Shown one piece after another: positions 1-64,000 of a stretch of DNA of 64,000 bases. The notes under the pieces were generated by a model, which did no database searches, had not been told where the DNA came from, and saw nothing but the letters and a program-made list of their open reading frames with translations. The DNA lies in contig NZ_CP066776.1 in the NCBI RefSeq assembly GCF_010681825.2, positions 930,001 through 994,000 of the forward strand. The letters are read 5' to 3'. The stretch comes from Sulfuriroseicoccus oceanibius. Lineage in GTDB: Bacteria > Verrucomicrobiota > Verrucomicrobiia > Verrucomicrobiales > SLCJ01. A program made the position numbers and the translations under genes. Numbering within the stretch: the first letter of the stretch is position 1; every line of letters begins with the position of its first letter.

Positions 1-1
1 G

Positions 2-1129
2 TTTGGGATCAAGCGCGGGCACAACAGCCGCCCCGAGGATCCGAACTACGATATCAAGCAGCTGGCGCTCAAGTGCGCGTCCGAGCGGATGTATCCGGAT
101 ATCTTGAACTACGACAAGACCGTGGAGGTGACGGGCTCGTTCAAGTTCCCAATGGGCTGCCGCAGTTTCCTCGGCGCGTATGAGTGCGATGGCGTGGAAC
201 AGCACGAGGGACGTAACAATCTGGGTGTGGTGAGTTTGAACCTGCCGCGTATCGCCATTGAGGCGCAGGGGAATGAGTCGCGTTTCTTCGAGTTGCTGGG
301 CGAGCGTCTGAAGTTGGCTCGCCGTGCGTTGGACACGCGGATTGCGCGTTTGCAAGGGGTGAAGGCGCGAGTGGCGCCGGTTTTGTACATGGAGGGTGCG
401 TGCGGTGTGCGGCTGAAGGCAGATGATCCGGTGTCGGACATCTTCAAGGATGGGCGTGCGTCGATCAGCCTGGGGTACATTGGATTGCACGAGACGATCA
501 ACGCGCTCTATCAGAACAAAGAGCACGTTTACAATTCAGCCGAACTGCGGGCCAAGGCGCTGGGTATCGTGAAGATGCTGAAGGGGGCGGTCGATGCGTG
601 GAAGGCGGAAACCGGATATGGCTACAGTTTGTACAGCACGCCGAGTGAGAACCTTTGCGATCGCTTCTGCCGCTTGGACTTGAAGCGTTTCGGCCAGATC
701 GAAGGAGTGACGGATAAGGGGTACTACACGAATAGCTTCCACTTGGATGTGGAGAAGAAAGTGAACCCATACGACAAGCTCGACTTCGAGATGTGTTATC
801 CGCCGGTGGCTAGTGGTGGGTTTATTTGTTACGGCGAGTACCCGAACATGAAGCGCAACATCGAGGCGCTTGAGGATGTGTGGGATTACAGCTACGACCG
901 TGTGCCGTACTACGGGACCAACACGCCGATCGATGAGTGCTACGAGTGTGGGTACACCGGCGAGTTCGACTGCAAGGCCAGTGGGTTCACTTGTCCGAAG
1001 TGTGGTAACAACGATCCGTCCAGGGTGTCGGTGACACGTCGGGTTTGTGGTTACCTCGGGAACCCGGATGCGCGTCCGTTCAACGCGGGCAAGCAGGAAG
1101 AGGTGAAGCGCCGCGTGAAGCACATGTAG
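2..1129 (+). CDS. nrdD: Anaerobic (class III) ribonucleoside-triphosphate reductase, C-terminal part
   Basis: The reading frame is open from the first bases, so the gene starts before the window and only about 375 C-terminal residues are present. NrdD reduces ribonucleoside triphosphates to deoxyribonucleotides under anoxia using a glycyl radical. The C-terminus has the family hallmarks: a zinc site made of two Cys pairs (C-Y-E-C near 938-949 and C-P-K-C near 991-1002), then the glycyl-radical loop R-V-C-G-Y-L-G, whose Cys codon is at 1046. Only the end of the protein can be checked. The neighbour nrdG follows on the same strand after about 127 bp and encodes the activase that installs the radical, which supports the call. 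Confidence 0.95.
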   Translation, partial: FGIKRGHNSRPEDPNYDIKQLALKCASERMYPDILNYDKTVEVTGSFKFPMGCRSFLGAYECDGVEQHEGRNNLGVVSLNLPRIAIEAQGNESRFFELLGERLKLARRALDTRIARLQGVKARVAPVLYMEGACGVRLKADDPVSDIFKDGRASISLGYIGLHETINALYQNKEHVYNSAELRAKALGIVKMLKGAVDAWKAETGYGYSLYSTPSENLCDRFCRLDLKRFGQIEGVTDKGYYTNSFHLDVEKKVNPYDKLDFEMCYPPVASGGFICYGEYPNMKRNIEALEDVWDYSYDRVPYYGTNTPIDECYECGYTGEFDCKASGFTCPKCGNNDPSRVSVTRRVCGYLGNPDARPFNAGKQEEVKRRVKHM

Positions 1130-1148
1130 GGCGGCGGATTTCGATGTG

Positions 1149-1182
1149 TTCAGACAGGATTCACATGATTGTTGTGATTTCA
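1149..1182. repeat. Short dispersed repeat (AGACAGGATT-type), copy 1
   Basis: The nrdD-nrdG spacer contains AGACAGGATTCACATGATT followed by a degenerate further repeat of the GATT motif. A near-identical string, AGACAGGATTTACATGATT, lies at about 29488-29506, immediately before the polysaccharide deacetylase gene. Two such matches in unrelated spacers indicate a dispersed repeat. From memory, related GACAGGATT-type strings occur in many environmental bacteria; that is recollection and not something shown here. Confidence 0.45.
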
Positions 1183-1256
1183 TCTGCGGGCCGTCGGAGT
1201 GGGTTCTTGCAGCCTCAGCGATCCCATGAAGCGGTTGAAATCTTCGCTTGGTTGAA

Positions 1257-1727
1257 ATGAACTACCATCGCTATATCGACGTGGATGTGGTCAATGGACC
1301 GGGCACCCGCTGCACGCTATATGTGGCGGGGTGCGAGCATCATTGCCCCGGGTGCTATAACGCATCGACGTGGCCATTGAACTCGGGGCATCCGTTTTGT
1401 GATGCGTTGGCGGATCAGATTGTGGCGGACTTGAACGACACGCGGATCCGTCGGCGTGGGTTGTCGCTGACGGGGGGCGATCCGTTGCATCCGGAGAATG
1501 TGCCGGAGGTGTTGAAGCTGGTGCGGAGGGTGCGTGCAGAGTGTCCGGGCAAGGATGTTTGGATGTGGACGGGATACACGTTTGAGGCGTTGACTTCGGC
1601 GCAGCGTGAGCTGGCTCAGATGGTGGATGTGCTGGTGGATGGTCGTTTTGTCCAGGAGCTGGCGGATCCTGAGTTGTTGTTCCGTGGGTCGTCTAACCAG
1701 CGGCTGATCGAGGTGGGGAAGGTGTGA
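1257..1727 (+). CDS. nrdG: Anaerobic ribonucleoside-triphosphate reductase activating protein (radical SAM)
   Basis: This 156-residue radical SAM enzyme cleaves S-adenosylmethionine to generate the glycyl radical on NrdD. The [4Fe-4S] ligands are the C-x3-C-x2-C motif C26-E-H-H-C30-P-G-C33, followed by a G-G-D-P SAM-binding motif (S-L-T-G-G-D-P). The ATG at 1257 gives an N-terminus M-N-Y-H-R-Y that matches the enterobacterial NrdG start closely. An in-frame TTG at 1248 would add only three residues and is less likely. It lies downstream of nrdD on the same strand and is almost certainly co-expressed with it. Length is typical for the family. Confidence 0.95.
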   Translation: MNYHRYIDVDVVNGPGTRCTLYVAGCEHHCPGCYNASTWPLNSGHPFCDALADQIVADLNDTRIRRRGLSLTGGDPLHPENVPEVLKLVRRVRAECPGKDVWMWTGYTFEALTSAQRELAQMVDVLVDGRFVQELADPELLFRGSSNQRLIEVGKV

Positions 1728-1766
1728 GGTTGGGGGCGCGGTTAGAGGTGTGGCGGGGCTGAGAGT

Positions 1767-2215
1767 CAACGACAGGAGTGTCGTTGGTCCATCGGGGAAT
1801 GGTGGAGTGACGGGCTGTGATGGAGTGACCACACTCCTGTGGTCGAGGAGAGGCGAGTGAGGACGGAGTGATCTTGGACATACGGAGCTGTCGGGCAACG
1901 ACAGGAGTGTCGTTGGTCCATCGGGGAATTGTGGAGTGACGGGCTGCGATGGAGCCACCACACTCCTGTGGTCGAGGAGAGGCGAGTGAGGACGGAGTGA
2001 TCTTGGACATACGGAGCTGTTGGGCAACGACAGAAGTGTCGTTGGTCCATCGGGGAATGGTGGAGTGACGGGCTGCGATGGAGTGACCACACTCCTGTGG
2101 TCGAGGAGAGGCGAGTGAGGACGGAGTGATCTTGGACATGCGGAGCTGTCGGGCAACGACAGGAGTGCCGTTGGTCCAGCGGGGAATGGTGGGGTGACGG
2201 GCTGCGATGGAGCAG
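1767..2215. repeat. 129-bp tandem repeat array, three full units plus a partial fourth
   Basis: Units begin at 1767, 1896, 2025 and 2154, an exact 129-bp period with few substitutions; the fourth is cut after about 60 bp. Each full unit carries two perfect or near-perfect hairpins. The first is CAACGACA-GGAG-TGTCGTTG (for example 1896-1915). The second is GACCACA-CTCC-TGTGGTC (for example 1827-1844). The two loops, GGAG and CTCC, are complementary, and with the flanking ACA/TGT the complementarity covers 10 nt. All three minus-strand frames stay open across the array because the period is a multiple of three, but no credible protein is encoded. The whole 1728-2285 gap between nrdG and the SGNH hydrolase holds nothing else recognisable. 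Confidence 0.9.
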
Positions 2216-2285
2216 GGGTACTCTGCTGAGGCGTGAGGTGGACGCTGTCGCTTCGCGCTTGCTTTGTCGGGCGGATTGGCGCGTG

Positions 2286-3083
2286 ATGCTGGGCATGCAT
2301 TGGATTGCGACAGTTGTGGTCGGCGTGTTGCTGATGGTTGGAACGGTGGTAGCAGGTCCGGCGGAGGACGTGCGTGCGCGGGTGAAGCAGGAGGGTGCTG
2401 GGTTGAAGGTGTTGTTTGTCGGCAATAGCTACAGCTTTGAGGTTCCGAAGGCGTTCGCCAGGGTAGCCAAACGAGAGGGGCATGGGCTGGAGGTGAGTCA
2501 GGTGACCAAGGGTGGGCAGCGGTTGAGCGGCCATGCGGCGGATGAGAATCTGAAGCAGCAGATTGCGGAGGGCGGATGGGATGTGGTGGTGCTGCAGGAA
2601 CAAAGCCAACTGCCTTCGTTTCCGGCGGGGCAGGTGGATGCCCAGTGCGTGCCGGCGGTGCGGCAATTGGTGGCGACGATCCGCGATGCAGGGGCGGTGC
2701 CGGTTTTGTTCCAGACCTGGGGGCGGCGGGATGGAGACCGCCAGAACCGGGGCGATGATGATTTTCTCAAGATGAACCAACGTCTGGCCGCGGGGTATGC
2801 CCGCATGGCGGCATCGGTGGACCCGGCGCTTTACGTCGTGCCGGTTGGCGATGCGTGGGCTGCGGTGATGGCGGGTGGCAATGGCGGCGCACTCTATCAG
2901 CGGGATGGGAGCCATCCGTCCATGGCGGGTGTGGAGTTGGCGGCTGCGACCATTTATGCCGCGCTCTATTATGACAAACCGGAGGCGGGATCGCTTTCGC
3001 AGACCGAGGGTGTGGACCGGCAACGTTTGATTGACGCGGTAAGCCAGGCCATGCGCCAACAGGGGCAGGCCGCCAAGCAGTGA
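2286..3083 (+). CDS. Secreted SGNH/GDSL-type hydrolase (DUF4886-like)
   Basis: This 265-residue protein has an N-terminal hydrophobic signal peptide (about residues 5-23), so it is probably exported. Block I is V-G-N-S-Y-S with the likely nucleophile Ser48. A Q-E-Q-S segment sits in the middle. The C-terminal D-G-S-H-P-S block supplies Asp207 and His210. This arrangement is that of SGNH esterases and lipases of the DUF4886 type, which often act on acylated carbohydrates; the substrate here is unknown. I prefer the ATG at 2286 because it places the signal peptide at the N-terminus. A GTG at 2238 lies in frame upstream. The LysR gene follows after 6 bp on the same strand. Confidence 0.8.
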   Translation: MLGMHWIATVVVGVLLMVGTVVAGPAEDVRARVKQEGAGLKVLFVGNSYSFEVPKAFARVAKREGHGLEVSQVTKGGQRLSGHAADENLKQQIAEGGWDVVVLQEQSQLPSFPAGQVDAQCVPAVRQLVATIRDAGAVPVLFQTWGRRDGDRQNRGDDDFLKMNQRLAAGYARMAASVDPALYVVPVGDAWAAVMAGGNGGALYQRDGSHPSMAGVELAAATIYAALYYDKPEAGSLSQTEGVDRQRLIDAVSQAMRQQGQAAKQ

Positions 3084-3089
3084 TTTGAT

Positions 3090-3962
3090 ATGGAACTACG
3101 ACAACTCCAGTACTTCGTGGCGGTGGCCGAACTCGGCGGCATCTCCGCGGCAGCGCGTCAGGCTAACATTACGCAACCCGCATTGAGCCGGCAGATCAAG
3201 GCGCTCGAGGATGAGTTGGGTGTGGCGTTGCTCGAGCGCGGTGCACGGTCGATTTCGCTCACGGCAGCTGGTGAGTTGATGGCGGACGAGGCGAAGCGGA
3301 TTCTGAATGCGTGCGAGTCGTTGGCGTACCGGGTTCAGGTAGCGGGGCGCCAGGTTTGTTTGCGGGTGGGGTATGCGCCTTCGTTGGCGGCGCCTTATCT
3401 TGGGCCGGCGTTGGAGAAGTTCCAGCAACTGCATCCGCATGCGCGCTTTACGTTGTCGGACCTTTCGAGTGCGGAGATGCGGGACCGTTTGATTGCCGGC
3501 GATCTGGACGTGATTATTTCCGTGCCCTCTGATCTGAAGGATGCCGAGGTGGCGTGGACCAAGCTCGACGAGCCTGAGTGGGCGGTCGCGGTGCCGGTTG
3601 GTCATGCGTTGGCGAAGGTCGGCGCGGTGAAGCCTGAGGATTTGTCCGGTGAGCGTGTGTTGATGTTCGACCGCCACGAGTACCCCGAGTATTGGGATTC
3701 GGTGAGCGGTTATTTCCGCAAGCATGGGATTAACGCGAAGGTCGCTGGTGAGTTCGACAGCGTGACCAGTCTGGGCGCGGCATTAGAGGCGGGGCTTGGG
3801 TTGGCGTTGATTGCCAAGGCCAGCCGGATCGGTGAAAGCGATCGGGTGAAAGTGGTGAGCGTATCACCGGCACCGAGTGGGATTTGCACGGCGGTCGGGG
3901 TTTCTGCGAAGCGCGAGCTTGCCGACGCGGTGCGCGAGTTTGTGAAGCTCTTGGGGAGTTAG
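3090..3962 (+). CDS. LysR-family transcriptional regulator
   Basis: At 290 residues this has normal LysR length. Residues 1-60 form the winged helix-turn-helix with the typical A-L-S-R-Q-I-K-A-L-E-D-E-L-G signature. Residues about 90-290 form the periplasmic-binding-protein-like effector domain. It starts 6 bp after the SGNH hydrolase stop codon, so the two may be cotranscribed, which is less usual than the divergent arrangement common for LysR regulators. The effector and the regulated genes cannot be read from sequence. No regulated operon is obvious next to it, since metH downstream is convergent. Confidence 0.93.
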   Translation: MELRQLQYFVAVAELGGISAAARQANITQPALSRQIKALEDELGVALLERGARSISLTAAGELMADEAKRILNACESLAYRVQVAGRQVCLRVGYAPSLAAPYLGPALEKFQQLHPHARFTLSDLSSAEMRDRLIAGDLDVIISVPSDLKDAEVAWTKLDEPEWAVAVPVGHALAKVGAVKPEDLSGERVLMFDRHEYPEYWDSVSGYFRKHGINAKVAGEFDSVTSLGAALEAGLGLALIAKASRIGESDRVKVVSVSPAPSGICTAVGVSAKRELADAVREFVKLLGS

Positions 3963-3970
3963 GGGTGTGG

Positions 3971-4060
3971 TAAACCGTCCCTGCGGGACGCGAATCGGTT
4001 CGCGTCATTCCCCGGAGGTTGAAACCTCCGGCCAACTAGTAACGCGTCGCTGCACGACGG
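3971..4060 (+). repeat. Compound hairpin repeat, family A, copy 1
   Basis: This copy is between convergent lysR and metH. It contains three stem-loops: CGTCCC-TGC-GGGACG (3976-3990), CCGGAGGTT-GA-AACCTCCGG (4012-4031), and CGTCG-CTGCA-CGACG near 4046-4060. The same ordered set of hairpins occurs at 8814-8896, 34670-34761, 34897-34995 and 39007-39153. It lies where two genes converge and could act as a bidirectional end-of-transcript structure, but no T-tract is present. Confidence 0.85.
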
Positions 4061-4148
4061 GGCGCAGGCAACGCGAGCTATCCCATACTGCCTTGATGTG
4101 TGAGTTGGTGGCCCGATCGGTGGCGCTAATGCGGACGATTGGGCGCTG

Positions 4149-8006
<3,858 letters not shown>

Positions 8007-8091
8007 GGGGCAGTGTAGCGGCGGGTGTTGGATCTGCAACAATGAATCTACGCATCGTGATATGTTGATGGGACGGGTTGTTTTAGGTGAG

Positions 8092-8143
8092 CGGGAGCCA
8101 CTCTCATAGGTCTTAGAGGTCCTATAGGACTTATGGGAGTGGC
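8092..8143. repeat. Imperfect inverted repeat in the metH-maf divergent spacer
   Basis: GCCACTCTCATA at the left pairs with TATGGGAGTGGC at the right (one G-T position), enclosing a smaller palindrome GTCCTATAGGAC. The spacer separates divergent promoters, so the hairpin cannot be a normal terminator. CTATAGG-rich palindromes of this kind are, from memory, common repeats in several phyla. It might bind a regulator, or be a repeat insertion; nothing here decides. Confidence 0.6.
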
Positions 8144-8196
8144 GCCTCTGGTGGCCAATGATTGATCGACCGCCAATCTGCGCGATGGTGGGAGGG

Positions 8197-8778
8197 ATGA
8201 GCGAAAACGAAGCACAGCGAATGATTTTGGCGTCGGGGTCACCGCGTCGGCGGGAGATGATGGCCGAAGCGGGAGTGGACTTTGAGGTGGTGCCCTCTGA
8301 CGCGGATGAGTTGCACGACGACTCGATGGATTTGTTCGCGCTGTGCGAGGTGAATGCGGAACTCAAGGCCAAGGTGGTGGCGGAGCGTCATCCGGGGCGG
8401 TTGGTCATTGGTTCGGACACGTTGGTTGCGATCGACGGCGTGAAGCTCGCCAAGCCGGCGGACATGGAGGAAGCGCGGCGGATGTTGTGGCGTCTCTCCG
8501 GGCGGACGCACGAGGTGTGCTCGGCGGTGGCGCTGGTGCGAACCGGTGAGCGTCCGGTCAGCGAGACGTTTCATGTCATCAGCAAAGTCACGTTCAAAGA
8601 GCTGAGCGATGAGGTGATCGACGCGTATTACCGCGAGGTCGATCCGTTGGACAAGGCGGGGGCGTATGCGGTGCAGCAATGCCGCGAGTTGATCATTGAA
8701 AAGATCGACGGGGATTATCACACGATTGTGGGCATGCCGGTGGCGGAGACCTTGGAGCGGGCCAAGCTGTTGTTGTGA
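8197..8778 (+). CDS. maf: Maf family nucleoside triphosphate pyrophosphatase
   Basis: This is about 193 residues, typical for Maf (YhdE/YceF) house-cleaning pyrophosphatases that hydrolyse dTTP/UTP or modified nucleotides to the monophosphate. The N-terminal motif A-S-G-S-P-R-R (residues 12-18) and the downstream D-K-A-G-A-Y-A-V-Q motif are diagnostic. The ATG at 8197 follows a GGGAGG stretch, though the spacing is very short. ATGs at 8185 and 8158 are in frame, so the start is uncertain by up to 13 residues. The gene is divergent from metH. Substrate choice between the YhdE and YceF types cannot be fixed by eye, although the overall pattern leans to YhdE. Confidence 0.93.
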
Positions 8779-8813
8779 GAGGGGGCGTGGATGCTGATGA
8801 TAGGCACCCCCGG

Positions 8814-8896
8814 GTAAGCCGTCCCTTCGGGACGAGATCGGTTTGAGGTTGTGGACCGGGGGTTGAAACCTCCGGCTAGCCGGTAAGTGGTCGCAT
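8814..8896 (+). repeat. Compound hairpin repeat, family A, copy 2
   Basis: This copy is downstream of maf. It has CGTCCC-TTC-GGGACG (8820-8834), then a GGGGGTTGAAACCTCC version of the central hairpin (8856-8875, one mismatch), then CCGGCTAGCCGGTAAG and a decayed GTCGC arm. It is a weaker copy than those at 34.7 and 39.0 kb. Confidence 0.75.
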
Positions 8897-9305
8897 CGGG
8901 ACCAGGGTCGGCGGCGCATTTTGTGGGGACTGTGTGGTCGGACGTGACCCACAGGAGACACGAAGAGCACCATAGAGGGAAAGGTGCTCGCTGTGCTCGG
9001 ATGGGATGGGTGGCCGGGTGCAATCTGGCGGTCCGGTGGGGCTCTGCGTGGTGGCGATGTGGTTCGGTTATTAGAGCTCTTAAGGAATTTTCATAGGAAG
9101 GGAAGTGCAACAAAGCCCGGGGGGAAGGAGTTTGAGGTGACGTCAGCCAGGGAATCGGTGTAGTCCGGTATGCGGTCGAGCGGTTGGTTCTGGATTGTTG
9201 GGGGCGTTGCCCCATGGCTGTGGTGCTGGCTCTGTTTGGGATGATTGTTTGAGGGGCTCGACAAAGGCTGGCGTGGAGAGCGGATTTGCTTATGCTTTGC
9301 GGCCA
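8897..9305. other. Non-coding spacer between maf and ydbH
   Basis: No credible gene is seen. At about 8945-8998 there is CACAGGAGACACGAAGAGCAC followed by a partial reverse-complement echo (GGTGCTCGCTGTGCTC). This resembles a decayed short inverted repeat of the ACACGAAGAGCAC type that I recall from many environmental genomes. The rest shows no recognisable structure. The ydbH promoter presumably lies here, but no convincing -35/-10 pair was identified. Confidence 0.4.
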
Positions 9306-11456
9306 ATGGGTGAGAAGGATATGCGACCGAAGAAGCGGCTGTGGCTGCGATTGACCTGGCTGACGATTGGGTTGTTGCTGGGCTTGGTGGTTTTTGTGTC
9401 GGTTGGTTTGCCGCGGATGATCGAGCGTAGGTTGACGAATGCGTTGCGGGCTGCCGGAGTGGACGATGTGGAAATGCGTGTGCGGTCGGTTGGGTTCGAT
9501 CGGTTGGTGATCGATGAGGTGGAGCTGGGTGCGGACGGATGGTCGGCGCGGGCGGACAAAGTGACTGCGGGGTATTCGTGGCGGGATCTGCGGGAATCGC
9601 AGCTCAAGGAGCTGTGGATCGACGGGCTGGAGGTGGATGTGTTTTTACCGTCGGGTGCGGGTGAGTCCGGTTGGGAGACCGATGCAAGAGATCCTGCCGC
9701 GGGGGAGGTTGCGGATGACGGTTCGGCGGACTTTGGTTGGGTGCATTCCGCGCGCGACGGGATCGGTCGTTTGGGGGAAGTCGACGCCAATGGGGCCGTG
9801 GTGACGATTCATCGCGACGGGGAGTCGGTGGCCAGGGATTTTGATTTCCGCGCGCGGTGTCATCCGTTCGAGAGTATGGCGTACTTCAATTCGCTTGAAT
9901 TTGAGGGGAGGTTCTTTATTCAGAATTCGGATCCTACGGCAGTCGGAACCCACATGAACCTTGTCTTGCAGCTTGAGGATATGGGCTCGGTGTTGGGGTT
10001 GGCTGATGTAGTTTTCGGGGCTGAGTTCACTCTCCCGGATAATCTCTCCGTGGGCGATCGCGGGTTGGTTTGGATGGACAGTGAGGTGAAGGCTGAGGTG
10101 ATCGAGTATGGTAGAGTCGGAGGGGGCTTTGAGGATGTGATCTATGACAATGGAGTGGTTCGCGTGGGAGCGGATCGACTGCGTTGGAGTTGGGGGGCGA
10201 TTGAGTCTGGATGTCCGTTGGAGTTTGATTTCGGGGTAAAGCAATTCGAGCTGTCTGGAGAGGGCGGCGTGGTGCTGGGAATGGTGAGTGGTAGCGATCC
10301 AAGGGTGAATGGCGAAGTGCGCTTCGGAGCCGACGGAACTGAGGTGGTCATCGCAGTGAAGGATCTGGCTCTCGCGGGCGAGGAGAATGGGGTTGCCTAT
10401 CAATTGGATGATATCGACTTGAATGGGGAGATGCGCGGCGTGCAGTTGAAGGTGAACGGTGCGCTGAGCCTCGGCGGGAACCGGCTGCCGTTGACTTACC
10501 AACATGCCTATCAATCCTATGGGGACGCGTGGGAGCTGGCTGGGTGGGCTGGGGTTGCGGAATGTGAGCTTACCGAGCCGGTCGATACGTTGGGTGTGGT
10601 GCTGAAGGAATTGGCGGGCTCCGCGTTTTCGGGTGGGATTGGTGGGAGTATGGAGTTTGCGTCGGCGCATGACCGGGCGTTCGATGGGGCTTTGGAAGTG
10701 GCGGTGAAAAAGGGAGAGCTTGGGTTGGCGGACGGCCCGGTCTTTCATGGGATCGATGGGACGATCGCTCTGCCGTCGCTTGCGTCGGGGGCGACGGATG
10801 GGTTTCAGCAGGTATCGGTCGAATCGGTCGATGCGTGGGACGTTGAGCTGGTGGAACTGGTGGGCGAATACCAACTGCTTGCCGACGGTGGGGTGAAGCT
10901 GCGTGGGGTGTCGGCTGGGTTTCTTGGTGGACGGGTTGCGGTGGATCCGTTCACGATGCCCGGTGGCGATGAGGACTATGGGTTCACGCTGCGCTTGAAG
11001 AATTTGGACGTGGCTCAGGTGGCCGGATTGTTTCCCGAGTTCAATGGAACGGTGAGCGGCCGGCTCGACGGCGTGCTGCCGATTCAGAACCGCAACGGGC
11101 TTTTTTGGCCGCAGCGGGGGAGTCTGACTTTGACCAAGGGGACCAAAGGGAGGCTGAGGTACGATGCGCAAGGCGCGTTCAGCGCGGGGCTGGATCCGCG
11201 CAGCGACGATTACAAGAAGATGAAGATGGTCGAGGATTCGCTGGAGAACCTCGAGCTCAAGGTGTTGTCGTTGCGCTTGTTTGATCCTGACGATGAAGGC
11301 AAGGCGGTGGTGGTGCGGATCGAAGGTGAGTCGCCGGACGTGCGCGAGGCACCGCCGATTATTCTGAACGTGAATGGGTTCATGCCCGAGGACGAGGTGC
11401 TGGGGTATTTTGATTTATTGTTCCGGCACCGGGATAAATTGAATTTTGGGCTGTGA
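9306..11456 (+). CDS. ydbH: YdbH-like inter-membrane phospholipid transport protein (AsmA-like)
   Basis: This 716-residue protein has a single N-terminal membrane helix (about residues 18-38) followed by a long periplasmic region rich in beta-strand, as in AsmA-like and YdbH proteins. The C-terminal G-R-L-D-G and L-P-I-Q-N-R-N-G segments resemble those of YdbH. Identity rests chiefly on context: the next two genes are a YnbE-like lipoprotein and a YdbL (DUF1318) protein, the same order as enterobacterial ydbH-ynbE-ydbL. In E. coli YdbH pairs with the lipoprotein YnbE to bridge the inner and outer membranes for phospholipid movement. Start candidates are ATG 9306 and ATG 9321; both keep the membrane helix. 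Confidence 0.8.
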   Translation: MGEKDMRPKKRLWLRLTWLTIGLLLGLVVFVSVGLPRMIERRLTNALRAAGVDDVEMRVRSVGFDRLVIDEVELGADGWSARADKVTAGYSWRDLRESQLKELWIDGLEVDVFLPSGAGESGWETDARDPAAGEVADDGSADFGWVHSARDGIGRLGEVDANGAVVTIHRDGESVARDFDFRARCHPFESMAYFNSLEFEGRFFIQNSDPTAVGTHMNLVLQLEDMGSVLGLADVVFGAEFTLPDNLSVGDRGLVWMDSEVKAEVIEYGRVGGGFEDVIYDNGVVRVGADRLRWSWGAIESGCPLEFDFGVKQFELSGEGGVVLGMVSGSDPRVNGEVRFGADGTEVVIAVKDLALAGEENGVAYQLDDIDLNGEMRGVQLKVNGALSLGGNRLPLTYQHAYQSYGDAWELAGWAGVAECELTEPVDTLGVVLKELAGSAFSGGIGGSMEFASAHDRAFDGALEVAVKKGELGLADGPVFHGIDGTIALPSLASGATDGFQQVSVESVDAWDVELVELVGEYQLLADGGVKLRGVSAGFLGGRVAVDPFTMPGGDEDYGFTLRLKNLDVAQVAGLFPEFNGTVSGRLDGVLPIQNRNGLFWPQRGSLTLTKGTKGRLRYDAQGAFSAGLDPRSDDYKKMKMVEDSLENLELKVLSLRLFDPDDEGKAVVVRIEGESPDVREAPPIILNVNGFMPEDEVLGYFDLLFRHRDKLNFGL

Positions 11457-11498
11457 TGCCGCGTCAGTGGCGCGTAGTTTTCGCACTCAGACTGTCTT

Positions 11499-11696
11499 AT
11501 GAAACCGACTCATCTCGTTCAATGGATTGCCGCTCTCGTGTTGTTACCTGGAGCGGTTTCGTGTGCCTCGGTGAAGGTCGAGCCGATCGAAGTGAAGCCG
11601 ATTGAGATCAACGTGAACGTGCGGATGACGGTGGAGCGGGAGTTGGACGACTTCTTCAGCGATCTCGACGAACAGGAAGCCGAAATTGTGAACTGA
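11499..11696 (+). CDS. ynbE: YnbE-like outer-membrane lipoprotein
   Basis: This 65-residue protein has a signal peptide ending in A-V-S-C, a somewhat weak lipobox with Cys22 as lipid anchor. A short mature domain follows, with the repeating pattern V-E-P-I-E-V-K-P-I-E-I-N-V-N-V. E. coli YnbE has a similar P-I-x-I-N-M-N-V core, which forms beta-strands stacking onto YdbH. It starts 42 bp after ydbH and stops 2 bp before ydbL, so the three form one operon. Family assignment from sequence pattern and gene order is strong for such a small protein. Confidence 0.85.
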   Translation: MKPTHLVQWIAALVLLPGAVSCASVKVEPIEVKPIEINVNVRMTVERELDDFFSDLDEQEAEIVN

Positions 11697-11698
11697 CC

Positions 11699-12079
11699 AT
11701 GAAACGATCGATTACAACAATGTTGGCCGTGGTGGCGATGACGGTGGCCGTGGCTCCGTCGGTGCGGGCGGAGAACCTTGGCACGGTGAAATCCCGGATG
11801 GAGCAGCGTCTTGCCGATGTGGTTTCGCTGAAGCAACGCGGTGCCGTGGGTGAGGACAACCGTGGCTACCTGAGCGTGCGTGGCCAGGTGAGTGCGGCGG
11901 AGAATGCGCTGGTTCAGGCGGAGAATGCGGACCGCAAGATGGTTTATGCCGCGATTGCGAAGAAGACGAATGCGAGTGTCGAGAGTGTGGGCGCGAAGCG
12001 TGCGGCGCAGGTGCGCAAGGCCGCTCCGAAGGGGACGTGGGTGCAGAAGCCTGATGGGAAATGGGTGGAAGTGTCCTAG
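11699..12079 (+). CDS. ydbL: YdbL family (DUF1318) periplasmic protein
   Basis: This 126-residue protein has a cleavable signal peptide (about residues 1-24, ending near V-R-A). The mature part includes L-A-D-V-V-S-L-K-Q-R-G-A-V-G-E-D-N-R-G-Y-L, which corresponds to the conserved E-x-G-x-V-G-E-x-x-x-G-Y-L core of DUF1318/YdbL. In enterobacteria YdbL modulates the YdbH-YnbE bridge. The start codon is 2 bp after the ynbE stop, implying translational coupling. No terminator is visible directly after it; the 170 bp to trkA shows no other gene. Confidence 0.88.
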   Translation: MKRSITTMLAVVAMTVAVAPSVRAENLGTVKSRMEQRLADVVSLKQRGAVGEDNRGYLSVRGQVSAAENALVQAENADRKMVYAAIAKKTNASVESVGAKRAAQVRKAAPKGTWVQKPDGKWVEVS

Positions 12080-12250
12080 TTTTCTAACGTTCAGTTTTCA
12101 GCCGCATGCGTATGTGGTGGTGTGTGAGGCGGTAGTTCTTCCGTCTCCGCGGAATCCGCGCCCATTTTCAATTGGGGTTGCTATTTTTTGTGTGGCGTCC
12201 TAGTGGTTTCTTTACCGCCGGGTGGAAGCTGTCCGGTGGAGGAATCCGTT

Positions 12251-13603
12251 ATGAACATTATCATTCTGGGAGCTGGCGAGATTGGGCGCCACATGGCGTT
12301 GAGTCTTTCGATCGATGATCACAGTACGGTGGTGATCGAGCAGGACGATTCGGTGGCCCGCGATCTTGAGGAGCAACTGGATGCGCGCGTGATTTGTGCG
12401 GATGGGGCGTCGGCCGAGGTGTTGATTGAAGCGGGAGCCGCTGGGTGTGATTTGTTTTTGGCGCTGACCAGCAGCAACACGATCAACCTGGTGGCGTCGA
12501 AGGTGGCGAAGACGCTGGGGGCGAAGAAGACGATTTGCCGCGTGCATCCCGGGGTGCAGCGGGAGCAATGGATTTTCGACTACCGCCGGGAGTTTGAGAT
12601 CGACCACATTTTCTCGAGTGAGAACCTGGCAGCCATTGAGCTGGCGAAGTTCATCCGCAACCCGAACTCGGTTTTGGTCGAGGAAATCGCACGCGGACGG
12701 GTGGAGCTGCAGCAGGTGTCCGTCGGGGTGGCCGCTGATGTGGTTGGCAAGACCTTGCGTGAGCTGGAGCTGCCGGCGCGGGTGCGCGTCGGATTGGTGA
12801 TCCGCGATGGAGTGGGGCGCATTCCCAAGGCCGACGATGTGTTGGCACCGGGGGATTTGCTGACGCTTTTCGGTGAACCTCGGAAGCTGGAGTCGGTGGT
12901 GGTGCGGATGCGTGGCAAGACGGCCAAGGACAAACCAAAACGCGTGGTGTTGTTTGGCGGTGGCGAGTACGGTTATTCGGTGGCGCAGATGCTGCAGGAC
13001 TGGAACTGCCGGTTGCGCATTTTTGAACAGGATCCCGATCGCTGCGAGTGGCTGACCTCCACGTTGGAAAACACGACGGTGATCAATGCGGACGGGACGT
13101 CGATCACCGAGCTGCGCGAGGAGCAGGTGGGCGAGGCGGACTTCTTCGTGGCGACCACCGGAAGTGACGAGGATAACGTGATGACTTGTCTGCAGGCGAA
13201 GAGTCTGGGGACTGAGAGTTGCATCACGCTGGTTCACCGGGCGGACTACGCGGATGTGATCTCGCAGAACCATGGAACGCTCGGGATCCGGGCTGCGGTG
13301 TCGCCGCGCGAGGCGACGCGGCGTGAGTTGATGCGCTTTGTGACGTCTGACCGCTTCCATACGATGAAACGATTCCCTGGTGCGGAGTTGATCGAGTTGG
13401 CGGTGCCTGAGGGGTCGCCGATTGTTGGGAAGATGATCCGCGAGCTGAACTGGCCGCAGGGTTGCGGGTTGGTGGCACGGGTGCACGACATTCATGCCGA
13501 GGTGCCATCCGCCGACGATGTGCTCGAGGACGGGGACAATTTGTTTGCGCTGGTGGAGCCGGATGCGAAAAAGGCATTCGTGAAACTGGTCATCAAGGGC
13601 TGA
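12251..13603 (+). CDS. trkA: Trk potassium uptake system regulatory NAD-binding protein TrkA
   Basis: This 450-residue protein has two tandem RCK modules. Each begins with a Rossmann fold (I-I-I-L-G-A-G-E-I-G at residue 2, and V-V-L-F-G-G-G-E-Y-G in the second half) followed by an RCK_C domain with the typical V-x-x-G-D-x-L pattern. TrkA is the cytosolic gating ring that controls TrkH/TrkG potassium channels through NAD(H) or nucleotide binding. The ATG at 12251 is preceded by GGAGGA at a suitable distance. The channel gene trkH follows after about 43 bp on the same strand, forming the expected pair. Confidence 0.96.
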   Translation: MNIIILGAGEIGRHMALSLSIDDHSTVVIEQDDSVARDLEEQLDARVICADGASAEVLIEAGAAGCDLFLALTSSNTINLVASKVAKTLGAKKTICRVHPGVQREQWIFDYRREFEIDHIFSSENLAAIELAKFIRNPNSVLVEEIARGRVELQQVSVGVAADVVGKTLRELELPARVRVGLVIRDGVGRIPKADDVLAPGDLLTLFGEPRKLESVVVRMRGKTAKDKPKRVVLFGGGEYGYSVAQMLQDWNCRLRIFEQDPDRCEWLTSTLENTTVINADGTSITELREEQVGEADFFVATTGSDEDNVMTCLQAKSLGTESCITLVHRADYADVISQNHGTLGIRAAVSPREATRRELMRFVTSDRFHTMKRFPGAELIELAVPEGSPIVGKMIRELNWPQGCGLVARVHDIHAEVPSADDVLEDGDNLFALVEPDAKKAFVKLVIKG

Positions 13604-13646
13604 CGCTGCGGGCCTGTGACCGTGCAGGCCGAATGATGGAAATCCG

Positions 13647-15164
13647 ATGAACTACCGCCTGCTATCGAAGATATTTGGATCGTTGTTGCTCTTGTTGAGC
13701 TTCACGATGTTGTGCTGTGCCGGTTTTGCCTGGTATGAGAAGTGGCACGGTGTGGTGAACCACGGGGCGCATGCGCTTTCGATGGGGACGGGGATTACCG
13801 CACTGAGCGGGGTGGTGTTGTTGCTCTTGGGCGCGCGCTGCAAGGTGGAGATTCTGAGGAAAGAGGCAGTGGTGGTTGTAGGATTCGGGTGGATTTTATC
13901 GGCGGTGTTTGGGGCGGTGCCTTATTTGTTTTCCTCACCGTCGCTTTCTCCTGCTGCCGCTGTGTTCGAATCGATGTCCGGGTTCACGACGACGGGTTCG
14001 ACGACGATTGCATCGTTATCCGAGTGGCCGCGGTCGTTGTTGTTATGGCGTGCCACGACGCAGTGGCTTGGGGGCTTGGGGATTCTGGTATTGTTCGTGG
14101 CGTTGCTGACCTACCTGGGGGTGGGTTCCAAGAGTTTGTTCCGCTTTGAGTCGTCATTGCGGTTGGGCGAGGCGTCGCAGACGCAGATCCGCCGCACGGC
14201 GCGGATTTTGCTGATTGTGTATGCGGGGCTGACGACGGTGGCGATTGTCGGGCTCAATGTGTTGGGGATGTCGATCTACGATGCGGTGGCGCATGCGTTT
14301 ACCGCGGTTTCGACCGGTGGGTTCAGTCCGTATGACTCGTCGGTTGGTCATTTCCAGAGTACGCCGATCGAGATGTTTCTGGTGGTGATCATGTTGCTGG
14401 CGAGCATGAACTTCTTGTTCTATGCCGCGGTGATTAAAAAGGGAACCAGCCGGATCCGGAGCGAAGAGGAAGGTCGGTGGTTCTTGATCATCGTGTTGGT
14501 CTCGGCGCTTACAATTGCTGCCAACTTGTGGTTCGGCGGTATGCAGCGTGAGGCGGGTCCGTACTACGGTGCGCCGCAGGATGCGTTTTATGATGCGTTG
14601 TTCATGGTGAGTTCCATCATCACGACGACGGGGTTTGGTTCGGCGTGGCGCACGGCGGAAACGGCTCCGCTCGGGTATGACCAGTGGCCGACGTTCTCCG
14701 TGGCGATTCTGTTGGTCTTGATGATGATGGGCGGCTGTGCCGGAAGTACCGCAGGTGGCATCAAGGTCGGGCGGATTGTGCTGTTCTTCAAAATGATGCG
14801 CCAGGAGGTGGTGCAGTCGTTCCGTCCAAAGCAGGTTTTCAATATTTTCCTCAACAAACATCCGGCAGGAGATGCGGCGCGCAGCGTGCCGTTCTATGTG
14901 GCGATTGTGGGGGCGACTCTGGTTGCCGGTACCGTATTGCTGAGTTTGTTTGAGCCGGGGAAGAACTTCGACACCTGCTTTACCGCGGCGATTGCGACTT
15001 TGTTTAACATTGGTCCGGGGATCTCGGAGGTGGGGCCGACTCAGACATTCGCTGGATTCAGCGGTGCGAGCTATGTACTGATGTCCTTGCTGATGGTGCT
15101 CGGCCGCTTGGAAATGTTTGCGGTGTTGGTGTTGTTCATGCCGTCGCTTTGGAGGCGGTACTAG
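13647..15164 (+). CDS. trkH: Trk potassium uptake transporter, membrane subunit TrkH
   Basis: This 505-residue polytopic inner-membrane protein contains the four selectivity-filter-like P-loops of the Trk/Ktr/HKT superfamily. They include F-T-T-T-G-S-T-T, F-T-A-V-S-T-G-G-F-S, S-S-I-I-T-T-T-G-F-G and a late F-N-I-G-P-G-I loop. G-G-C-A-G-S-T-A-G-G-I-K is the conserved intracellular loop segment. It imports potassium under control of TrkA, encoded just upstream. Length is normal for TrkH. A poorly structured spacer of about 170 bp separates it from the subtilase. Confidence 0.96.
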   Translation: MNYRLLSKIFGSLLLLLSFTMLCCAGFAWYEKWHGVVNHGAHALSMGTGITALSGVVLLLLGARCKVEILRKEAVVVVGFGWILSAVFGAVPYLFSSPSLSPAAAVFESMSGFTTTGSTTIASLSEWPRSLLLWRATTQWLGGLGILVLFVALLTYLGVGSKSLFRFESSLRLGEASQTQIRRTARILLIVYAGLTTVAIVGLNVLGMSIYDAVAHAFTAVSTGGFSPYDSSVGHFQSTPIEMFLVVIMLLASMNFLFYAAVIKKGTSRIRSEEEGRWFLIIVLVSALTIAANLWFGGMQREAGPYYGAPQDAFYDALFMVSSIITTTGFGSAWRTAETAPLGYDQWPTFSVAILLVLMMMGGCAGSTAGGIKVGRIVLFFKMMRQEVVQSFRPKQVFNIFLNKHPAGDAARSVPFYVAIVGATLVAGTVLLSLFEPGKNFDTCFTAAIATLFNIGPGISEVGPTQTFAGFSGASYVLMSLLMVLGRLEMFAVLVLFMPSLWRRY

Positions 15165-15331
15165 CAGTATGGAGGTCACCGCGGGGTGTTGGGCTGTGCA
15201 GATTTTTTCAAATGTTTGGCGAGTGGTATTCGTTGGCGGAATTGTGCTTGCATTGCTAGTTCCGGCTGTGGAGAGTGGCGCGGTGCCGGTGTCTGCTCGG
15301 GCGGATGTAACTGGTTAATTTTATTTGAATC

Positions 15332-18223
15332 ATGAGATCTTGGAGACTTTTTGATAAAGGGGTAGTGGCGCTATCGTTTGCCGCGGGAATCGGTGCTGCG
15401 GTAGCCTCGGGTGCTGGGGACGACGCTGCGAAGCAGGCGCGCGAAGAACTGAAAGCCAAGGTCATGGAGGAGTCTCCGTTCTTTGATGCTTCTGTAACGC
15501 CAGCCTACTCCGCTGATGAGTTCCGCAAGCAGTTGTCACAGTTGCCCGAAGTGTTCGGCGAAGGGTTTGAGATGAACCTGAGCAACCTGGCGGCGCAGAT
15601 GTTGCAGGGGCAGCAGATCGCACAGCGTTCCGATCAGAATCAATTCAAGACCTATGAGTTGGCGCGTGCCCAAGGCTTGCGAACCGAGGGCGTGACCAAA
15701 GATGGGCATCGCTTCGAGCTGCGAGGATTTGATAGCAATGGCAAGCCGTATTATATCCACGCATTCAACTACACCTCACGTACTACGCAGGGCGTCCATA
15801 TGATCGGTGAGGGGACCGAGCGGAATCTGACTGGAGCCGGTTTGTTGGCAGGTGTTTGGGACGCTGGTGGTGTGTTGGCAACCCACGTCGAACTCGATGG
15901 CCGGGTCACTCAGGTGGATCTGCCGGATGACTTGGACAACCACGCAACACACGTAGCAGGGACCATTGGTGCGAGCGGGGTGCAAGAGTTGGCTCTTGGC
16001 ATGGCTCCGAACGTCACGATCATGGCCCATGATTGGGATAACGATCTGGGGGAGATGCTGGCGCTTGCTGGGACGACTCGCTTCAGTGGTGTGACTGATT
16101 TGTTGGTGTCCAACCACTCGTATGGATTGATCGGTGGCTTTATAAATATCAACACGCCGGAAGATCCACTTTATCTTTGGTTAGGGGATGACCCGCCTGC
16201 CCGTTTCGATCCAAAGCACGGTGGATACATTGAAAGTGCGCCTCTAGTGGATGCTCTGGTGTACAATAGTAAGTACTATCTTCCAGTGATTGCTGCAGGT
16301 AACGACGGTGATCAGCCAGGGCCTGAGCCTGGCGACGATTGGGCGATCATCGATCCAGAAGATATTTTTGGAATCGCAATCGTTGAGGATTATAACCCGG
16401 CATTGGACCCAGAGAGTGTGCAGGCTCGCGATGGTTATGATTCTATCGGTGGTGCACTTGGATTGGGTAAGAACGTGCTGACCGTGGGGGCTGCCACGGA
16501 TGGCGTGGCTGGCTACGAAGAAGAGTTTGAAGATGACGGGGACACTGAGTTCCTTGGTTCGACTGGTTCACCTAAGGGTGAGCGCCAGCAAGCTAAAGTG
16601 CGGATTGCTCGCTTCTCGTCGAGAGGTCCAACCGATGACGGGCGGATCAAGCCGGAAGTCGTGGCAAATGGTACAGGCGTTCTGTCACCGGTTGCCAACT
16701 TCGACGATGCCTACGACCGCTACAGTGGTACAAGTATGGCCGCACCAAGTGCTGCTGGTGCCATCGTTTTGCTGCAGGAGCAGGCGATCACCTCCGGAGC
16801 TGGCGGCGCATTGCGTGCGGACACCATGAAGGCGTTGCTTTGTCATACCGCTTTCGATCTTGGTAACTTCGGTCCTGACTACATCTACGGCTTCGGATTG
16901 ATCGACGCAGCGAAAGCCTCTGATTTCATTGCGCTTCAGCGTTCGACTTTGGTTCCGGGAGATAGCAAGCCAATCCACGAAGGTCGTGTCTTCTTGACTG
17001 ACATTGGAAACGGCTACCGTCTGACGCAGTACAAGGCGCAGGTGAATGGTGGAGGCCCTTTGAAGATCACTCTCAGTTGGCTCGACCTTCCTGGTGAAGA
17101 GCTTGAAGGTGGTAACAACCGGACACGCACACTGGTGAACAACCTCGACTTGCGCGTGTATTCTCCATCAGGTGAAGTTTTCCGTCCATGGGTGCTTGAT
17201 CTTGAGAACCCTGAGGATCCTGCGGTTCCGGGTGACAACCAGGTGGACAACATTGAGCAGGTCTATATTCCTAATCCAGAGGAAGGTGAGTACACCGTGT
17301 TGGTGATTGCCAGCGAGTTTGATGCCGAGGTGACCGCTCAGGAGTACGCTGTTGTGGTTGACGGTGTGTCCGCGTTTAGGCAAGAGCCGATCGGTGACAC
17401 CACTCCGATTGACCCGATTGACTATCCATTCGAGATCATTCCGGTTGAGCCGAATGTGCCTGATGAGATCGCCGAGGCGGTGGTCAAGCAGATGAATGTT
17501 TTCCGCGTGCCGATTTATGCAACAGCTGGCACTCCGGACGCAAAGATGCGTTTGGTGGGTGACCTCCTTGCCGAGTACATCGATAACGACGAAGACGGCA
17601 TCGCTGATAACGGTCCGGTGGTCAACGAGATTGAGCGTAATGGCTCGATGGTCGTGATGTTCGCCAGCGCTCAGGAATATGAGTTGGCGTTGGAGGAAGG
17701 AACCATCAACGGAGCGGCTCTGAACACCAAGGAAGTTCAGATCATCTTCGCGAACGAAGTTTCCAAGAGTTTGCCTCGTGGACATGCCGAGGAAGCTCGA
17801 TCCAAGCTGCTCAAGCTGATCTTGCGCAATGGATTCTCTGAATTCGAGCGCTATGCCGAGTTCTTCGCTGAAACCGAAGACAGCGTGCTTGGTGGCTTGA
17901 TGCTCAAGGCTCGTGGAACGCTCGACAAGGAAGATCCAGAGTACAACATCCGCGGGTGGTACCATGTGGTCTCAACCGACGAGGCGCGTCTCGTTTCCGA
18001 GTACTTCTACTATGTCATGGGCAGCCGCATCGGATTGTTTGACGGCAAAGGTGTTGGTCGCAACGTCGAGGTGTTCTGGGATTTGTACAACGAGGAGAAG
18101 TTGCGTGGCGGTGACCCGTTCGCCTTCCTTCTGGTGAACAAGCCGCAGTACAAGATGCCGCGTCGTTTGCCGGATGGTGACTATCGTCCGGATCGTACAC
18201 CGCCAGGTATCCCATTCTTCTAA
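15332..18223 (+). CDS. Secreted S8 (subtilisin-like) serine peptidase with jelly-roll and unrecognised C-terminal region
   Basis: This 963-residue protein has a signal peptide (about 1-26) and a propeptide-like region to about 160. The S8 catalytic domain has Asp177 (G-V-W-D-A-G), His204 (H-A-T-H-V-A-G, with Ala where Gly is usual), oxyanion Asn324 (A-A-G-N-D-G) and nucleophile Ser468 (S-G-T-S-M-A-A-P). A jelly-roll domain follows (about 540-680, with L-K-I-T-L-S-W and N-N-L-D-L-R-V), as in KP-43-type subtilases. The last ~270 residues carry a D-N-D-E-D-G-I-A-D calcium-loop-like motif and match nothing I can name. It is likely extracellular. Codon use looks slightly less GC-biased than its neighbours. 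A rho-independent terminator follows. Confidence 0.92.
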   Translation: MRSWRLFDKGVVALSFAAGIGAAVASGAGDDAAKQAREELKAKVMEESPFFDASVTPAYSADEFRKQLSQLPEVFGEGFEMNLSNLAAQMLQGQQIAQRSDQNQFKTYELARAQGLRTEGVTKDGHRFELRGFDSNGKPYYIHAFNYTSRTTQGVHMIGEGTERNLTGAGLLAGVWDAGGVLATHVELDGRVTQVDLPDDLDNHATHVAGTIGASGVQELALGMAPNVTIMAHDWDNDLGEMLALAGTTRFSGVTDLLVSNHSYGLIGGFININTPEDPLYLWLGDDPPARFDPKHGGYIESAPLVDALVYNSKYYLPVIAAGNDGDQPGPEPGDDWAIIDPEDIFGIAIVEDYNPALDPESVQARDGYDSIGGALGLGKNVLTVGAATDGVAGYEEEFEDDGDTEFLGSTGSPKGERQQAKVRIARFSSRGPTDDGRIKPEVVANGTGVLSPVANFDDAYDRYSGTSMAAPSAAGAIVLLQEQAITSGAGGALRADTMKALLCHTAFDLGNFGPDYIYGFGLIDAAKASDFIALQRSTLVPGDSKPIHEGRVFLTDIGNGYRLTQYKAQVNGGGPLKITLSWLDLPGEELEGGNNRTRTLVNNLDLRVYSPSGEVFRPWVLDLENPEDPAVPGDNQVDNIEQVYIPNPEEGEYTVLVIASEFDAEVTAQEYAVVVDGVSAFRQEPIGDTTPIDPIDYPFEIIPVEPNVPDEIAEAVVKQMNVFRVPIYATAGTPDAKMRLVGDLLAEYIDNDEDGIADNGPVVNEIERNGSMVVMFASAQEYELALEEGTINGAALNTKEVQIIFANEVSKSLPRGHAEEARSKLLKLILRNGFSEFERYAEFFAETEDSVLGGLMLKARGTLDKEDPEYNIRGWYHVVSTDEARLVSEYFYYVMGSRIGLFDGKGVGRNVEVFWDLYNEEKLRGGDPFAFLLVNKPQYKMPRRLPDGDYRPDRTPPGIPFF

Positions 18224-18252
18224 TACCTGATTGATAGATATTTGATTCATAG

Positions 18253-18292
18253 ATCCCCCGGTCCGAGTGAATTTTGGGTCGGGGGATTTTTT
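18253..18292 (+). terminator. Rho-independent terminator after the subtilase gene
   Basis: ATCCCCCG at 18253-18260 pairs with the CGGGGGAT at 18279-18286, with a loop of about 18 nt, followed by a run of six Ts. It begins about 30 bp after the subtilase stop codon. Confidence 0.85.
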
Positions 18293-18355
18293 GTGCTTGT
18301 TCGGTAGGGGCGTCCTACTAGCGTGTCATGCGGATCCTCTCTGTTATCAACGCTC

Positions 18356-19102
18356 ATGTCAGCATCCCCGTCCCGAAGTCAGCCATTGATCGACACCTTG
18401 CAGGTGGTCGAGTTGGCGGAAGGGGTGGAAGTGCAGTTGCCGGTGGCGGGTGTGGTGGCGCGGGCTCACGCGTTTATGATCGATACTTTGATTCGTGTGT
18501 TTTTGATCTCATTGATCGTTGGTGCGGTGGCGTTGGCGGCGATGTGGTTGTTCGGGCAGGGAGTGGGGATTGGTATCTATTTGGTGGGGAGCTTTCTCGC
18601 CGATTGGTTTTACTTTGTGTATTTCGAGTACTTCCGTGGCGGCGTGACACCGGGGAAGAAGTCGGTGGGTTTGCGGGTCGTGCAGGAGTCGGGGCAACCG
18701 ATCACGTTGGGGCAGTCGATCTTGAGGAATTTCCTGCGTTATGTGGACACGTTCCCTGCGGTCTTTAGTTTGGTAGGAGTGGCGAGCATGGTGTTGTCTG
18801 GCCGGTCGCAACGGTTGGGCGACTTGGCAGCTGGGACGTTGGTGATTTATACCGACCAGGAAAAGTTGTACCCGGCGATGTTGCGGCAGGTGGCGCCGCC
18901 GATGGAGCTGCCGGCAGAGGTGCCGCCGGTGATGCTGACGCGAACCGAGCAGCGGGCTGTGACGGATTTTGTCGAGAGGGCGGGGATCTGGACCGACGAG
19001 CGGCGTGAAGAATTGGCGAACTTGGTGACTCCGCTGACGCGGGCGTCGGGAGTCGAGGGCGTGCGGCGGTTGGTCTCGTACAATGCGTGGTTCAAGCGTT
19101 AA
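18356..19102 (+). CDS. RDD family membrane protein
   Basis: This 248-residue protein contains the RDD domain. An Arg-x-x-A-F-M-I-D-T-type first helix (R-A-H-A-F-M-I-D) is followed by a second hydrophobic helix, then G-G-V-T-P-G-K-K-S-V-G-L-R-V, the conserved P-G-K motif, and a third helix before S-Q-R-L-G-D-L-A-A-G-T. The cytosolic C-terminal tail of about 90 residues is unusual in length. ATG 18356 is chosen over an upstream in-frame GTG at 18323. It is the first gene of the six-gene MoxR/DUF58 operon. RDD proteins in this context are recurrent, but their function is unknown. Confidence 0.9.
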   Translation: MSASPSRSQPLIDTLQVVELAEGVEVQLPVAGVVARAHAFMIDTLIRVFLISLIVGAVALAAMWLFGQGVGIGIYLVGSFLADWFYFVYFEYFRGGVTPGKKSVGLRVVQESGQPITLGQSILRNFLRYVDTFPAVFSLVGVASMVLSGRSQRLGDLAAGTLVIYTDQEKLYPAMLRQVAPPMELPAEVPPVMLTRTEQRAVTDFVERAGIWTDERREELANLVTPLTRASGVEGVRRLVSYNAWFKR

Positions 19103-19119
19103 TCAGGCGATTTGAGACG

Positions 19120-20091
19120 ATGAAAGAGCCAGAGTTTATCGACGAACACAGTGCGATGTGGGAGCGCTTTGAGGAGGATCTTAAAGTGCTTGAGAAGCGC
19201 TCGGTGGTTGGGGATGCGGTGATGACGTCGCGGACGTTCTCACAGGTCTGTCATCATTTGGCATTGGCTCGTCATCGGATGTACGGAGCCGAACTGTGCG
19301 AGCGCTTGAATGCGTTGGTCAGCCGTGGAAGCCGATTCTTCAGCAAACCACGACGGTCGTCTGCTGCTGAGGTTTGGTATTTTTTGACGGCGGGTTTTCC
19401 TGCCACGGTGAGGAAGGAGTGGCGGCTTTTCTGGATCAGCACCTTGGTGTTTTTGATTCCGTTTGTGTGGGCGGCACTTGCGGTGGGCAATGACAGTGAA
19501 TGGGCCCACGCGATCCTGGGAGCCGATGGAATGGAAAGCGTCGAGAAGATGTATGGCAAAGGGGCGGATTTGGAGACGTTTCGAGGTGAGTTTGACTCCA
19601 ACTTTATGATGTGGGCGTTCTATGTTTGGAACAACGTACGCATCGACTTTCAAATGGTAGCGGGCGGGTTGCTTGCCGGTGTCGGGACGTTGTTCTTTTT
19701 GTTGTTCAACGGCGTGTTTTTGGGTGCGTTCACAGGGTGGGTTCATCAGTCGGGAGATCCGCAGAAGTTTTACTCATTTGTGGTGGGGCATTCCTCGTTG
19801 GAGATGGTGGGGATGTTGATTGCCGGGATGGCTGGCCTGAGGATCGGTTGTGGGATCTTGTTTCCAGGTCGGTTGAGGCGTGGAGTGGCTTTGGCGGATG
19901 CGGCGAAGCGGGCGTTGCCGATGATCTATGGATCGGGTTTGATGACGTTCTTTGCGGCGTTCATCGAGGGGTTCTGGTCTGCCCAGGATGTGCCGGTCAG
20001 TGCGAAGTACTGGGCTGGTGGTGCGGGTTGGTTGCTACTTGTGGCGTACTTTTTATTGGCTGGTCGCGGAAAGGAGGCGTTGCCTCGATGA
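19120..20091 (+). CDS. SpoIIM-type (stage II sporulation protein M) membrane protein
   Basis: This 323-residue protein has a cytosolic N-terminal helical region of about 95 residues followed by five or so membrane helices (from about residue 105), the pattern of SpoIIM-domain proteins. Typical segments are W-A-F-Y-V-W-N-N-V-R-I and N-G-V-F-L-G-A-F. In non-sporulating bacteria this family is repeatedly found beside RDD, DUF4129, MoxR and DUF58 genes, as here. Its role is unknown. It begins 17 bp after the RDD gene, and its stop overlaps the next start (ATGA at 20088), which implies translational coupling. Confidence 0.9.
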   Translation: MKEPEFIDEHSAMWERFEEDLKVLEKRSVVGDAVMTSRTFSQVCHHLALARHRMYGAELCERLNALVSRGSRFFSKPRRSSAAEVWYFLTAGFPATVRKEWRLFWISTLVFLIPFVWAALAVGNDSEWAHAILGADGMESVEKMYGKGADLETFRGEFDSNFMMWAFYVWNNVRIDFQMVAGGLLAGVGTLFFLLFNGVFLGAFTGWVHQSGDPQKFYSFVVGHSSLEMVGMLIAGMAGLRIGCGILFPGRLRRGVALADAAKRALPMIYGSGLMTFFAAFIEGFWSAQDVPVSAKYWAGGAGWLLLVAYFLLAGRGKEALPR

Positions 20092-21617
20092 ACCTGTTTG
20101 ATATCAATGCGGTGATGCGGCCGCGGCGGACGTTGGAAGCTGTGGACCTTGGTGTGGCATTGGTCCGGCGGTTTGCCAAGCCGGTGTTTGGGGCGTGGGC
20201 TCTGACCGTGCTGCCGCTGTGGCTGATGATGGCAGCTGTGCTTTGGAACTATCCGGGGTGGGCGCTCTTTGCGATCTGGTTCACCAAGCCGCTGATGGAC
20301 CGGGTACCGCTTTATGTCATCAGTCGCGGGTTGTTTGGCGAGGTCCCGCCGATCCGCGAAGTGGTGCGGGCGTTTCCCAGAATGTTGGTGCGGAATGTGT
20401 TTGCTCTCACCATTGCCAACCGAATGTCGATGTGTGGCGCCTTGTTATTGCCGGTGGTGGATCTTGAGGGGGCACAGGAAAAGAAGGCGAGGAAAGAACG
20501 CATTCAGGCAATCCGGCGAGTGGGTAGCGGAGCGGGCTCGGTGATGTGGGTGTTCAGCTTGATCGAGTCGTCGATGTTGATCGGTTTGCTGATTGTCGGG
20601 CAGATGTTGCTGCCTGAGTTCCTGGCGGATGAGTTCTCAATGGGGATGAGTCTTTTGCTGGAGTACTCGGACCCGACGATGTTGGTGCCTCTGCTGCAGG
20701 TGGTGTTGGTTGGCTATATCGTGGCGGTTTCGTTGGTGGAGCCGTTTTATGTGGGCGGTGGATTTGGGGTGTATGTGAACGTGCGCTCGATCATGGAAGG
20801 GTGGGATATTGAGCTTGAGTTCCGCAAGCTGGGTGCGCGGTTGAGTGAGCAGATGGCTCCGGTTTCGAAGGTGGTTGGGGGATCTCGGTCGGCGTTGATT
20901 GGTCTGTTCGCTGCGTTGCTATTCGGTCTGTCGGGTGTGGGGTCCGGGATGGGGCAATCGTGGGATGAGGGCGAGTGGACGGCACGGGATTCGAAGGAGT
21001 TGGCGCAGCAGGTTTCCGAGGAGGATGCGTTCGAGGTGAAGACGGTGAAGATTTGGAAGCCGGACGAGCCTGAGAAACGGAAGAGGGAGTCATTTGACGC
21101 GTCGCCCTTGGCGGGGTTGGCGAAGGTGGGCTTTTGGTGTGTGGTCGTGGCAGTTGTCGGGTTCGTTTTGTGGCTGATGATCCGGGCAGCTGCGCGCTGG
21201 AAAGGGAGTGTGCCGGATGTGGCTGAGCCTGAGGATCGACGGGCAGTCGAGTCGTTTCTCGGGATGCCGGTACGTCCGGAAAGTTTGCCGGATGATGTGG
21301 TGACGGAGGCGCGTCGTTTATGGAACGAGCAGAAGTTCGTGGAAGCGATGGGGTTGCTCTATCGGGCGGGGATTGGCTGGATGATCGAGCAAGGGCACGT
21401 CGAGATCCGTGAAAGTGATACCGAGGGCGATTGTTTGCGGCGGATCGAGAGCGAATTGCCGGGGGATCCGCGAGTGGCGTTCTTTCGCTCGTTGACCAAT
21501 GGCTGGATGGCGACGGTTTATGCGGGCCTGATTCCGGAGGCACCGGAGTTTGAGCAATGGTGTGACCAATGGCCGTATCGGCGCGATGTGGCCGCTGGGA
21601 TGGGAGGTGCGAAATGA
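20088..21617 (+). CDS. Membrane protein with C-terminal DUF4129 domain
   Basis: This is a 509-residue protein. The N-terminal half has several hydrophobic helices. A further membrane helix near residue 350 is followed by a cytosolic or periplasmic C-terminal domain of about 110 residues with A-R-R-L-W-N-E-Q-K and A-M-G-L-L-Y-R-A-G, the conserved DUF4129 pattern. The start overlaps the SpoIIM stop (ATGA), with AAAGGAGG upstream as a strong ribosome site. Its own stop overlaps the next gene (ATGA at 21614). The family is of unknown function and is associated with MoxR-type ATPases. Confidence 0.85.
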   Translation: MNLFDINAVMRPRRTLEAVDLGVALVRRFAKPVFGAWALTVLPLWLMMAAVLWNYPGWALFAIWFTKPLMDRVPLYVISRGLFGEVPPIREVVRAFPRMLVRNVFALTIANRMSMCGALLLPVVDLEGAQEKKARKERIQAIRRVGSGAGSVMWVFSLIESSMLIGLLIVGQMLLPEFLADEFSMGMSLLLEYSDPTMLVPLLQVVLVGYIVAVSLVEPFYVGGGFGVYVNVRSIMEGWDIELEFRKLGARLSEQMAPVSKVVGGSRSALIGLFAALLFGLSGVGSGMGQSWDEGEWTARDSKELAQQVSEEDAFEVKTVKIWKPDEPEKRKRESFDASPLAGLAKVGFWCVVVAVVGFVLWLMIRAAARWKGSVPDVAEPEDRRAVESFLGMPVRPESLPDDVVTEARRLWNEQKFVEAMGLLYRAGIGWMIEQGHVEIRESDTEGDCLRRIESELPGDPRVAFFRSLTNGWMATVYAGLIPEAPEFEQWCDQWPYRRDVAAGMGGAK

Positions 21618-22789
21618 GCGTGTGGCGTCGATGCCTTGCGGGCTTTGTGGTGCTCGCTGCGTTTTTATTTGCCGGCTGCCGTGGCGATGGGCAGTGGGAG
21701 GAGGAGCAGCTTGGGTATACGGGTAAGGCGCGGCGCTATCCGTTTTTGGCGGCGAGTCGGGTGCTCGAGGAGGCGGGGTATGGCCCGACGGATCGGTTGC
21801 GTTCGGTGTTCGTTAACGACAAACACTACGGGACTATGTTTGTGCGCGCGTCTTCGGTCGCGGACAAGGCGACGGTGAACCGCTTGCGTAGGTTGTTACG
21901 AGATGATGTGCATCTGGTGTTGTTGTTGGACGGCGGCGAGCGTTATCTCAATGACTTCAGCAAGGGCCACCGGGCATTGGCAGGATCGTGGCAGGCGGAG
22001 GATATCCGTGACACGGCGTTGATCGAGCTTCTGGATGAATTTGGGATTGAGCTGGATGATGGGATCCAGTTTTCGGCTGAAGCGCCGGTACGTTATTCCC
22101 TGGGGGGCGAGACATTCGAGGTGGCGGCTGACGCGGATTTTGGTGTGCGCTGTGTGCGTGCCGAGCCGGTGATTGAGTCCGTGGAGGGTGACGGCGATGC
22201 GGCGTTGATCGTGACGCGGCGAGCGTTGGCTGGGCGGCTGACGGTGGTTGCCAATGCGATGCCATTCCGTTCGCGGTTTCTTGCGGAGGGGGATCACGCG
22301 CACTTGTTGATGGCGTTGATGGATTTGTCGGATTACGGCGGGATTGCGGTGGTTGAGGATGGCGGGATATCGTTTTTCGGGATGGTGTGGCGCAGAGGAT
22401 CGTTGCTTGTGGTGGCTGGTGGTCTTGCGCTGGTCTTGTGGTTGTGGCGCCGGATGACGCGTCGTGCGCCGGTGCTCGCCGCGCCTGAGGTTGCGCTGAC
22501 TGATTTTGGCGAGCGCATCGAGGGGCTCGGTCATTTTGTATGGAGCCAGAAGGGTGGCGCCCAGCTGCTTGAGGGGATGAAGCGCGAACTGCTGGCCCGC
22601 TGGGGCACCGCGACGGGGCAGATGTTGGTTTTTCCTGAAATGCCGGATTCAGGCTCGATTTCCGAACGCATCCGTGGCGAGGTCAGCGCCGACGATATCC
22701 GCGCCGCGCTGACGCTTGAAGCGGGCGCTGAGAGTGAGCCGATGCTGCTGGCTATTTCCAATCTTCAAAAAGTAATTCGCTTGTTATGA
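21614..22789 (+). CDS. DUF4350-like lipoprotein/membrane protein
   Basis: This is a 391-residue protein. The N-terminus is a lipoprotein signal (hydrophobic run ending F-A-G-C, Cys about 22). The exported part is followed by a membrane helix near residue 265 (S-L-L-V-V-A-G-G-L-A-L-V-L-W) and a cytosolic tail. Position, size and the single late helix match DUF4350 proteins that sit between DUF4129 and MoxR genes in this operon type. Both ends overlap neighbours by ATGA. Whether the early Cys is lipidated or the segment is an N-in anchor is open. The family is inferred more from context than from motifs. Confidence 0.7.
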   Translation: MSVWRRCLAGFVVLAAFLFAGCRGDGQWEEEQLGYTGKARRYPFLAASRVLEEAGYGPTDRLRSVFVNDKHYGTMFVRASSVADKATVNRLRRLLRDDVHLVLLLDGGERYLNDFSKGHRALAGSWQAEDIRDTALIELLDEFGIELDDGIQFSAEAPVRYSLGGETFEVAADADFGVRCVRAEPVIESVEGDGDAALIVTRRALAGRLTVVANAMPFRSRFLAEGDHAHLLMALMDLSDYGGIAVVEDGGISFFGMVWRRGSLLVVAGGLALVLWLWRRMTRRAPVLAAPEVALTDFGERIEGLGHFVWSQKGGAQLLEGMKRELLARWGTATGQMLVFPEMPDSGSISERIRGEVSADDIRAALTLEAGAESEPMLLAISNLQKVIRLL

Positions 22790-23811
22790 GTACATTTGAT
22801 TCCAACCCAGAAATGCAGGCTGTCGGTGATGCCCCGTCAGTAGAGCCGCGCCACGGTGACGACACACGGCAGCGTGTTGCCGGAATGTTGCAGGCAATCC
22901 GGAGTGAGGTCGGCAAGGCATTCATCGGCCAGGAAGCCATTTTGGATGATGTGTTGGCTGGTTTGCTGGCTGGTGGGCATTTGCTGCTGGAAGGGAAGCC
23001 TGGATTGGGTAAGACCCGACTGGTAGTGGCGCTGGCTCAGGCGATCGACGGGGAATTCGGCCGGATTCAGTTTACGCCCGAGTTGATGCCATCGGATGTT
23101 ACGGGCTTTTCGTTGTTTGATATGAAGAGCCAATCCTTCCGCGTGAGCCGGGGTCCGGTTTTCACCAATTTGTTGCTGGCGGATGAGATCAACCGCGCTC
23201 CCGCCAAGACCCAGGCGGCATTGCTCGAAGTGATGCAGGAGCGGCAGGTGACGATCGAAGGGGAGAGCTACACTTTGGAGCGGCCGTTCATGACGTTCGC
23301 CACGCAGAACCCAATCGAGCATGAGGGGACTTATCCGCTGCCGGAGGCGCAGCTGGACCGCTTTTTGATGAAGTTGGTGATCGACTACCCATTGCATGAT
23401 GTGGAAGTGCAGATCGTGCGCGAGATGGCTGGAGTAGGTGGGACGGCTGCGATGGCGGTCGAGCGGGTGTGCAGTGTGGCGGACATCGTGGCGGCGCAGG
23501 ATGCGGCGGCTTCGACTGAAGCGGTGGTGGAGGTGGTGGACTACTGTGTGGCGATTGCGCGAGCGACGCGTGAGTCTCCGGCGTTCTCGTTAGGCGCGGG
23601 TACTCGTGGGGCGATTGATTTGCTACGGGTGGGTAAAGCGCGGGCGTTGATGGCGGGGCGTCATTATGTGATTCCGGACGACATCAAGGCATCGGCAGTG
23701 GCGGTGCTGCGTCACCGGGTGCAACTGACGCCGGAGATGACCATCAGCGGGCAGTCGGTGGACCGGGTGCTTGAGGATGTGGTGGCCGGAGTGCCGGCGC
23801 CTCGGGTTTAA
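22786..23811 (+). CDS. MoxR-family AAA+ ATPase
   Basis: At 341 residues this is normal for MoxR. Walker A is G-K-P-G-L-G-K-T (about residues 73-80), Walker B is L-L-L-A-D-E-I-N-R-A, and A-T-Q-N-P-I-E is the sensor-1 region typical of MoxR. A lid domain follows. MoxR ATPases act as chaperones that help metal insertion or complex assembly, usually with VWA or DUF58 partners; here the DUF58 gene lies 24 bp downstream. Its start overlaps the preceding stop by ATGA. Confidence 0.95.
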   Translation: MSTFDSNPEMQAVGDAPSVEPRHGDDTRQRVAGMLQAIRSEVGKAFIGQEAILDDVLAGLLAGGHLLLEGKPGLGKTRLVVALAQAIDGEFGRIQFTPELMPSDVTGFSLFDMKSQSFRVSRGPVFTNLLLADEINRAPAKTQAALLEVMQERQVTIEGESYTLERPFMTFATQNPIEHEGTYPLPEAQLDRFLMKLVIDYPLHDVEVQIVREMAGVGGTAAMAVERVCSVADIVAAQDAAASTEAVVEVVDYCVAIARATRESPAFSLGAGTRGAIDLLRVGKARALMAGRHYVIPDDIKASAVAVLRHRVQLTPEMTISGQSVDRVLEDVVAGVPAPRV

Positions 23812-23835
23812 TCTGGATTCGATTGTAAAAGTGCG

Positions 23836-25143
23836 ATGATTCCCGGGCGTCGATTGCTGATCCTTGCGACCTTGATGGTCGGGATCTCGTGTGTGCTGGT
23901 GGCAGTGCCCGGGGCGATGTTTTACGGCTACGCCCTGTTGGCTGTGTTGGGCGTGGTTGCGGCGGTCGATTTGTTGTCGGCGTGGAAGATGACGCCGTCG
24001 ATCCAGATGCGGCGGGTATTGCCCGGGCGGTTTGCGCTGGGTGTGAGGCAGGTGGTGGGCTTGGTATTGCGTCAGGACGGGCGACGGACATTGGCGATCG
24101 AGCTGTTCGACGGTGTGCCGGATCGGTCGGATGTCGAAGGTTTCCCCTGGCATGGGCAACTGCCGCCGGCGCAGGATTTGCACGTGCGTTATGAGATCGG
24201 TTTTGATGAGCGCGGCGAGGTGCCTTTTGGTCGGGCGTGTGTGATGGTGGATTCCCCGCTCGGGTTGTGGCAGCGGAGGCTGTGGGTTGGAGATGAGGAG
24301 GTGGTGAAGGTGTATCCCAACTACAAACCGGTGTTGGACATGGCGTTGTTGGCGATGGATTCTCGCCGCGATGAGATGGGGCTGCGCTACATGCGGCGGG
24401 CAGGTGCCAGCCGCGAGTTCCTGCAGCTGCGGGACTACCAGCTCGGCGATGGGTTGAACACGGTGGACTGGAAAGCGACGTCGCGGTTCCATCGCTTGAT
24501 CAGCCGGGAATACGAAGAGCAAAGGAACCAGACCTTGATCTTCATGCTCGATTCGGGAAGGCGGATGCGGGCGATGGATCACGGGCTGCCGCAATTTGAT
24601 CACTGTCTCAATGCGATTTTGTTGGTGGCGTACGTGGCGCTGAACCAGGGGACGCAGGTTGGCGTGTTGGGCTTTGGCGAGGGCGTGAACTGGCTCCCTC
24701 CGGTAAAGGGCGTGCAGGCGATGCCGCGGTTGCTCAACCATTTGTTCAATGCTGAGACGACGATGAGCCCGAGTGATTACGATGAGGCGGCAACTCAGTT
24801 GATGGTGCGCCAGAAGCGTCGGGCGATGGTGGTGATGCTGACCAATTTGCGGGGGGAGAGTCCGCGCGAGTTGTTACGGCCGTTGACTGTGTTGAAGCAG
24901 AAACATCACGTGGTGGTGGCTTCACTGCGTGAGCAGCGCGTGGAGGAGATGCGCAACGCGGCGGTGGGTTCGGCTGCTGATGGTGTGCGGGCGGCGGCGG
25001 CACATTTGTATGTGGCGGAGCGGCGCAAAGTAGCAGCGGAAATGGATGCGCTGGGGGTGCCATTAGTGGACGCGACCGCTCACGATTTTCCGGTGGCTCT
25101 GGCCAACCGTTACCTGGCGGACCGGGCGCGGGGAGCGATGTGA
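23836..25143 (+). CDS. DUF58 domain-containing protein
   Basis: This 435-residue protein has two N-terminal membrane helices (about residues 5-45), a beta-rich region, then the DUF58 core with L-R-D-Y-Q-L-G-D-G-L-N-T-V-D-W-K-A-T-S-R and a VWA-like C-terminal part (L-I-F-M-L-D-S-G-R-R-M). The D-x-S-x-S MIDAS motif of true VWA domains is replaced by D-S-G-R-R. It is the last gene of the operon, and probably partners the MoxR ATPase. No BatA/BatB-type genes follow. No clear terminator was found before the convergent gene at 25182. Confidence 0.92.
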   Translation: MIPGRRLLILATLMVGISCVLVAVPGAMFYGYALLAVLGVVAAVDLLSAWKMTPSIQMRRVLPGRFALGVRQVVGLVLRQDGRRTLAIELFDGVPDRSDVEGFPWHGQLPPAQDLHVRYEIGFDERGEVPFGRACVMVDSPLGLWQRRLWVGDEEVVKVYPNYKPVLDMALLAMDSRRDEMGLRYMRRAGASREFLQLRDYQLGDGLNTVDWKATSRFHRLISREYEEQRNQTLIFMLDSGRRMRAMDHGLPQFDHCLNAILLVAYVALNQGTQVGVLGFGEGVNWLPPVKGVQAMPRLLNHLFNAETTMSPSDYDEAATQLMVRQKRRAMVVMLTNLRGESPRELLRPLTVLKQKHHVVVASLREQRVEEMRNAAVGSAADGVRAAAAHLYVAERRKVAAEMDALGVPLVDATAHDFPVALANRYLADRARGAM

Positions 25144-25181
25144 TGCGGGGGCGGACGAGATGGAAAACGGTCTGGTAGGAT

Positions 25182-25820
25182 CTATTGCGGTTGATCTAGC
25201 GGCTGTTTTGCTTTGTCTAGCAATGGCTTGTTGCGTGGAAGTGCGGCGAAGAGGGTGACAGCAAAGACGGCGCCGAGTGTGTCGGCGAGCATGTCTTTCT
25301 GGGCGTCCCAGATGTCGCCTTGGGACCCGAGTACGGCGGCTCCTGCGGTGGGGTCAGCGTTGATGGCCCAGATCCATTCGAGGATTTCGTAGAGGCCGGC
25401 GATTGCCAGCACCGTGACTACGGGGAGCCCGAGTACCAGCGTGCGGGTGCGCACGAGTTGGTTGGCGGCGGCGGCCTCCGCCATGGCGTAGGCGAAGAAC
25501 CCGACGGCGAAGTGGCCTACGCGGTCGTAGTGGTTGCGCTCGAAGTTGAAGGTATTGGTGACCCAGTCGAATGGGACGAGCTCGAAGGTGAAGTGTGCAC
25601 CGATGGTGTGCATAACGGGCAGCACGGTCATCAGGGCGTAGGCTGTGTTAGAGAAACGATGGTAGCGTGACGCCCAGATGATGAGCCCTACGATGACCCA
25701 GATTGGGATGATCTCGGCGAAGAAGACGGTGAGGTCGTGTGGGTTGATGGCGCAGAGCGCGACGACCAGCAGGTAGAATCCGAGGCAAATGTAGGGGAAC
25801 TTCGTGGAATTGGTGGTCAT
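25182..25820 (-). CDS. DUF2238/YjdF-like integral membrane protein
   Basis: This 212-residue protein has about six membrane helices. The conserved features D-R-V-G-H-F-A-V-G-F and the late L-Y-E-I-L-E-W and D-I-W-D-A-Q-K-D-M-L-A-D segments are those of the DUF2238 (YjdF) family of inner-membrane proteins of unknown function. The clustered acidic residues and His within the membrane suggest metal binding or transport, but that is inference. ATG 25820 is preferred; the open frame extends about 42 codons upstream without similarity. It is convergent with the DUF58 gene and divergent from the beta-propeller gene. Confidence 0.82.
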   Translation of the reverse strand: MTTNSTKFPYICLGFYLLVVALCAINPHDLTVFFAEIIPIWVIVGLIIWASRYHRFSNTAYALMTVLPVMHTIGAHFTFELVPFDWVTNTFNFERNHYDRVGHFAVGFFAYAMAEAAAANQLVRTRTLVLGLPVVTVLAIAGLYEILEWIWAINADPTAGAAVLGSQGDIWDAQKDMLADTLGAVFAVTLFAALPRNKPLLDKAKQPLDQPQ

Positions 25821-25944
25821 GGCTGGCGTCGGATTGTGACGGATTCTTCGGGATGATCTGATTGCCGGTGGTGTGGGCATGGATGCACGGTCGTGGCGTT
25901 GCAGGAACAAATCCAAGCAACTCAATTTTGAACGATCGAGATCC

Positions 25945-27513
25945 ATGAAGTCTTATCTTCCATTTGTTGTGGCGGCTGTGTCGCCGTTGGTTACGCTTGG
26001 CTATGCCGAGAGCCTGAAGTCCGAGCAGGTGATTGCTCTGGGAATGAACGAGGGGGAGGTGGTTTCCTATTCGCCAGGAATGCAGCGTCTGGCTGTGACC
26101 TCCGAGGTGGCTGGTGGCGTGCGGAGCTATCGTTTCGCTTCCGGGCAATTTGTAGCCGGGGCTGCAGTCGACCTTGTAGGCTACTTCGGGAGCCAGCCAG
26201 CGGGGGGCTTCACCTTTGGGGGTGTGACTTCGGTGGCGTTGCATCCGAAGGATGTCGATTTGGGTGTGGCGAGCGTGAAGAACGCGACCAAGAACAGTGA
26301 TGGGATCCCCGGAGCGGGGCGAGTGGTTTTCTTCCGCGTCTCGTCAGGCGAAGTGCTTGGTTCCGCGGCCGTGGGCGTGCATCCGGATATGGTGACTTTC
26401 TGCCCGAAAGGAGACCGTGTGTTGGTCGCTAACGAGGGGGAGTTCGTGGTGGACTCCCCGGCGGATGCGGATGGTTCGATCAGTGTGATCGACGTGCGCG
26501 GGGTGATTGGCGGCGGTGAGGCTGTGGCGCGGACGGTAGCGTTCGACGGAGTGAATGGACTCGAGCGGTTGCGTTACAATGCGAAAATCGAGAGCGGACG
26601 CGAGAGCGCCCACATCGAACCGGAATACGTGACGGTATCTGCTAGCCATGATTTGGCATTTGTCAGCTTGCAGGAAAACAACGCGATCGGTGTCTTTGAT
26701 CTGAAGGCCGGGGCATGGCAGGGCGTGCATTCGCTGGGTTTGCTGGAGCAAACCATCGATGCTTCCGACAAAGACAAAAAGGTGGCGATTGATAAGGTGG
26801 TTGCGGGGTTGCCGATGCCGGATGCGATCGCTTCGTACGAGGCGGACGGAGTAGTTTATCTGGTGTCGGCTAACGAAGGGGACTTCCGGCCGGATGATGG
26901 GGATCGTGCGCGCGTGATGGATTTCACGGGCGAGGACCAGGGGGGCGACGCGATTGAGGTCGACATGGGGAAGAAGGCATTGGGTAGGTTGCGGGTGTCC
27001 GTGCCGGACTCCGATCCCGATGGTGACAACGCGTTGGAGAAGTTGGTGATGCCGGGGACGCGGTCACTTTCCGTGTGGCGCTTTGACCCGGCGGCGGAGA
27101 CGCTGGAGTTGGCCGGCGATACCGGGTCGTTGGAAGCGTATTTGGCCGAAGTGGACCCGACGCGTCACAATGCCAACGACGGTGGAGATCCTGAGGCGTT
27201 CGACAAGCGTTCCGATGACAAGGGGCCGGAGCCGGAAGGTGTTGCTGTGGTGAAGACGGCAAGTGGCCGCGTGTTAGCCGTGGTTGGAATGGAACGCCAG
27301 AATGGCCTGGTGGTGGTGGATTTGACCGCGCCCGAGTCACCGAAGCCGGTCGGGTACCTCAACGACTTCGATCGAGGGTTGCGCCGTCCGGAGAGCGTGA
27401 TCGCGGTGGATGGGTCGGACAGCCCGACAGGTGAGCCGATGGTGATTGTCGGTTACGAAGGGGATGCGGACGAGCAGATCAATGGTGGCGTGGGCGTGTA
27501 TTCGCTGAAATAA
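25945..27513 (+). CDS. Secreted choice-of-anchor I family beta-propeller protein
   Basis: This 522-residue protein has a signal peptide (about residues 1-22). It shows the repeated blade pattern and motifs of the choice-of-anchor I / LVIVD-like family: V-A-N-E-G-E-F, S-A-N-E-G-D-F-R-P-D-D-G-D-R-A-R-V, and K-G-P-E-P-E-G-V-A-V. These proteins are extracellular or surface-associated seven-bladed propellers, often encoded near phosphatases. No enzymatic residues are recognised. There is no C-terminal PEP-CTERM or other sorting tail in this copy, so it may be periplasmic or freely secreted. It is monocistronic by spacing; a long non-coding region follows. Confidence 0.82.
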   Translation: MKSYLPFVVAAVSPLVTLGYAESLKSEQVIALGMNEGEVVSYSPGMQRLAVTSEVAGGVRSYRFASGQFVAGAAVDLVGYFGSQPAGGFTFGGVTSVALHPKDVDLGVASVKNATKNSDGIPGAGRVVFFRVSSGEVLGSAAVGVHPDMVTFCPKGDRVLVANEGEFVVDSPADADGSISVIDVRGVIGGGEAVARTVAFDGVNGLERLRYNAKIESGRESAHIEPEYVTVSASHDLAFVSLQENNAIGVFDLKAGAWQGVHSLGLLEQTIDASDKDKKVAIDKVVAGLPMPDAIASYEADGVVYLVSANEGDFRPDDGDRARVMDFTGEDQGGDAIEVDMGKKALGRLRVSVPDSDPDGDNALEKLVMPGTRSLSVWRFDPAAETLELAGDTGSLEAYLAEVDPTRHNANDGGDPEAFDKRSDDKGPEPEGVAVVKTASGRVLAVVGMERQNGLVVVDLTAPESPKPVGYLNDFDRGLRRPESVIAVDGSDSPTGEPMVIVGYEGDADEQINGGVGVYSLK

Positions 27514-27683
27514 GTGGAACGGCACGCGATGGAACGCATGTCACCGCTGGAATGTGCGGCCATCGGGGCGGGTTTCTCGCTCCGATGGCATCGCAAGCTC
27601 GGCCCGGTTAGGTCGGCGATTTATCCCAGGGGGGGGAATACCCGATAGGTCCGCCACCAGTTCCTTGAATCTCCAATTGGACC

Positions 27684-27931
27684 GCCCCTGCAGGGCTCCA
27701 TCGCTTAATCCGCCAATCCCCACGGCGTTGCCGTGGGCTGTGTTAGTCCGCACCTCCGGTGCTCTCTCTCGTCCAGTCCCCATCACCCCGCGGCTCCACG
27801 CTCGTCCTACGTCATCGAATGCCCCCCAGCCCACGTACTCGGATCCCACCCAGCGCCGGAGGCGCGCCCCAACATAGCCCATGGCGAAGCCATGGGATCA
27901 CGCCCGCCCCCACATCGAGCCCTGCAAGGGC
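27684..27931. repeat. Cluster of six short triloop hairpins
   Basis: Short palindromes occur in succession: GCCCCTGCAGGGC (27684-27696), CCCACGGC-GTT-GCCGTGGG (27719-27737), GCACC-TCC-GGTGC (27750-27762), GCGCC-GGA-GGCGC (27853-27865), CCCATGGC-GAA-GCCATGGG (27878-27896) and GCCCT-GCA-AGGGC (27919-27931). All but the first have clear three-base loops. No coding gene covers them; the open frames here have no protein-like composition. The region from 27514 to 27683 shows no other clear structure. Confidence 0.75.
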
Positions 27932-27937
27932 GGTCTA

Positions 27938-28137
27938 ATACTATTTGAGCGGTCAAATTGGCGGGATGGCGGAGAGCTTTCTCGAGTGAGGCAAGGCGCG
28001 AACTGCGATGCGGGCTGCCTGATCGGCGAGCAACGCTGCATCACTCAAAAAGATCCCGCCAAGATCACATTCTTCATCTCTGATTCTCCTCACTCAATCC
28101 CCATTGGTTACGCCAAGGCGACCCTTCGATCTGGAGT
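27938..28137 (-). mobile_element. Fold-back MITE-like element, family B, copy 1 (degraded)
   Basis: This is the reverse-complement orientation of the elements at 45056-45258 and 58863-59065. It begins ATACTATTTGAGCGGTCA (terminal repeat with substitutions), then the conserved body (GGCGGGATGGCGGAGAGC ... AACGCTGCATCACTC ... GATCCCGCCAAGATCA). The right terminal repeat (GCGACCCTTCGATC) is badly decayed. It carries no gene. It is the most diverged of the three copies. Confidence 0.8.
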
Positions 28138-28251
28138 TACGGAGCCGTGTCGCTGCAGTGGTCATTATCCTTATTGTGATCCAAATCTGAATCGGAGCGC
28201 AGCGACCCTGCCCGGTGAGGTGCTGCGCATGCGTCCGGTCCGATCCGTCTT

Positions 28252-28305
28252 GAAACAAAAGCGCCCCCGATCGCAGGCAGAGTGATGCCGGCGGTCGGGG
28301 GCGTT
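28252..28305 (-). terminator. Rho-independent terminator after the EVE-domain gene
   Basis: Read on the minus strand, AACGCCCCCGA pairs with TCGGGGGCGCTT, followed by TTTGTTTC. The loop is about 25 nt. It lies about 25 bp after the stop of the EVE gene at 28331. Confidence 0.8.
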
Positions 28306-28330
28306 GAGTTGTCAGCAGAGGAGTGCTGGG

Positions 28331-28822
28331 CTAGAGCGAGGCGGCGTCGATGCCGCCGAGTTCGCAGATGCGCAGGAAGTGCTTTTCCTCGACTGGTGTG
28401 ATCGAGAGGCGGCTGCCGCGTCGGGTGACGAGCAATCCGTCGAGCGGTCCGCCTTCCTCCGAGTCGGCCTTGAGGTCGTCGAGGCTGACGTAGTTGGGGA
28501 ATTCGGCGACCCATTGCACGTCGACCATCAGCCAGCGTGGGTTGTCGGCTGAGGACTTTTCATCGAAGTACTTCGACTTCGGATCCCACGAGGTGTGGTC
28601 TGGGTAGGCTTCCTTTACGATTCGAGCGATGCCAGCCACGCCCGGCGGCTTTGTGTTGGAATGGTAGAACAAGACCAGGTCACCGACCTTCATTTCATCG
28701 CGCATGAAGTTACGCGCCTGGTAGTTGCGGATGCCGTCCCATGGCTCGGTTTGGTTCTTGCACGCCTTCAGGTCATCGAACGAAAAGACGTCCGGCTCGG
28801 ATTTCATCAGCCAATATTTCAT
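28331..28822 (-). CDS. EVE domain-containing protein
   Basis: This 163-residue protein is a single EVE (PUA-like) domain. The N-terminus M-K-Y-W-L-M-K-S-E-P-D-V-F-S and W-D-G-I-R-N-Y-Q-A-R-N-F-M are the hallmark segments. H-S-N-T-K-P-P-G-V-A-G-I-A follows in the middle, and the family's L-x-R-x-x-x-R-L-S motif near the end. EVE proteins are thought to read modified bases in DNA or RNA; in several bacteria they are stand-alone proteins of unclear role. ATG 28822 gives the canonical start. No restriction or defence gene is adjacent. A terminator follows. Confidence 0.93.
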   Translation of the reverse strand: MKYWLMKSEPDVFSFDDLKACKNQTEPWDGIRNYQARNFMRDEMKVGDLVLFYHSNTKPPGVAGIARIVKEAYPDHTSWDPKSKYFDEKSSADNPRWLMVDVQWVAEFPNYVSLDDLKADSEEGGPLDGLLVTRRGSRLSITPVEEKHFLRICELGGIDAASL

Positions 28823-28888
28823 CGCGGGCACGGTAGGGGATTGCCGCGGTGGATGCAATCCTTCGCCTTGGCCCGGCAGCGAAGGATA

Positions 28889-28911
28889 GGCTCACGCAAA
28901 GAACCCAAAGG
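28889..28911. repeat. Short repeat remnant (CTCACGCAAAG-type)
   Basis: The divergent spacer between the EVE and MGMT-like genes has GGCTCACGCAAAGAACCCAA. I recall strings of the CTCACGCAAAGGCGCAAAG type as widespread intergenic repeats in environmental bacteria; this would be a decayed single copy. Only one copy exists in this window, so the call is weak. Confidence 0.25.
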
Positions 28912-29066
28912 GGGGAGGGTGATGGGGGGCGGATGCCGTTCGGACGTCGAGAGTGTGTCGTGTTTCGGTCGAGGCGCAGCCGGATGGGCACAGGTGTGAG
29001 AGCCATTTCAAGAATCCCGTAGTGTGGCCATTGCGCGAAGCGGTGGGTGTCGGGCATGTTGGGGGC

Positions 29067-29432
29067 ATGATGGAGGAATCAGAGCGAGTGACTGAGTTTG
29101 CGCGGCGGGTGTATGCGGCGTGCAGTGCGGTTCCGGAGGGGAGGGTGACCAGTTACGGTGAATTGGCGAAGGCGATTGGATGCGGGTCTGCGCGGGCGGT
29201 GGGGCAGGCATTGCGGGCGAACCCATACGCGCCGGACGTGCCGTGTCACCGGGTGGTGCGTGCGGATGGCTCGTTGGGCGGGTATCTTGGAGAGACCGGC
29301 GGCGAGCAGCTGCGGCGCAAGGTCGAGTTGTTGGCCCGCGAGGGCGTGCGGTTTGATGCCGGGGGCAGGCTGATTGAGCCAGAGCGTCTGGTCACAGCAG
29401 CGAATCTGATTGCGCATCTGCCCGAGGCATGA
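29067..29432 (+). CDS. MGMT-family (O6-alkylguanine-DNA alkyltransferase-like) protein
   Basis: This 121-residue protein is essentially the C-terminal DNA-binding and active-site domain of MGMT. It has the winged-helix segment (G-R-V-T-S-Y-G-E-L-A), the Arg-finger region (R-A-V-G-Q-A-L-R-A-N-P) and P-C-H-R-V-V with the methyl-accepting Cys retained. Because Cys is present it could be an active alkyltransferase, unlike ATL proteins in which Trp replaces it; but the usual N-terminal domain is absent. ATG 29067 is preferred to upstream in-frame starts. A terminator follows 8 bp after the stop. Confidence 0.9.
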   Translation: MMEESERVTEFARRVYAACSAVPEGRVTSYGELAKAIGCGSARAVGQALRANPYAPDVPCHRVVRADGSLGGYLGETGGEQLRRKVELLAREGVRFDAGGRLIEPERLVTAANLIAHLPEA

Positions 29433-29439
29433 AACAAAC

Positions 29440-29464
29440 AGCGCGGAACGTTGACCGCGCTTTT
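29440..29464 (+). terminator. Rho-independent terminator after the MGMT-like gene
   Basis: AGCGCGG pairs with CCGCGCT across an 8-nt loop, followed by TTTT. It lies directly after the MGMT-like stop codon. Confidence 0.75.
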
Positions 29465-29486
29465 AGCCAAGCCGATGCGGGGTTTT

Positions 29487-29516
29487 AGACAGGATTTACA
29501 TGATTGAGATGATTTG
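29487..29516. repeat. Short dispersed repeat (AGACAGGATT-type), copy 2
   Basis: AGACAGGATTTACATGATTG matches the copy at 1149-1182 almost base for base. The ATG at 29500, a possible start of the deacetylase gene, lies inside it, so that start may be accidental. Confidence 0.45.
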
Positions 29517-30858
29517 GCGGAAACCAGTCTGGATGAGTGGGAGCGTGTCGTGCGGACGCGCACTGGCGCTGTCGTTGCTTGCGTTTGCCGTGGTGGGTTG
29601 TGACAAACCATCCGACGAGGTGGCGGCGGAGGTTGAGGTGCCGTTGGCAGAGGAGTCGCCTGCGTTGTCGGCGGATTCGTTTGTGGATGATCATGCCGAG
29701 GAGGAGCCCGAGGCGGAGGATGTGTTCCAGCATGACAAGTCGGTGGTGGTTTCGATTCTGGGCTACCATCGCTTTTCCTCGAGTGCGAAGCCGACGGACA
29801 TGATGACGACGACGGCGCGTTTCCGCGAGGAGATGCAGATGCTGGCGGACTCCGGGGTGGCGGTGGTTTCGATGGAGGACTTTTTGGCGTGGAAGCGTGG
29901 TGAGATCAACATTCCCAACCCGAGCGTGGTGATCACGATCGATGACGGCTGGAAGTCGGTTTATACCGAAGCGTACCCGGTGCTGAAGGAGTTTGGGTTT
30001 CCGTTCACCACGTTCATCTACACGAACTTTTTCGGCGGGCTGGGCAAGACATTGTCGGCCGAGCAGGTGAAGGAAATGATCGCCAATGGGATGACGCTGG
30101 GCTGCCACAGCAAGAGTCACCCATACGTGAGCAAAGTGCGGGCCGAGAGGCAGAAAGGCGAGGAGGCTTACGCGAAGTTCCTTCGTGAGGAGATGGTTGA
30201 GACCGCGGATGTTTTGGAACGTGAGATCGGCGTGCGGCCGGTGGTCTATGCCTACCCGGGTGGGTACTATGCCGACGATATGTTGGAGGCCGCCAACGAG
30301 GCGGGGTATGAGGCGTTGTTTACAGTGAACCCGGCGAAGGTGGTTTTCGACACGCCGAACCATGAAATCCATCGTTATGTGGTGCATGGGGACAAACCGT
30401 ACACCTTCGACAACGCGACGACTTTTGGTGGGATCCCGCTGGGGCGTAAATCGTTGGCGGCTGCCGACGGGTCGCGGATTGAAAAGGCGGACCTGCATTT
30501 GGTGCCGGCGGACGGGGAGGTGGTGACGGATCGCCAGCCGCTGGTGAGCGCGGACTTGTCCCAGGTGGGTGACGTGGATCCCGAGTCGCTGGTGATGCGG
30601 ATTTCCGGATTTGGCAAGGTCGAGCCTCACTTTGATGCGGAGACCAAGCTGGTGACGTACAAGATGAGCCGCCGGTTGCGTGCGACCGACGTGGCGGTTT
30701 ATCTGAGCTGGAAGTTGATCGAGAGCGATCGCTACGAGCCGCCGCTGCGCTGGAGCTTCACTGTTGACCGCACTGCCAGCCTGCTCGCGGAGCAGCCGGT
30801 GGTGGATGAGGAATCCGCCCGCGATTTGACCGAGGAGCTGGACGGAACCGGGTTTTAG
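29500..30858 (+). CDS. Polysaccharide deacetylase family lipoprotein
   Basis: This protein has up to 452 residues. The N-terminus is a lipoprotein signal (L-L-A-F-A-V-V-G-C). An acidic linker precedes a NodB-type deacetylase domain. It has T-I-D-D-G-W (metal-binding Asp pair), C-H-S-K-S-H-P (metal His residues) and Y-A-Y-P-G-G-Y. These enzymes remove acyl groups from surface glycans or peptidoglycan at the envelope. A beta-rich C-terminal region of about 170 residues follows the catalytic domain. The ATG at 29500 falls within a dispersed repeat; ATG 29533 would give a shorter, equally good signal peptide, so the start is uncertain. Confidence 0.88.
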   Translation: MIEMIWRKPVWMSGSVSCGRALALSLLAFAVVGCDKPSDEVAAEVEVPLAEESPALSADSFVDDHAEEEPEAEDVFQHDKSVVVSILGYHRFSSSAKPTDMMTTTARFREEMQMLADSGVAVVSMEDFLAWKRGEINIPNPSVVITIDDGWKSVYTEAYPVLKEFGFPFTTFIYTNFFGGLGKTLSAEQVKEMIANGMTLGCHSKSHPYVSKVRAERQKGEEAYAKFLREEMVETADVLEREIGVRPVVYAYPGGYYADDMLEAANEAGYEALFTVNPAKVVFDTPNHEIHRYVVHGDKPYTFDNATTFGGIPLGRKSLAAADGSRIEKADLHLVPADGEVVTDRQPLVSADLSQVGDVDPESLVMRISGFGKVEPHFDAETKLVTYKMSRRLRATDVAVYLSWKLIESDRYEPPLRWSFTVDRTASLLAEQPVVDEESARDLTEELDGTGF

Positions 30859-30928
30859 GGCATGTTGCCCCGTGTCAGTACGGCTGGGGAAATCTCCTCA
30901 CGCTCCGTCGGTCCCAACGATTTTCACT

Positions 30929-32290
30929 ATGTTTAACCAACTTTCCGACAAACTCGAAGGCGTCTTCAAGAACCTGCGTGGCCAGGGGAAACTCTCCGAG
31001 CGCAATATCAAAGACGCGATGACCGAGGTGCGTCTCGCCTTGCTTGAGGCGGATGTCGACTACAGCGTGGCACGTGACTTCATCTCCAGTGTGCGCGATG
31101 AGGCGATGGGTGAGAAGGTGCTCAAGAGCGTGACGCCGGGGCAGCAGATTGTCAAAATCTTCCGCGACAAGTTGGCCGAGTTGCTCGGTGGCGACCAGGC
31201 TCCGCTGGAGCTCACGCCGCCAGCGCGCATTTTGATGGTCGGTTTGAACGGTGCGGGTAAGACCACGACGTCGGCCAAGCTGGCGCTGCGCTTGAAGAAA
31301 GAAGGGCGCCGTCCATTACTGGTGGCTTGTGACTTGTTCCGTCCGGCGGCGATTGACCAGCTGGAGACTCTGGCGCGTGAGATTGACGTGCCGGTTTTTA
31401 CCCCGGATCGCGATGAGAAGAACGTGATCAAAGTGGCCAAGCAGGCGCTGAAGTGGGCGGAGACGCAGAACGGAACGGTGATGATTTTCGACACCGCGGG
31501 CCGTCAGGAGATCGACGATGCGTTGATCCGCGAGCTTGAGGACTTGCAGAAGTTCCTTCAGGCCAAAGAAGTGCTGTTGGTAGCGGATTCGGCCACAGGT
31601 CAGCAGGCGGTGAACGTGGCCAAGCGCTTCGACGAGGCGGTGGGGATTTCCGGTATTGTCCTGACCAAGCTTGATGGTGACGCCCGTGGTGGTGCGGCAT
31701 TGAGCATGCGCTCGGTGACCGGTAAGCCGATCAAGTTCTCCGGTGTGGGTGAGAAGATTGCGGACTTTGAGGCCTTTGTGCCGGACCGCTTGGCGGACCG
31801 CATGCTGGGCATGGGCGACGTGGTGGGCCTGGTGGAAAAGGCAGCCGAAGCGGTGGACGAGAAGGACGCCATGAAGATGGCAGAGCGTCTGGCGAGCAAT
31901 CAGTTCGACTTCAATGATTTCCTGCAGCAGATGAAGTTCATGAAGAAGCTCGGGCCGATGGAGAATATCCTCGGCATGCTTCCAGGTGTGGGCAAGAAGC
32001 TCAAGGACATCAACGTGGACGACGGTAAGATGAAGCGCATCGAGGCGATCGTGTTGTCGATGACACCTTACGAGCGCTCACGTCCTGAGATCATCAATGC
32101 CAAGCGTCGCAAGCGCATTGCCGCAGGTAGCGGAACGAACCTGACGCAGGTCAATCAGTTGCTGAAGCAGTTCTCCATGATGCGCAAGATGATGAAGAAC
32201 AAAGGCAAGATGAAGGGCATGATGAAGCAGATGGGAATGGGCGGCGGTGGATTCCCCGGCCTGCCAGGTGGCGGAAAACTTCCGTTTTAA
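30929..32290 (+). CDS. ffh: Signal recognition particle protein Ffh
   Basis: At 453 residues this has the complete NG and M domains. The N-domain occupies about 1-85. The GTPase has G1 G-L-N-G-A-G-K-T-T, G3 D-T-A-G-R, and G4 T-K-L-D-G. The M domain has the Met-rich finger loop and S-G-T-N-L-T-Q-V-N-Q-L-L-K-Q-F helix, ending in a Gly/Met-rich tail. Ffh binds 4.5S RNA and signal sequences for co-translational targeting. ATG 30929 matches the canonical M-F-x-x-L-S-D-K-L start. rpsP lies 150 bp downstream on the same strand, as in many bacteria. No 4.5S RNA gene was seen in this window. Confidence 0.97.
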   Translation: MFNQLSDKLEGVFKNLRGQGKLSERNIKDAMTEVRLALLEADVDYSVARDFISSVRDEAMGEKVLKSVTPGQQIVKIFRDKLAELLGGDQAPLELTPPARILMVGLNGAGKTTTSAKLALRLKKEGRRPLLVACDLFRPAAIDQLETLAREIDVPVFTPDRDEKNVIKVAKQALKWAETQNGTVMIFDTAGRQEIDDALIRELEDLQKFLQAKEVLLVADSATGQQAVNVAKRFDEAVGISGIVLTKLDGDARGGAALSMRSVTGKPIKFSGVGEKIADFEAFVPDRLADRMLGMGDVVGLVEKAAEAVDEKDAMKMAERLASNQFDFNDFLQQMKFMKKLGPMENILGMLPGVGKKLKDINVDDGKMKRIEAIVLSMTPYERSRPEIINAKRRKRIAAGSGTNLTQVNQLLKQFSMMRKMMKNKGKMKGMMKQMGMGGGGFPGLPGGGKLPF

Positions 32291-32332
32291 TCCCTTGAGT
32301 ACGAGAACCATGCGATCCGTGTGAATTTCTGC

Positions 32333-32362
32333 TTGGCAAAGTGCGAAATGAGGGCATATTCA
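32333..32362 (+). promoter_or_regulatory. Possible sigma-70-type promoter for rpsP
   Basis: TTGGCA at 32333-32338 and TATTCA at 32357-32362, with an 18-nt spacer, lie about 80 bp before the rpsP start in an otherwise unassigned 150-bp spacer. The -10 element is weak, so this is tentative. Confidence 0.25.
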
Positions 32363-32442
32363 GCTCCCTCGATTCGCTCGGCGCTCGAATGGATCGATCG
32401 AACCAACCTTAAACTACCTCACCGAGGAACTTACAAAATTTT

Positions 32443-32700
32443 ATGGCAGTAGCACTCAGACTCCGCCGCGAAGGTAACCGTAACCGCGCATACTACAAGA
32501 TCGTGGCAACCGACAGCCGCGCACGCCGCGACGGCAATTTCATCGAGCAGATCGGCACCTACGATCCGCATCAGGAAGGCAAGAACTTCACCATCGACCT
32601 TGAGAAGGTCGACAAGTGGGTGGGCAACGGCGCGCAGCCAAGCGACCGCGTCAAGAACATCATCAAGCACGCTCGTAAAGAGCAGGGCGCAGAGGCCTAA
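32443..32700 (+). CDS. rpsP: 30S ribosomal protein S16
   Basis: At 85 residues this is standard for bS16. It has the conserved N-terminus [20 protein letters not shown] and [10 protein letters not shown]16 binds 16S rRNA early in 30S assembly. It follows ffh on the same strand; the usual rimM-trmD-rplS partners are not present downstream. A strong terminator follows. Confidence 0.98.
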
Positions 32701-32760
32701 GGTCCTCTGATCGATCTTTCGGTCTCGTGCCGATCGATAGCGCCGACAGAATCATTTATG

Positions 32761-32797
32761 AACCGCCGATCCTTTCGAGGGTCGGCGGTTTTTTTGT
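32761..32797 (+). terminator. Rho-independent terminator after rpsP
   Basis: AACCGCCGATCC pairs with GGGTCGGCGGTT across a short loop (TTTCGA), followed by a run of Ts. An extra palindrome, GATCGAT...ATCGATAG, lies just upstream (about 32708-32740). Confidence 0.9.
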
Positions 32798-32852
32798 TCC
32801 TGTGCCGGCGGGGATCTGTGTCAGATCGGCTGTCGATGAGAGAAGTGCCGCG

Positions 32853-34166
32853 CTACGGATCGCGGCGCTGGATGAGGAGCGGCGCCATGGCGATGGCCCA
32901 GACAGTGGTAGCCGCGGCCCAGACGAGAGCGGAGTAGAGGTAGTGCGCCGTTTTGACCTGCGGCGTGAAATCGGCAGTGACCCGCAGCACCATGGCGATG
33001 AGGATGAGCCCAAAGACAACGCACAGGGGGATGAGCCATTGGCCCATGGCTTTGGTGCGGCCGGCGTGGCCGTAGAGCACACGGGTGCCGACGACGAGTG
33101 CGATTAATCCTAGTCCGCCGATGTAGAGGATGTGGTCGAGGGCGATGCGGTTGGCTTGAACCCATCCAGCGGCGAGTGCGGCGATGATCAGACAGATGAG
33201 CCCGGTGCGCAGGGCGGCGGGAAGCACACCGGTTGCTTCAGAGCGTTTCCAGAACCCGGTTTCGCTGGCGAGGTAGGCGAAGCAAGTGGCGGCGCGTAGC
33301 CATGCGCCCCAGCGGACGATGCCTTCGACCTCGAGGAAGAAGCTGAGAATGATCAACGCTGCGGCGGTGCCTGCCAATTTAGCTCGACGGGTCCATTGCT
33401 CGGTCGGGTACGGGTTGCTCGGGAAGATCTGTTTGTTGTCGGTCTTGAAAAAGCGTGGGAAGAGAAATGCGCCGATGCCGATCAGAGGGAGCAACATGAA
33501 GCCTTGGTAGAGTAGCAAGCCCGCCCACTGCTCGCGGGTCGCGTTGAATTCCAACGCGTGGCCGCTGAGAAAGAGTACGGTCCCGCTGATGCCGCACAGC
33601 ATGCCTGCGCCGACGAGTAGGAATCCTGGAGGTGGCAAATCCTTGCGCAGGGCGGCGCGGGTGCCGGCGCTGATCATGAAAGTGACCAAAGCGATGAGGA
33701 AGAACGCGTCGCCGGCGACGGTGCGGTTGGCGAGGTGAAACCCAGAGGAGGCGAGGTATGCGGTGGCGAACGTGGCGAGCTCGCCGAAGAAGAAGCGGTG
33801 GGTGTTGAGTACTTTTGGGATGGCGGTACCGAGGAATCCAAAGGCGAAGCCGCCGATGAACCCTTGGATCATGAGCCGGGCGTGGCTGGTTTTTGGCTGG
33901 TAGTCGATCCAGTGCTGGTAGAAGGCAGGCCATAGCAGCACGGCGGCGATCCCGATCAAGACAGCGAGCGGGAAAAACCAGCGGTAGGGCTCGGCGAGGA
34001 GCAGCTCGCGGAAGGGGGCTTGCGCCAAACGGGCGCGGCGTGCGGCGCAGCGTCCACCGCGTGAGGAGGCGGTGGGCTGCGGGGCGGATGACAAGTTGGG
34101 ATCAGAGGTGGCCGGACGGTCCATCGTTGTTGAGTATCGCGGCGTGATCGTGCGATCGATGGGCAA
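32853..34166 (-). CDS. nnrS: NnrS family protein
   Basis: This 437-residue integral membrane protein has about 12 predicted helices. The NnrS signatures are P-Y-R-W-F-F-P near the N-terminus, H-A-R-L-M-I-Q-G-F-I-G-G-F-A-F-G-F-L-G-T-A, then S-G-H-A-L-E-F and D-H-I-L-Y-I-G-G near the C-terminus. NnrS is a haem/copper membrane protein tied to nitric-oxide tolerance and expressed in nitrate-respiring bacteria. The N-terminal ~40 residues before the first helix are Arg/Ser-rich; ATG 34124 is an alternative start that trims 14 of them. It is divergent from yecH. No denitrification gene appears in the window. Confidence 0.9.
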   Translation of the reverse strand: MPIDRTITPRYSTTMDRPATSDPNLSSAPQPTASSRGGRCAARRARLAQAPFRELLLAEPYRWFFPLAVLIGIAAVLLWPAFYQHWIDYQPKTSHARLMIQGFIGGFAFGFLGTAIPKVLNTHRFFFGELATFATAYLASSGFHLANRTVAGDAFFLIALVTFMISAGTRAALRKDLPPPGFLLVGAGMLCGISGTVLFLSGHALEFNATREQWAGLLLYQGFMLLPLIGIGAFLFPRFFKTDNKQIFPSNPYPTEQWTRRAKLAGTAAALIILSFFLEVEGIVRWGAWLRAATCFAYLASETGFWKRSEATGVLPAALRTGLICLIIAALAAGWVQANRIALDHILYIGGLGLIALVVGTRVLYGHAGRTKAMGQWLIPLCVVFGLILIAMVLRVTADFTPQVKTAHYLYSALVWAAATTVWAIAMAPLLIQRRDP

Positions 34167-34309
34167 TTGTGCGGATTCGACGGGATTGGCTCGCGTTGCT
34201 TCGAATCCTCACCAACGCAGCCGTCCGGATGGATTGTGGATTGGAAACCGACGTATTATCCCGCTGCGCTGGAACCCATTCCGGGTCGGTGCAATCTGAG
34301 TTCTCTCTT

Positions 34310-34570
34310 ATGAATACAAATACCCAGCCGCTGGCCGAGCGCCACGGACACGATGTGATTGCCATGATGCTCGAAGGCGGCAAGACCTACAGCCGCGAGT
34401 CATTGAAGAAGGAAATCATCGAGACCTTCGGCATTACCACCACGTTCTACACCTGCTCGACGAGCGGCATGACGCCGGACCAGTTGATCGACTTCTTGGC
34501 GGCGCGTGGCAAGTTTGAAGGCACCGAGGATGCCTTCCGCTTTGACCCTGCCAAGCAGTGCAAACACTAG
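34310..34570 (+). CDS. yecH: YecH family metal-binding protein (DUF2492)
   Basis: This 86-residue protein matches the YecH pattern along its length: R-H-G-H-D-V-I-A-M-M-L-E-G-G near the N-terminus, F-Y-T-C-S-T-S-G-M-T-x-D-x-L-x-x-F-L in the middle, and a final Q-C-K-H. The conserved His and Cys residues (H-G-H, T-C-S, C-K-H) are the likely metal ligands. Its function is not established; enterobacterial yecH is associated with anaerobic regulation. Its divergence from nnrS suggests joint control under low oxygen, but I found no FNR box in the 140-bp spacer. Confidence 0.9.
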   Translation: MNTNTQPLAERHGHDVIAMMLEGGKTYSRESLKKEIIETFGITTTFYTCSTSGMTPDQLIDFLAARGKFEGTEDAFRFDPAKQCKH

Positions 34571-34605
34571 GTTTGCTGGTGGTAGGCGCGTCACGCGACG
34601 ATGAG

Positions 34606-34665
34606 ACGTCCTATCAGGACGATCTGAGTCGATGCAATGGCTGATCCTGGGACTTTGTCCCAGGC
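34606..34665. repeat. Two triloop hairpins adjoining family A copy 3
   Basis: CGTCCT-ATC-AGGACG (34607-34621) and CCTGGGAC-TTT-GTCCCAGG (34646-34664) are perfect stem-loops with three-base loops. They resemble the hairpins of the compound repeats and of the 27.7-27.9 kb cluster. The stretch 34571-35134 holds these, two family A copies and an extra palindrome CCAGCGGATTCATCCGCTGG (34815-34834), and no gene. Confidence 0.7.
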
Positions 34666-34669
34666 TGGG

Positions 34670-34761
34670 GAAACCGTCCCTCCGAGACGCCTCATTCACG
34701 CGCTCACCTCCGGAGGTTGAAACCTCCGGCTAACCGGTAACCTGTCGCTTCGCGACGAATT
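34670..34761 (+). repeat. Compound hairpin repeat, family A, copy 3
   Basis: The elements in order are CGTCCC-TCC-GAGACG (34675-34689), CCGGAGGTT-GA-AACCTCCGG (34710-34729), CTAACCGGTAACCT, and GTCGC-TTC-GCGAC (34744-34756), then GAATTCGATG. Copies 3 and 4 are direct repeats about 228 bp apart. Confidence 0.88.
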
Positions 34762-34896
34762 CGATGGGTTGGGGGAATCCTACCAAAATCGCGGAGCGAT
34801 GACTTACCGGTTAGCCAGCGGATTCATCCGCTGGTCCAGTCGCTCCAATCAACTCGCGCCGGAGGTGCGGTTTACTTCGTTGAGCTCATGCCTCAT

Positions 34897-34995
34897 GTAA
34901 GCCGTCCCTACGGGACGCCTTATTCACGCACTCATATCCGGAGGTTGAAACCTCCTACTAACCGGTAACCTGTCGCTTTGCGACGAATTCGATGA
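34897..34995 (+). repeat. Compound hairpin repeat, family A, copy 4
   Basis: The elements are CGTCCC-TAC-GGGACG (34903-34917), GGAGGTT-GA-AACCTCC (34940-34955), CTAACCGGTAACCT, GTCGC-TTT-GCGAC (34972-34984), and GAATTCGATGA. The sequence just downstream (TTAAAGTCGTCGTTGC, near 35010) also matches the tail of copy 5 at 39 kb, so the true unit may be longer. Confidence 0.88.
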
Positions 34996-35134
34996 CACGG
35001 GGGCTTCCGATTAAAGTCGTCGTTGCTGATGTGTTCCGGGAGCCTAATGCTCATGGGTCGTGCCTGATTTGGAGCTCTCTTGTTGTTAGTTGTCCGTCTA
35101 TCTCGTCTGGCTCAAGCAGGGGGATAGCCTTTGA

Positions 35135-35800
35135 TTACGGATGCGGTGAGTGCCTGATCGTCTCGGATGTCACGCGGTGGCATCCGGGATGTGGGTTCTT
35201 GGCGTGTGCGATCATGCAGGCGGCCAGTGTGGCAACCGGTACCGGCTGGATGCGCCGAACCGTAGCGAAGGGAAGCCAGCTGATCGCGGCGAGGGCAATG
35301 TAGCCAAGCCGCTCGCCGAGGCGGAACTCATCGCGCTGCGGTGCGTGGAGGAGTGACGGTTGGTAGATCGTGAGCGACGGTAGGTCGAGTGCTTCCAGGT
35401 TGTGTTCGGTTTCCCCTTTGGTGCGGAGGTAGAAGTTGCGGGGTGCGGTGGTAGCTCCGAGCGAGCTGATGACGTGTAACTGCGGGCAGTGTCGGGCTTT
35501 GGTCCACTCGCCGACGGCGACAACCAGATTGTGGTCGATGGCGGTGAAGGCTGGCTTGCTGCCAGCTTTGGCGATGGTGGTTCCGAGTGCGCAGAAGACG
35601 GCGTCGAGATGGGGCAGGTCTGGGAAATGCTCAGGAGCCATGGTGGGCACGACGTGCTCGATCACACGGTTGGGACGGTCTTCCGCAGGGAGGGGGCGTC
35701 GGACGATGGCGTGAACGGTCAGACCCTCTCCAGCTGCCAGTTGGCGTACCAGCTCGCGGCCGGTTGCGCCGGTGGCACCAAAAACCGCGACCTCCTTCAT
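35135..35800 (-). CDS. NAD(P)H-binding atypical short-chain dehydrogenase/reductase
   Basis: This 221-residue protein opens with the nucleotide-binding motif V-F-G-A-T-G-A-T-G (residues 6-14). C-A-L-G-T-T and H-V-I-S-S-L-G-A follow in the order seen in HTATIP2/TIP30-like atypical SDRs (NAD(P)H-binding, Pfam NAD_binding_10 type). The Y-x-R-x-K-G-E-x-E motif (Y-L-R-T-K-G-E-T-E) supplies the usual catalytic Tyr/Lys pair. Substrate unknown. Its ATG overlaps the rnr stop (ATGA, 35797-35800), so it is translationally coupled to rnr. Confidence 0.88.
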   Translation of the reverse strand: MKEVAVFGATGATGRELVRQLAAGEGLTVHAIVRRPLPAEDRPNRVIEHVVPTMAPEHFPDLPHLDAVFCALGTTIAKAGSKPAFTAIDHNLVVAVGEWTKARHCPQLHVISSLGATTAPRNFYLRTKGETEHNLEALDLPSLTIYQPSLLHAPQRDEFRLGERLGYIALAAISWLPFATVRRIQPVPVATLAACMIAHAKNPHPGCHRVTSETIRHSPHP

Positions 35801-38088
35801 GACTTCGGTTTGAGGATCTGCATCATGGCGAAGTCGATGAAGCGGCTTTCAAAGTCGACCTTCACCGGACGCACTTCCAGTTTCGTGCCGACGCGCAGTT
35901 CGTAGCGCGGGCGGCGCGAGCGCCACGTGTTGAGTTCGTTGATGAAGAAGAAATCGCCGGGGAGGAAATGCGATGGCGGCACTAGTCCTTTGATTTGTTC
36001 GTTCACCAGCTCGACAAAGACTCCGTTGCGGCGGACTTCGTTGACCACTGCGGTGAATGTACGTTCATCACCGCGGGAGATCAGGCGCTGGAAGTACTCG
36101 AGCTCCTTCAGCCGCACCGATTCGCCTTCTGCCTCGGCAGACACGCGTTCGGTGGTCGAGATGGCTTCGGCGACTTCGGCCATGCCGTCGTGGGTCGGTG
36201 TGCGGACGCTGACCTGTGGCTTGTGGCACGGTAGTTTGCCGAGCGCACGGTGGACGATGAGGTCGGCGTAGCGGCGGATCGGGCTGGTGAAATGGGTGTA
36301 GTTCACTTTTGCCAAACCGTAGTGGCCCATCGGGTCGGCTGCGTAAGCTGCGCGCTTCAGGCTGCGCAGGAGTCCCACTTTCAGCGCGTGTTCCTCCGGT
36401 ACCCCTCGGATCCGCTTGAGCAGTTTTTGAAGCTCGCGTCGGTTGGTCAGGTCGCCGATTTGGAAGCCGTAGTCACAGGCGGTCTGGCGGAACTCCTGGA
36501 GCTTTCCTTCGTCCGGATCGTCGTGAACGCGGAACATACCGGGTTTGCCGGATTCCTTGACCACCTTCGCCACAGCCTCATTGGCGACGAGCATGAACTC
36601 TTCGATCAACTGGTGGCTTTCGTCGTAATCGACCCGGCGTAGTTCGGTTGGCCGGCCCTTGTCGTCGAGGATGACCTTCACTTCGGGGAAGTCCATGTCG
36701 AGCGCGCCATTTTCGAAGCGCAGTCGGCGGATGCGGGCGGCGAGTCGCCACGCATCGTAGAGCATGGCTTCGACTGGATCCGTTGGTGGAGTGGCGGTGA
36801 GGTCTTTGACGACCGGGCGAATGACCTCCATCGCTTGCTCGTAGGTGTAGCGTTTCGCGCTGCGGATCACAGCCGAGGCGAAGCGGGCTTTGAGCATTTT
36901 ACCGGTGGCGGAAAAGCGCATCTCTACCAATTGGGTGAGCCGGTCTTCGTCCGGACGCAGGCTGCAGATGCCATTGCTGAGGGATTCAGGTAGCATCGGG
37001 ATCACTCGGTCCACCAGATACGTCGAGTTGCCGCGTTTGCGGGCTTCCTTGTCCAATGCCGAGCCGGGCTTCACATAGTGCGAGACGTCGGCGATGTGAA
37101 CGGCCAGCAGCCATTCGCCGTTATCGCAGGCGGTGACGCTGATGGCATCATCGAAGTCACGGGCGTCGAATGGATCGATCGTGATGACCGTGCGGTCACG
37201 CCAATCTTCGCGGTCGGTCAGGTCGTCTGCTTGAACTACCGCGTGAATGGCAGCGGCCTCAGAGAGCACGTCTTCGGGGAACTCAAGCGGTAAGCCGAAG
37301 CGGTAGATGATGCTTTGGATGTCGACGCCCTTGTCGCCGCGGCGGCCGAGCACTTTGACCAGTTTGCCCAATGGTGGGCGGTGTGGTTGGTCCCAGCGGA
37401 CGAGATCGACGACCACGGTGTCGCCGGACTTGGCCTCGGGTTCGTCTTTCGCCGGTGGAGTGAGTTCCAAGTTAAAGGGAAGGCGGGTGTCGTCCGGCTG
37501 GACGAAGCGGAACTTTCCGCGGATGCGCAGCGTGCCGACGAGTGGTTTACCCGAGCGTTCGATAATTGAGAGGACGCGGCCCTCGACGTGCATTTCATCT
37601 GGTGTGCGGAGGCGGCCTGCGTGGCGCATCCAGACTGGTGGTGGCACCTTGCGCAACGAGATCTCGACGCGGTCGCCGGGAAGAGCGGTGCCGGAGGCTC
37701 TGGGTTGGATGAAGATCCGTTCGCCTTGTTTGGCGAGTGCTGTATTGCCTGAGCTGTTGGCTTCGAGGATGACGAATGCCTTGCCGCGGCGGGTGAAGTC
37801 GAGGATGCCGCGTGCGGTGCCGGGTTGGCTGTGTGAGCCGACGCGGTAGCGGCCTTTTTTGACGCGTGTGACCTTGCCGGATTCTTCCAAGTCGCGCAGT
37901 GCGTTGCGGAATGTGGCGCGCTCTTTGGGGTCTAGCCCGAGGTGGCGGGCGATCTCCGATTTGGTCGACGGACGGTAGTCGTCCGATTCGAGGTGGCCGA
38001 TGAGTTTTTCGCGGATCTCTTCGCGTCGCGATTGACCTGCGGGTTGGTCGCGCTCGGTTGGCTTGTTTTTACGTGGTTTTCCGGTCAC
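35797..38088 (-). CDS. rnr: Ribonuclease R
   Basis: This 763-residue protein has an N-terminal helix-turn-helix, two cold-shock-type domains, the RNB catalytic domain and a C-terminal S1 domain. The RNB metal site shows as T-I-D-P-x-D-A-R-D-F-D-D-A-I-S, with four Asp residues. The C-terminal S1-type segment includes G-V-F-V-E-L-V. RNase R is a processive 3'-5' exoribonuclease that degrades structured RNA. GTG 38088 is chosen because GAGGA lies 8 nt upstream; the frame also offers GTG 38103 and TTG 38124. The long K/R-rich tail common in E. coli is absent: the protein ends soon after S1. It overlaps the downstream SDR gene. Confidence 0.95.
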   Translation of the reverse strand: MTGKPRKNKPTERDQPAGQSRREEIREKLIGHLESDDYRPSTKSEIARHLGLDPKERATFRNALRDLEESGKVTRVKKGRYRVGSHSQPGTARGILDFTRRGKAFVILEANSSGNTALAKQGERIFIQPRASGTALPGDRVEISLRKVPPPVWMRHAGRLRTPDEMHVEGRVLSIIERSGKPLVGTLRIRGKFRFVQPDDTRLPFNLELTPPAKDEPEAKSGDTVVVDLVRWDQPHRPPLGKLVKVLGRRGDKGVDIQSIIYRFGLPLEFPEDVLSEAAAIHAVVQADDLTDREDWRDRTVITIDPFDARDFDDAISVTACDNGEWLLAVHIADVSHYVKPGSALDKEARKRGNSTYLVDRVIPMLPESLSNGICSLRPDEDRLTQLVEMRFSATGKMLKARFASAVIRSAKRYTYEQAMEVIRPVVKDLTATPPTDPVEAMLYDAWRLAARIRRLRFENGALDMDFPEVKVILDDKGRPTELRRVDYDESHQLIEEFMLVANEAVAKVVKESGKPGMFRVHDDPDEGKLQEFRQTACDYGFQIGDLTNRRELQKLLKRIRGVPEEHALKVGLLRSLKRAAYAADPMGHYGLAKVNYTHFTSPIRRYADLIVHRALGKLPCHKPQVSVRTPTHDGMAEVAEAISTTERVSAEAEGESVRLKELEYFQRLISRGDERTFTAVVNEVRRNGVFVELVNEQIKGLVPPSHFLPGDFFFINELNTWRSRRPRYELRVGTKLEVRPVKVDFESRFIDFAMMQILKPKS

Positions 38089-38242
38089 AAACCGGATCCT
38101 CACACGAGAGGCGAGAATCCGCAATCATAGGATTGACCTGCTTGAGATCGTCAGGATAATCGTCTCGGATTTCGTCGGCTCAGCGGTTACCATGAAGGTT
38201 CGTCCGTTTGAGATCCGGCGAATCGTCTTTTTACCCAGAACT

Positions 38243-38860
38243 ATGAAACCCCGACACTCCCAATTGTCCAACCGTGCTTCGCGCTCGCGAGGCTTCACTC
38301 TGATCGAGCTTTTGATTGTGATCGCCATCGTGGCGATCCTCGCATCGATGATTTTCGCTGGCAGTAGCTTTGCCCTGAAGAAAGCCCGTAAGGTGGAGGC
38401 TCAGAACCTCGCCACTGGTATCGCTCAAGCGGTCGAGCAATTCGAGGTGGAGTACAACCGGATGCCAATTCCAGGTAGCAGCCGTGGTCAGGACTGGGAG
38501 GGCGACAGCTCCGAGGAAATCTGCGTGATTCTCACCGGCCAAGAGACCGGAGGAAAGGTCCTCAACAAGAAGCAGATCGACTATCTCGATGGTATGAAGC
38601 AGGCAAATGATGCCGCGGGTGGTATCGACCGCACGGAGGAAGACCGTCCTGTGGTTTTCGATCCATGGGGTAACTTCTTCGTGATCCATATCGATGGCAA
38701 CTACGACAAGAAGCTGAGGAATCCTGAGTCGTCTGAAGATGGCGAAGACGAACTCAAGGGTGTTCGCGTGGCTGTTCTCTCCAAGGGAGAAGACGGTATT
38801 GCTGCCGGTGAGAACGAAGAGGGCGACGACGCCACCCAGGACAACGCACGCTCCTGGTAA
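38243..38860 (+). CDS. Type II secretion/pseudopilin-like prepilin (GspG-like)
   Basis: This 205-residue protein has a class III prepilin signal: Arg-rich start, then R-G-F-T-L-I-E-L-L-I-V-I-A-I (cleavage after Gly17, Glu at +5), then a long hydrophobic helix. The mature part resembles GspG with V-x-F-D-P-W-G-N-F, but has no conserved calcium-site pattern I can confirm and ends in an acidic tail. Verrucomicrobia encode many such orphan pseudopilins. ATG 38243 is used. It is divergent from rnr. Two hairpins, the second a terminator, follow. No secretion-system genes are adjacent. Confidence 0.85.
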   Translation: MKPRHSQLSNRASRSRGFTLIELLIVIAIVAILASMIFAGSSFALKKARKVEAQNLATGIAQAVEQFEVEYNRMPIPGSSRGQDWEGDSSEEICVILTGQETGGKVLNKKQIDYLDGMKQANDAAGGIDRTEEDRPVVFDPWGNFFVIHIDGNYDKKLRNPESSEDGEDELKGVRVAVLSKGEDGIAAGENEEGDDATQDNARSW

Positions 38861-38868
38861 AAAAAAAT

Positions 38869-38890
38869 ACCGATGGGGTGACCCATCGGT
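38869..38890. other. Hairpin directly after the pseudopilin gene
   Basis: ACCGATGGG-GTGA-CCCATCGGT is a perfect stem with 9-bp arms and a four-base loop, preceded on the plus strand by a run of A. It could serve as a minus-strand terminator (the A-run reads as U on the minus transcript) or as an RNA-stabilising stem, but no minus-strand gene immediately precedes it. Confidence 0.6.
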
Positions 38891-38903
38891 GAGAATGATT
38901 TCG

Positions 38904-38942
38904 ATCCGACCGGTGGCTGTGTGCTGCCGGTCGGATTTTTTA
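38904..38942 (+). terminator. Rho-independent terminator after the pseudopilin gene
   Basis: ATCCGACCGG pairs with CCGGTCGGAT across a loop of about 13 nt, followed by six T. It is the second stem-loop after the gene. Confidence 0.85.
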
Positions 38943-39006
38943 TGGCTGGAGGGGGGGGCATTGGTTACCGGAAGTTGGCCAATTCTGCCTGCCTTCCCTC
39001 GCCCTT

Positions 39007-39153
39007 GTAAACCGTCCCTACGGGATGCCTCATTCGTGCGCTCATCTCCGGAGGTTGAAACCTCCGGCTAGCCGGGAACCTGTCGCTTTGCGACGATCCC
39101 GGTTACTCGAAGTTTCCGGCTGCCGACCAAAGTCGTCGTTGCGGCAGCCCGAT
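39007..39153 (+). repeat. Compound hairpin repeat, family A, copy 5
   Basis: The elements are CGTCCC-TAC-GGGATG (39013-39027), CCGGAGGTT-GA-AACCTCCGG (39048-39067), CTAGCCGGGAACCT and GTCGC-TTT-GCGAC (39082-39094). A further stretch, AAAGTCGTCGTTGC (about 39129), repeats the tail of copy 4; here it lies inside the palindrome GGCTGCC...GGCAGCC (39119-39148). This is the longest copy. It sits in the pseudopilin-queD convergent spacer (38861-39190), which contains no gene. Confidence 0.88.
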
Positions 39154-39190
39154 TCCCATCGGCTATGCCCACTTGATCATTCAATTGCGA

Positions 39191-39646
39191 TCACTCCGAG
39201 TATTCCGCCCACGACGAGGTGGTCTCCCAGACGCGGATTGAAGCCAGGCGGACTTGGTCGCGCACAGGATAGGGGACATCGGTGCGGGATTTCCATTCGG
39301 CGAGGCGCTCGCTGAAGGTGTGGAAGAACACGCGGGCGAGTACTTCGGTGGTTGGGTCTTCCTGGTCGAAGCCGATGACGCGGTCGCCGTAGCGTTGCTT
39401 GAACTCAGCGTAGGCGGGGTCGTCGGTATTGAGGCACATGGCGTGGTCGAACGAGTCGAGGTATTCGCCGATGATTTGCTTTACCGCTTTGAAGTCGCAG
39501 ACCATGTCGTGGTCGTCGAGGGTGTCGGCCTCGAGGACGATTTCGACTTTGCGGGTATGGCCATGGGGGAACTTGCACTTGTCCGGGTGCTTGCTGAGCA
39601 TGTGCCCGTTCTCGATCTCGATGGCTTTACAAACGCGGTATGGCAT
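39191..39646 (-). CDS. queD: 6-carboxy-5,6,7,8-tetrahydropterin synthase family protein
   Basis: This 151-residue protein has the QueD/PTPS fold signatures. The zinc ligands His15, His28 and His30 (N-G-H-M and F-P-H-G-H) and the catalytic Cys24 (D-K-C) are in the expected order. The later D-H-A-M-C-L-N motif supplies the Asp-His dyad. QueD converts dihydroneopterin triphosphate to 6-carboxytetrahydropterin in preQ0/queuosine synthesis. The first His is in N-G-H rather than the usual A-A-H, a mild divergence. It lies 73 bp downstream of queC on the same strand. queE and queF/folE are not in this window. Confidence 0.9.
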   Translation of the reverse strand: MPYRVCKAIEIENGHMLSKHPDKCKFPHGHTRKVEIVLEADTLDDHDMVCDFKAVKQIIGEYLDSFDHAMCLNTDDPAYAEFKQRYGDRVIGFDQEDPTTEVLARVFFHTFSERLAEWKSRTDVPYPVRDQVRLASIRVWETTSSWAEYSE

Positions 39647-39719
39647 AACGTCCGTAATTTAAGCCGGATCGGCGCTAGGACAACCGGAGCTTGAGGAGGT
39701 TTTTTCCACAGACTCCGCC

Positions 39720-40400
39720 TTACGCCAAGTACTCGGTAGGATCCGGGATGCCGGCGTCGCGGAAGGCTTCCTTGCGCTCGACACACGTGCCACAGGTGCC
39801 GCAGTGGATGTCGCCGCCTTTGTAGCAGGACCAGGTGAGTGAGAAGTCGACTCCGAGTTCCGCTCCTCGCTGGGCGATCTCGGTTTTGGTCATGTTGATG
39901 AACGGGCGCATGACCTCGACGTCTTCGTAGGTGCCTTGTTTGATTGCCTCGGCCATGGGAGCCATGAACGATTCACGGCAGTCAGGGTAGATGGCGTGGT
40001 CGCCGGAGTGGGCGGCGATGACCACTCCGGTGGCGCCGACGCTCTCGGCGAAGCCGGCTGCGATCGAAAGTAGAATGCCGTTGCGGAATGGGACTACGGT
40101 TTGCTTCATGCTTTCCTCTTCGTAGTGGCCGTCCGGGATGTCGCCACCGGAGTTGAGCAGTGCGGAGGAAAAGAGCTGGTCCATGAATCCGAGTTGGGCG
40201 CATTCGTGGCGGACGCCCAGTAGTTCGGACTGTTTGGCTGCCATTGGCAGTTCGCAGTGGTTGTGCTTGGAGCCGTAGTCTGCGCTCAATGTCGCCACCA
40301 CGTGGTGGTCGCGGTGGGCCTGGTGGAGGGCCACCACGGAGTCCATGCCTCCACTGAGCAGGACGATGACATTTTTGCGGGCTGTCGGCGATTCGGTCAT
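39720..40400 (-). CDS. queC: 7-cyano-7-deazaguanine synthase
   Basis: At 226 residues this is the usual QueC size. The N-terminal PP-loop S-G-G-M-D-S (residues 16-21) binds ATP. The C-terminal zinc site is C-x8-C-x2-C-x2-C (C-Y-K-G-G-D-I-H-C-G-T-C-G-T-C). S-x-T-W-S-C precedes it. QueC makes preQ0 from 7-carboxy-7-deazaguanine. It is first in a queC-queD pair. No preQ1 riboswitch is seen upstream. ATG 40400 is clearly best; the frame extends upstream over a non-conserved stretch. Confidence 0.96.
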   Translation of the reverse strand: MTESPTARKNVIVLLSGGMDSVVALHQAHRDHHVVATLSADYGSKHNHCELPMAAKQSELLGVRHECAQLGFMDQLFSSALLNSGGDIPDGHYEEESMKQTVVPFRNGILLSIAAGFAESVGATGVVIAAHSGDHAIYPDCRESFMAPMAEAIKQGTYEDVEVMRPFINMTKTEIAQRGAELGVDFSLTWSCYKGGDIHCGTCGTCVERKEAFRDAGIPDPTEYLA

Positions 40401-40411
40401 GCGCTGATCAT

Positions 40412-40438
40412 AAGAGGCAAGAGGCAAGAGGCAAGAGC
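40412..40438. repeat. 8-bp tandem microrepeat (AGAGGCAA)3
   Basis: AGAGGCAA is repeated three times head to tail, followed by AGAG, in the divergent spacer between queC and the SHD1 gene. It may affect queC expression by copy-number change, since it lies about 12-38 bp before the queC start; that is inference. AAGAGGC-type runs are, from memory, common in other genomes. Confidence 0.65.
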
Positions 40439-40509
40439 GGGATGAGATTGAGGAGGCTTGGTCTTGTCGGGGGCAGCGTTCCCTCTCTAGGGTTGGAGGT
40501 TGCAAGCTG

Positions 40510-41319
40510 ATGATGACAATGATGAAACGACGCGTATGGGCAGCTGCCGTGATGATGGCGGCTTCGTTAACGGTTGGGTACTCCCAGCGAACATTCACCG
40601 ATGTGGACGGGCGGACGATTGATGCGGAGGTGCGGTCGGTCTCTGAGACGGACGTGGTGTTGGCGGTGGGGAAGACGACTTACAACGTGCCGTTGGAGCG
40701 CCTGGTGGAGGAAGATCGAGAGTTTCTCAAGTCCTGGCGTCCGGCGGTAACGATTGGCGACCCGCGGATCGACGTGAATTTTTCGGATTCGGTGGACCGC
40801 GTGAAGCGCAATCAGGAGCGGCTGTTGTTCCGGTTGGAGGTCGAGGTGCGGAATGCGGATAACCGCGAACCGTTTTCAGGAGGAACGGTGGACGTGCTCG
40901 TGTTGATGCGGCATTTGCGCGAGCGCAATGTTTACGGTGTGGGTGTCAGGCGTGAGTTTGCGGTTCCAGCGGTGCCTGAGTTGAGGTCTACCGAGGTGGA
41001 GCTGCCCGAATTCAAGCACGAGCACAAGGGGGATGGTAACAACAAGAAGGGGTGGAAGTTCTATGGCTACGTGGTGATCTTGAAGGACCGCAATGGCAAA
41101 GAGCTGAGGCGCAGTGTGTCGTCGGCAATTGATGGTGAGCTCGTGGGGCGCCTGCTGAAGGCGTCCGAGGGGGATATGTTCGGGCGCAACTACCGCCCGA
41201 TCGACAAAGGGCTCCGCAGGAAATATGACTCCAATATGCTGCCTGAGGAGGTCCGCGAGAAGAAAGAGGACGAGGAAGAAAAGCAGCCGGAACTCAAGGA
41301 CGAGCCGTTGGTTGAGTAG
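40510..41319 (+). CDS. Secreted SHD1 (SLA1-homology) domain protein
   Basis: This 269-residue protein has a signal peptide (about residues 6-25) and an SHD1-type module at 27-75. It reads R-T-F-T-D-V-D-G-R-T-I-D-A-E-V and ends V-P-L-E-R-L-V-E-E-D-R-E-F-L, a pattern frequent in Verrucomicrobia and Planctomycetes. A larger beta-rich domain follows (about 80-220), then an E/K-rich tail. Function unknown. Several in-frame ATGs lie at the start; 40510 has GGAGG about 10 nt upstream. Convergent neighbours are absent, and the tRNA-Val gene follows. Confidence 0.8.
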   Translation: MMTMMKRRVWAAAVMMAASLTVGYSQRTFTDVDGRTIDAEVRSVSETDVVLAVGKTTYNVPLERLVEEDREFLKSWRPAVTIGDPRIDVNFSDSVDRVKRNQERLLFRLEVEVRNADNREPFSGGTVDVLVLMRHLRERNVYGVGVRREFAVPAVPELRSTEVELPEFKHEHKGDGNNKKGWKFYGYVVILKDRNGKELRRSVSSAIDGELVGRLLKASEGDMFGRNYRPIDKGLRRKYDSNMLPEEVREKKEDEEEKQPELKDEPLVE

Positions 41320-41348
41320 GGGCTTGAAGAATTCTTTTATCGAGGCGC

Positions 41349-41376
41349 TTGACCATTACCGATCCTCGGCTATTTA
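41349..41376 (+). promoter_or_regulatory. Probable sigma-70 promoter for tRNA-Val
   Basis: TTGACC at 41349-41354 and TATTTA at 41371-41376 are separated by 16 nt. The -10 element ends 21 nt before the tRNA 5' end, a suitable distance for a short leader. Confidence 0.5.
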
Positions 41377-41397
41377 TTTCCACACCAACGACTTTCC

Positions 41398-41472
41398 GCA
41401 CGGGTAGCTCAGCGGTAGAGCGACTGGTTTACACCCAGTTGGTCGGCGGTTCGATCCCGTCCCCGTGCACCA
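41398..41472 (+). tRNA. tRNA-Val (anticodon UAC)
   Basis: This 75-nt cloverleaf folds fully. Acceptor GCACGGG pairs with CCCGTGC. The D-arm is GCTC/GAGC with loop AGCGGTA. The anticodon arm is ACTGG/CCAGT with loop TTTACAC, giving anticodon TAC. The T-arm is GGCGG/CCGTC with loop TTCGATC (one G-T pair). The discriminator A and CCA end are encoded. The variable loop is short (class I). It is a single tRNA gene with its own likely promoter and terminator. Confidence 0.97.
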
Positions 41473-41477
41473 TTTTC

Positions 41478-41514
41478 ATTCCCGCATCGACTTGTTCGCT
41501 GCGGGAATTTTTTT
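41478..41514 (+). terminator. Rho-independent terminator after tRNA-Val
   Basis: ATTCCCGCA pairs with TGCGGGAAT across a loop of about 13 nt, followed by seven T. It lies 6 nt after the tRNA CCA. Confidence 0.92.
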
Positions 41515-41527
41515 GTGGTTGGGCGGT

Positions 41528-42529
41528 TTACCCGAGTAATTCGTCCGCGGCGGTGGTGACGGTGGTAGCCGGGATCTGGTCCATCGCTGCCTTTTTGTGT
41601 TTCGGCTCGAATGTGCTGGTCACGCGGTCAGGTGCCGAGGCGAGGATGATGCGTGCATTGGCGTGGGTCGGGGCCCAGTGATACGGGTTGGTCGGGCCGA
41701 ACAACCCAATCTGACGGCAGCCGAACTGGGCGGCCAAGTGCATCGCCGCCGAATCGACGGTGACGACAAGGGCGGCGTCGCCAATCACGCGTGCGGTGTC
41801 TGCTAGCGAGAGCTTGCCGCTGAGGTTGGTGAATGGGATGGCTGCATCGAGGAGGCGATCAAAAATAGGGGCCAGGTGCGATTGTTCGCGGTCGTCATTG
41901 GATCCGGTGACGACGAGGTTCAGACCTCGTTCATGGAGGTGGGCTGCGACGGTCAGCCAGTTTTCCGTGGTCCAGTATTTCTCGTCGCGCGCGGTGCCGG
42001 GGTGGAGGACGGCGTAGGGCTTTGGCAGCGGCTGGTCGAGATCGATCTGATGGTCGAGTTTCAATGGCGATCCTCCGTTTTCCGAGGTGGCGGCTGCCTG
42101 TCCGTGGGCGGCTACGGCGTCGGCGAGTGCCAAGTGGAAGTCGACGGTTGAGAGGTCGCGTACCGAGGCGTCGACACCGTGTGGATAGATCCAGCGCTTG
42201 ACCGCGGACTTGCGGTAGCGCTCATAGCTGATGCGGAGCGTGCCGCGGCTGAGTGCGGTCATCAAGGCCGAGCGGTCGGTTCCTGTGAAGTCGCACACGA
42301 CGTGCCAGCGGCGGGTGAGGATCTTGCGCCAGAGCGCACCATTGGATGCTCCGGGCTGGTAGACGAGTGTTTCGTCCACTTGTGGGATGAGCGGTGCGAG
42401 TTGGCCGCTCGGGCCATGGAGCACGAGTGTGATGCGTGCGTCCGGATAGGCTTGCCGGATGCGGTCGATGGCCGGCGCGGTGAGGATGGTGTCGCCGATG
42501 CGCTTGAGTTGGACGATGAGCAGGTTCAC
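41528..42529 (-). CDS. Glycosyltransferase family 9 (heptosyltransferase-like)
   Basis: This 333-residue protein has the GT9 pattern: N-terminal L-L-I-V-Q-L-K-R-I-G-D-T-I-L-T-A-P, then the ADP-heptose-binding region V-L-H-P-G-T-A-R-D-E-K-Y-W near residue 185, and V-T-V-D-S-A-A-M-H-L-A-A-Q-F-G later. It likely adds heptose or a related sugar to lipopolysaccharide core on the cytosolic face of the inner membrane. The GTG start at 42529 overlaps the upstream GT4 stop (GTGA), so the two are translationally coupled. Sugar specificity cannot be read. Confidence 0.9.
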   Translation of the reverse strand: MNLLIVQLKRIGDTILTAPAIDRIRQAYPDARITLVLHGPSGQLAPLIPQVDETLVYQPGASNGALWRKILTRRWHVVCDFTGTDRSALMTALSRGTLRISYERYRKSAVKRWIYPHGVDASVRDLSTVDFHLALADAVAAHGQAAATSENGGSPLKLDHQIDLDQPLPKPYAVLHPGTARDEKYWTTENWLTVAAHLHERGLNLVVTGSNDDREQSHLAPIFDRLLDAAIPFTNLSGKLSLADTARVIGDAALVVTVDSAAMHLAAQFGCRQIGLFGPTNPYHWAPTHANARIILASAPDRVTSTFEPKHKKAAMDQIPATTVTTAADELLG

Positions 42530-43770
42530 GGCGCGGATGGGGTGGCAGCGGCGCGGGTGGCGACGAGTTGTTTCGCGTAAGCGTAGGCGTGCAGCAAGCG
42601 TTGGCGGTGGTGGTCCCAGGTGAACCCATTGACCATGCGTTCGCGGGCGCGGTCGCCCATTGCTGCGACTTCCTCCGGGTGGTCGTAGAACCACTGGATT
42701 GCGTCTTGCAGGGCGTCGACGTCGTTGGGTGGGATCACGCGGCCGGTCTCGCCATCGACTACGGCGTCGCCGGACTCGCGGGTGGTGATTTGCGCCAGGC
42801 TGCAGGCGGAGGCTTCGAAGGTGGCTTTTGCTGATCCTTCCAACTCCGATGGGAAAATGAATGCCGATGCGGACTCCAGGTAGTCCTGTGGGCGTTTGAC
42901 GAATCCGGCGACGGTAACCGACGGACCGGCGAACTTCTCGAGGTAGGGTTTGATCTCGGGTTCAATGTTGCCGACCAGCACGAGCTCCGCGTTCTTTAAT
43001 CCGAGGCGGTGCCAGGCTTCTAGGATGTGGTGGACGCCCTTGCGTTTGATCAACGCGCCGACAAAGACGAGTCGGAATGTGTCGGCGGGGCGCACGGTCG
43101 GGCGGAACTTGGACGGGTCGACACCGCGGTAGACGAGGAAGATTTTCTCTTCGGGGATGCCGGCTGCGATGAACGACTTCGCGGCGTATTGCGACTGGAC
43201 GAGGATCACATCGGCTAGCGTGTACTCGGTCAGGGTGTGCTGGCGAGGGATGGTAAGGCGATGCTCCAGGGTGTCATCGGCTTTGCGCTCGCTTGCGGTG
43301 GTGAATGGTTTGACTTGGCCTTTGTTGCGGTGCCAGGTCGGGATCTCGATGAGCGAGGGGATGTTGAGCCGGCGTGCGACTTGGAGGGCTTCGCGGCAGT
43401 CCTCGGACCAACTGTGGAAGCAATCGAACTTACCGGATTCGAGCTGGTTGGCGGCGACGTGGGCGGTGAGTAGTTTGCGGATCCCGCTGTCGGCCTTCTT
43501 GCCGAAGCGTAACTGAGCCAGCCAGCGGGCAGGGTGGAGGCCGATGTTGAGAAAATGATGGGGCGCGACTTCCTGCTGGCGGTTGCGCATGGTGACGACG
43601 GTGCCGAGGAAGCGGCGGTCGGCTGCGGCGCGGATACCCTCTGCGGCCGTGGTCGGGAGGCCGGCACCGCCGACGGGTGTTGCGATTGCGTAAAGCAGGC
43701 GCGTTGGGAGCTGCTCCGCGGTGGGGAGCGGGGCTGTCAGGTCGGGGATGATGGCGTTGGTTTCCGGCAC
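42526..43770 (-). CDS. Glycosyltransferase family 4 (GT-B fold)
   Basis: This 414-residue protein has a GT-B fold with the C-terminal GT4 motifs: V-Y-R-G-V-D-P-S-K-F, V-F-V-G-A-L-I-K-R-K-G-V, and the nucleotide-sugar binding E-x7-E region F-P-S-E-L-E-G-S-A-K-A-T-F-E-A. The start is GTG at 43770. It probably acts with the GT9 enzyme it overlaps, in lipopolysaccharide or exopolysaccharide assembly. The N-terminal half is less conserved, as expected for the acceptor-binding side. It is divergent from another GT4 gene at 43893. Confidence 0.9.
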   Translation of the reverse strand: MPETNAIIPDLTAPLPTAEQLPTRLLYAIATPVGGAGLPTTAAEGIRAAADRRFLGTVVTMRNRQQEVAPHHFLNIGLHPARWLAQLRFGKKADSGIRKLLTAHVAANQLESGKFDCFHSWSEDCREALQVARRLNIPSLIEIPTWHRNKGQVKPFTTASERKADDTLEHRLTIPRQHTLTEYTLADVILVQSQYAAKSFIAAGIPEEKIFLVYRGVDPSKFRPTVRPADTFRLVFVGALIKRKGVHHILEAWHRLGLKNAELVLVGNIEPEIKPYLEKFAGPSVTVAGFVKRPQDYLESASAFIFPSELEGSAKATFEASACSLAQITTRESGDAVVDGETGRVIPPNDVDALQDAIQWFYDHPEEVAAMGDRARERMVNGFTWDHHRQRLLHAYAYAKQLVATRAAATPSAP

Positions 43771-43892
43771 GTTGAGCTGTCGGGATGGGCGGTAATCAGC
43801 GCGTCATGCGCTTGAAAGATATAGAAGTATCCGCCGATCATCGCAATTGCGGTTTTGCCCAATGTGTCTGATGCGCTATGGATGGTAGCGTT

Positions 43893-45056
43893 ATGCGAAT
43901 AGGATTGGCTCGACGAGGATATTCTGCGAGCGGGGGGGCGGAACGTTTTTTGTTGCGCTTCGCCGAGGGCTTGCGTGCTGCTGGACACGAACCTGTGTTT
44001 TGTGTAGACCGTGCATGGCGCAAGGCCGGCTTGAAATCGGACGAAGTGGTTTGGTTGGACGGGATGACGCCGCTTACCTTTGCCAACACGATGCGGCAGA
44101 CGCTGGCGACCGACGTTTGCGATTGCCTTTTCAGTCTTGAGCGAGGGTGGGCGTGTGACGTGTACCGAGCCGGGGACGGAGTGCACAAGGCCTGGCTGGA
44201 CCGTCGCAGTGCATTCGAGCCATCTTATAAGTCTTGGTTCCGCGCTATTCAGAGCAAGCACAGGGCAATGATGCGGTTGGAAGCCTCGTTGCTCGGAGAC
44301 ACCAGCCACTGCCCTGCCGTGGTGGTGAACTCAAAGATGGTGGCGAAAGAAATCGCCGAGCATTATCCTGACCGCGATCCTGATAGCGTGCACCTCGTCT
44401 ACAATGGCTACGATCCGGTGGTGGAGCCTGAGACCTTGGATCGGGCGGCGATGCGCGCGGAGGTGCGCCGCGAACTCGGGATTTCCGACCAGGAGAAGGT
44501 GGTGCTTTTTGTCGGCTCCGGTTGGGAGCGGAAGGGGCTGCCGGACTTGATCAAGGCTTCCTCCGGACAGAACTGCCGCTTGGTGGTTGCTGGGCGCGGA
44601 CGGATGCGCTCCGAATGGAAAGGTCGGAAGCAAGTGACCTTTCTGGGGCCGCGCAAGGATGTCGCTCGCTTGTTGATGATGGCGGATGTGTTCGCACTGC
44701 CGACGTATTATGATCCATTTTCGAACGCGACACTCGAGGCGGCGCGTCACGGGCTTCCGGTGATTACCACGACAGCCAATGGGTTCCACGAAGTGATGAC
44801 CGAAGGTGTGCACGGCTCGGCCGTGGATGCCGGTGACGTGAGTGCCTTGGCGGCGGCAATTGATCACTGGGCCACGCTTGAGAACGACGATACTGTGTTC
44901 TCGCGTTGCCTGGAGAATGTGAAGCCCTTCACCATCGACCGCAACGTGAGCGAAACGTTGAAGGTTGTGGCCAATGCGGATCGCGTGGGGCTCGGCGTGG
45001 CCACCGCGGGGAATCCCACCCCGGTCGGTAGCCCGCAAACGATCTGGCGCAGCTGA
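43893..45056 (+). CDS. Glycosyltransferase family 4 (WaaG-like)
   Basis: This 387-residue protein opens with M-R-I-G-L-A-R-R-G-Y-S-A-S-G-G-A-E-R-F, as in WaaG-type core glucosyltransferases, then S-L-E-R-G-W-A-C-D-V-Y-R-A-G-D-G-V-H. The donor-binding half has L-F-V-G-S-G-W-E-R-K-G and P-T-Y-Y-D-P-F-S-N-A-T-L-E-A. It likely adds a hexose to the lipopolysaccharide inner core. The stop codon abuts a family B MITE, whose first base is the last base of the stop codon. ATG 43893 is preferred over an ATG at 43878. Confidence 0.9.
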   Translation: MRIGLARRGYSASGGAERFLLRFAEGLRAAGHEPVFCVDRAWRKAGLKSDEVVWLDGMTPLTFANTMRQTLATDVCDCLFSLERGWACDVYRAGDGVHKAWLDRRSAFEPSYKSWFRAIQSKHRAMMRLEASLLGDTSHCPAVVVNSKMVAKEIAEHYPDRDPDSVHLVYNGYDPVVEPETLDRAAMRAEVRRELGISDQEKVVLFVGSGWERKGLPDLIKASSGQNCRLVVAGRGRMRSEWKGRKQVTFLGPRKDVARLLMMADVFALPTYYDPFSNATLEAARHGLPVITTTANGFHEVMTEGVHGSAVDAGDVSALAAAIDHWATLENDDTVFSRCLENVKPFTIDRNVSETLKVVANADRVGLGVATAGNPTPVGSPQTIWRS

Positions 45057-45258
45057 TACCATTTGAACGGCCACCTTGGCGTAACCGATGGGAATTGAAT
45101 GAGAAGGATCAGAGATGGGGAAAGTGATTTTGGCGGGATCTTTTTGAGTGATGCTGCGTTGCTCACAGCTCAGGTAGCCCGCTAGCATCGCGGTTCGCGC
45201 CTTGCTTCACTCGAAAAAGCTCTCCGCCATTCCGCCAATTTGACCGTTCAAATGGTAT
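45056..45258 (+). mobile_element. Fold-back MITE-like element, family B, copy 2
   Basis: This 203-bp element has terminal inverted repeats ATACCATTTGAACGG ... CCGTTCAAATGGTAT, perfect over 15 bp. A subterminal inverted repeat (GGCGGGATCTTTTTGAGTGA against the complement of TCACTCGAAAAAGCTCTCCGCC) lets most of the element fold back on itself. It encodes no protein. Copy 3 at 58863-59065 has the same length; copy 1 at 27938-28137 is reversed and decayed. It begins at the last base of the upstream stop codon and ends 13 bp before the HAD gene. No clear target-site duplication was found. Confidence 0.88.
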
Positions 45259-45271
45259 AAGCGCCGATCGG

Positions 45272-45964
45272 CTACAGGAGCTCCAGGACGGCTGCTGTAT
45301 TTGTAAGGTCTTCGAAGACGTGGTCCGCGCCGTGTTCGGCGAGTTGCTCCGCGGTGAAGTTGCCGCTGGCGACTGCGAGGCAGCGGACATTGCATGCGTG
45401 GGCGCAGCGGATGTCCTTCGGCGTGTCGCCGATGACGAGGATCCGTTGATCGGCGATGGCGTGGCCTGTGATGCCGGTGACGCGTTGTTTGGCGATTGGG
45501 CCGAGGAGGTTGCGGTCGAAGTGGTCGTCGCCGTACGAGCCGAGGTTGGTGTTGAAGAAGCTGGAAAGCCCGAAGTGGTTGAGCTTGGCTTCCGCTCCAC
45601 GACGAATGTTGCCAGTCAGGAGCCCAACGATGAACTCATCCGGCCGGGCTGAGAGGGTTTCGAGAAGGTTGACCACACCGGGGAGCACGCGGCCGTCGTC
45701 GCTCGCGGCGAGATGGTGCTCCAGGTGCCCGACGTAGGTGTCGAAAAAGCGCGCGGTGAGTTCGTCGGTGACGGCGATGTTCCGCTGAAACCCGAAGTCA
45801 CGCAGGAGGCCTAGATCGGTGGCTCCGGCCAGGTCGAGCTCGGGGTGTTCGTCCTGGTTCAGGTCGAAAACTTCGGCGAAGGCGTTGTGAAGACCCTTGA
45901 TGCCGGCGCCTCCGGTGTTGAGCAAGGTTTGGTCGATATCGAAAAGTACGAGAGCGGGGGACAT
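45272..45964 (-). CDS. HAD superfamily phosphatase (phosphoglycolate phosphatase-like)
   Basis: This 230-residue protein has the HAD motifs. Motif I is L-F-D-I-D-Q-T-L-L (D-x-D-x-T), motif II is the L-L-T-G-N segment, and motif III/IV is K-x5-I-T-G with V-I-G-D-T-P-K-D near residue 180. The cap insertion follows motif I (G-L-H-N-A-F), as in Gph-like C1-cap enzymes. It probably dephosphorylates a small metabolite; the substrate is unknown. ATG 45964 gives the standard start. It lies downstream of infC on the minus strand, with a terminator between them. Confidence 0.9.
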   Translation of the reverse strand: MSPALVLFDIDQTLLNTGGAGIKGLHNAFAEVFDLNQDEHPELDLAGATDLGLLRDFGFQRNIAVTDELTARFFDTYVGHLEHHLAASDDGRVLPGVVNLLETLSARPDEFIVGLLTGNIRRGAEAKLNHFGLSSFFNTNLGSYGDDHFDRNLLGPIAKQRVTGITGHAIADQRILVIGDTPKDIRCAHACNVRCLAVASGNFTAEQLAEHGADHVFEDLTNTAAVLELL

Positions 45965-45985
45965 TGGGGCTGGGTGTGGAGTGGG

Positions 45986-46024
45986 CAAAAAAGTGCCCGC
46001 TTGATCGGCAGACCAGAGCGGGCG
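45986..46024 (-). terminator. Rho-independent terminator after infC
   Basis: Read on the minus strand, GCCCGCT pairs with AGCGGGC across a loop of about 16 nt, followed by ACTTTTTTG. It lies about 30 nt after the infC stop. Confidence 0.8.
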
Positions 46025-46052
46025 GATTTGATTAATCGGCTAACGAAGGGGA

Positions 46053-46676
46053 TTACGCGTCGTCGCCCTCGTCATCGTCGTCCTCTTCAGGGAGGTCTTC
46101 GGCCTTGTACTTGGAGAACTTGCGGACGCGCTGCTGTTCAGGCAGAGGGGAGAGCATCATGGTGATGTTACGTCCTGCCTGGCGTGGCTGGAAGTCGACC
46201 GCGGCCATGCCTTTAAGGTCTTCGATCACGCGCTTCATCAAGGCCATGCCGAGTTCCGGGTGGGCCATTTCGCGGCCGCGGAACTGAAGTTGGCAGTGCA
46301 GCTTGTTGCCTTCGTCGAGGAACGACTCGGCGCGAGCGAGTTTCATGGTGTAGTCGTGCTCTTCGATACGCGGGCGGAATTTGACTTCCTTGGTGCGTTG
46401 TTGCTTGGACTTTTTCTTGTCCTTCTTGAGCTTAGACTGTTCGTACTTCCACTTGCCGTAGTCGCAGATGCGGCAAACCGGTGGGTTGGCGTTGGATGCC
46501 ACCTCCACCAGATCGAGTCCCATTTCCTTGGCCTTCTGCACAGCGGCACGCGTTTGCATGACTCCGAGCTGGTCGCCGGTGGTTCCGTCGACTACTCGAA
46601 CTTTGCTGACGCGGATGCGCTCGTTGACGCGCGTCTCCTCTCGGCGTCCTCTTCTTTTGAATGGTGGCTTGGCTAT
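46053..46676 (-). CDS. infC: Translation initiation factor IF-3, probable AUA start
   Basis: This is 207 residues when started at ATA 46676, giving (M)-A-K-P-P-F-K-R-R-G-R-R-E-E-T-R-V-N-E-R-I. The conserved IF-3 N-domain (R-V-N-E-R-I-R-V-x-x-V-R-V-V) begins 16 residues in. Between an in-frame TAA (46700 or so) and the internal ATG 46559 no ATG, GTG, TTG or CTG exists, so a canonical start would delete the N-domain core. E. coli infC also uses a non-canonical start (AUU), which underlies its autoregulation. The C-domain is normal and ends in an acidic tail (E-D-D-D-D-E-G-D-D-A). thrS lies 91 bp upstream; rpmI and rplT do not follow. Confidence 0.93.
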   Translation of the reverse strand: MAKPPFKRRGRREETRVNERIRVSKVRVVDGTTGDQLGVMQTRAAVQKAKEMGLDLVEVASNANPPVCRICDYGKWKYEQSKLKKDKKKSKQQRTKEVKFRPRIEEHDYTMKLARAESFLDEGNKLHCQLQFRGREMAHPELGMALMKRVIEDLKGMAAVDFQPRQAGRNITMMLSPLPEQQRVRKFSKYKAEDLPEEDDDDEGDDA

Positions 46677-46767
46677 AACTCGTGGATGTTTTGGTTCTTA
46701 AAATTGGGGCGGCTCGGGCGACGAATCGCGCGGCCGCTCCCGGTGTGGTTGGTTCCCTCTAAATAAC

Positions 46768-48633
46768 TTACAGGGAACGCTCGGAAATCTCTGTCTGAAT
46801 CGACGAGATGAACTCATCGACCGCTTGTGTGCCGAGATCGCCTTTGCGTGAGTGGCGCACCGAGACCTGGTTGGCTTCAGCTTCGCGCTCACCGACGACC
46901 AACATGTAAGGAACTTTATCGAGCTGAGCAAGGCGAATTTTGGCCCCGACCTTGTCTGGCGATTTGTCGAGAACGACGCGGACGCCGGCTTCCTTGAGTG
47001 TGGCCTCGGTCTGTTGTGCGAAATCCATCACTTTGTCCGAGATCGGAAGGATACGGACTTGTTCCGGTGCAAGCCAGGTCGGGAAGTGACCGGCGAAATG
47101 CTCGATCAACAATCCAGTGAAGCGCTCAAGTGATCCGAATGGCGCACGGTGGATCATGACTGGGCGGTGCTTGTTGTTATCCGACCCGATGTACGAGATG
47201 TCGAAGCGCTCTGGAAGGTTGTAGTCGACCTGAACGGTTCCGAGCTGCCACTCGCGGCCGATGACGTCGCTGACGACGAAGTCGATCTTTGGTCCGTAGA
47301 AGGCGGCTTCGCCAAGTTCTTCGGTGTAGTCGACGTCGAGCGACTCGACGGCTTCGCGCAGGGCGGCCTCTGCTTTGTCCCAGTTGGCCGGGTCACCGAC
47401 GTACTTGTCGCTGTCCGGATCGCGGAGGGACAGGCGCACGCGGTAATCGTTCATGCCGAGGGTTGCGAGTACGGTTTTGACCAATCCCAGGCAGCCCTGG
47501 ATTTCTTCCGCTACCTGGTCTGATGTGCAGAAAATGTGGGCGTCGTCCTGGGTGAACCCGCGGACGCGGGTCATTCCGCCAAGCTCGCCGGACTGCTCCC
47601 AGCGGTAGACGGTGCCGAACTCAGCCAGGCGCACAGGTAGGTCGCGGTACGAGCGTGGTTCGCTGTCGAAAATCTTGATGTGGTGCGGGCAGTTCATCGG
47701 CTTCAGGAGGAAGCCTTCGATGTCGCCGGACTCGAGGTGGTTGTGCAGTTCGGCGCAGGTGCAGCCTTCGTCCGCGAGGCGCTTGATGTTGTCGCGCTCG
47801 ATCACCGGTGGGTACTGGCTGTCCTGGTAGTACGGGAAGTGTCCGCTGGTGCGATAGAGGTCGAGTTTGCCGATGTGCGGGGTGAAGACCTGGAAGTACC
47901 CCTGTTTGTCGAGGGCACTGCCAATGAAGTCCTGCAGCTCGCGGCGGATGATGCCGCCCTTTGGCTTCCACAGAATGAGACCTTGGCCGACGGCTTCGTC
48001 GATGGCGAAGAGGTTCATCTCTCGACCGAGTTTGCGGTGGTCGCGCTTTTTGGCCTCTTCGAGTTTCTCGAGGTAGTCGTCGAGCAGAGTACGGTTCTTG
48101 AAGCAGGTGCCGTAGATGCGCTGGACCGACTGGTTGTTTTGGTCACCCTTGTAGTAGGCGGCGGCGACGGACATGACCTTGAAGGCTTTGCAGTTGCCGG
48201 TGCGGCCAACGTGTGGGCCGGCGCAGAGGTCGATGAACTCACCATTCTGGAAGAGCGAGATTTCTTCGTCCTCCGGGATGTCGTCGATCATGTCGAGCTT
48301 GAAGGTGGACTCGACATCGCGCTCGCTGAGAGCGCCGAGGCGGCCCGACTTGGCGAGGGCCTTGGCTTCGTCGCGGGTGACGGTGACGCGTTCGAAGGTC
48401 TGGTTTTCTTTGACCACCTTCTTCATTTCCTTTTCGATCTGCTCGAAGTCCGCCGGTGTGATGGCGTGGTCGAGGTCGATATCGTAGTAGAAGCCGTTGT
48501 CGACCGGAGGTCCGCCAGCGAGCTGGGCGTTTGGCCAGATTCGGAGGATGGCGGTGGCAAGGACGTGTGCGCAGGAGTGGCGGAGCCGTTCGAGGTCGGT
48601 CATCTGGTTGCGCTCATCGAGTGTCTTTCGCAT
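46768..48633 (-). CDS. thrS: Threonyl-tRNA synthetase (no TGS domain)
   Basis: This 621-residue protein starts almost directly with the editing domain (R-H-S-C-A-H-V-L-A, whose His residues are metal ligands, and D-L-C-A-G-P-H). The N-terminal ~60-residue TGS domain of E. coli ThrRS is missing. The class II core has P-M-N-C-P-H-H, R-x-E-x-x-E-type segments and V-R-G-F-T-Q-D-D-A-H-I-F. The C-terminal anticodon-binding domain is present. Relative to E. coli there is an extra segment of about 25 residues before the K-P-M-N-C-P motif (E-R-D-N-I ... S-G-D-I-E-G-F). ThrRS charges tRNA-Thr. It precedes infC, the usual order. Confidence 0.95.
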   Translation of the reverse strand: MRKTLDERNQMTDLERLRHSCAHVLATAILRIWPNAQLAGGPPVDNGFYYDIDLDHAITPADFEQIEKEMKKVVKENQTFERVTVTRDEAKALAKSGRLGALSERDVESTFKLDMIDDIPEDEEISLFQNGEFIDLCAGPHVGRTGNCKAFKVMSVAAAYYKGDQNNQSVQRIYGTCFKNRTLLDDYLEKLEEAKKRDHRKLGREMNLFAIDEAVGQGLILWKPKGGIIRRELQDFIGSALDKQGYFQVFTPHIGKLDLYRTSGHFPYYQDSQYPPVIERDNIKRLADEGCTCAELHNHLESGDIEGFLLKPMNCPHHIKIFDSEPRSYRDLPVRLAEFGTVYRWEQSGELGGMTRVRGFTQDDAHIFCTSDQVAEEIQGCLGLVKTVLATLGMNDYRVRLSLRDPDSDKYVGDPANWDKAEAALREAVESLDVDYTEELGEAAFYGPKIDFVVSDVIGREWQLGTVQVDYNLPERFDISYIGSDNNKHRPVMIHRAPFGSLERFTGLLIEHFAGHFPTWLAPEQVRILPISDKVMDFAQQTEATLKEAGVRVVLDKSPDKVGAKIRLAQLDKVPYMLVVGEREAEANQVSVRHSRKGDLGTQAVDEFISSIQTEISERSL

Positions 48634-48714
48634 GGCTTCTAGGTCGGTGTGGTCTTGGGAAAAATTGGTGTTGCAGATGGGGTGGCGTCCGCAGCGCGAT
48701 CTGTGATCCGTTCA

Positions 48715-48743
48715 CTGATAAGGGCGATCAGGGCGGATTGCAA
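48715..48743 (-). promoter_or_regulatory. Possible sigma-70 promoter for thrS
   Basis: Read on the minus strand, TTGCAA and TATCAG are separated by 17 nt, with the -10 element about 82 nt before the thrS start. It lies between the tatC stop and thrS. Confidence 0.35.
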
Positions 48744-48754
48744 AGAGAGCTGCG

Positions 48755-50251
48755 CTACGATTCGCGATCTGTTTTGTCCGGGCTTTCAGCGTCGTCGTCT
48801 TCGCTATCATCGCTGGCGGACTCATCATCGTTTGAGTCGCCGGTATTGGCATCGTCTTCTTCGTCCTCATCGTCGCCGCCGCCGAATGGGATGATGCCCT
48901 TGGCCTGCCCCGGATAGTAAACTTCGCGCGGGACGTCCGGGAACCCGGTGTCGTTCTCATCGTCTTCTTCCTCGTCGCTATTATCCTGCGGATCCGAGGT
49001 GTCGTGGTCCACGGTTGCTACGAGAGCTCCAGCTGATGGTGCCTGGCTTTGTGGCTTGAAGTTGCTTTCCGGATCGTCCGGGTAGGTGACGTAGTTGTCT
49101 TCCGGTTCCTGTGTGGCTGGCTCGGGATCTTCGTCCTGTTTGCGTTCCAGGATCACAGCGAGCCAGATGCAGATCTCGTAAAGGAAGATCATCGGTCCGG
49201 CGAGCAGGAAGAGGGTGAGGGCGTCGGTTGTCGGGGTGATCAGTGCGGCAACGATCACGATGATGATCACTGCGTAGCTGCGGGTGTCACGCATGAAGCG
49301 CGAGCCGAGGAGCCCGAGTTTGACCAGAGTCATGACCACGACGGGAAGCTCGAAGCATGCGCCGAAGATCAAGGTCAGCTGGGTGACGAACGAGACGTAG
49401 TAACCGATGCGCCAGTCCGGGGTGACGCCCAGGTGCTCGGAGAAGTTGGTGAAGAAGATCAGCGCCTTCGGAACCACCACAAAGTACGCGAAGACCACGC
49501 CGATGGTGAAGAGGCCAAAGCCGATCATGCATGATGGCAGGACCATGCGGCGTTCGGTAGGCGTCAGCCCCGGCATCACGAACTCTGCGATGAAGTAGAA
49601 GAGGAATGGGAAGGCGATGATGATGCCGGCGAAGAAGGCAAGCTTGAGCGAGAGGTTGAAGGGCTCTGCCGGTCCGAGCGAGGTCATGCGGACCAAGTTG
49701 CGGCCGTCATCGAATGTGGCGTCCGGGTTGTTTTCCAATAGCGCCAGAACGAGTTCGAGGTCGGCGGATCCTTCCGGCAGGACGTCTCTGGCGAACTGCT
49801 GCCGGTGCTCCATGCCTTGAATGGCGAGCGAGGCTCGGAAGATGCCGGCGGGCTTGACGATCGCTCCGTTGACTGGATCCGAGGCGATGGCGTTGCGGAT
49901 GAAGGCTTCGCGTTCTTCCCCGTGGAGTGTGATGGCCACGTCCGAGAGTCCTTTTACGACCGACCAGTCGACGTCCTTAATTGCGTCTGGCAGACTCTTG
50001 GCGTCGCTGATCTCCACGCCTGATGCGGTGATCGGGTACTTGATAATGCTGAGCAGCTCCTTGTGGAAAACAAAGGAGCCGATCATCGCGATCATCACGG
50101 TGATGATGATCTTGAAGAGCATCTTGCGCAGATCCTCAAGGTGGTCGAGGAAGGGCTTCTCGTCGTCTTGGGAGAAGCCATTGGCGTGGCTGCTACGGCG
50201 TCGGTCGTAGGCTTGTTCACGCAGGCGGAAGATATTCTTTAGAAACCACAT
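48755..50251 (-). CDS. tatC: Twin-arginine translocase subunit TatC with enlarged periplasmic loop and acidic tail
   Basis: This 498-residue protein is roughly twice the usual TatC length (about 250). The cytosolic N-terminus has F-L-D-H-L-E-D-L-R (residues 34-42), equivalent to the conserved F-x-x-H-L-x-E-L-R. TM1 is about 46-64. The first periplasmic loop spans about 65-203, some 95-100 residues longer than in E. coli, before the conserved A-E-P-F. F-E-L-P with Glu301 corresponds to the membrane Glu of TatC. The C-terminal tail (about 370-498) is highly acidic (runs of D and E) and cytosolic. TatC recognises twin-arginine signal peptides. tatA/tatB are not nearby. Confidence 0.92.
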   Translation of the reverse strand: MWFLKNIFRLREQAYDRRRSSHANGFSQDDEKPFLDHLEDLRKMLFKIIITVMIAMIGSFVFHKELLSIIKYPITASGVEISDAKSLPDAIKDVDWSVVKGLSDVAITLHGEEREAFIRNAIASDPVNGAIVKPAGIFRASLAIQGMEHRQQFARDVLPEGSADLELVLALLENNPDATFDDGRNLVRMTSLGPAEPFNLSLKLAFFAGIIIAFPFLFYFIAEFVMPGLTPTERRMVLPSCMIGFGLFTIGVVFAYFVVVPKALIFFTNFSEHLGVTPDWRIGYYVSFVTQLTLIFGACFELPVVVMTLVKLGLLGSRFMRDTRSYAVIIIVIVAALITPTTDALTLFLLAGPMIFLYEICIWLAVILERKQDEDPEPATQEPEDNYVTYPDDPESNFKPQSQAPSAGALVATVDHDTSDPQDNSDEEEDDENDTGFPDVPREVYYPGQAKGIIPFGGGDDEDEEDDANTGDSNDDESASDDSEDDDAESPDKTDRES

Positions 50252-50351
50252 GGGCTGGAGCGTCGGAGATGCCGACTGTGCCTAATGTGCGTGATTCGCG
50301 TGGGCGTGCAATCGCTAATCGACGTGGGAGTGTGGGCGGTGGTTACTTGGC

Positions 50352-51581
50352 TCAGTGGGCGAGCTGGAGTGATTCGAGGATGCGGTGGCAGGTCTCGCGG
50401 GCGTTGAGTGGTGCGCTGCAGTATTTGCCGGTGTTGACGGTGTGGTAGGTGTCGAAGTGGGTGGTGACACCGGTGGACGCACGTTCGTGGAGCTGGGTGT
50501 TGTAGTGGTCTACGTCCTTGTCACCCCACGCGAAGATGTGGCCGCCGCGAACGATGGATTGGGCGTGGCGGAGGTCGAGCTGCGCCAGCGATGGGATGAG
50601 CTGGGTGAGCTCGTGGAGAAATTGGCTTTGCAGCGTGGCTTTGGCGGCTGGGGTGAGGGAGAGTTCTGCTTCCCGTGGCTTCAGGTCGGAGGACTCGTCG
50701 ATTTTTCCATCCGGGTACCACGACAGGTAGTAGGACCCGTCGCCGAAGTTGACCAAATCGCCGAATGCGCCAAGCGCGATGGTGGCGGAAGGGGCGTCGA
50801 TCACGTTGGCACCGCGGATTTGGCACGCCATTTTGTAGCGATGGAGCCAGCGGTAGGGCGGGGTCAGGCCGAGTTGGTGGTCTAGCGCCAGCCGGCTCTC
50901 CCAGCTTGCGTTCACTACCAGATCGTAGTGGCGGGCGGGAGTGTGTTCTTTTCCTTCTACTGTGAATGTGCCGCCGGGGGATCGGCTGATGGTCCGCACT
51001 TCGGTGTTGGTGGAAACGTGGATCAACGGGTGGCTGAGGGCGTAGGTGCGCACGAGTTCTGCCAGCCTGTGTGGGTTGATGGAGATTTCCGGGGTGCGGA
51101 ATGCTGCGGCAACGAGCTCGGGGTTGTAGTGAGTCGCGTGGTCGATCGGCGTGATGCGCGGGCGCTTCGCCGCCGGCCAGTAATCCGCTGACGAGGCGTG
51201 GTTGATGAGCAAGGCTTCGCAGTGGCGCAGGTAGTCGAACATTTCTGCAGGCGGCACCAGGCTGTCGCGATGGACGACGTAGTCGAAGCTCGACGAGTGA
51301 CCCACGCTGTGAATGGAGTCGCCGAGGAACTGATGGAAAAATGGGAAGAATGCGCAGGATCCTTCGACCATGGCCCTAGCGGTCGCCATTGATTCATCGC
51401 GGGCGTACACAAAACCGAGGTGGAGCTTGCCCTCATTCCAGCGGCTGGCACGATCCATCAAGGTCAGAGATTGCTCGAGGATCTCGGAGGCGATTCCATG
51501 GCGAGCGAGCTCCATGGCGATGGTGCAGCCTTGGATGCCGCCTCCGATGATGCCTATGCGGGGTGAGTCAGTGAGGGTCAT
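50352..51581 (-). CDS. FAD-dependent oxidoreductase (DAO family)
   Basis: This 409-residue protein begins with an FAD-binding Rossmann motif G-I-I-G-G-G-I-Q-G-C (residues 9-18). The rest fits the DAO/glycine-oxidase superfamily, which oxidises amino groups or alpha-hydroxy acids. A C-terminal region with G-x-Y-x-S-x-Y-x-D-G-K (F-G-D-G-S-Y-Y-L-S-W-Y-P-D-G-K) is unusual. The substrate is unknown; given the upstream glycosyltransferase it may act on a sugar or a peptide-linked group. ATG 51581 overlaps the upstream GT2 stop (ATGA), so the pair is coupled. Confidence 0.8.
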   Translation of the reverse strand: MTLTDSPRIGIIGGGIQGCTIAMELARHGIASEILEQSLTLMDRASRWNEGKLHLGFVYARDESMATARAMVEGSCAFFPFFHQFLGDSIHSVGHSSSFDYVVHRDSLVPPAEMFDYLRHCEALLINHASSADYWPAAKRPRITPIDHATHYNPELVAAAFRTPEISINPHRLAELVRTYALSHPLIHVSTNTEVRTISRSPGGTFTVEGKEHTPARHYDLVVNASWESRLALDHQLGLTPPYRWLHRYKMACQIRGANVIDAPSATIALGAFGDLVNFGDGSYYLSWYPDGKIDESSDLKPREAELSLTPAAKATLQSQFLHELTQLIPSLAQLDLRHAQSIVRGGHIFAWGDKDVDHYNTQLHERASTGVTTHFDTYHTVNTGKYCSAPLNARETCHRILESLQLAH

Positions 51582-52795
51582 GAGGACTGGGTGGGCGCTG
51601 GGATCTGGTGGTGGTGAAAGAGGTTGTTGCCCAGCCATTGGCTGACTTCGCGGTTCCTCCATGAATTTGGGAAACGTTGGGCGAGCCGTGTCATTTGATG
51701 GACGGCAGTGTGATGGTGGCCACAGCGTAGCAAGAGCTTCATGTAGAGCGTCTGGGCGTCGTGGTCGTTGGTTAAGCTGTCCGCCAGCAGTCTGGCGTGG
51801 TCAACCAAGGTCTCGGGCGGGGTGTCGTGGAGGCGGTTGCGCAGTTCGCAGAGGTCCAACCGGAGTTGAGCCGGGGAGTCTTGAGGTAGTTCGTTACGCA
51901 GGTGGGCGATGCGTTGGTGCTCGGCGTACGTGAAAGGCGTGCGCTCCTGAGTCATTTCCTGCACTCGCCAGAGGTGGGAGATTTCGAACGCGGCGAGAAT
52001 AGCTTCGGCCTCGGTTGTGGTGGTGGCGGTTGTTTCCGGTAGTCGTTCGATCAGCGCGAGCATGCGTTCGCGGTGGGTGTCGAGCGACCTGCGTTGGGTC
52101 TCCAACGAGTCGCGGTGGATCCATCCGGTTGAGACGCTGTCGCCGTCGGCCGGGTGGATGCGTTTGTAATAGATTGCGCGAGGTTCTCTCACCGAGTGGC
52201 CGTGGCTGAGCAGGGAGGCGGCCCATTCGTACTCGGCGGCAAAGCTCTTTTTGCCATAGGCGGGGAAGAAAGTGTCAGGTGGTAGGCTTGAATTTCGGGT
52301 TAATCCCTTCCAAAACTCGGGGTTGCCGCCATCGGAAAAGTGGTCGAGCAAACGGCGGGCGGTGGTGGATTGGCGGGATGGGCAGGATTGAAGTCCGTCC
52401 GCTGCGCCAAAGAAATAGATGTCAGGGAAGGCGATGACCGCGTCTGGTTGGGTGATCAATGTGGCGTGAAGTGAGGCGAGGCAGTCCGGGTGCAACGCGT
52501 CGTCGTGGGGGAGTACCATGAAGAATGGTACTCCGCTTGATCTGGCGCACTTCATGGCATGTCGCACATTGCCCGCCCATCCGAGTACTTCGTCGTTCAT
52601 GCTTACCTCAAACCTCGCATCCAGAGCGGCGAAGTGGTTGGCGATCTCCAGTGTGCGTGCGGAGTGGTCTGTGGGCTCCACGGTGATGAGCACCCGATAG
52701 GCTTGGAACGACTGGTCGAGCAGCGATTGTAGTGTTCGTAGTAACTTCTCGCCGGTATTGTAGGCAGGGACGCCAACGAAGATTTCAGTCGTCAT
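51578..52795 (-). CDS. Glycosyltransferase family 2 with C-terminal extension
   Basis: This protein is 405 residues. The first ~150 form a GT2 (GT-A) domain: V-G-V-P-A-Y-N-T-G-E at the start, and L-P-H-D-D-A-L at about 108, the D-x-D-like metal site (D-D-A). The last ~170 residues look helical, possibly TPR-like, and resemble no catalytic fold I can name. It likely transfers a sugar onto a surface glycan or protein. ATG 52795 is chosen; GTG 52804 would add three residues. It is coupled to the downstream FAD oxidoreductase by an ATGA overlap, and both may serve one modification step. Confidence 0.82.
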   Translation of the reverse strand: MTTEIFVGVPAYNTGEKLLRTLQSLLDQSFQAYRVLITVEPTDHSARTLEIANHFAALDARFEVSMNDEVLGWAGNVRHAMKCARSSGVPFFMVLPHDDALHPDCLASLHATLITQPDAVIAFPDIYFFGAADGLQSCPSRQSTTARRLLDHFSDGGNPEFWKGLTRNSSLPPDTFFPAYGKKSFAAEYEWAASLLSHGHSVREPRAIYYKRIHPADGDSVSTGWIHRDSLETQRRSLDTHRERMLALIERLPETTATTTTEAEAILAAFEISHLWRVQEMTQERTPFTYAEHQRIAHLRNELPQDSPAQLRLDLCELRNRLHDTPPETLVDHARLLADSLTNDHDAQTLYMKLLLRCGHHHTAVHQMTRLAQRFPNSWRNREVSQWLGNNLFHHHQIPAPTQSS

Positions 52796-52803
52796 GGAGT
52801 GCA

Positions 52804-52836
52804 CAAAAAATCCGGCCTCGCCGTGGCGGGGCCGGA
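52804..52836 (-). terminator. Rho-independent terminator after the outer-membrane barrel gene
   Basis: Read on the minus strand, TCCGGCCCC pairs with GAGGCCGGA across CGCCACGGC, followed by six T. It lies about 20 nt after the barrel gene stop, and also overlaps the GTG upstream of the GT2 gene. Confidence 0.85.
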
Positions 52837-52856
52837 GTGAGCTTGAGAGGTTGTGG

Positions 52857-53624
52857 CTAGAACGAAACTTTCAGGTTCATCCCGCCGACCACGGTGTCGT
52901 CTTCCGTGGTGAGGTCGGATCCCGGGAGGACCGCGGTAACGAATGGTGAAAGTTCAACCGACTCGTTGAGGTCGATCGGGAATTCCAAGCTCGCCTGGAA
53001 ATGGTTGAAGCCCGAGCCGTCAAACTGATAGTCGAATCCGTAAGAGGCCGCTGCCGATGCTTTGACGTGGACGTTCTGGCCCAGCGCCCAGGCTTTTGAC
53101 CCACGCAGCTCGGTGTAGTGGCCTTCGTATCCGGTGTCGTAGAAATACGCGACGCTGAAGTCGACCGAGAAGAAGCGCGATCCCAACATGGTGCCGATTT
53201 CGTGGCGGCTGTCGGTGTCGAGCGGGAAGTCTTCCAGTCCGTCGTTACCGAAGTAGCGGTATCCGAGGAACGCGGCTGCCGGGCCGAGTGGCAATTGGAG
53301 CGACGTGAACGCTTGTCCCTCGTTGAACGATTCGTTGGTGCCGATATAGCGTCCACCGACGGTGAGTACACCAAAGTCGCTGACGGGCATCTTCATCTTG
53401 ACGTCAAACTCGCCGGCGTGCTGGCCGTAGTCGACCCCTCGGTAGTTGTGGCTGGATGCGTATCCGGCTCCTGCGGAGAATTCGGCGCCCCCGAGTGCGC
53501 TGTTGCTGTCGTCGGTTTCCAGAGGAGCTACGGCGTAGGTGATTTCTTCTTCGCTGGACTCTTGTGCCATTGCAGGAACGAGTGCGGCTGCCGTCAGGGC
53601 AGCGAGAGTAGTGAGTGCTTTCAT
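52857..53624 (-). CDS. Probable outer-membrane beta-barrel protein
   Basis: This 255-residue protein has a signal peptide (residues 1-20, A-M-A-Q cleavage) and repeated amphipathic beta-strands. It ends with L-K-V-S-F, a C-terminal Phe typical of barrel proteins recognised by BAM. The motif S-A-G-A-G-Y-A-S-S-H-N-Y-R-G at the mature N-terminus resembles the TorF/putative-porin family (conserved A-x-x-Y-x-x-R-G). No more precise function can be given. A terminator follows. It is divergently or separately transcribed from its neighbours by spacing. Confidence 0.75.
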   Translation of the reverse strand: MKALTTLAALTAAALVPAMAQESSEEEITYAVAPLETDDSNSALGGAEFSAGAGYASSHNYRGVDYGQHAGEFDVKMKMPVSDFGVLTVGGRYIGTNESFNEGQAFTSLQLPLGPAAAFLGYRYFGNDGLEDFPLDTDSRHEIGTMLGSRFFSVDFSVAYFYDTGYEGHYTELRGSKAWALGQNVHVKASAAASYGFDYQFDGSGFNHFQASLEFPIDLNESVELSPFVTAVLPGSDLTTEDDTVVGGMNLKVSF

Positions 53625-53770
53625 GCGGGGACGTCGGGGGTGCGTGATTTGGTCGCGTTAAAAATCAACGAGATAAAGATAAATCGGATTACAGCAGCGG
53701 CGCGACGAGGGCAAGAGTAAAAGCGAGAAGAAGCTAGAAGTTCGGTGGTGCGATGGCGAGGCGAAGGCAC

Positions 53771-53802
53771 AAAAAAAGCCGACGGGAGGGAATCCCGTCG
53801 GC
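53771..53802 (-). terminator. Rho-independent terminator after rpsT
   Basis: Read on the minus strand, GCCGACGGGA pairs with TCCCGTCGGC across a short loop, followed by seven T. It lies about 36 nt after the rpsT stop. Confidence 0.92.
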
Positions 53803-53837
53803 AACGAACACTCAGAGGTGTTGTCTAAAATTGAAAC

Positions 53838-54104
53838 TTACCCTTGGGCAGCAGCAACCTTTGCAGCGAAGCGGCTCTTGATGCGGGCAACGGTGTTGCG
53901 GTGAAGGAGGCCGGACTTGCCAGCGCGGTCCACTGCGGAAACGTACTTGGCGGCTGCTTCCTTGATGGCAGCTTCGTCGCCGGACTCGATGGCTGCGACT
54001 GCGGCCTTGCGGAGCGAGCGGACGTTGAACTTGATCTTGCGGTTGCGAGCGGTGCGGGTTGCGGTCTGGCGGACGCGCTTGAGTGCGGATGCTGTGTTAG
54101 CCAT
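53838..54104 (-). CDS. rpsT: 30S ribosomal protein S20
   Basis: At 88 residues this is standard for bS20: M-A-N-T-x-S-A-x-K-R, K-F-N-V-R-S-L-R-K, and the C-terminal H-R-N-T-V-A-R-I-K-S-R. S20 binds 16S rRNA. It is highly basic and helical. It stands alone between the L,D-transpeptidase and the outer-membrane barrel gene with its own likely promoter and terminator. Confidence 0.98.
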   Translation of the reverse strand: MANTASALKRVRQTATRTARNRKIKFNVRSLRKAAVAAIESGDEAAIKEAAAKYVSAVDRAGKSGLLHRNTVARIKSRFAAKVAAAQG

Positions 54105-54191
54105 GGTAAAAAAGAGAAATGGTTGAGTGTTCGTGGTTTTCTGAGTGCCGGGGCGCTCATTCCTGAATGCGGATTGCGGCCAGGGAGGGGG

Positions 54192-54219
54192 AATCTATCG
54201 GTGAATCCGTGCGAGTCAA
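54192..54219 (-). promoter_or_regulatory. Probable sigma-70 promoter for rpsT
   Basis: Read on the minus strand, TTGACT and TAGATT are separated by 16 nt. The -10 element lies about 88 nt before the rpsT start, giving a leader in which S20 could autoregulate, as known in E. coli; that point is inference. Confidence 0.5.
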
Positions 54220-54257
54220 GTGCTTGGGGGAACTTTTCTCGATGGGTGATGGTGGTT

Positions 54258-54965
54258 TCAGCTGTCTTGGCCGGTGGGCTTTTGGCCCCGGCTGGACGCC
54301 ACGGTTTTGCCGTCTTCTTCGGTGGTTTTCTCATCGGAGTCCGAGCGGGCGATGGCGCTGCCGAGCGAGCGGGTCATCTTTTGGGTGCGGATACTCAGAG
54401 GCATGCCGCCTTCGACGACGTTGAGGGTGGCGCCGACGCCGACGCGGTTATAGAGGTCGATGACGTCCTTTGAGGTCATGCGGATGCAGCCGTAGCTGAC
54501 GGGCTTGCCGATGTTGCGTTCCTCGGGGGTGCCGTGGATGTAGATGAAGCGTGAGAATGCGTTTTGGTTGTGGTCTTCCAGGCCTTTAACCCAGAGAATG
54601 CGCGATACGATCGGATCGCGGCCCGGTGCGTTGGGTTTGAGCACTTCGCCGGTGCGTTGGCGGGATTTGAAGACGGCTCCGGCAGGGGCGTTGGCTCCGA
54701 TCTTTTTGGCGACCTTCATTTTTCCGGTCGGGGTGCGGTAGCTTCCCTTTTTGTCGCCGAGTCCGAACTTGGACGTCGAGACCGGATAATAGGCGACCAG
54801 TTTGCCGTCGCGGAGCACGGCCATTGATTGGTTGCGTACGCTGACGATCATTTCGTCGCCTTTTTTAGGTTGGGGCGATTGGCATGACGTAGTCATGAGG
54901 ACCGCGGCCAGGGCGGCGAGGGTAGCGGAAATGCGGATGAGGTGGCGGATCGGGGATGTCGTCAC
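54258..54965 (-). CDS. L,D-transpeptidase lipoprotein (YkuD domain)
   Basis: This protein is 235 residues from GTG 54965, with TTG 55025 as an upstream alternative. The lipoprotein signal ends at T-T-S-C (Cys about 28). The YkuD domain follows, with I-H-G-T-P and the active-site S-Y-G-C-I-R-M (catalytic Cys and Arg, His upstream). These enzymes make 3-3 peptidoglycan cross-links or attach proteins to peptidoglycan in the periplasm. The C-terminal ~40 residues are low-complexity. Context gives no clue to which activity applies. Confidence 0.9.
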   Translation of the reverse strand: MTTSPIRHLIRISATLAALAAVLMTTSCQSPQPKKGDEMIVSVRNQSMAVLRDGKLVAYYPVSTSKFGLGDKKGSYRTPTGKMKVAKKIGANAPAGAVFKSRQRTGEVLKPNAPGRDPIVSRILWVKGLEDHNQNAFSRFIYIHGTPEERNIGKPVSYGCIRMTSKDVIDLYNRVGVGATLNVVEGGMPLSIRTQKMTRSLGSAIARSDSDEKTTEEDGKTVASSRGQKPTGQDS

Positions 54966-55145
54966 AGGCTCAAGGGGATCGGGGTTGGTCGGCGGGATGT
55001 TGCCGGATTTGATCTCGGATTGCAACCGCGGATCGGCAGGCGTGCCGGAGCCAGAATCGCAATCGGAGGAATCGATACCCGCTCGCCTGACTTGCGGCGA
55101 GGGGGAGGCGTGTCCTGCCTGTGGCGGCGGCTGGTGAGCAGAGAC

Positions 55146-55181
55146 AAAAAAAGCCGGAGAGCGGCGTGCGCTCTCCGGCTT
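55146..55181 (-). terminator. Rho-independent terminator after the cellulose-synthase-like gene
   Basis: Read on the minus strand, AAGCCGGAGAGCG pairs with CGCTCTCCGGCTT, followed by TTTTTG. It lies 15 nt after the stop of the gene at 55195. Confidence 0.92.
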
Positions 55182-55194
55182 GGTCGGGATGAAA

Positions 55195-56733
55195 TTACTT
55201 CTCGGTCACTTGGACTGCGTCTTCGCTGCCGGTGTCGATGATGACGTCCTTGTTTTTGCCCCAGTTGAAGCGGTTGGCTGCGGAGCCGTAGGCCACGTAG
55301 AGGAAGCCGAAGGTAAAGATGCTGAGGAATGGAACGCTCATCCATGTGCCTTCGGAAATGGCGAACCATGTAGCGTAGGCAAACCATGCTGCAAACACGA
55401 TCTCGAGCACGGTTGCTACCGACTTGAGTGCTTTGTAGCGGCTCTTGGTGATGTCCTTCTTCTCCTTCTTCTCGCCGATGCCGTACTTCGGCGTGCGGAC
55501 GAATCCGGACTTGTGGTTGAAGATGGCTTCGAGCACTGCCTTTTGGTTGTTGATCGACATGCCAATGCCGAGTGCCAGCAGGAGTGGCAGGTTCAGCGCC
55601 TCGCGCCACCATGTGCGTGGGTGCAGCTGGTGCTGGGCCACGATGTAGAAGATGATGATCGACAGCGATGCGAAGAGGAAGATCGGCAGGCTGAGGTAAC
55701 GGCCGAGCTCAGGGGTAATCCCTTCCGGCCATGCCGGGTACGAGTAAACGCACAGGAAGATCAACAGCAGGTACGCGAAGTTGGCGGTGAGGTGCGCGGT
55801 CGCCTCGAGCTTGATGTAAAGCGGGACCGGTGCTTTCCAAATGGTGCCGAGCATCTTCTTGCAGGTCTGGATCGAGCCTTTGGTCCAGCGGTGCTGCTGG
55901 CTCTTGAAGCCGTCCATGTCGACTGGCAGCTCAGCTGGGCAGACAACGTCTTTGAGGAAGATGAAGTTCCAGCCCTTGAGCTGTGCGCGGTAGCTGAGGT
56001 CCATGTCCTCGGTGAGGGTGTCGTATTCCCATCCGCCGGCGTCTTCGATGCACTGCTTGCGCCACATGCCGCCGGTACCGTTGAAGGTGAAGAAGCGGCC
56101 GGAGCGGTTGCGGGAGGTTTGCTCGAGGAGCAAGTGGCCGTCGAGGAACATCGCCTGAACGCGGGTGAGCAGTGAGTACTCGCGGTTGAGGTGGCCCCAG
56201 CGGGTCTGGACCATGCCGATCTTCTCGTCGGTGAAGAAATGGATCATGTCCATGATGATCTCAGGACCAGGGACGAAGTCGGCGTCGAGAATGAAGAGGA
56301 AGTCGCCTTTGGCGGACTTGGTGCCGGCTTCGAGAGCGCCAGCTTTGAAGCCGGTGCGGTCAGTGCGGTGGAGGTATTCCACGTCAAAGCCCTGGGCGCG
56401 CAGTTTAGCGGCCTCTTTTTGGCAGATCTCGACGGTTTCGTCGGTCGAGTCGTCGAGGATCTGGATCTGGAGTTTGTCCTGCGGGTAGTTGATTTTGCTC
56501 ACCGCGCCGAGCAAACGCTCCATCACGTATTGCTCATTGAAGACAGGTAGTTGAACGGTGACGACCGGCAGCTCATCCCACTTCTTAGCTGGCTTGGGCT
56601 CTTGCTTGGAGTGCTTCCAGTAGAGGTAAATCAGGGTGTAGCGGTGGATTCCGTACGAGCAAAGTCCGACCAATACGATCGCGTATGAAATGATCCAAAT
56701 GATCGTTTCCCAGTTCATGTTTTCCCAGTTCAT
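55195..56733 (-). CDS. Membrane glycosyltransferase family 2 (cellulose-synthase-like)
   Basis: This 512-residue protein has an N-terminal membrane helix (about 8-28), then the GT2 catalytic domain: V-Q-L-P-V-F-N-E, D-D-S-T-D, D-A-D-F-V (D-x-D), T-E-D-M-D (catalytic base) and Q-Q-H-R-W (Q-x-x-R-W, processive type). About four C-terminal membrane helices follow. These motifs define processive beta-glycosyltransferases and CESA-like enzymes; the polymer is not identifiable. It may be a glucosyl- or glucomannan-type synthase. No partner subunits (BcsB/C or Alg8-like) are adjacent. ATG 56733 is used; an ATG at 56718 is also in frame. Confidence 0.9.
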   Translation of the reverse strand: MNWENMNWETIIWIISYAIVLVGLCSYGIHRYTLIYLYWKHSKQEPKPAKKWDELPVVTVQLPVFNEQYVMERLLGAVSKINYPQDKLQIQILDDSTDETVEICQKEAAKLRAQGFDVEYLHRTDRTGFKAGALEAGTKSAKGDFLFILDADFVPGPEIIMDMIHFFTDEKIGMVQTRWGHLNREYSLLTRVQAMFLDGHLLLEQTSRNRSGRFFTFNGTGGMWRKQCIEDAGGWEYDTLTEDMDLSYRAQLKGWNFIFLKDVVCPAELPVDMDGFKSQQHRWTKGSIQTCKKMLGTIWKAPVPLYIKLEATAHLTANFAYLLLIFLCVYSYPAWPEGITPELGRYLSLPIFLFASLSIIIFYIVAQHQLHPRTWWREALNLPLLLALGIGMSINNQKAVLEAIFNHKSGFVRTPKYGIGEKKEKKDITKSRYKALKSVATVLEIVFAAWFAYATWFAISEGTWMSVPFLSIFTFGFLYVAYGSAANRFNWGKNKDVIIDTGSEDAVQVTEK

Positions 56734-57014
56734 AGTGGAGAAGTGTGTCAGGTCTGTGTTGGGGCGGGGCTGGAAAGCTGGCCTAGAGAGTGTGCCTGGG
56801 GTCCGTCGGGGGGAATGCAGTCATTTGGTGTGAGTTGCACGGGATCAGGGGGATGCACCCATCCGATATGTTGGTATGCTAGTCAAGCCAAATGCCCGTG
56901 ACTGGATTGAGTTGGTAGTGGTGGATTTGACTCGCGGGCGTGAGGTTGATCGGTTACTTTGCCCATATTCGGTGGCTTGCCGATGGGGGGGCGTGGCGAC
57001 AGGTCCGGACTCAG

Positions 57015-57890
57015 ATGATTTCTATGATTTGCAAAATGATGCAGCTTTTTTCCTCCAGAGTGAGAGGCTTCCGCGCGTCGCGGGTGGTTTGTGCCGGGCT
57101 GTTGGCTGGTCTCATGACCGCTGGGGCACATGCTCAGGATGCGGAATACTCGACCGATGAAATGTTGGAGGACGACCACTTCCGCGAGGAGTTTGGGATC
57201 AACGATTTCACCACGCCTTCGATCAAACTGATTTTCGACGACCTCGGTAACCTTGGGCCGATCCCTTACGGTGATCTCAAGCGCGATGCCCGCGATAAGG
57301 TGAGCCGGGATCGCGTGGCGGTTGCGTTGAACCTGGGAACGTTGATTGCCGATGGCTTCCTGATCGTGCAGGCCGAACGCTTGAAAGACATTGAGCCGGT
57401 AGGGAAGGCGATTTTGAAACATGCCGAAGCCTTGGGCACTGGACGCCACATCAAACGCCACTCGCGCAGCCTGCTCGAGTACAGCGCTCTCGGCCAAACC
57501 GACAAGCTCCGCACTGAGTTGGAAAGCACCCAGCGCGACGTGGAAAAGGAAATGGTCGATCTGCGGGACGTGGATATTGCCCACCTGATTTCGCTCGGCG
57601 GTTGGGCGCGCGCTTTTGAGATTGGCTGCGCGGTGATTAACAAGGACTTCTCATCTGACAAAGTGCGGATGATCGCCCGGGCAGACATCACGTCGTACTT
57701 CCAGGCGCAGCTGGAGACATTGCACCCCAAGATTCAGGAGCGTGAGCTGGTCAAGCAGGTCAACGAGGCGCTGGTGCAACTTCATGCCATGATCGACATG
57801 CCGGAGGAGCGTGAGTTCACCAAGGCTGATCTGGCGGCGATGAGCGCGAAAGCGAAGGAAGTGAGTGACTTGATCACCAATGCTCGTTAG
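57015..57890 (+). CDS. Secreted or periplasmic protein of unknown function
   Basis: This is about 291 residues. A signal peptide (hydrophobic A-G-L-L-A-G-L-M-T-A-G-A, cleavage near A-H-A) precedes a mostly helical mature domain with D-R-V-A-V-A-L-N-L-G-T-L-I-A-D-G-F and S-L-G-G-W-A-R-A-F-E. I do not recognise a named family, though the pattern looks conserved rather than random. Starts at 57015, 57024 and 57039 are possible, so the N-terminus is uncertain. The GT9 gene starts 27 bp later on the same strand, so co-transcription is likely. It is probably periplasmic; no enzymatic motif is visible. Positions 56734-57014 hold no other feature. Confidence 0.65.
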   Translation: MISMICKMMQLFSSRVRGFRASRVVCAGLLAGLMTAGAHAQDAEYSTDEMLEDDHFREEFGINDFTTPSIKLIFDDLGNLGPIPYGDLKRDARDKVSRDRVAVALNLGTLIADGFLIVQAERLKDIEPVGKAILKHAEALGTGRHIKRHSRSLLEYSALGQTDKLRTELESTQRDVEKEMVDLRDVDIAHLISLGGWARAFEIGCAVINKDFSSDKVRMIARADITSYFQAQLETLHPKIQERELVKQVNEALVQLHAMIDMPEEREFTKADLAAMSAKAKEVSDLITNAR

Positions 57891-57917
57891 TGGGTTGGGG
57901 GAATCATAGAGATAGTA

Positions 57918-58841
57918 ATGGGTAAGGCATTGGTTTTGCGCGGTGGCGCGCTGGGAGATTTTGTTCTGACATTGCCGACGATCCGGCTGATGGCAGAGGG
58001 CTTGCCGAAGGCGGAAGTCGAAGTGATGGGCTACGCGCCGATGATCCAGTTGGCGGAACTCGCTGGGTTGGCGGTGGCAACGAAGCGCATCGAGCACGTC
58101 GGGCTGGCGTCGTTTTTCGTTCCGGGCGCTGAGTTGGATCCCGAATGGTGCGCGTATTTCGAGTCGTTCGATGTCATTGTGAGTTATCTCAGCGATCCGC
58201 ACGGGATTTTTAAGGGGAACCTGATTCGTGCCGGCGTGGGAGAGACTGACTACTTTCCTGCGATTGCCCAGGTTTCGGCGGATGCGACCCATGGTCATGC
58301 AGTTGAGCAACTGGCGAGACCTCTCGAATCGATCGGGCTTTTCCTGGACGATCCGGTGCCGAGCTTGAACCTGTCGGGCGGCGGAATGCGGTCCGGTGTG
58401 GCGATTCATCCGGGCAGCGGTTCGGCATCGAAAAACTGGTCACGCGCATCTTGGAAGGAGTTGGCGCTGGAGTTGGCTGGAAACTTGCCTGCCGGTGAGG
58501 AGGTCGCAGTGGTTTCCGGTGAGGCGGAGGAAGAGTGGATCGACGAATGGCTGGCGGACCTGCGTGGCGACGGAGTGAACGTCGCAAGCTGGCGCATGGA
58601 ATCGTTAACCGATCTGGCAGCCAAGCTGGCCGGGGTGCGTGCTTTTGTTGGCCATGATACGGGAACGTCCCACCTTGCCGCAGCAGCGGGGGCGCCGACG
58701 GTTGCGCTGTTTGCGCCTACCGACCCTGCGGTGTGGCGCCCGATGGGGGATCACGTCACCGCGTTGCGGGCGGAGGATGGTGATTGGTCACGGCTCTCCG
58801 TGGCTGATGTGCTCGCCGCCGCGCGCGAGCGGATGGGGTAG
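57918..58841 (+). CDS. Glycosyltransferase family 9 (heptosyltransferase-like)
   Basis: This 307-residue protein has the GT9 signatures: N-terminal A-L-V-L-R-G-G-A-L-G-D-F-V-L-T-L-P, the binding region A-I-H-P-G-S-G-S-A-S-K-N-W (about residues 158-170) and V-G-H-D-T-G-T-S-H-L-A-A-A-A-G. Compared with the GT9 at 41528, the S-A-S-K-N-W motif is closer to the canonical ADP-heptose type. It likely acts on lipopolysaccharide core. The MITE copy 3 lies 21 bp after its stop. Confidence 0.9.
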   Translation: MGKALVLRGGALGDFVLTLPTIRLMAEGLPKAEVEVMGYAPMIQLAELAGLAVATKRIEHVGLASFFVPGAELDPEWCAYFESFDVIVSYLSDPHGIFKGNLIRAGVGETDYFPAIAQVSADATHGHAVEQLARPLESIGLFLDDPVPSLNLSGGGMRSGVAIHPGSGSASKNWSRASWKELALELAGNLPAGEEVAVVSGEAEEEWIDEWLADLRGDGVNVASWRMESLTDLAAKLAGVRAFVGHDTGTSHLAAAAGAPTVALFAPTDPAVWRPMGDHVTALRAEDGDWSRLSVADVLAAARERMG

Positions 58842-58862
58842 TTGGTGGAGTGTGTTGGAGTT

Positions 58863-59065
58863 ATACCATTTAACCGGTCACCTTGTCGGAATCGATGGGG
58901 ATTCGACTGGTGGTAGATGGAGTGAAGAAAGTGATCTTGGCGGGATCTTTTTGAGTGATGCTGCGTTGCTCACAGCTCAGTTAGCCCGCTAGCATCGCGG
59001 TTCGCGCCTTGCCTCACTCGAAAAAGCTCTCCGCCATTCCGCCAATTCGACCGTTCAATTGGTAT
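58863..59065 (+). mobile_element. Fold-back MITE-like element, family B, copy 3
   Basis: This 203-bp element has the same length and orientation as copy 2. Terminal repeats are ATACCATTTAACCGG ... CCGTTCAATTGGTAT, with a few substitutions each. The core (GGCGGGATCTTTTTGAGTGATG ... CACTCGAAAAAGCTCTCCGCC) is near-identical to copy 2. The left third is the most diverged part. It lies between the GT9 gene and the PEP-CTERM gene and contains no ORF of its own. Confidence 0.88.
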
Positions 59066-59166
59066 TAGGGTAGTTGTGTGCGTCCCTTGAGGTGGCGCAT
59101 GACGTAGCCGGTTGTTGGGCGATCTCTTCTCCAGAGATCGTCTGCTAACACCAACAACCCCAACTC

Positions 59167-59928
59167 ATGAAGAAGCGAACCAGCGTATTGGCAGGTGCCG
59201 TCTCGATTCTCCTCAGTGGAATGTGCAGCGCGGCAGTGATCACAATTAACTGGACCGATGGTGGTCCTGGAACGGGAAACGCCGTGGCTGATGAGGCGGC
59301 CGGAGTGGTTCCGAGCCCGTATGTGAATACCATCACGGGGAATGGGAACGCGCTGAACAATACCAATGCTTCGGATTTGTTTGATGACTCCGGAGCCGGA
59401 TCCGGAGTGGCAGTCTCGGCTTCGTCGATCAATGCGGGTGGGTTTACGTCCACGGCGACATCGGGATACAACACAGAGTTCAGCAATGTGCTGATGAGGA
59501 ACTATGGCGATACCGCGGGGGGAACGATCACTTTCACCGGGTTGTCCGCGTGGTTGTCTGCTACGGGGCAGACTGCGTATGAGGTTTATTACATGAGTGA
59601 TCGCCAAGTGAATTTGTATTCGGGGTCGATCGCTATAGGTGCTGAAAAGTTCTTCCTCGCCAATGGTGGGGCGGGAAGTACCCAAACCGGCCCCTTTGTT
59701 CTAGGGACTTCCACGACGTTGGCCGATGCCCAGGCCAATGCCAACACAGCAAATTATGTGAAGTTCTCTGCCATTAGTGGTGACAGCTTTACCATCGACA
59801 TCCAACGCGATGGCGGCGGGGGCTTCATCGATGTGAATGGCATCCAGATTGTCGGAGTGCCCGAGCCCTCATCCGCAGCTTTGATTGGGCTGGGCAGTCT
59901 GAGTTTGCTGTTGCGTCGCCGCAGGTAG
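59167..59928 (+). CDS. PEP-CTERM sorting-domain surface protein
   Basis: This 253-residue secreted protein has a signal peptide (residues 1-23, cut near S-A-A). The mature part is Gly/Ser/Thr/Asn-rich and beta-like, ending in V-P-E-P-S-S-A-A-L-I-G-L-G-S-L-S-L-L-L and R-R-R-R. That is a canonical PEP-CTERM tail, which in this phylum is processed by exosortase for export and anchoring with an exopolysaccharide system. Function of the surface domain is unknown. It is preceded by a 100-bp spacer after the MITE. No exosortase or EPS genes are in the window. Confidence 0.9.
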   Translation: MKKRTSVLAGAVSILLSGMCSAAVITINWTDGGPGTGNAVADEAAGVVPSPYVNTITGNGNALNNTNASDLFDDSGAGSGVAVSASSINAGGFTSTATSGYNTEFSNVLMRNYGDTAGGTITFTGLSAWLSATGQTAYEVYYMSDRQVNLYSGSIAIGAEKFFLANGGAGSTQTGPFVLGTSTTLADAQANANTANYVKFSAISGDSFTIDIQRDGGGGFIDVNGIQIVGVPEPSSAALIGLGSLSLLLRRRR

Positions 59929-60022
59929 CGAGTGCTCCGCTCATTTGGCACCGCTCGCTTGGGTTCGAGCGGTGCTTTCTTGACTGGGGACTTTGTATCG
60001 GCCGGAGCTCACATTCTCCAAC

Positions 60023-60208
60023 ATGCGCATTTCAGGAAAAGCGGTGGCGAAGGGCGATCTGCCGCAGAAGACCTGTCCCGTTTGTGGTCGGCCCTTCGTC
60101 TGGCGCAAAAAGTGGGAGGCTTGCTGGGATGACGTCGTTTATTGCTCCGAACGCTGTCGGAGAAAAGGGCGTGGCGCGAAAGGCGCGGCGGCGAGACCAA
60201 CCACTTGA
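60023..60208 (+). CDS. DUF2256 domain-containing small protein
   Basis: This 61-residue protein is a zinc-ribbon-like DUF2256 domain: [17 protein letters not shown], then [12 protein letters not shown]. The four Cys pairs should bind zinc. Function unknown. ATG 60023 is preferred over 59993. The ADP-ribosylglycohydrolase gene starts 12 bp after its stop, so the two are probably one operon. Confidence 0.85.
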
Positions 60209-60220
60209 TTAGGGTTTGCT

Positions 60221-61225
60221 ATGAATGACCGGATGCAGAATGCCATGCTCGGTGCGCTGGTCGCCGACGCCGTCTCGCTCCCAGTGCATTGGTACTATGA
60301 TACGGATGCGCTCGACCGCGATTATCCTGATCTCACAACCTATCAGGCGCCTCGCAACCCGCATCCCGACAGCATTCTTTGGCGCTCGCATTACACCCCG
60401 CTCAATGAGGCTGGCGATATTCTTCACGAGCAGGCGAAGTTTTGGGGGCAACGTGGGATCCACTACCATCAGTTTCTGCCGGCCGGAGACAGCACCTTGA
60501 ACTTTCTGCTGGGCGCTCAGCTCTATCGATCCGTAGTTGCGACCGGTCAGTACGATCCTCGGCGGTGGTTGCAAATCTATATCGACAGCATGCGCAAGCC
60601 GGGCTGGCATAACGATACCTATGTGGAGGAGTATCATCGGGCGTTTTTCGAGAACTTGGCCCGAGGGGTGCCGCCCAAGCGCTGTGGCATAGAGGATATT
60701 CATATTGGTGGGCTTACCCCTGTGCCTTTTTTGTTGGCTGCGCTTGATGCATTGGGTGAGCTGCCGGTGGCAGAGGAGGTGTCCTTGGTGTTGGATCACT
60801 TGGCGCTAACCCATCGTGGTAGTGCGGTCGCTCAGGCTGGGCGGGTGTTCACCAAAATCCTGCACGCGGTTTGTGCGGGGATCGAATTGCGCGAAGCGGT
60901 GCTGCGCGAGGCGAATGACTATGTGGGTGGGCGTCAGCTCCGTGCGTGGGAGTCGCTGGAGGATCGGGAGGTTGTTGGGCAAAAACTGACACCTGCGTGC
61001 TATCTGCCGGACTCGTTCACCGCATCGTTGTTTCTCGTATGGAAGTACCACGACGATTTCTCTGCGGGGGTAATCGCCAACGCGCGGTGTGGTGGGGACA
61101 ATGCGCATCGTGGGGCGGTCGTTGGTTCGTTGTTGGCGGCTCGAAACGGGGTGCCCGAACGGTGGCTGCGTGAGCTCAAGACAATGGAGCGCCTGCGCTG
61201 CGATACCTTGGATACAACGTTTTGA
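60221..61225 (+). CDS. ADP-ribosylglycohydrolase family protein
   Basis: This 334-residue protein has the ADP-ribosylglycohydrolase/crystallin-J1 fold: A-M-L-G-A-L-V-A-D-A near the N-terminus, A-G-D-S-T near residue 88, and C-G-G-D-N-A-H-R-G-A-V-V-G near residue 290. These Asp-containing motifs hold the two magnesium ions that activate removal of ADP-ribose from proteins or RNA. The second motif is G-G-D-N-A-H rather than the more common G-G-D-T/N-D-T, which may reduce or alter activity. Its partner, a DUF2256 protein, precedes it by 12 bp. Confidence 0.88.
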   Translation: MNDRMQNAMLGALVADAVSLPVHWYYDTDALDRDYPDLTTYQAPRNPHPDSILWRSHYTPLNEAGDILHEQAKFWGQRGIHYHQFLPAGDSTLNFLLGAQLYRSVVATGQYDPRRWLQIYIDSMRKPGWHNDTYVEEYHRAFFENLARGVPPKRCGIEDIHIGGLTPVPFLLAALDALGELPVAEEVSLVLDHLALTHRGSAVAQAGRVFTKILHAVCAGIELREAVLREANDYVGGRQLRAWESLEDREVVGQKLTPACYLPDSFTASLFLVWKYHDDFSAGVIANARCGGDNAHRGAVVGSLLAARNGVPERWLRELKTMERLRCDTLDTTF

Positions 61226-61241
61226 ACGCAGGGGGGAAGGT

Positions 61242-62498
61242 TCAATGAGGTGTGTGCAGCGACGCCGTGATGCGGTCGGCGACTTGTTGTCCTGAGCGGA
61301 CGGCGCCCTCAATGGATGCTGATTCGCAGTAGTCGCCGGCAAGCCACGGGCCGTTGCGGGCTTTGAGGTATCCGTGGCGTTCCGTCTTTGGGAGCTGTTC
61401 TGGCAGTGCTCGTGTGATGCGGTCGCGCGCGAGCAGTCGCCATTGACTGGCGTCGGTTTGCAGCCATTGGCTTAGTTCGTTGCGGACTTCGATCTCCAGG
61501 GCTGGAGCATCGGAGTCGGTCAGGGCTGTGGCGACAATCAGTGAATGTCCTGTAGGTGCGTAATGGGGGGACACGGCTGCCATATTGCACACGTTGTTCA
61601 CCGCGCATTCACCCGTACCGTCCAATGCGATGATCGGCTCATTGAGCACCTGGCCGGGGACGCTGAAGGCAAAGCTCACCTCGGAGCGCCAATCGGGTAA
61701 TTGCGGGCGCATTTCGGGGACGAGTTCGCCCGCACATCGGGCGTCGGTTGCTACCACGACGTGGCTGGCTGCGATGGATTCGCCGTTGGCCAGAGTAATG
61801 CCATCCTGCCGCACTTCGCTGACCTTGTGGTTCAAGTGGAGGCAGTTCTCGGGTAGGCGGTTTGCGAGCTGTTGTGGGATCTGCTGCATCCCGCGGGCTG
61901 GAACCGTAGCGCTACCAGCTCCGAACATTTTGAAAGTGAACTCAAACATGTGGCTCGACGTGCGCAGCTCTCGCTCGAGGAAAATGCCTCCGTAAAAGCC
62001 GCGGAAAAAGGTGTCGATCATCGATTGGCTGAATCCGAACTTCTCCAGATAGCGTTCGGTGGAAATGTCCTCGGTTTGGGCAATTTCTTCGATGGTTTTG
62101 GCTCGGAGTTTTGCCCGCAGCGCACCCACTCGCAGTTTGTCGCCAAGCGTGCCTATCGGTGCCGCGGCCGTGCCGATCAGTGATGCCGGGCGGCGGAAAA
62201 CGTCCATCAACCGGTGGAATTTTTTGCCCGTCCAAATGAGCGCTCCCGGATCGAAGGACCGAAGCTCAAGCGATTGCAGATCCAATAACCGGCCGGCGGT
62301 GGGGTAGGCGTCGAGGTAGACTTGGAACCCACGGTCAATCAAATATCCGTCCACCTCATCGGTTCCCACGCGTCCGCCGACCCTATCTGATCCCTCATAC
62401 ACCACGACCTCGTGGCCTGACTCGATCAAGCGCAGCGCGCAACTAAGACCCGCCATGCCGGCCCCAACAATGACGACAGGTGGAAGCGTGGACGACAT
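61242..62498 (-). CDS. NAD(P)/FAD-dependent amine-oxidase-like oxidoreductase
   Basis: This 418-residue protein opens with V-I-V-G-A-G-M-A-G-L-S (Rossmann FAD-binding) and an adjacent Y-E-G-S-D-R-V-G-G-R-V (the G-G-R motif), as in the amine-oxidase/phytoene-desaturase/protoporphyrinogen-oxidase superfamily. A C-terminal FAD-binding region (N-G-P-W-L-A-G-D-Y) completes the two-part site. The substrate is not determinable; it resembles carotenoid or protoporphyrinogen-type flavoenzymes. It is convergent with the ADP-ribosylglycohydrolase gene and lies about 57 bp downstream of the cardiolipin-synthase-like gene on the minus strand. Confidence 0.87.
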   Translation of the reverse strand: MSSTLPPVVIVGAGMAGLSCALRLIESGHEVVVYEGSDRVGGRVGTDEVDGYLIDRGFQVYLDAYPTAGRLLDLQSLELRSFDPGALIWTGKKFHRLMDVFRRPASLIGTAAAPIGTLGDKLRVGALRAKLRAKTIEEIAQTEDISTERYLEKFGFSQSMIDTFFRGFYGGIFLERELRTSSHMFEFTFKMFGAGSATVPARGMQQIPQQLANRLPENCLHLNHKVSEVRQDGITLANGESIAASHVVVATDARCAGELVPEMRPQLPDWRSEVSFAFSVPGQVLNEPIIALDGTGECAVNNVCNMAAVSPHYAPTGHSLIVATALTDSDAPALEIEVRNELSQWLQTDASQWRLLARDRITRALPEQLPKTERHGYLKARNGPWLAGDYCESASIEGAVRSGQQVADRITASLHTPH

Positions 62499-62555
62499 GA
62501 TTTGATGCTTGCCCGAGCGGCGGAGAAACTCAAGGCCGAAACCCAGTTGGGGCGG

Positions 62556-63998
62556 CTACAGCACCGGCGACAAAAGCCGCGCGGTTTGCACAAGCAGGCG
62601 GCGGGAGAACGGCTGGGTGCGCATGTAGTGGGCGGAAATGCGTTCGCTGTTAGCGACGTCGTCTTCGAGCATTTTGCGTGTTCTCCAGCAGAACTCGTGG
62701 CTCTTGGCGCAGACCATGAGCTCGAAGTTGAGGCGGAACGAGCGGTTGTCAAAGTTAGCGGTGCCGATGGCGGCGATCGCGTCGTCTACCAGGATGACTT
62801 TTTGGTGAATGAACCCGGGGAGGTAGTGGTAGAGCTCGATCTGCGGCAGGTCGAAATGGTGGAGGAAGGCGTCGTTGCCGAGGCGGGTGAGTGGGCGGTC
62901 GCCGTGGCGTGGGGTGATGACGCGCACCCGCACGCCACGCATCGCTGCGAGTTGGATGGCTGCGATTTGTGATCGATCGGGCACAAAGTAAGGCGAGGCG
63001 ATCCACAGCTCCTTGCGCGCGGCGTTGATCAGATGGGTGAAGAACAATCCACCGTTTTCGAGCCGGTCGGTCGGGCCGGTGGGGATCACGATGGCGTCGA
63101 CGTTGCGGGAAAAGCGGGCGTCATGGGCGTCGATGGCGAAGGAGTCCGGATCGTCGGGTTGTTTCCAATTGAGCATCGGGATGTCACCGGTCGACCAGTG
63201 CCAGTCGTCGAGGAACGCGAGCTGGAGCTGGAGCACGGTGGGGCCCATCAGTTGGATCGATGTGTCGCGCCATTTACCAAACCGCTTCACTTTCCCCAGG
63301 TATTCGTCGCCCACGTTGTGGCCGCCGGTGAAGCCGTGGATGCCATCGATCACCACCATCTTGCGGTGGTTGCGGAAGTTGATCTGGAACTGATTGAGCA
63401 CTCCGTCACCCATGCCGAAGCGCGCCACGTGGATGCCGTGGTGGAGCATCTCGTCGGTGAAGTCGTTGCCCAGTTTGTAAGAGCCGATCTCGTCGCACAG
63501 AAAATAAACACGGATGCCTTCGCGGGCCTTGGCGATCAACCGACGCTGAAGTTCGCGGCCGGTGGCGTCGTCGTTGACGATGTAAAACTGAACGAGGATG
63601 TAGCGCTCGGCCTGGTCGATCGCTGCAAACATGGCCGCGAATGCCTCGGTGCCGTCGGACAACAGCCGCAGCGCGTTGTCTTTGGAGAATGTGACGTCGG
63701 CCATGTCTTCAAGGATGCCAAAGCGGCGGCGGTCCTCTTCCGGAAGTTCTGCTTTGTAACTTGGAATCAGGCGGCGTAGATCGAGTTCGGTGGATTCGAA
63801 GAGTTGGTTCCCTTGGCGCCTCATCTCGACGTAGCCTTGGAACCGGTTGCGGCCGAGCATCATGTAGAGCGGCAGCGAGATTACCGGCATCAAGGTCAAG
63901 GACAGCACCCAGGCAATGGTTCCCTGCGACGTGCGGGTGGCAAACAACGCATGCACCGCCGCAATCCAGCCACCCACCGTCATCAATGCACCCAGCAC
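62556..63998 (-). CDS. cls: Cardiolipin synthase-like phospholipase D family protein
   Basis: At 480 residues this fits cardiolipin synthases. Two N-terminal membrane helices (about 2-20 and 28-48) are followed by two PLD domains with HKD motifs. HKD1 is H-R-K-M-V-V-I-D, then H-N-V-G-D. HKD2 is H-Q-K-V-I-L-V-D, then G-T-A-N-F-D-N-R-S. It condenses two phosphatidylglycerols into cardiolipin at the inner membrane. The frame runs to the window edge (M at 63998), so the true start may lie outside or at 63983. Length and motifs suggest little or nothing is missing. Confidence 0.9.
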   Translation of the reverse strand: MLGALMTVGGWIAAVHALFATRTSQGTIAWVLSLTLMPVISLPLYMMLGRNRFQGYVEMRRQGNQLFESTELDLRRLIPSYKAELPEEDRRRFGILEDMADVTFSKDNALRLLSDGTEAFAAMFAAIDQAERYILVQFYIVNDDATGRELQRRLIAKAREGIRVYFLCDEIGSYKLGNDFTDEMLHHGIHVARFGMGDGVLNQFQINFRNHRKMVVIDGIHGFTGGHNVGDEYLGKVKRFGKWRDTSIQLMGPTVLQLQLAFLDDWHWSTGDIPMLNWKQPDDPDSFAIDAHDARFSRNVDAIVIPTGPTDRLENGGLFFTHLINAARKELWIASPYFVPDRSQIAAIQLAAMRGVRVRVITPRHGDRPLTRLGNDAFLHHFDLPQIELYHYLPGFIHQKVILVDDAIAAIGTANFDNRSFRLNFELMVCAKSHEFCWRTRKMLEDDVANSERISAHYMRTQPFSRRLLVQTARLLSPVL

Positions 63999-64000
63999 CG

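Follow-up and report, generated by a model that had tools for sequence, protein, structure and literature searches.

REP doublets, tandem clusters that include flanking sequence, and the linkage of REPs to genes for REP-associated tyrosine transposases (RAYTs) are already known (PMC3116915; PMC6006769; PMC8266576; PMC3733652). In Pseudomonas fluorescens SBW25, ordered tandem REPIN clusters include their flanks, and some lie next to RAYTs (PMC3116915). The reported REP tag is GT[AG]G, the exceptions being CGTC and CnGA (PMC3116915; PMC6006769; PMC8266576; PMC3733652). The subject of this study is a 129-bp tandem array in the window (the whole 64-kb stretch of Sulfuriroseicoccus oceanibius DNA that was analysed). 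We conclude, with a probability of about 0.8, that the array is a REP cluster of the BIME/REPIN type that was spread by RAYT-type transposition of single-stranded DNA and then tandemly amplified.

The array and its family resemble the SBW25 REPINs in having intergenic inverted REP doublets, covarying palindromes, flank-including tandem arrays, and clusters adjacent to a RAYT; they differ in carrying a GGAG or GGAC tag in place of GT[AG]G, in having the tags inside a doublet of constant spacing, and in clustering at the GC-skew minimum (PMC3116915). With the E. coli BIMEs and the TnpA-REP REPtron (PDB 4er8; PMC8266576) they share alternating inverted REPs, two REP subtypes, and a Y1/HUH gene enclosed by REPs. 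Unlike those elements, they have perfect stems of 7–8 bp, a 4-nt YTCC loop and no bulge, and the RAYT, unlike E. coli TnpA-REP, is about 200 aa long with a longer N-terminal part and has HVR in the local copy. The GTAG-20 repeats of Opitutus terrae (PMC3733652) are a REP family from the same phylum, set apart from the present one by their described tag, which is GTAG/GTGG rather than GGAG. CGTC-tagged REPs and the CnGA hairpins of class 3 TnpA-Y1 are also REP-like palindromes with non-GTAG tags; however, the CGTC REPs are reportedly without a dedicated transposase, whereas the GGAG family has one (PMC3733652; PMC6006769). The GGAG tag was not found in the main texts of PMC6006769, PMC3733652, PMC8266576 and PMC3686654, and a literature search for GGAG with REP terms found no paper. 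Because the tag is GGAG instead of GT[AG]G, the family was filed as a GGAG-tagged variant and not as a canonical REP member, by comparison with the tags given in main texts.

The tandem repeat occupies positions 1767–2213 and has a 129-bp period, 3.5 copies, 94% matches and no indels (TRF). Unit 1 (1767–1895), unit 2 (1896–2024; 97% identical to the query unit by BLAST) and unit 3 (2025–2153; 98%) are read on the plus strand, as is partial unit 4 (2154–2213), a 59-nt BLAST match consisting of one hairpin and the inner spacer. Partial unit 4 stops exactly at GATGGAGC (2206–2213), where the second hairpin would start, and other truncated copies, at L032 (762447) and L027 (504741), share this end point. 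A preliminary description of this DNA had reported three full units and a partial fourth with an exact 129-bp period in a gene-free spacer, and the TRF result and gene call agree with it.

Two hairpins, HP1 and HP2, recur in the array. HP1 is a minus-strand REP hairpin; in unit 1 (1767–1786) the minus-strand reading is GATGGAC followed by CAACGACA-CTCC-TGTCGTTG, and the plus-strand form, CAACGACA-GGAG-TGTCGTTG, pairs perfectly in units 1 and 2 (1896–1915). HP1 of unit 3 (2025–2044) has the loop GAAG, and that of partial unit 4 (2154–2173) contains one mismatched pair, GTGCCGTTG. HP2 is on the plus strand and in unit 1 (1827–1844) reads GATGGAGT followed by GACCACA-CTCC-TGTGGTC. It is fully paired in units 1 and 3 (2085–2102), has a mismatched outermost pair in unit 2 (1956–1973), where its first arm reads CACCACA, and is absent from unit 4. 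Between them lies the inner spacer (1788–1824 in unit 1, plus strand), which contains an inverted repeat, TCCATCG (1788–1794) and a CGATGGA-type sequence (1818–1824), and bears the GGA[G/C] tag of each REP. The preliminary description had correctly noted the GAAG loop and the broken arm of unit 4, as well as the extension of loop complementarity to 10 nt (ACAGGAGTGT is the exact reverse complement of ACACTCCTGT). Its placement of a GGAG and a CTCC hairpin in every unit holds for the full units apart from the GAAG loop, but it overlooked the HP2 mismatch in unit 2, and unit 4 has no HP2.

The upstream neighbour is a gene for an NrdG-like radical-SAM activase (nrdG, 1257–1727, plus strand; Pfam Fer4_12, E 3.5e-54), and the downstream neighbour encodes an SGNH/DUF4886-like protein (about 2283–3083, plus strand; Pfam and codon-usage gene call). 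The codon-usage gene call placed no gene over the array. Two long minus-strand ORFs (148 and 219 aa) cross it; neither had a Pfam match above cut-off and the codon model was negative, and a protein-coding array was rejected.

A genome search for the unit and its hairpins, as the preliminary description had proposed, identified a dispersed family. The 129-nt unit had 47 BLAST matches in the 3.5-Mb genome; the exact HP1 pattern occurred 45 times and the HP2 pattern, with up to one mismatch, 52 times, the reversed-pattern control giving none in either case. Because 5 of the window's 29 hairpins (at least 7 bp, loop 3–6) fall within the array's 450 bp and HP1 occurs 45 times against none for its control, the array hairpins are not a product of chance. 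HP1 and HP2 occur mostly as doublets within tandem arrays, with a gap of 38–41 nt in nearly all doublets and variable outer gaps. Matches to the full 129 nt were confined to the window and to positions 539003–539389; the other loci retain a 79-nt core (HP1-39-HP2) with a different outer spacer, and their array periods range from 129 to about 393 bp with locus-specific spacers. The short-spaced HP1-HP2 doublet is divergent, with the tags inside, and convergent HP2-HP1 pairs are present within arrays, spaced at 50–52 nt in the window. The tag at the hairpin foot in this genome is GGAG or GGAC, not GT[AG]G. In longer arrays a third palindrome, GACGGCA-TTCC-TGCCGTC, alternates with HP1 and HP2, and at some loci HP2 is wholly replaced by another palindrome, CTATCCCGCGGCCGCGGGATAG. 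All 134 REP hairpins in the genome stretches examined were outside genes predicted by the codon model. No DNA-level match to the unit was found among 27 related genomes. An empty-site comparison at nrdG found no orthologue of this locus in the congener, only weak matches of 30–38%.

Several other repeats were met in these searches. The spacers of longer arrays (L022, L025, L028, L032 and L033) contain common dispersed modules (GGGATCTTTGGGTCTTTGCGTGAG, AATCCTGTAATCTGCGGAAA and GGATAGGGATAAAGATAA) and constitute larger mosaic intergenic repeats. A repeated palindrome, CCGGAGGTTGAAACCTCCGG, occurs in the window at 4012–4031, 34710–34729 and 39048–39067, with the further palindromes GACGCGAATCGGTTCGCGTC and CCTGGGACTTTGTCCCAGG near some copies, and makes up another REP-like family of this stretch. 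Two inverted matches to the Rfam 'sRNA' Acido-Lenti-1 lie at window positions 27719–27763 (plus strand) and 27852–27896 (minus strand). Genome-wide there were 39 such matches at E ≤ 0.001; three inverted pairs share the same 133-bp offset, and four matches surround an IS200/IS605-type TnpA gene near 3492.5 kb. Instead of an sRNA, Acido-Lenti-1 may represent a mobile hairpin element of single-stranded DNA. At L010 (719–1553), short tandem repeats, whose protein-level units include CGVWRVA and WDVGRGT, form a long stretch that is open in several frames and directly adjoins an IS200-type transposase gene.

The only other array of the window's 129-bp unit, that at 539003–539389, directly precedes a RAYT gene (genome positions 539523–540122), an intact 200-aa ORF, and one more copy follows the gene at 540154. 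The ORF matched NCBIfam REP_Tyr_transpos (NF047646; E 1.4e-11), although the match falls short of the curated cut-off. With a profile of the RAYT family the top PDB match was 4er8 (TnpA-REP; E 1.2e-9), and 4er8, a RAYT bound to a REP hairpin, also ranked first with the AF2 model (pLDDT 89.8; TM 0.46/0.56). As part of the REP/RAYT explanation as a whole, this protein is very probably the cognate transposase of the window repeat family. Its frame is open, and the catalytic tyrosine (Y175), W154 and the NP motif are conserved; however, the HUH site reads NHVRVL (H-V-R), whereas HxH was present in 80 of 80 homologues examined. Because HVR replaces HxH, and HUH enzymes use the second histidine to bind metal (PMC8266576), the protein is probably now catalytically inactive, judging from its sequence. 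Two further RAYT-like genes are present in the genome. Of these, the gene at 3.235 Mb shares 48% identity with the 539-kb RAYT and is accompanied by hairpins of its own, GGAGTGACGGTG-TCCT-CACCGTC; this second RAYT (L013, about 3.2342–3.2369 Mb) has an intact HVH and a separate flanking REP family in which GGAGTGACGGTGTCCTCACCGTC pairs with GTCGACGGGGACGTCGAACCTCC.

A scan of 84,980 genomes for RAYT homologues yielded 80 loci, mainly in Verrucomicrobiota. With few exceptions, the loci of at least 45% identity have on their flanks hairpin pairs arranged as AAGGAG-palindrome (YTCC loop)-spacer-palindrome (GGAR loop)-CTCCTT, the shared plan being a GGAG tag, a palindrome with a CA-YTCC-TG apex, and an inverted partner. 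When the tag was not presupposed, GGAG was the tetranucleotide that most loci had in common at hairpin feet, with 34 of 36 such loci carrying it. Over all 80 loci, the density of GGAG hairpins was 4.05 per kb within 300 bp of the RAYT versus 0.07 per kb beyond 900 bp, a 58-fold difference. Two loci (L063 and L046) have palindromes nearly identical to HP2 and HP1, and the congener's RAYT, with an intact HVH, has GATGGAG/GACGGAG hairpins with different stems. These results support assigning the window hairpins to the REPs of this RAYT clade. The flanking pairs of relatives are mostly convergent, with the tags outside, unlike the short-spaced divergent HP1-HP2 of this genome, so that either arrangement may be the true mobile unit.

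A rival reading takes the array for a structured RNA, or for an element at the 3' end of an mRNA, whose HP1 and HP2 would kiss or rearrange into one long alternative stem to regulate nrdDG or its neighbour. The array begins 39 nt past the nrdG stop and shares the strand of that gene, the gene upstream is co-oriented with the repeat in 21 of 30 loci, and RNA folding of three units forms a long-range ACAGGAGUGU/ACACUCCUGU pairing (z −3.8). Covariation was examined in 33 distinct doublets in comparison with shuffles. The stems were paired at 99.6% (HP1) and 97% (HP2) and contained 30 double-change cells versus 8.8 in the shuffles, but the loop-loop pairs had no compensatory changes (0.7 in the shuffles) and the 10-nt long-range stem had no double changes. 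The kissing or alternative RNA stems raised in the preliminary description were rejected for want of such covariation. The inner TCCATCG/CGATGGA repeat was likewise rejected as a selected stem (no double changes, 90.5% paired) and is probably tag sequence. Covariation of the stems with invariant loop pairing implies that selection or copying maintains the local palindromes, and the loops are complementary because one non-palindromic REP apex, CAGGAGTG, occurs in both orientations. The Rfam search of the window had no match at the array, the copies adjoin unrelated genes in every gene context, and the same hairpin architecture stands beside RAYT genes across the phylum; we consider an RNA element very unlikely. 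The protein-binding DNA cruciforms raised as the other possibility pointed in the right direction, in that the structure would be a REP doublet with a RAYT as its plausible binder.

The chance that the array is a neutral satellite produced by slippage alone and unrelated to transposases appears negligible. Locus-specific spacers and periods do indicate local amplification, but the same doublet with constant spacing at about 35 dispersed loci and the covarying stems already contradict slippage alone, and the linkage to RAYTs is strong. The preliminary description had allowed for an expanded neutral repeat; the units are indeed absent from the 27 related genomes, yet because the stems show compensatory changes the array is not merely that. 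A further alternative, which we regard as very unlikely, is that the REP array now persists because it serves the host (by stabilising mRNA 3' ends, attenuating transcription, or nucleoid binding close to the origin), with the RAYT as a domesticated binder. The open RAYT frame, with Y175, W154 and the NP motif conserved and the HUH changed, and the clustering of copies at the skew minimum are consistent with it, but insertion preference may account for the clustering. Also very unlikely is a compound proposal, in which Verrucomicrobiota have a distinct GGAG-tagged REP/RAYT subclass and the RAYT of this species, nuclease-dead, is kept as a hairpin binder at origin-side REP clusters.

Sign changes of the GC skew fall at about 490 kb (the minimum) and about 2.24 Mb. 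The gene dnaA is at contig position 7, and the likely origin is placed at the minimum from the skew only. Of 35 independent loci, 26 are in the chromosome quarter nearest 490 kb (p 1.3e-9), and in 26 of 35 as well the HP1-to-HP2 orientation follows the skew (p 0.006; outside 60 kb, Fisher p 0.002). Gene orientation is a partial confounder of this bias but not its whole explanation, because genes on the left arm are unbiased by strand (27 versus 26) and most repeat loci there are on the minus strand. A replication-linked orientation is expected from fork-linked transposition of single-stranded DNA of the IS200/IS605 kind.

In the REP/RAYT mechanism that we favour, each hairpin would be one REP, consisting of a GGAG (or GGAC) tag and then a palindrome with the apex CA-CTCC-TG, and HP1 and HP2 would be two related REPs inverted to each other. 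Palindromes would fold where the replication fork exposes single-stranded DNA; the RAYT, a HUH/Y1 nuclease, would recognise tag and hairpin, cut, and move the doublet to another intergenic site. Recombination or slippage would then amplify doublet plus flank in tandem, and the 129-bp array would be one of the products. The family was probably spread as single-stranded DNA by the RAYT in this way, mobility and cutting being the inferred steps, and would now be mostly immobile, for one HUH histidine is missing from the local RAYT. If the 539-kb RAYT is inactive, as is probable, the window array would be a relic whose length could still change by recombination.

These findings account for an otherwise puzzling repeat and are a warning that complementary loops of hairpins in inverted repeats need not signify an RNA switch. 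They would add to the known RAYTs a GGAG-tagged branch common in Verrucomicrobiota. Copies that are clustered at the origin and oriented with replication, beside a transposase that is probably inactivated, could help in testing for how long REP populations outlast their transposase.

Follow-up and report, generated by a model that had tools for sequence, protein, structure and literature searches.

A probable AUA start codon for infC in Sulfuriroseicoccus oceanibius and the distribution of AUH starts in its phylum

The infC locus

The window analysed here is a stretch of 64,000 nucleotides from Sulfuriroseicoccus oceanibius, a member of the Verrucomicrobiales. It contains infC, the gene for translation initiation factor IF-3 (IF3), downstream of thrS on the minus strand. 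Start codons of the kinds AUA, AUC and AUU are together called AUH. The locus is organized as follows.

46053..46676, minus strand: infC coding sequence (IF-3), 207 codons plus stop, with matches to TIGR00168 and to Pfam IF3_N and IF3_C
46674..46676, minus strand: putative AUA start codon, the only AUH, with zero canonical codons, between the in-frame stop and the N-domain
46698..46700, minus strand: in-frame TAA that limits the possible N-terminus, the frame being open from here
46557..46559, minus strand: internal ATG at residue 40, the choice of mechanical ORF calling, which would truncate the N-domain
46677..46767, minus strand: leader of 91 nt from the thrS stop to the AUA, with neither a Shine-Dalgarno (SD) sequence nor an ATG
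46706..46741, minus strand: G+C-rich hairpin in the leader, predicted by folding the window's sequence alone
46768..48633, minus strand: thrS, upstream of infC, named by eye
45995..46013, minus strand: terminator-like site after infC, weak because 2 such sites were found in the region against a mean of 1.5 in shuffles

The infC product scores 194 bits against TIGR00168, above the cut-off, over residues 12-177 of 207, and both Pfam domains are matched, IF3_N at residues 17-86. It is the single match in the genome, which consists of one contig of 3.5 Mb. After the TAA at 46698-46700 the codons read GAA CCA AAA CAT CCA CGA GTT ATA GCC AAG and onwards; ATG, GTG, TTG and CTG are all absent in frame from this stop to the RVNERI of the IF3 N-domain, and the ATA at 46674-46676 is the single AUH codon of the interval. 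Re-reading the frame from the sequence returned the same coordinates, frame and residues as the original prediction, and agreed with its claims that canonical codons are lacking upstream and that the frame is open to the TAA.

The first in-frame ATG (46559) lies within the N-domain, and the mechanical ORF listing that begins there yields an ORF of 168 aa. Gene callers limited to ATG, GTG and TTG would therefore cut into the N-domain in the window. The PDB chain 5me0_Z (IF3, 144 residues), which we take to be an E. coli chain, starts at the residue aligned with infC residue 40; we suspect the same kind of truncation as in the ORF call. Two arginines that are important in E. coli IF3, R112 and R116, align with A and S in the infC product.

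Leader and gene neighborhood

The 16S rRNA of the genome ends ...GGATCACCTCCTTT, and its duplex with the infC leader has an energy of +2.4 kcal/mol, which amounts to no SD and bears out the earlier remark that the upstream ribosome site is weak. An SD is a usual, though not strictly defining, trait of an AUH-start infC and is absent in the window. The corresponding energies are -4.9 kcal/mol in a genome of the same genus and -7.4 kcal/mol in one of the same family, both starting with ATA. The leader of the same-genus gene is 124 nt long and unlike that of the window in sequence. Probably, an AUA site of this kind would rely on an open leader. Among 41 long ORFs of the window, whose starts are unverified, 4 of 33 first-ATG starts have an SD at or below -5 kcal/mol, compared with 39% of random places in the window, coding DNA included. 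The genome may be SD-poor; these figures give a hint and no more, since the ORF starts are unverified and the random places include coding DNA.

The C-terminus of thrS lies upstream of infC on the same strand at 58 of 87 loci of the order; it is absent at 11 that have at least 1.2 kb of upstream sequence, and 18 are too short to tell. In E. coli, too, thrS lies upstream of infC. Two Rfam matches were obtained in the thrS-infC region, both far under the gathering score. The gene downstream of infC in the window resembles, by eye, a HAD-type hydrolase. The gene order infC-rpmI-rplT is known from other bacteria; rplT is here at G000:C1:3201440-3201760, more than 1 Mb from infC either way round the chromosome, so this order is broken in the present genome.

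Start codons in the order

Of 288 genomes of the order that were searched, 280 were found to have infC, and 107 of these were read. They were drawn from the better-scoring matches listed, so that distant members of the order are under-represented. Starts were assigned by eye and afterwards located by script. In the first set 88 genomes were read and 87 assigned (AUA 29, AUC 22, AUU 18, GUG 18, AUG 0). A further 20, comprising 19 new genomes and an earlier unassigned one (G107) that could be assigned once more upstream DNA was included, gave AUA 10, AUC 9 and GUG 1. In total, the order has AUH in 88 of 107 genomes (AUA 39, AUC 31, AUU 18), GUG in 19 and AUG in 0.

The alignment across the phylum that had been proposed as a check returns ATA at the start codon in all 3 family genomes compared, one of them another member of the genus, and AUH in most of the order genomes read. 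Relatives with a normal ATG at the site, which the original prediction had named as the contrary case, number 0 of 107 in the order; beyond it, AUG, UUG or GUG occurs in several clades of the class. The infC start region of the same-family genome G001 (L003) equals that of a Verrucomicrobiales MAG (L032).

AUA is more frequent at the start of infC than chance would give. It accounts for 29 of the 69 AUH starts of the first set and for 11 of 712 internal isoleucine codons of the same genes (Fisher p 6e-25, with relatedness ignored). In 30 long ORFs of the window, it makes up 11 of 685 isoleucine codons. Of the 69 AUH starts, 41 have an SD at or below -5 kcal/mol in front of them, as do 12.5% of the 1914 windows of upstream background; coding DNA gives a smaller contrast, and the difference depends on the background chosen, given that random places in the window reach this energy so often. 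Several AUH starts have GGAGG at the usual distance. The other 28 lack an SD of -5 kcal/mol, and SD-less AUH lineages other than that of the window exist.

Onset of coding constraint

Base changes were counted over 25 pairs of closely related genomes of the order, each made of a genome and its nearest partner with equal tail length and 70-98% identity, some genomes being reused. The codon periodicity of these changes starts at the AUH and is absent before it. After the AUH, differences at codon positions 1/2/3 number 27/27/169 (1548 nt), whereas the preceding 30 nt give 94/91/97. When 16 disjoint pairs are used, the counts are 16/14/118 after and 60/60/62 before. The shift is visible codon by codon: 15/12/23 at codons -4 to -3, 8/13/13 at -2 to -1, 2/1/10 at +1 to +2 and 1/2/19 at +3 to +4. 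Taken together with the homologous AUH in 88 of 107 genomes, this onset agrees with the proposal that the ATA at 46676 opens a protein beginning M-A-K-P-P-F-K-R-R-G. On such comparative evidence, translation of infC very probably does start at the AUA at 46674-46676.

Evolution of the third base

The third base of the start was placed on a quick tree of the IF3 body, which covers the order only, is unrooted and leaves 22 of 79 inner branches open. On this tree, at least 15 changes among A, C and U are required, and G is found in 0 of 69 genomes. When just the well-supported branches are counted, the minimum is 6 changes for AUA, 5 for AUC and 3 for AUU, with overlap among these numbers. Assuming a one-third chance that any change gives G, simple arithmetic on the quick tree puts the probability of zero G in 15 changes at (2/3)^15, or about 0.002. 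A single transition would turn AUA into AUG, and the absence of AUG from the genomes read therefore speaks for selection against it. The free exchange of A, C and U without G appears to point to selection for rejection by IF3.

All 19 GUG genomes belong to one genus (g3; for example L126, L157 and L178), which we suspect to be Akkermansia. The start reads GTG-CCN in 19 of 19, without a clear SD, and GUG corresponds to one change on the IF3-body tree (support 99). An AUH stands two codons past the GTG in 8 of the 19 (ATC 6, ATA 1, ATT 1), with none there in the other 11. As these 8 genomes keep an AUH, the GUG of this genus is itself an assignment; for them, a GUG start is the better reading, though not the sole one.

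Wider class and phylum

Outside the order, infC was read in 82 of 115 genomes of the class and, outside the class, in 39 of 96 genomes of the phylum, with roughly one or two genomes from each family in both groups. Two mechanical rules were applied. Under the first, the candidate with the best SD was taken if it reached -6 kcal/mol or better. This rule selects AUH in 52 of 88 genomes of the order (GTG 5, ATG 1, no candidate 30), in 26 of 82 in the rest of the class (TTG 13, GTG 1, no candidate 42) and in 34 of 39 in the rest of the phylum (TTG 2, no candidate 3). It misfires in part, with some AUH and TTG picks falling in class families that look like TTG or ATG starters (for example G381, G363, G379 and G353). 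The second rule counted genomes with no ATG, GTG or TTG between the in-frame stop and the N-domain, and found 19 of 88 in the order, 27 of 82 in the class and 15 of 39 in the other phylum genomes. These numbers are depressed by a GTG, a TTG or the ATG of an R-R-D-M motif, which is often present in the tail or upstream frame; in addition, the anchor is misplaced in some distant rows.

A start of the form TTG-Ser-(Arg/Gln)-Pro is common to 16 genomes of the class from 15 families (f11, f16, f20, f22, f24, f27, f28, f30, f32, f35, f38, f40, f43, f46, f48) and would be a further replacement of AUH. An ATG start is found in class families f13, f17 and f44. Outside the class, AUH behind strong SD sites is the rule. 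With AUH so regular there and starts mixed inside the class, AUH looks like the ancestral state, later replaced several times; this direction is our reading of the distribution. Loci from other phyla were mostly those of Caulobacterales, with an ATT start of infC.

Initiation and control

We consider it probable, at roughly 70%, that infC of the window starts at AUA, is read by the initiator fMet-tRNA and is under start-codon autocontrol by IF3. The initiator would read the AUA at 46676 by a third-position mismatch. IF3 would remove initiation complexes on AUH-type codons, and as a consequence high IF3 would lower its own synthesis; this would be the autocontrol of the AUU-start infC of E. coli, with AUA in place of AUU. 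For the phylum at large, autoregulation is likewise inferred. Several observations weigh against this model: the SD-less leader of the window (+2.4 kcal/mol) is unexpected for a weak codon, clades of the class do with UUG, GUG or AUG, and the residues aligned with R112 and R116 of E. coli IF3 are A and S.

An AUA start could instead set a low, constant level of IF3, with no feedback in this lineage. We judge this unlikely, though it is the most serious of the alternatives. It accommodates the clades of the class that use UUG, GUG or AUG, in which feedback through AUH must be dispensable, and likewise the genus of the order to which GUG is assigned. A constant level does not readily explain why 15 changes among A, C and U include none to G, a pattern that fits a class of codons rejected by IF3 and not one codon strength, and PMC5472188 states that the infC of E. 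coli is subject to feedback.

The remaining alternatives dispute the start itself. The most resistant, and already very improbable, holds that translation in relatives carrying R-R-D-M-T-R-V-N-E truly begins at the ATG directly ahead of the N-domain, the AUH being accidental. Such an ATG lies at most 8 codons from the N-domain in 32 of the 69 AUH genomes, 13 of which have an AUH whose SD does not exceed that of the ATG in strength. The mean SD is -4.4 kcal/mol for the AUH and -1.8 for the ATG, and the window and two other genomes of its family do not have this ATG. Differences in the stretch from AUH to ATG fall 14/19/67 by codon position (17 pairs); a stretch with such coding periodicity makes the ATG an unlikely start in those pairs, and this candidate was rejected. 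Translation from the internal ATG at 46559, which would yield an IF3 lacking the beginning of its N-domain, is less credible again. This ATG is the first canonical codon in frame; IF3_N, however, begins at residue 17 and the ATG is residue 40, so that it cuts the domain, and in the order coding constraint extends to the codons that precede the N-domain. It was rejected on both counts. Least plausible of all is an assembly or base error concealing an ordinary ATG, which was dismissed because ATA recurs at this codon in independent genomes from the genus and the family, and 88 of 107 order genomes are assigned an AUH.

If the AUA start with autocontrol by IF3 is extended to the phylum, its infC start might be an ancestral feedback switch with the rule "any AUH, never AUG", SD-less in some lineages, and clades with UUG, GUG or AUG would have lost or rebuilt the feedback. 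We offer this wider reading tentatively and with some doubt. Were it true, the phylum would offer a natural set of lineages in which to ask why IF3 is under this kind of control.

Relation to known systems

AUH-start infC is a kind of gene that is already known, including with AUA. In Staphylococcus aureus, ribosomes are located at an AUA start of infC by Ribo-Ret, and the authors consider autoregulation likely (PMC13009471). The gene and the AUA codon are the same as in the window; the phylum is another, and the authors predict an extended SD, in contrast to the leader of the window, which has none. The original prediction had suggested that an AUA start would extend the mechanism to another rare codon: an AUA infC is indeed found here, whereas its novelty does not stand in view of this precedent.

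The infC of E. coli starts with ATT and is autoregulated (PMC5472188), as the original prediction had stated for enterobacteria. It shares an AUH-class start with the window and differs in its codon, AUU and not AUA, and in that autoregulation is established there and inferred here. The AUU that marks the E. coli type of autoregulated infC is accordingly replaced by AUA at this locus. The Streptomyces gene starts with ATC, and its authors note misannotation of infC starts; it has an AUH start in common with the window, with a different phylum and codon (PMC5472188). The same paper reports Streptomyces sigR, which starts with GTC and for which repression by IF3 was demonstrated. Bacillus subtilis (PMC6097659) and Listeria (PMC13068326) likewise share an AUH start of infC, but with ATT.

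Within the open-licence literature, we found no publication on the infC start codon in Verrucomicrobiota. What is new here, as read from sequence comparison, is the apparent conservation of AUH across the phylum, the exchange within the order of A, C and U, G being absent, and the clades with UUG, GUG or AUG. infC is an essential gene, and these results correct its start in an order where gene callers that accept only ATG, GTG and TTG would put it in the wrong place. They also identify sister clades whose starts are canonical and which lend themselves to a test for loss of feedback.

A repeat element in the window

A non-coding, MITE-like element of about 208 bp lies at 45052-45262 of the window and also at 27935-28127 and 58863-59068. 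It has no Rfam match at gathering score. Its terminal inverted arms are 33 nt long and 85% complementary. The genome holds 41 matches to the element, itself included, of which 26 are near full length at an identity of at least 81%.
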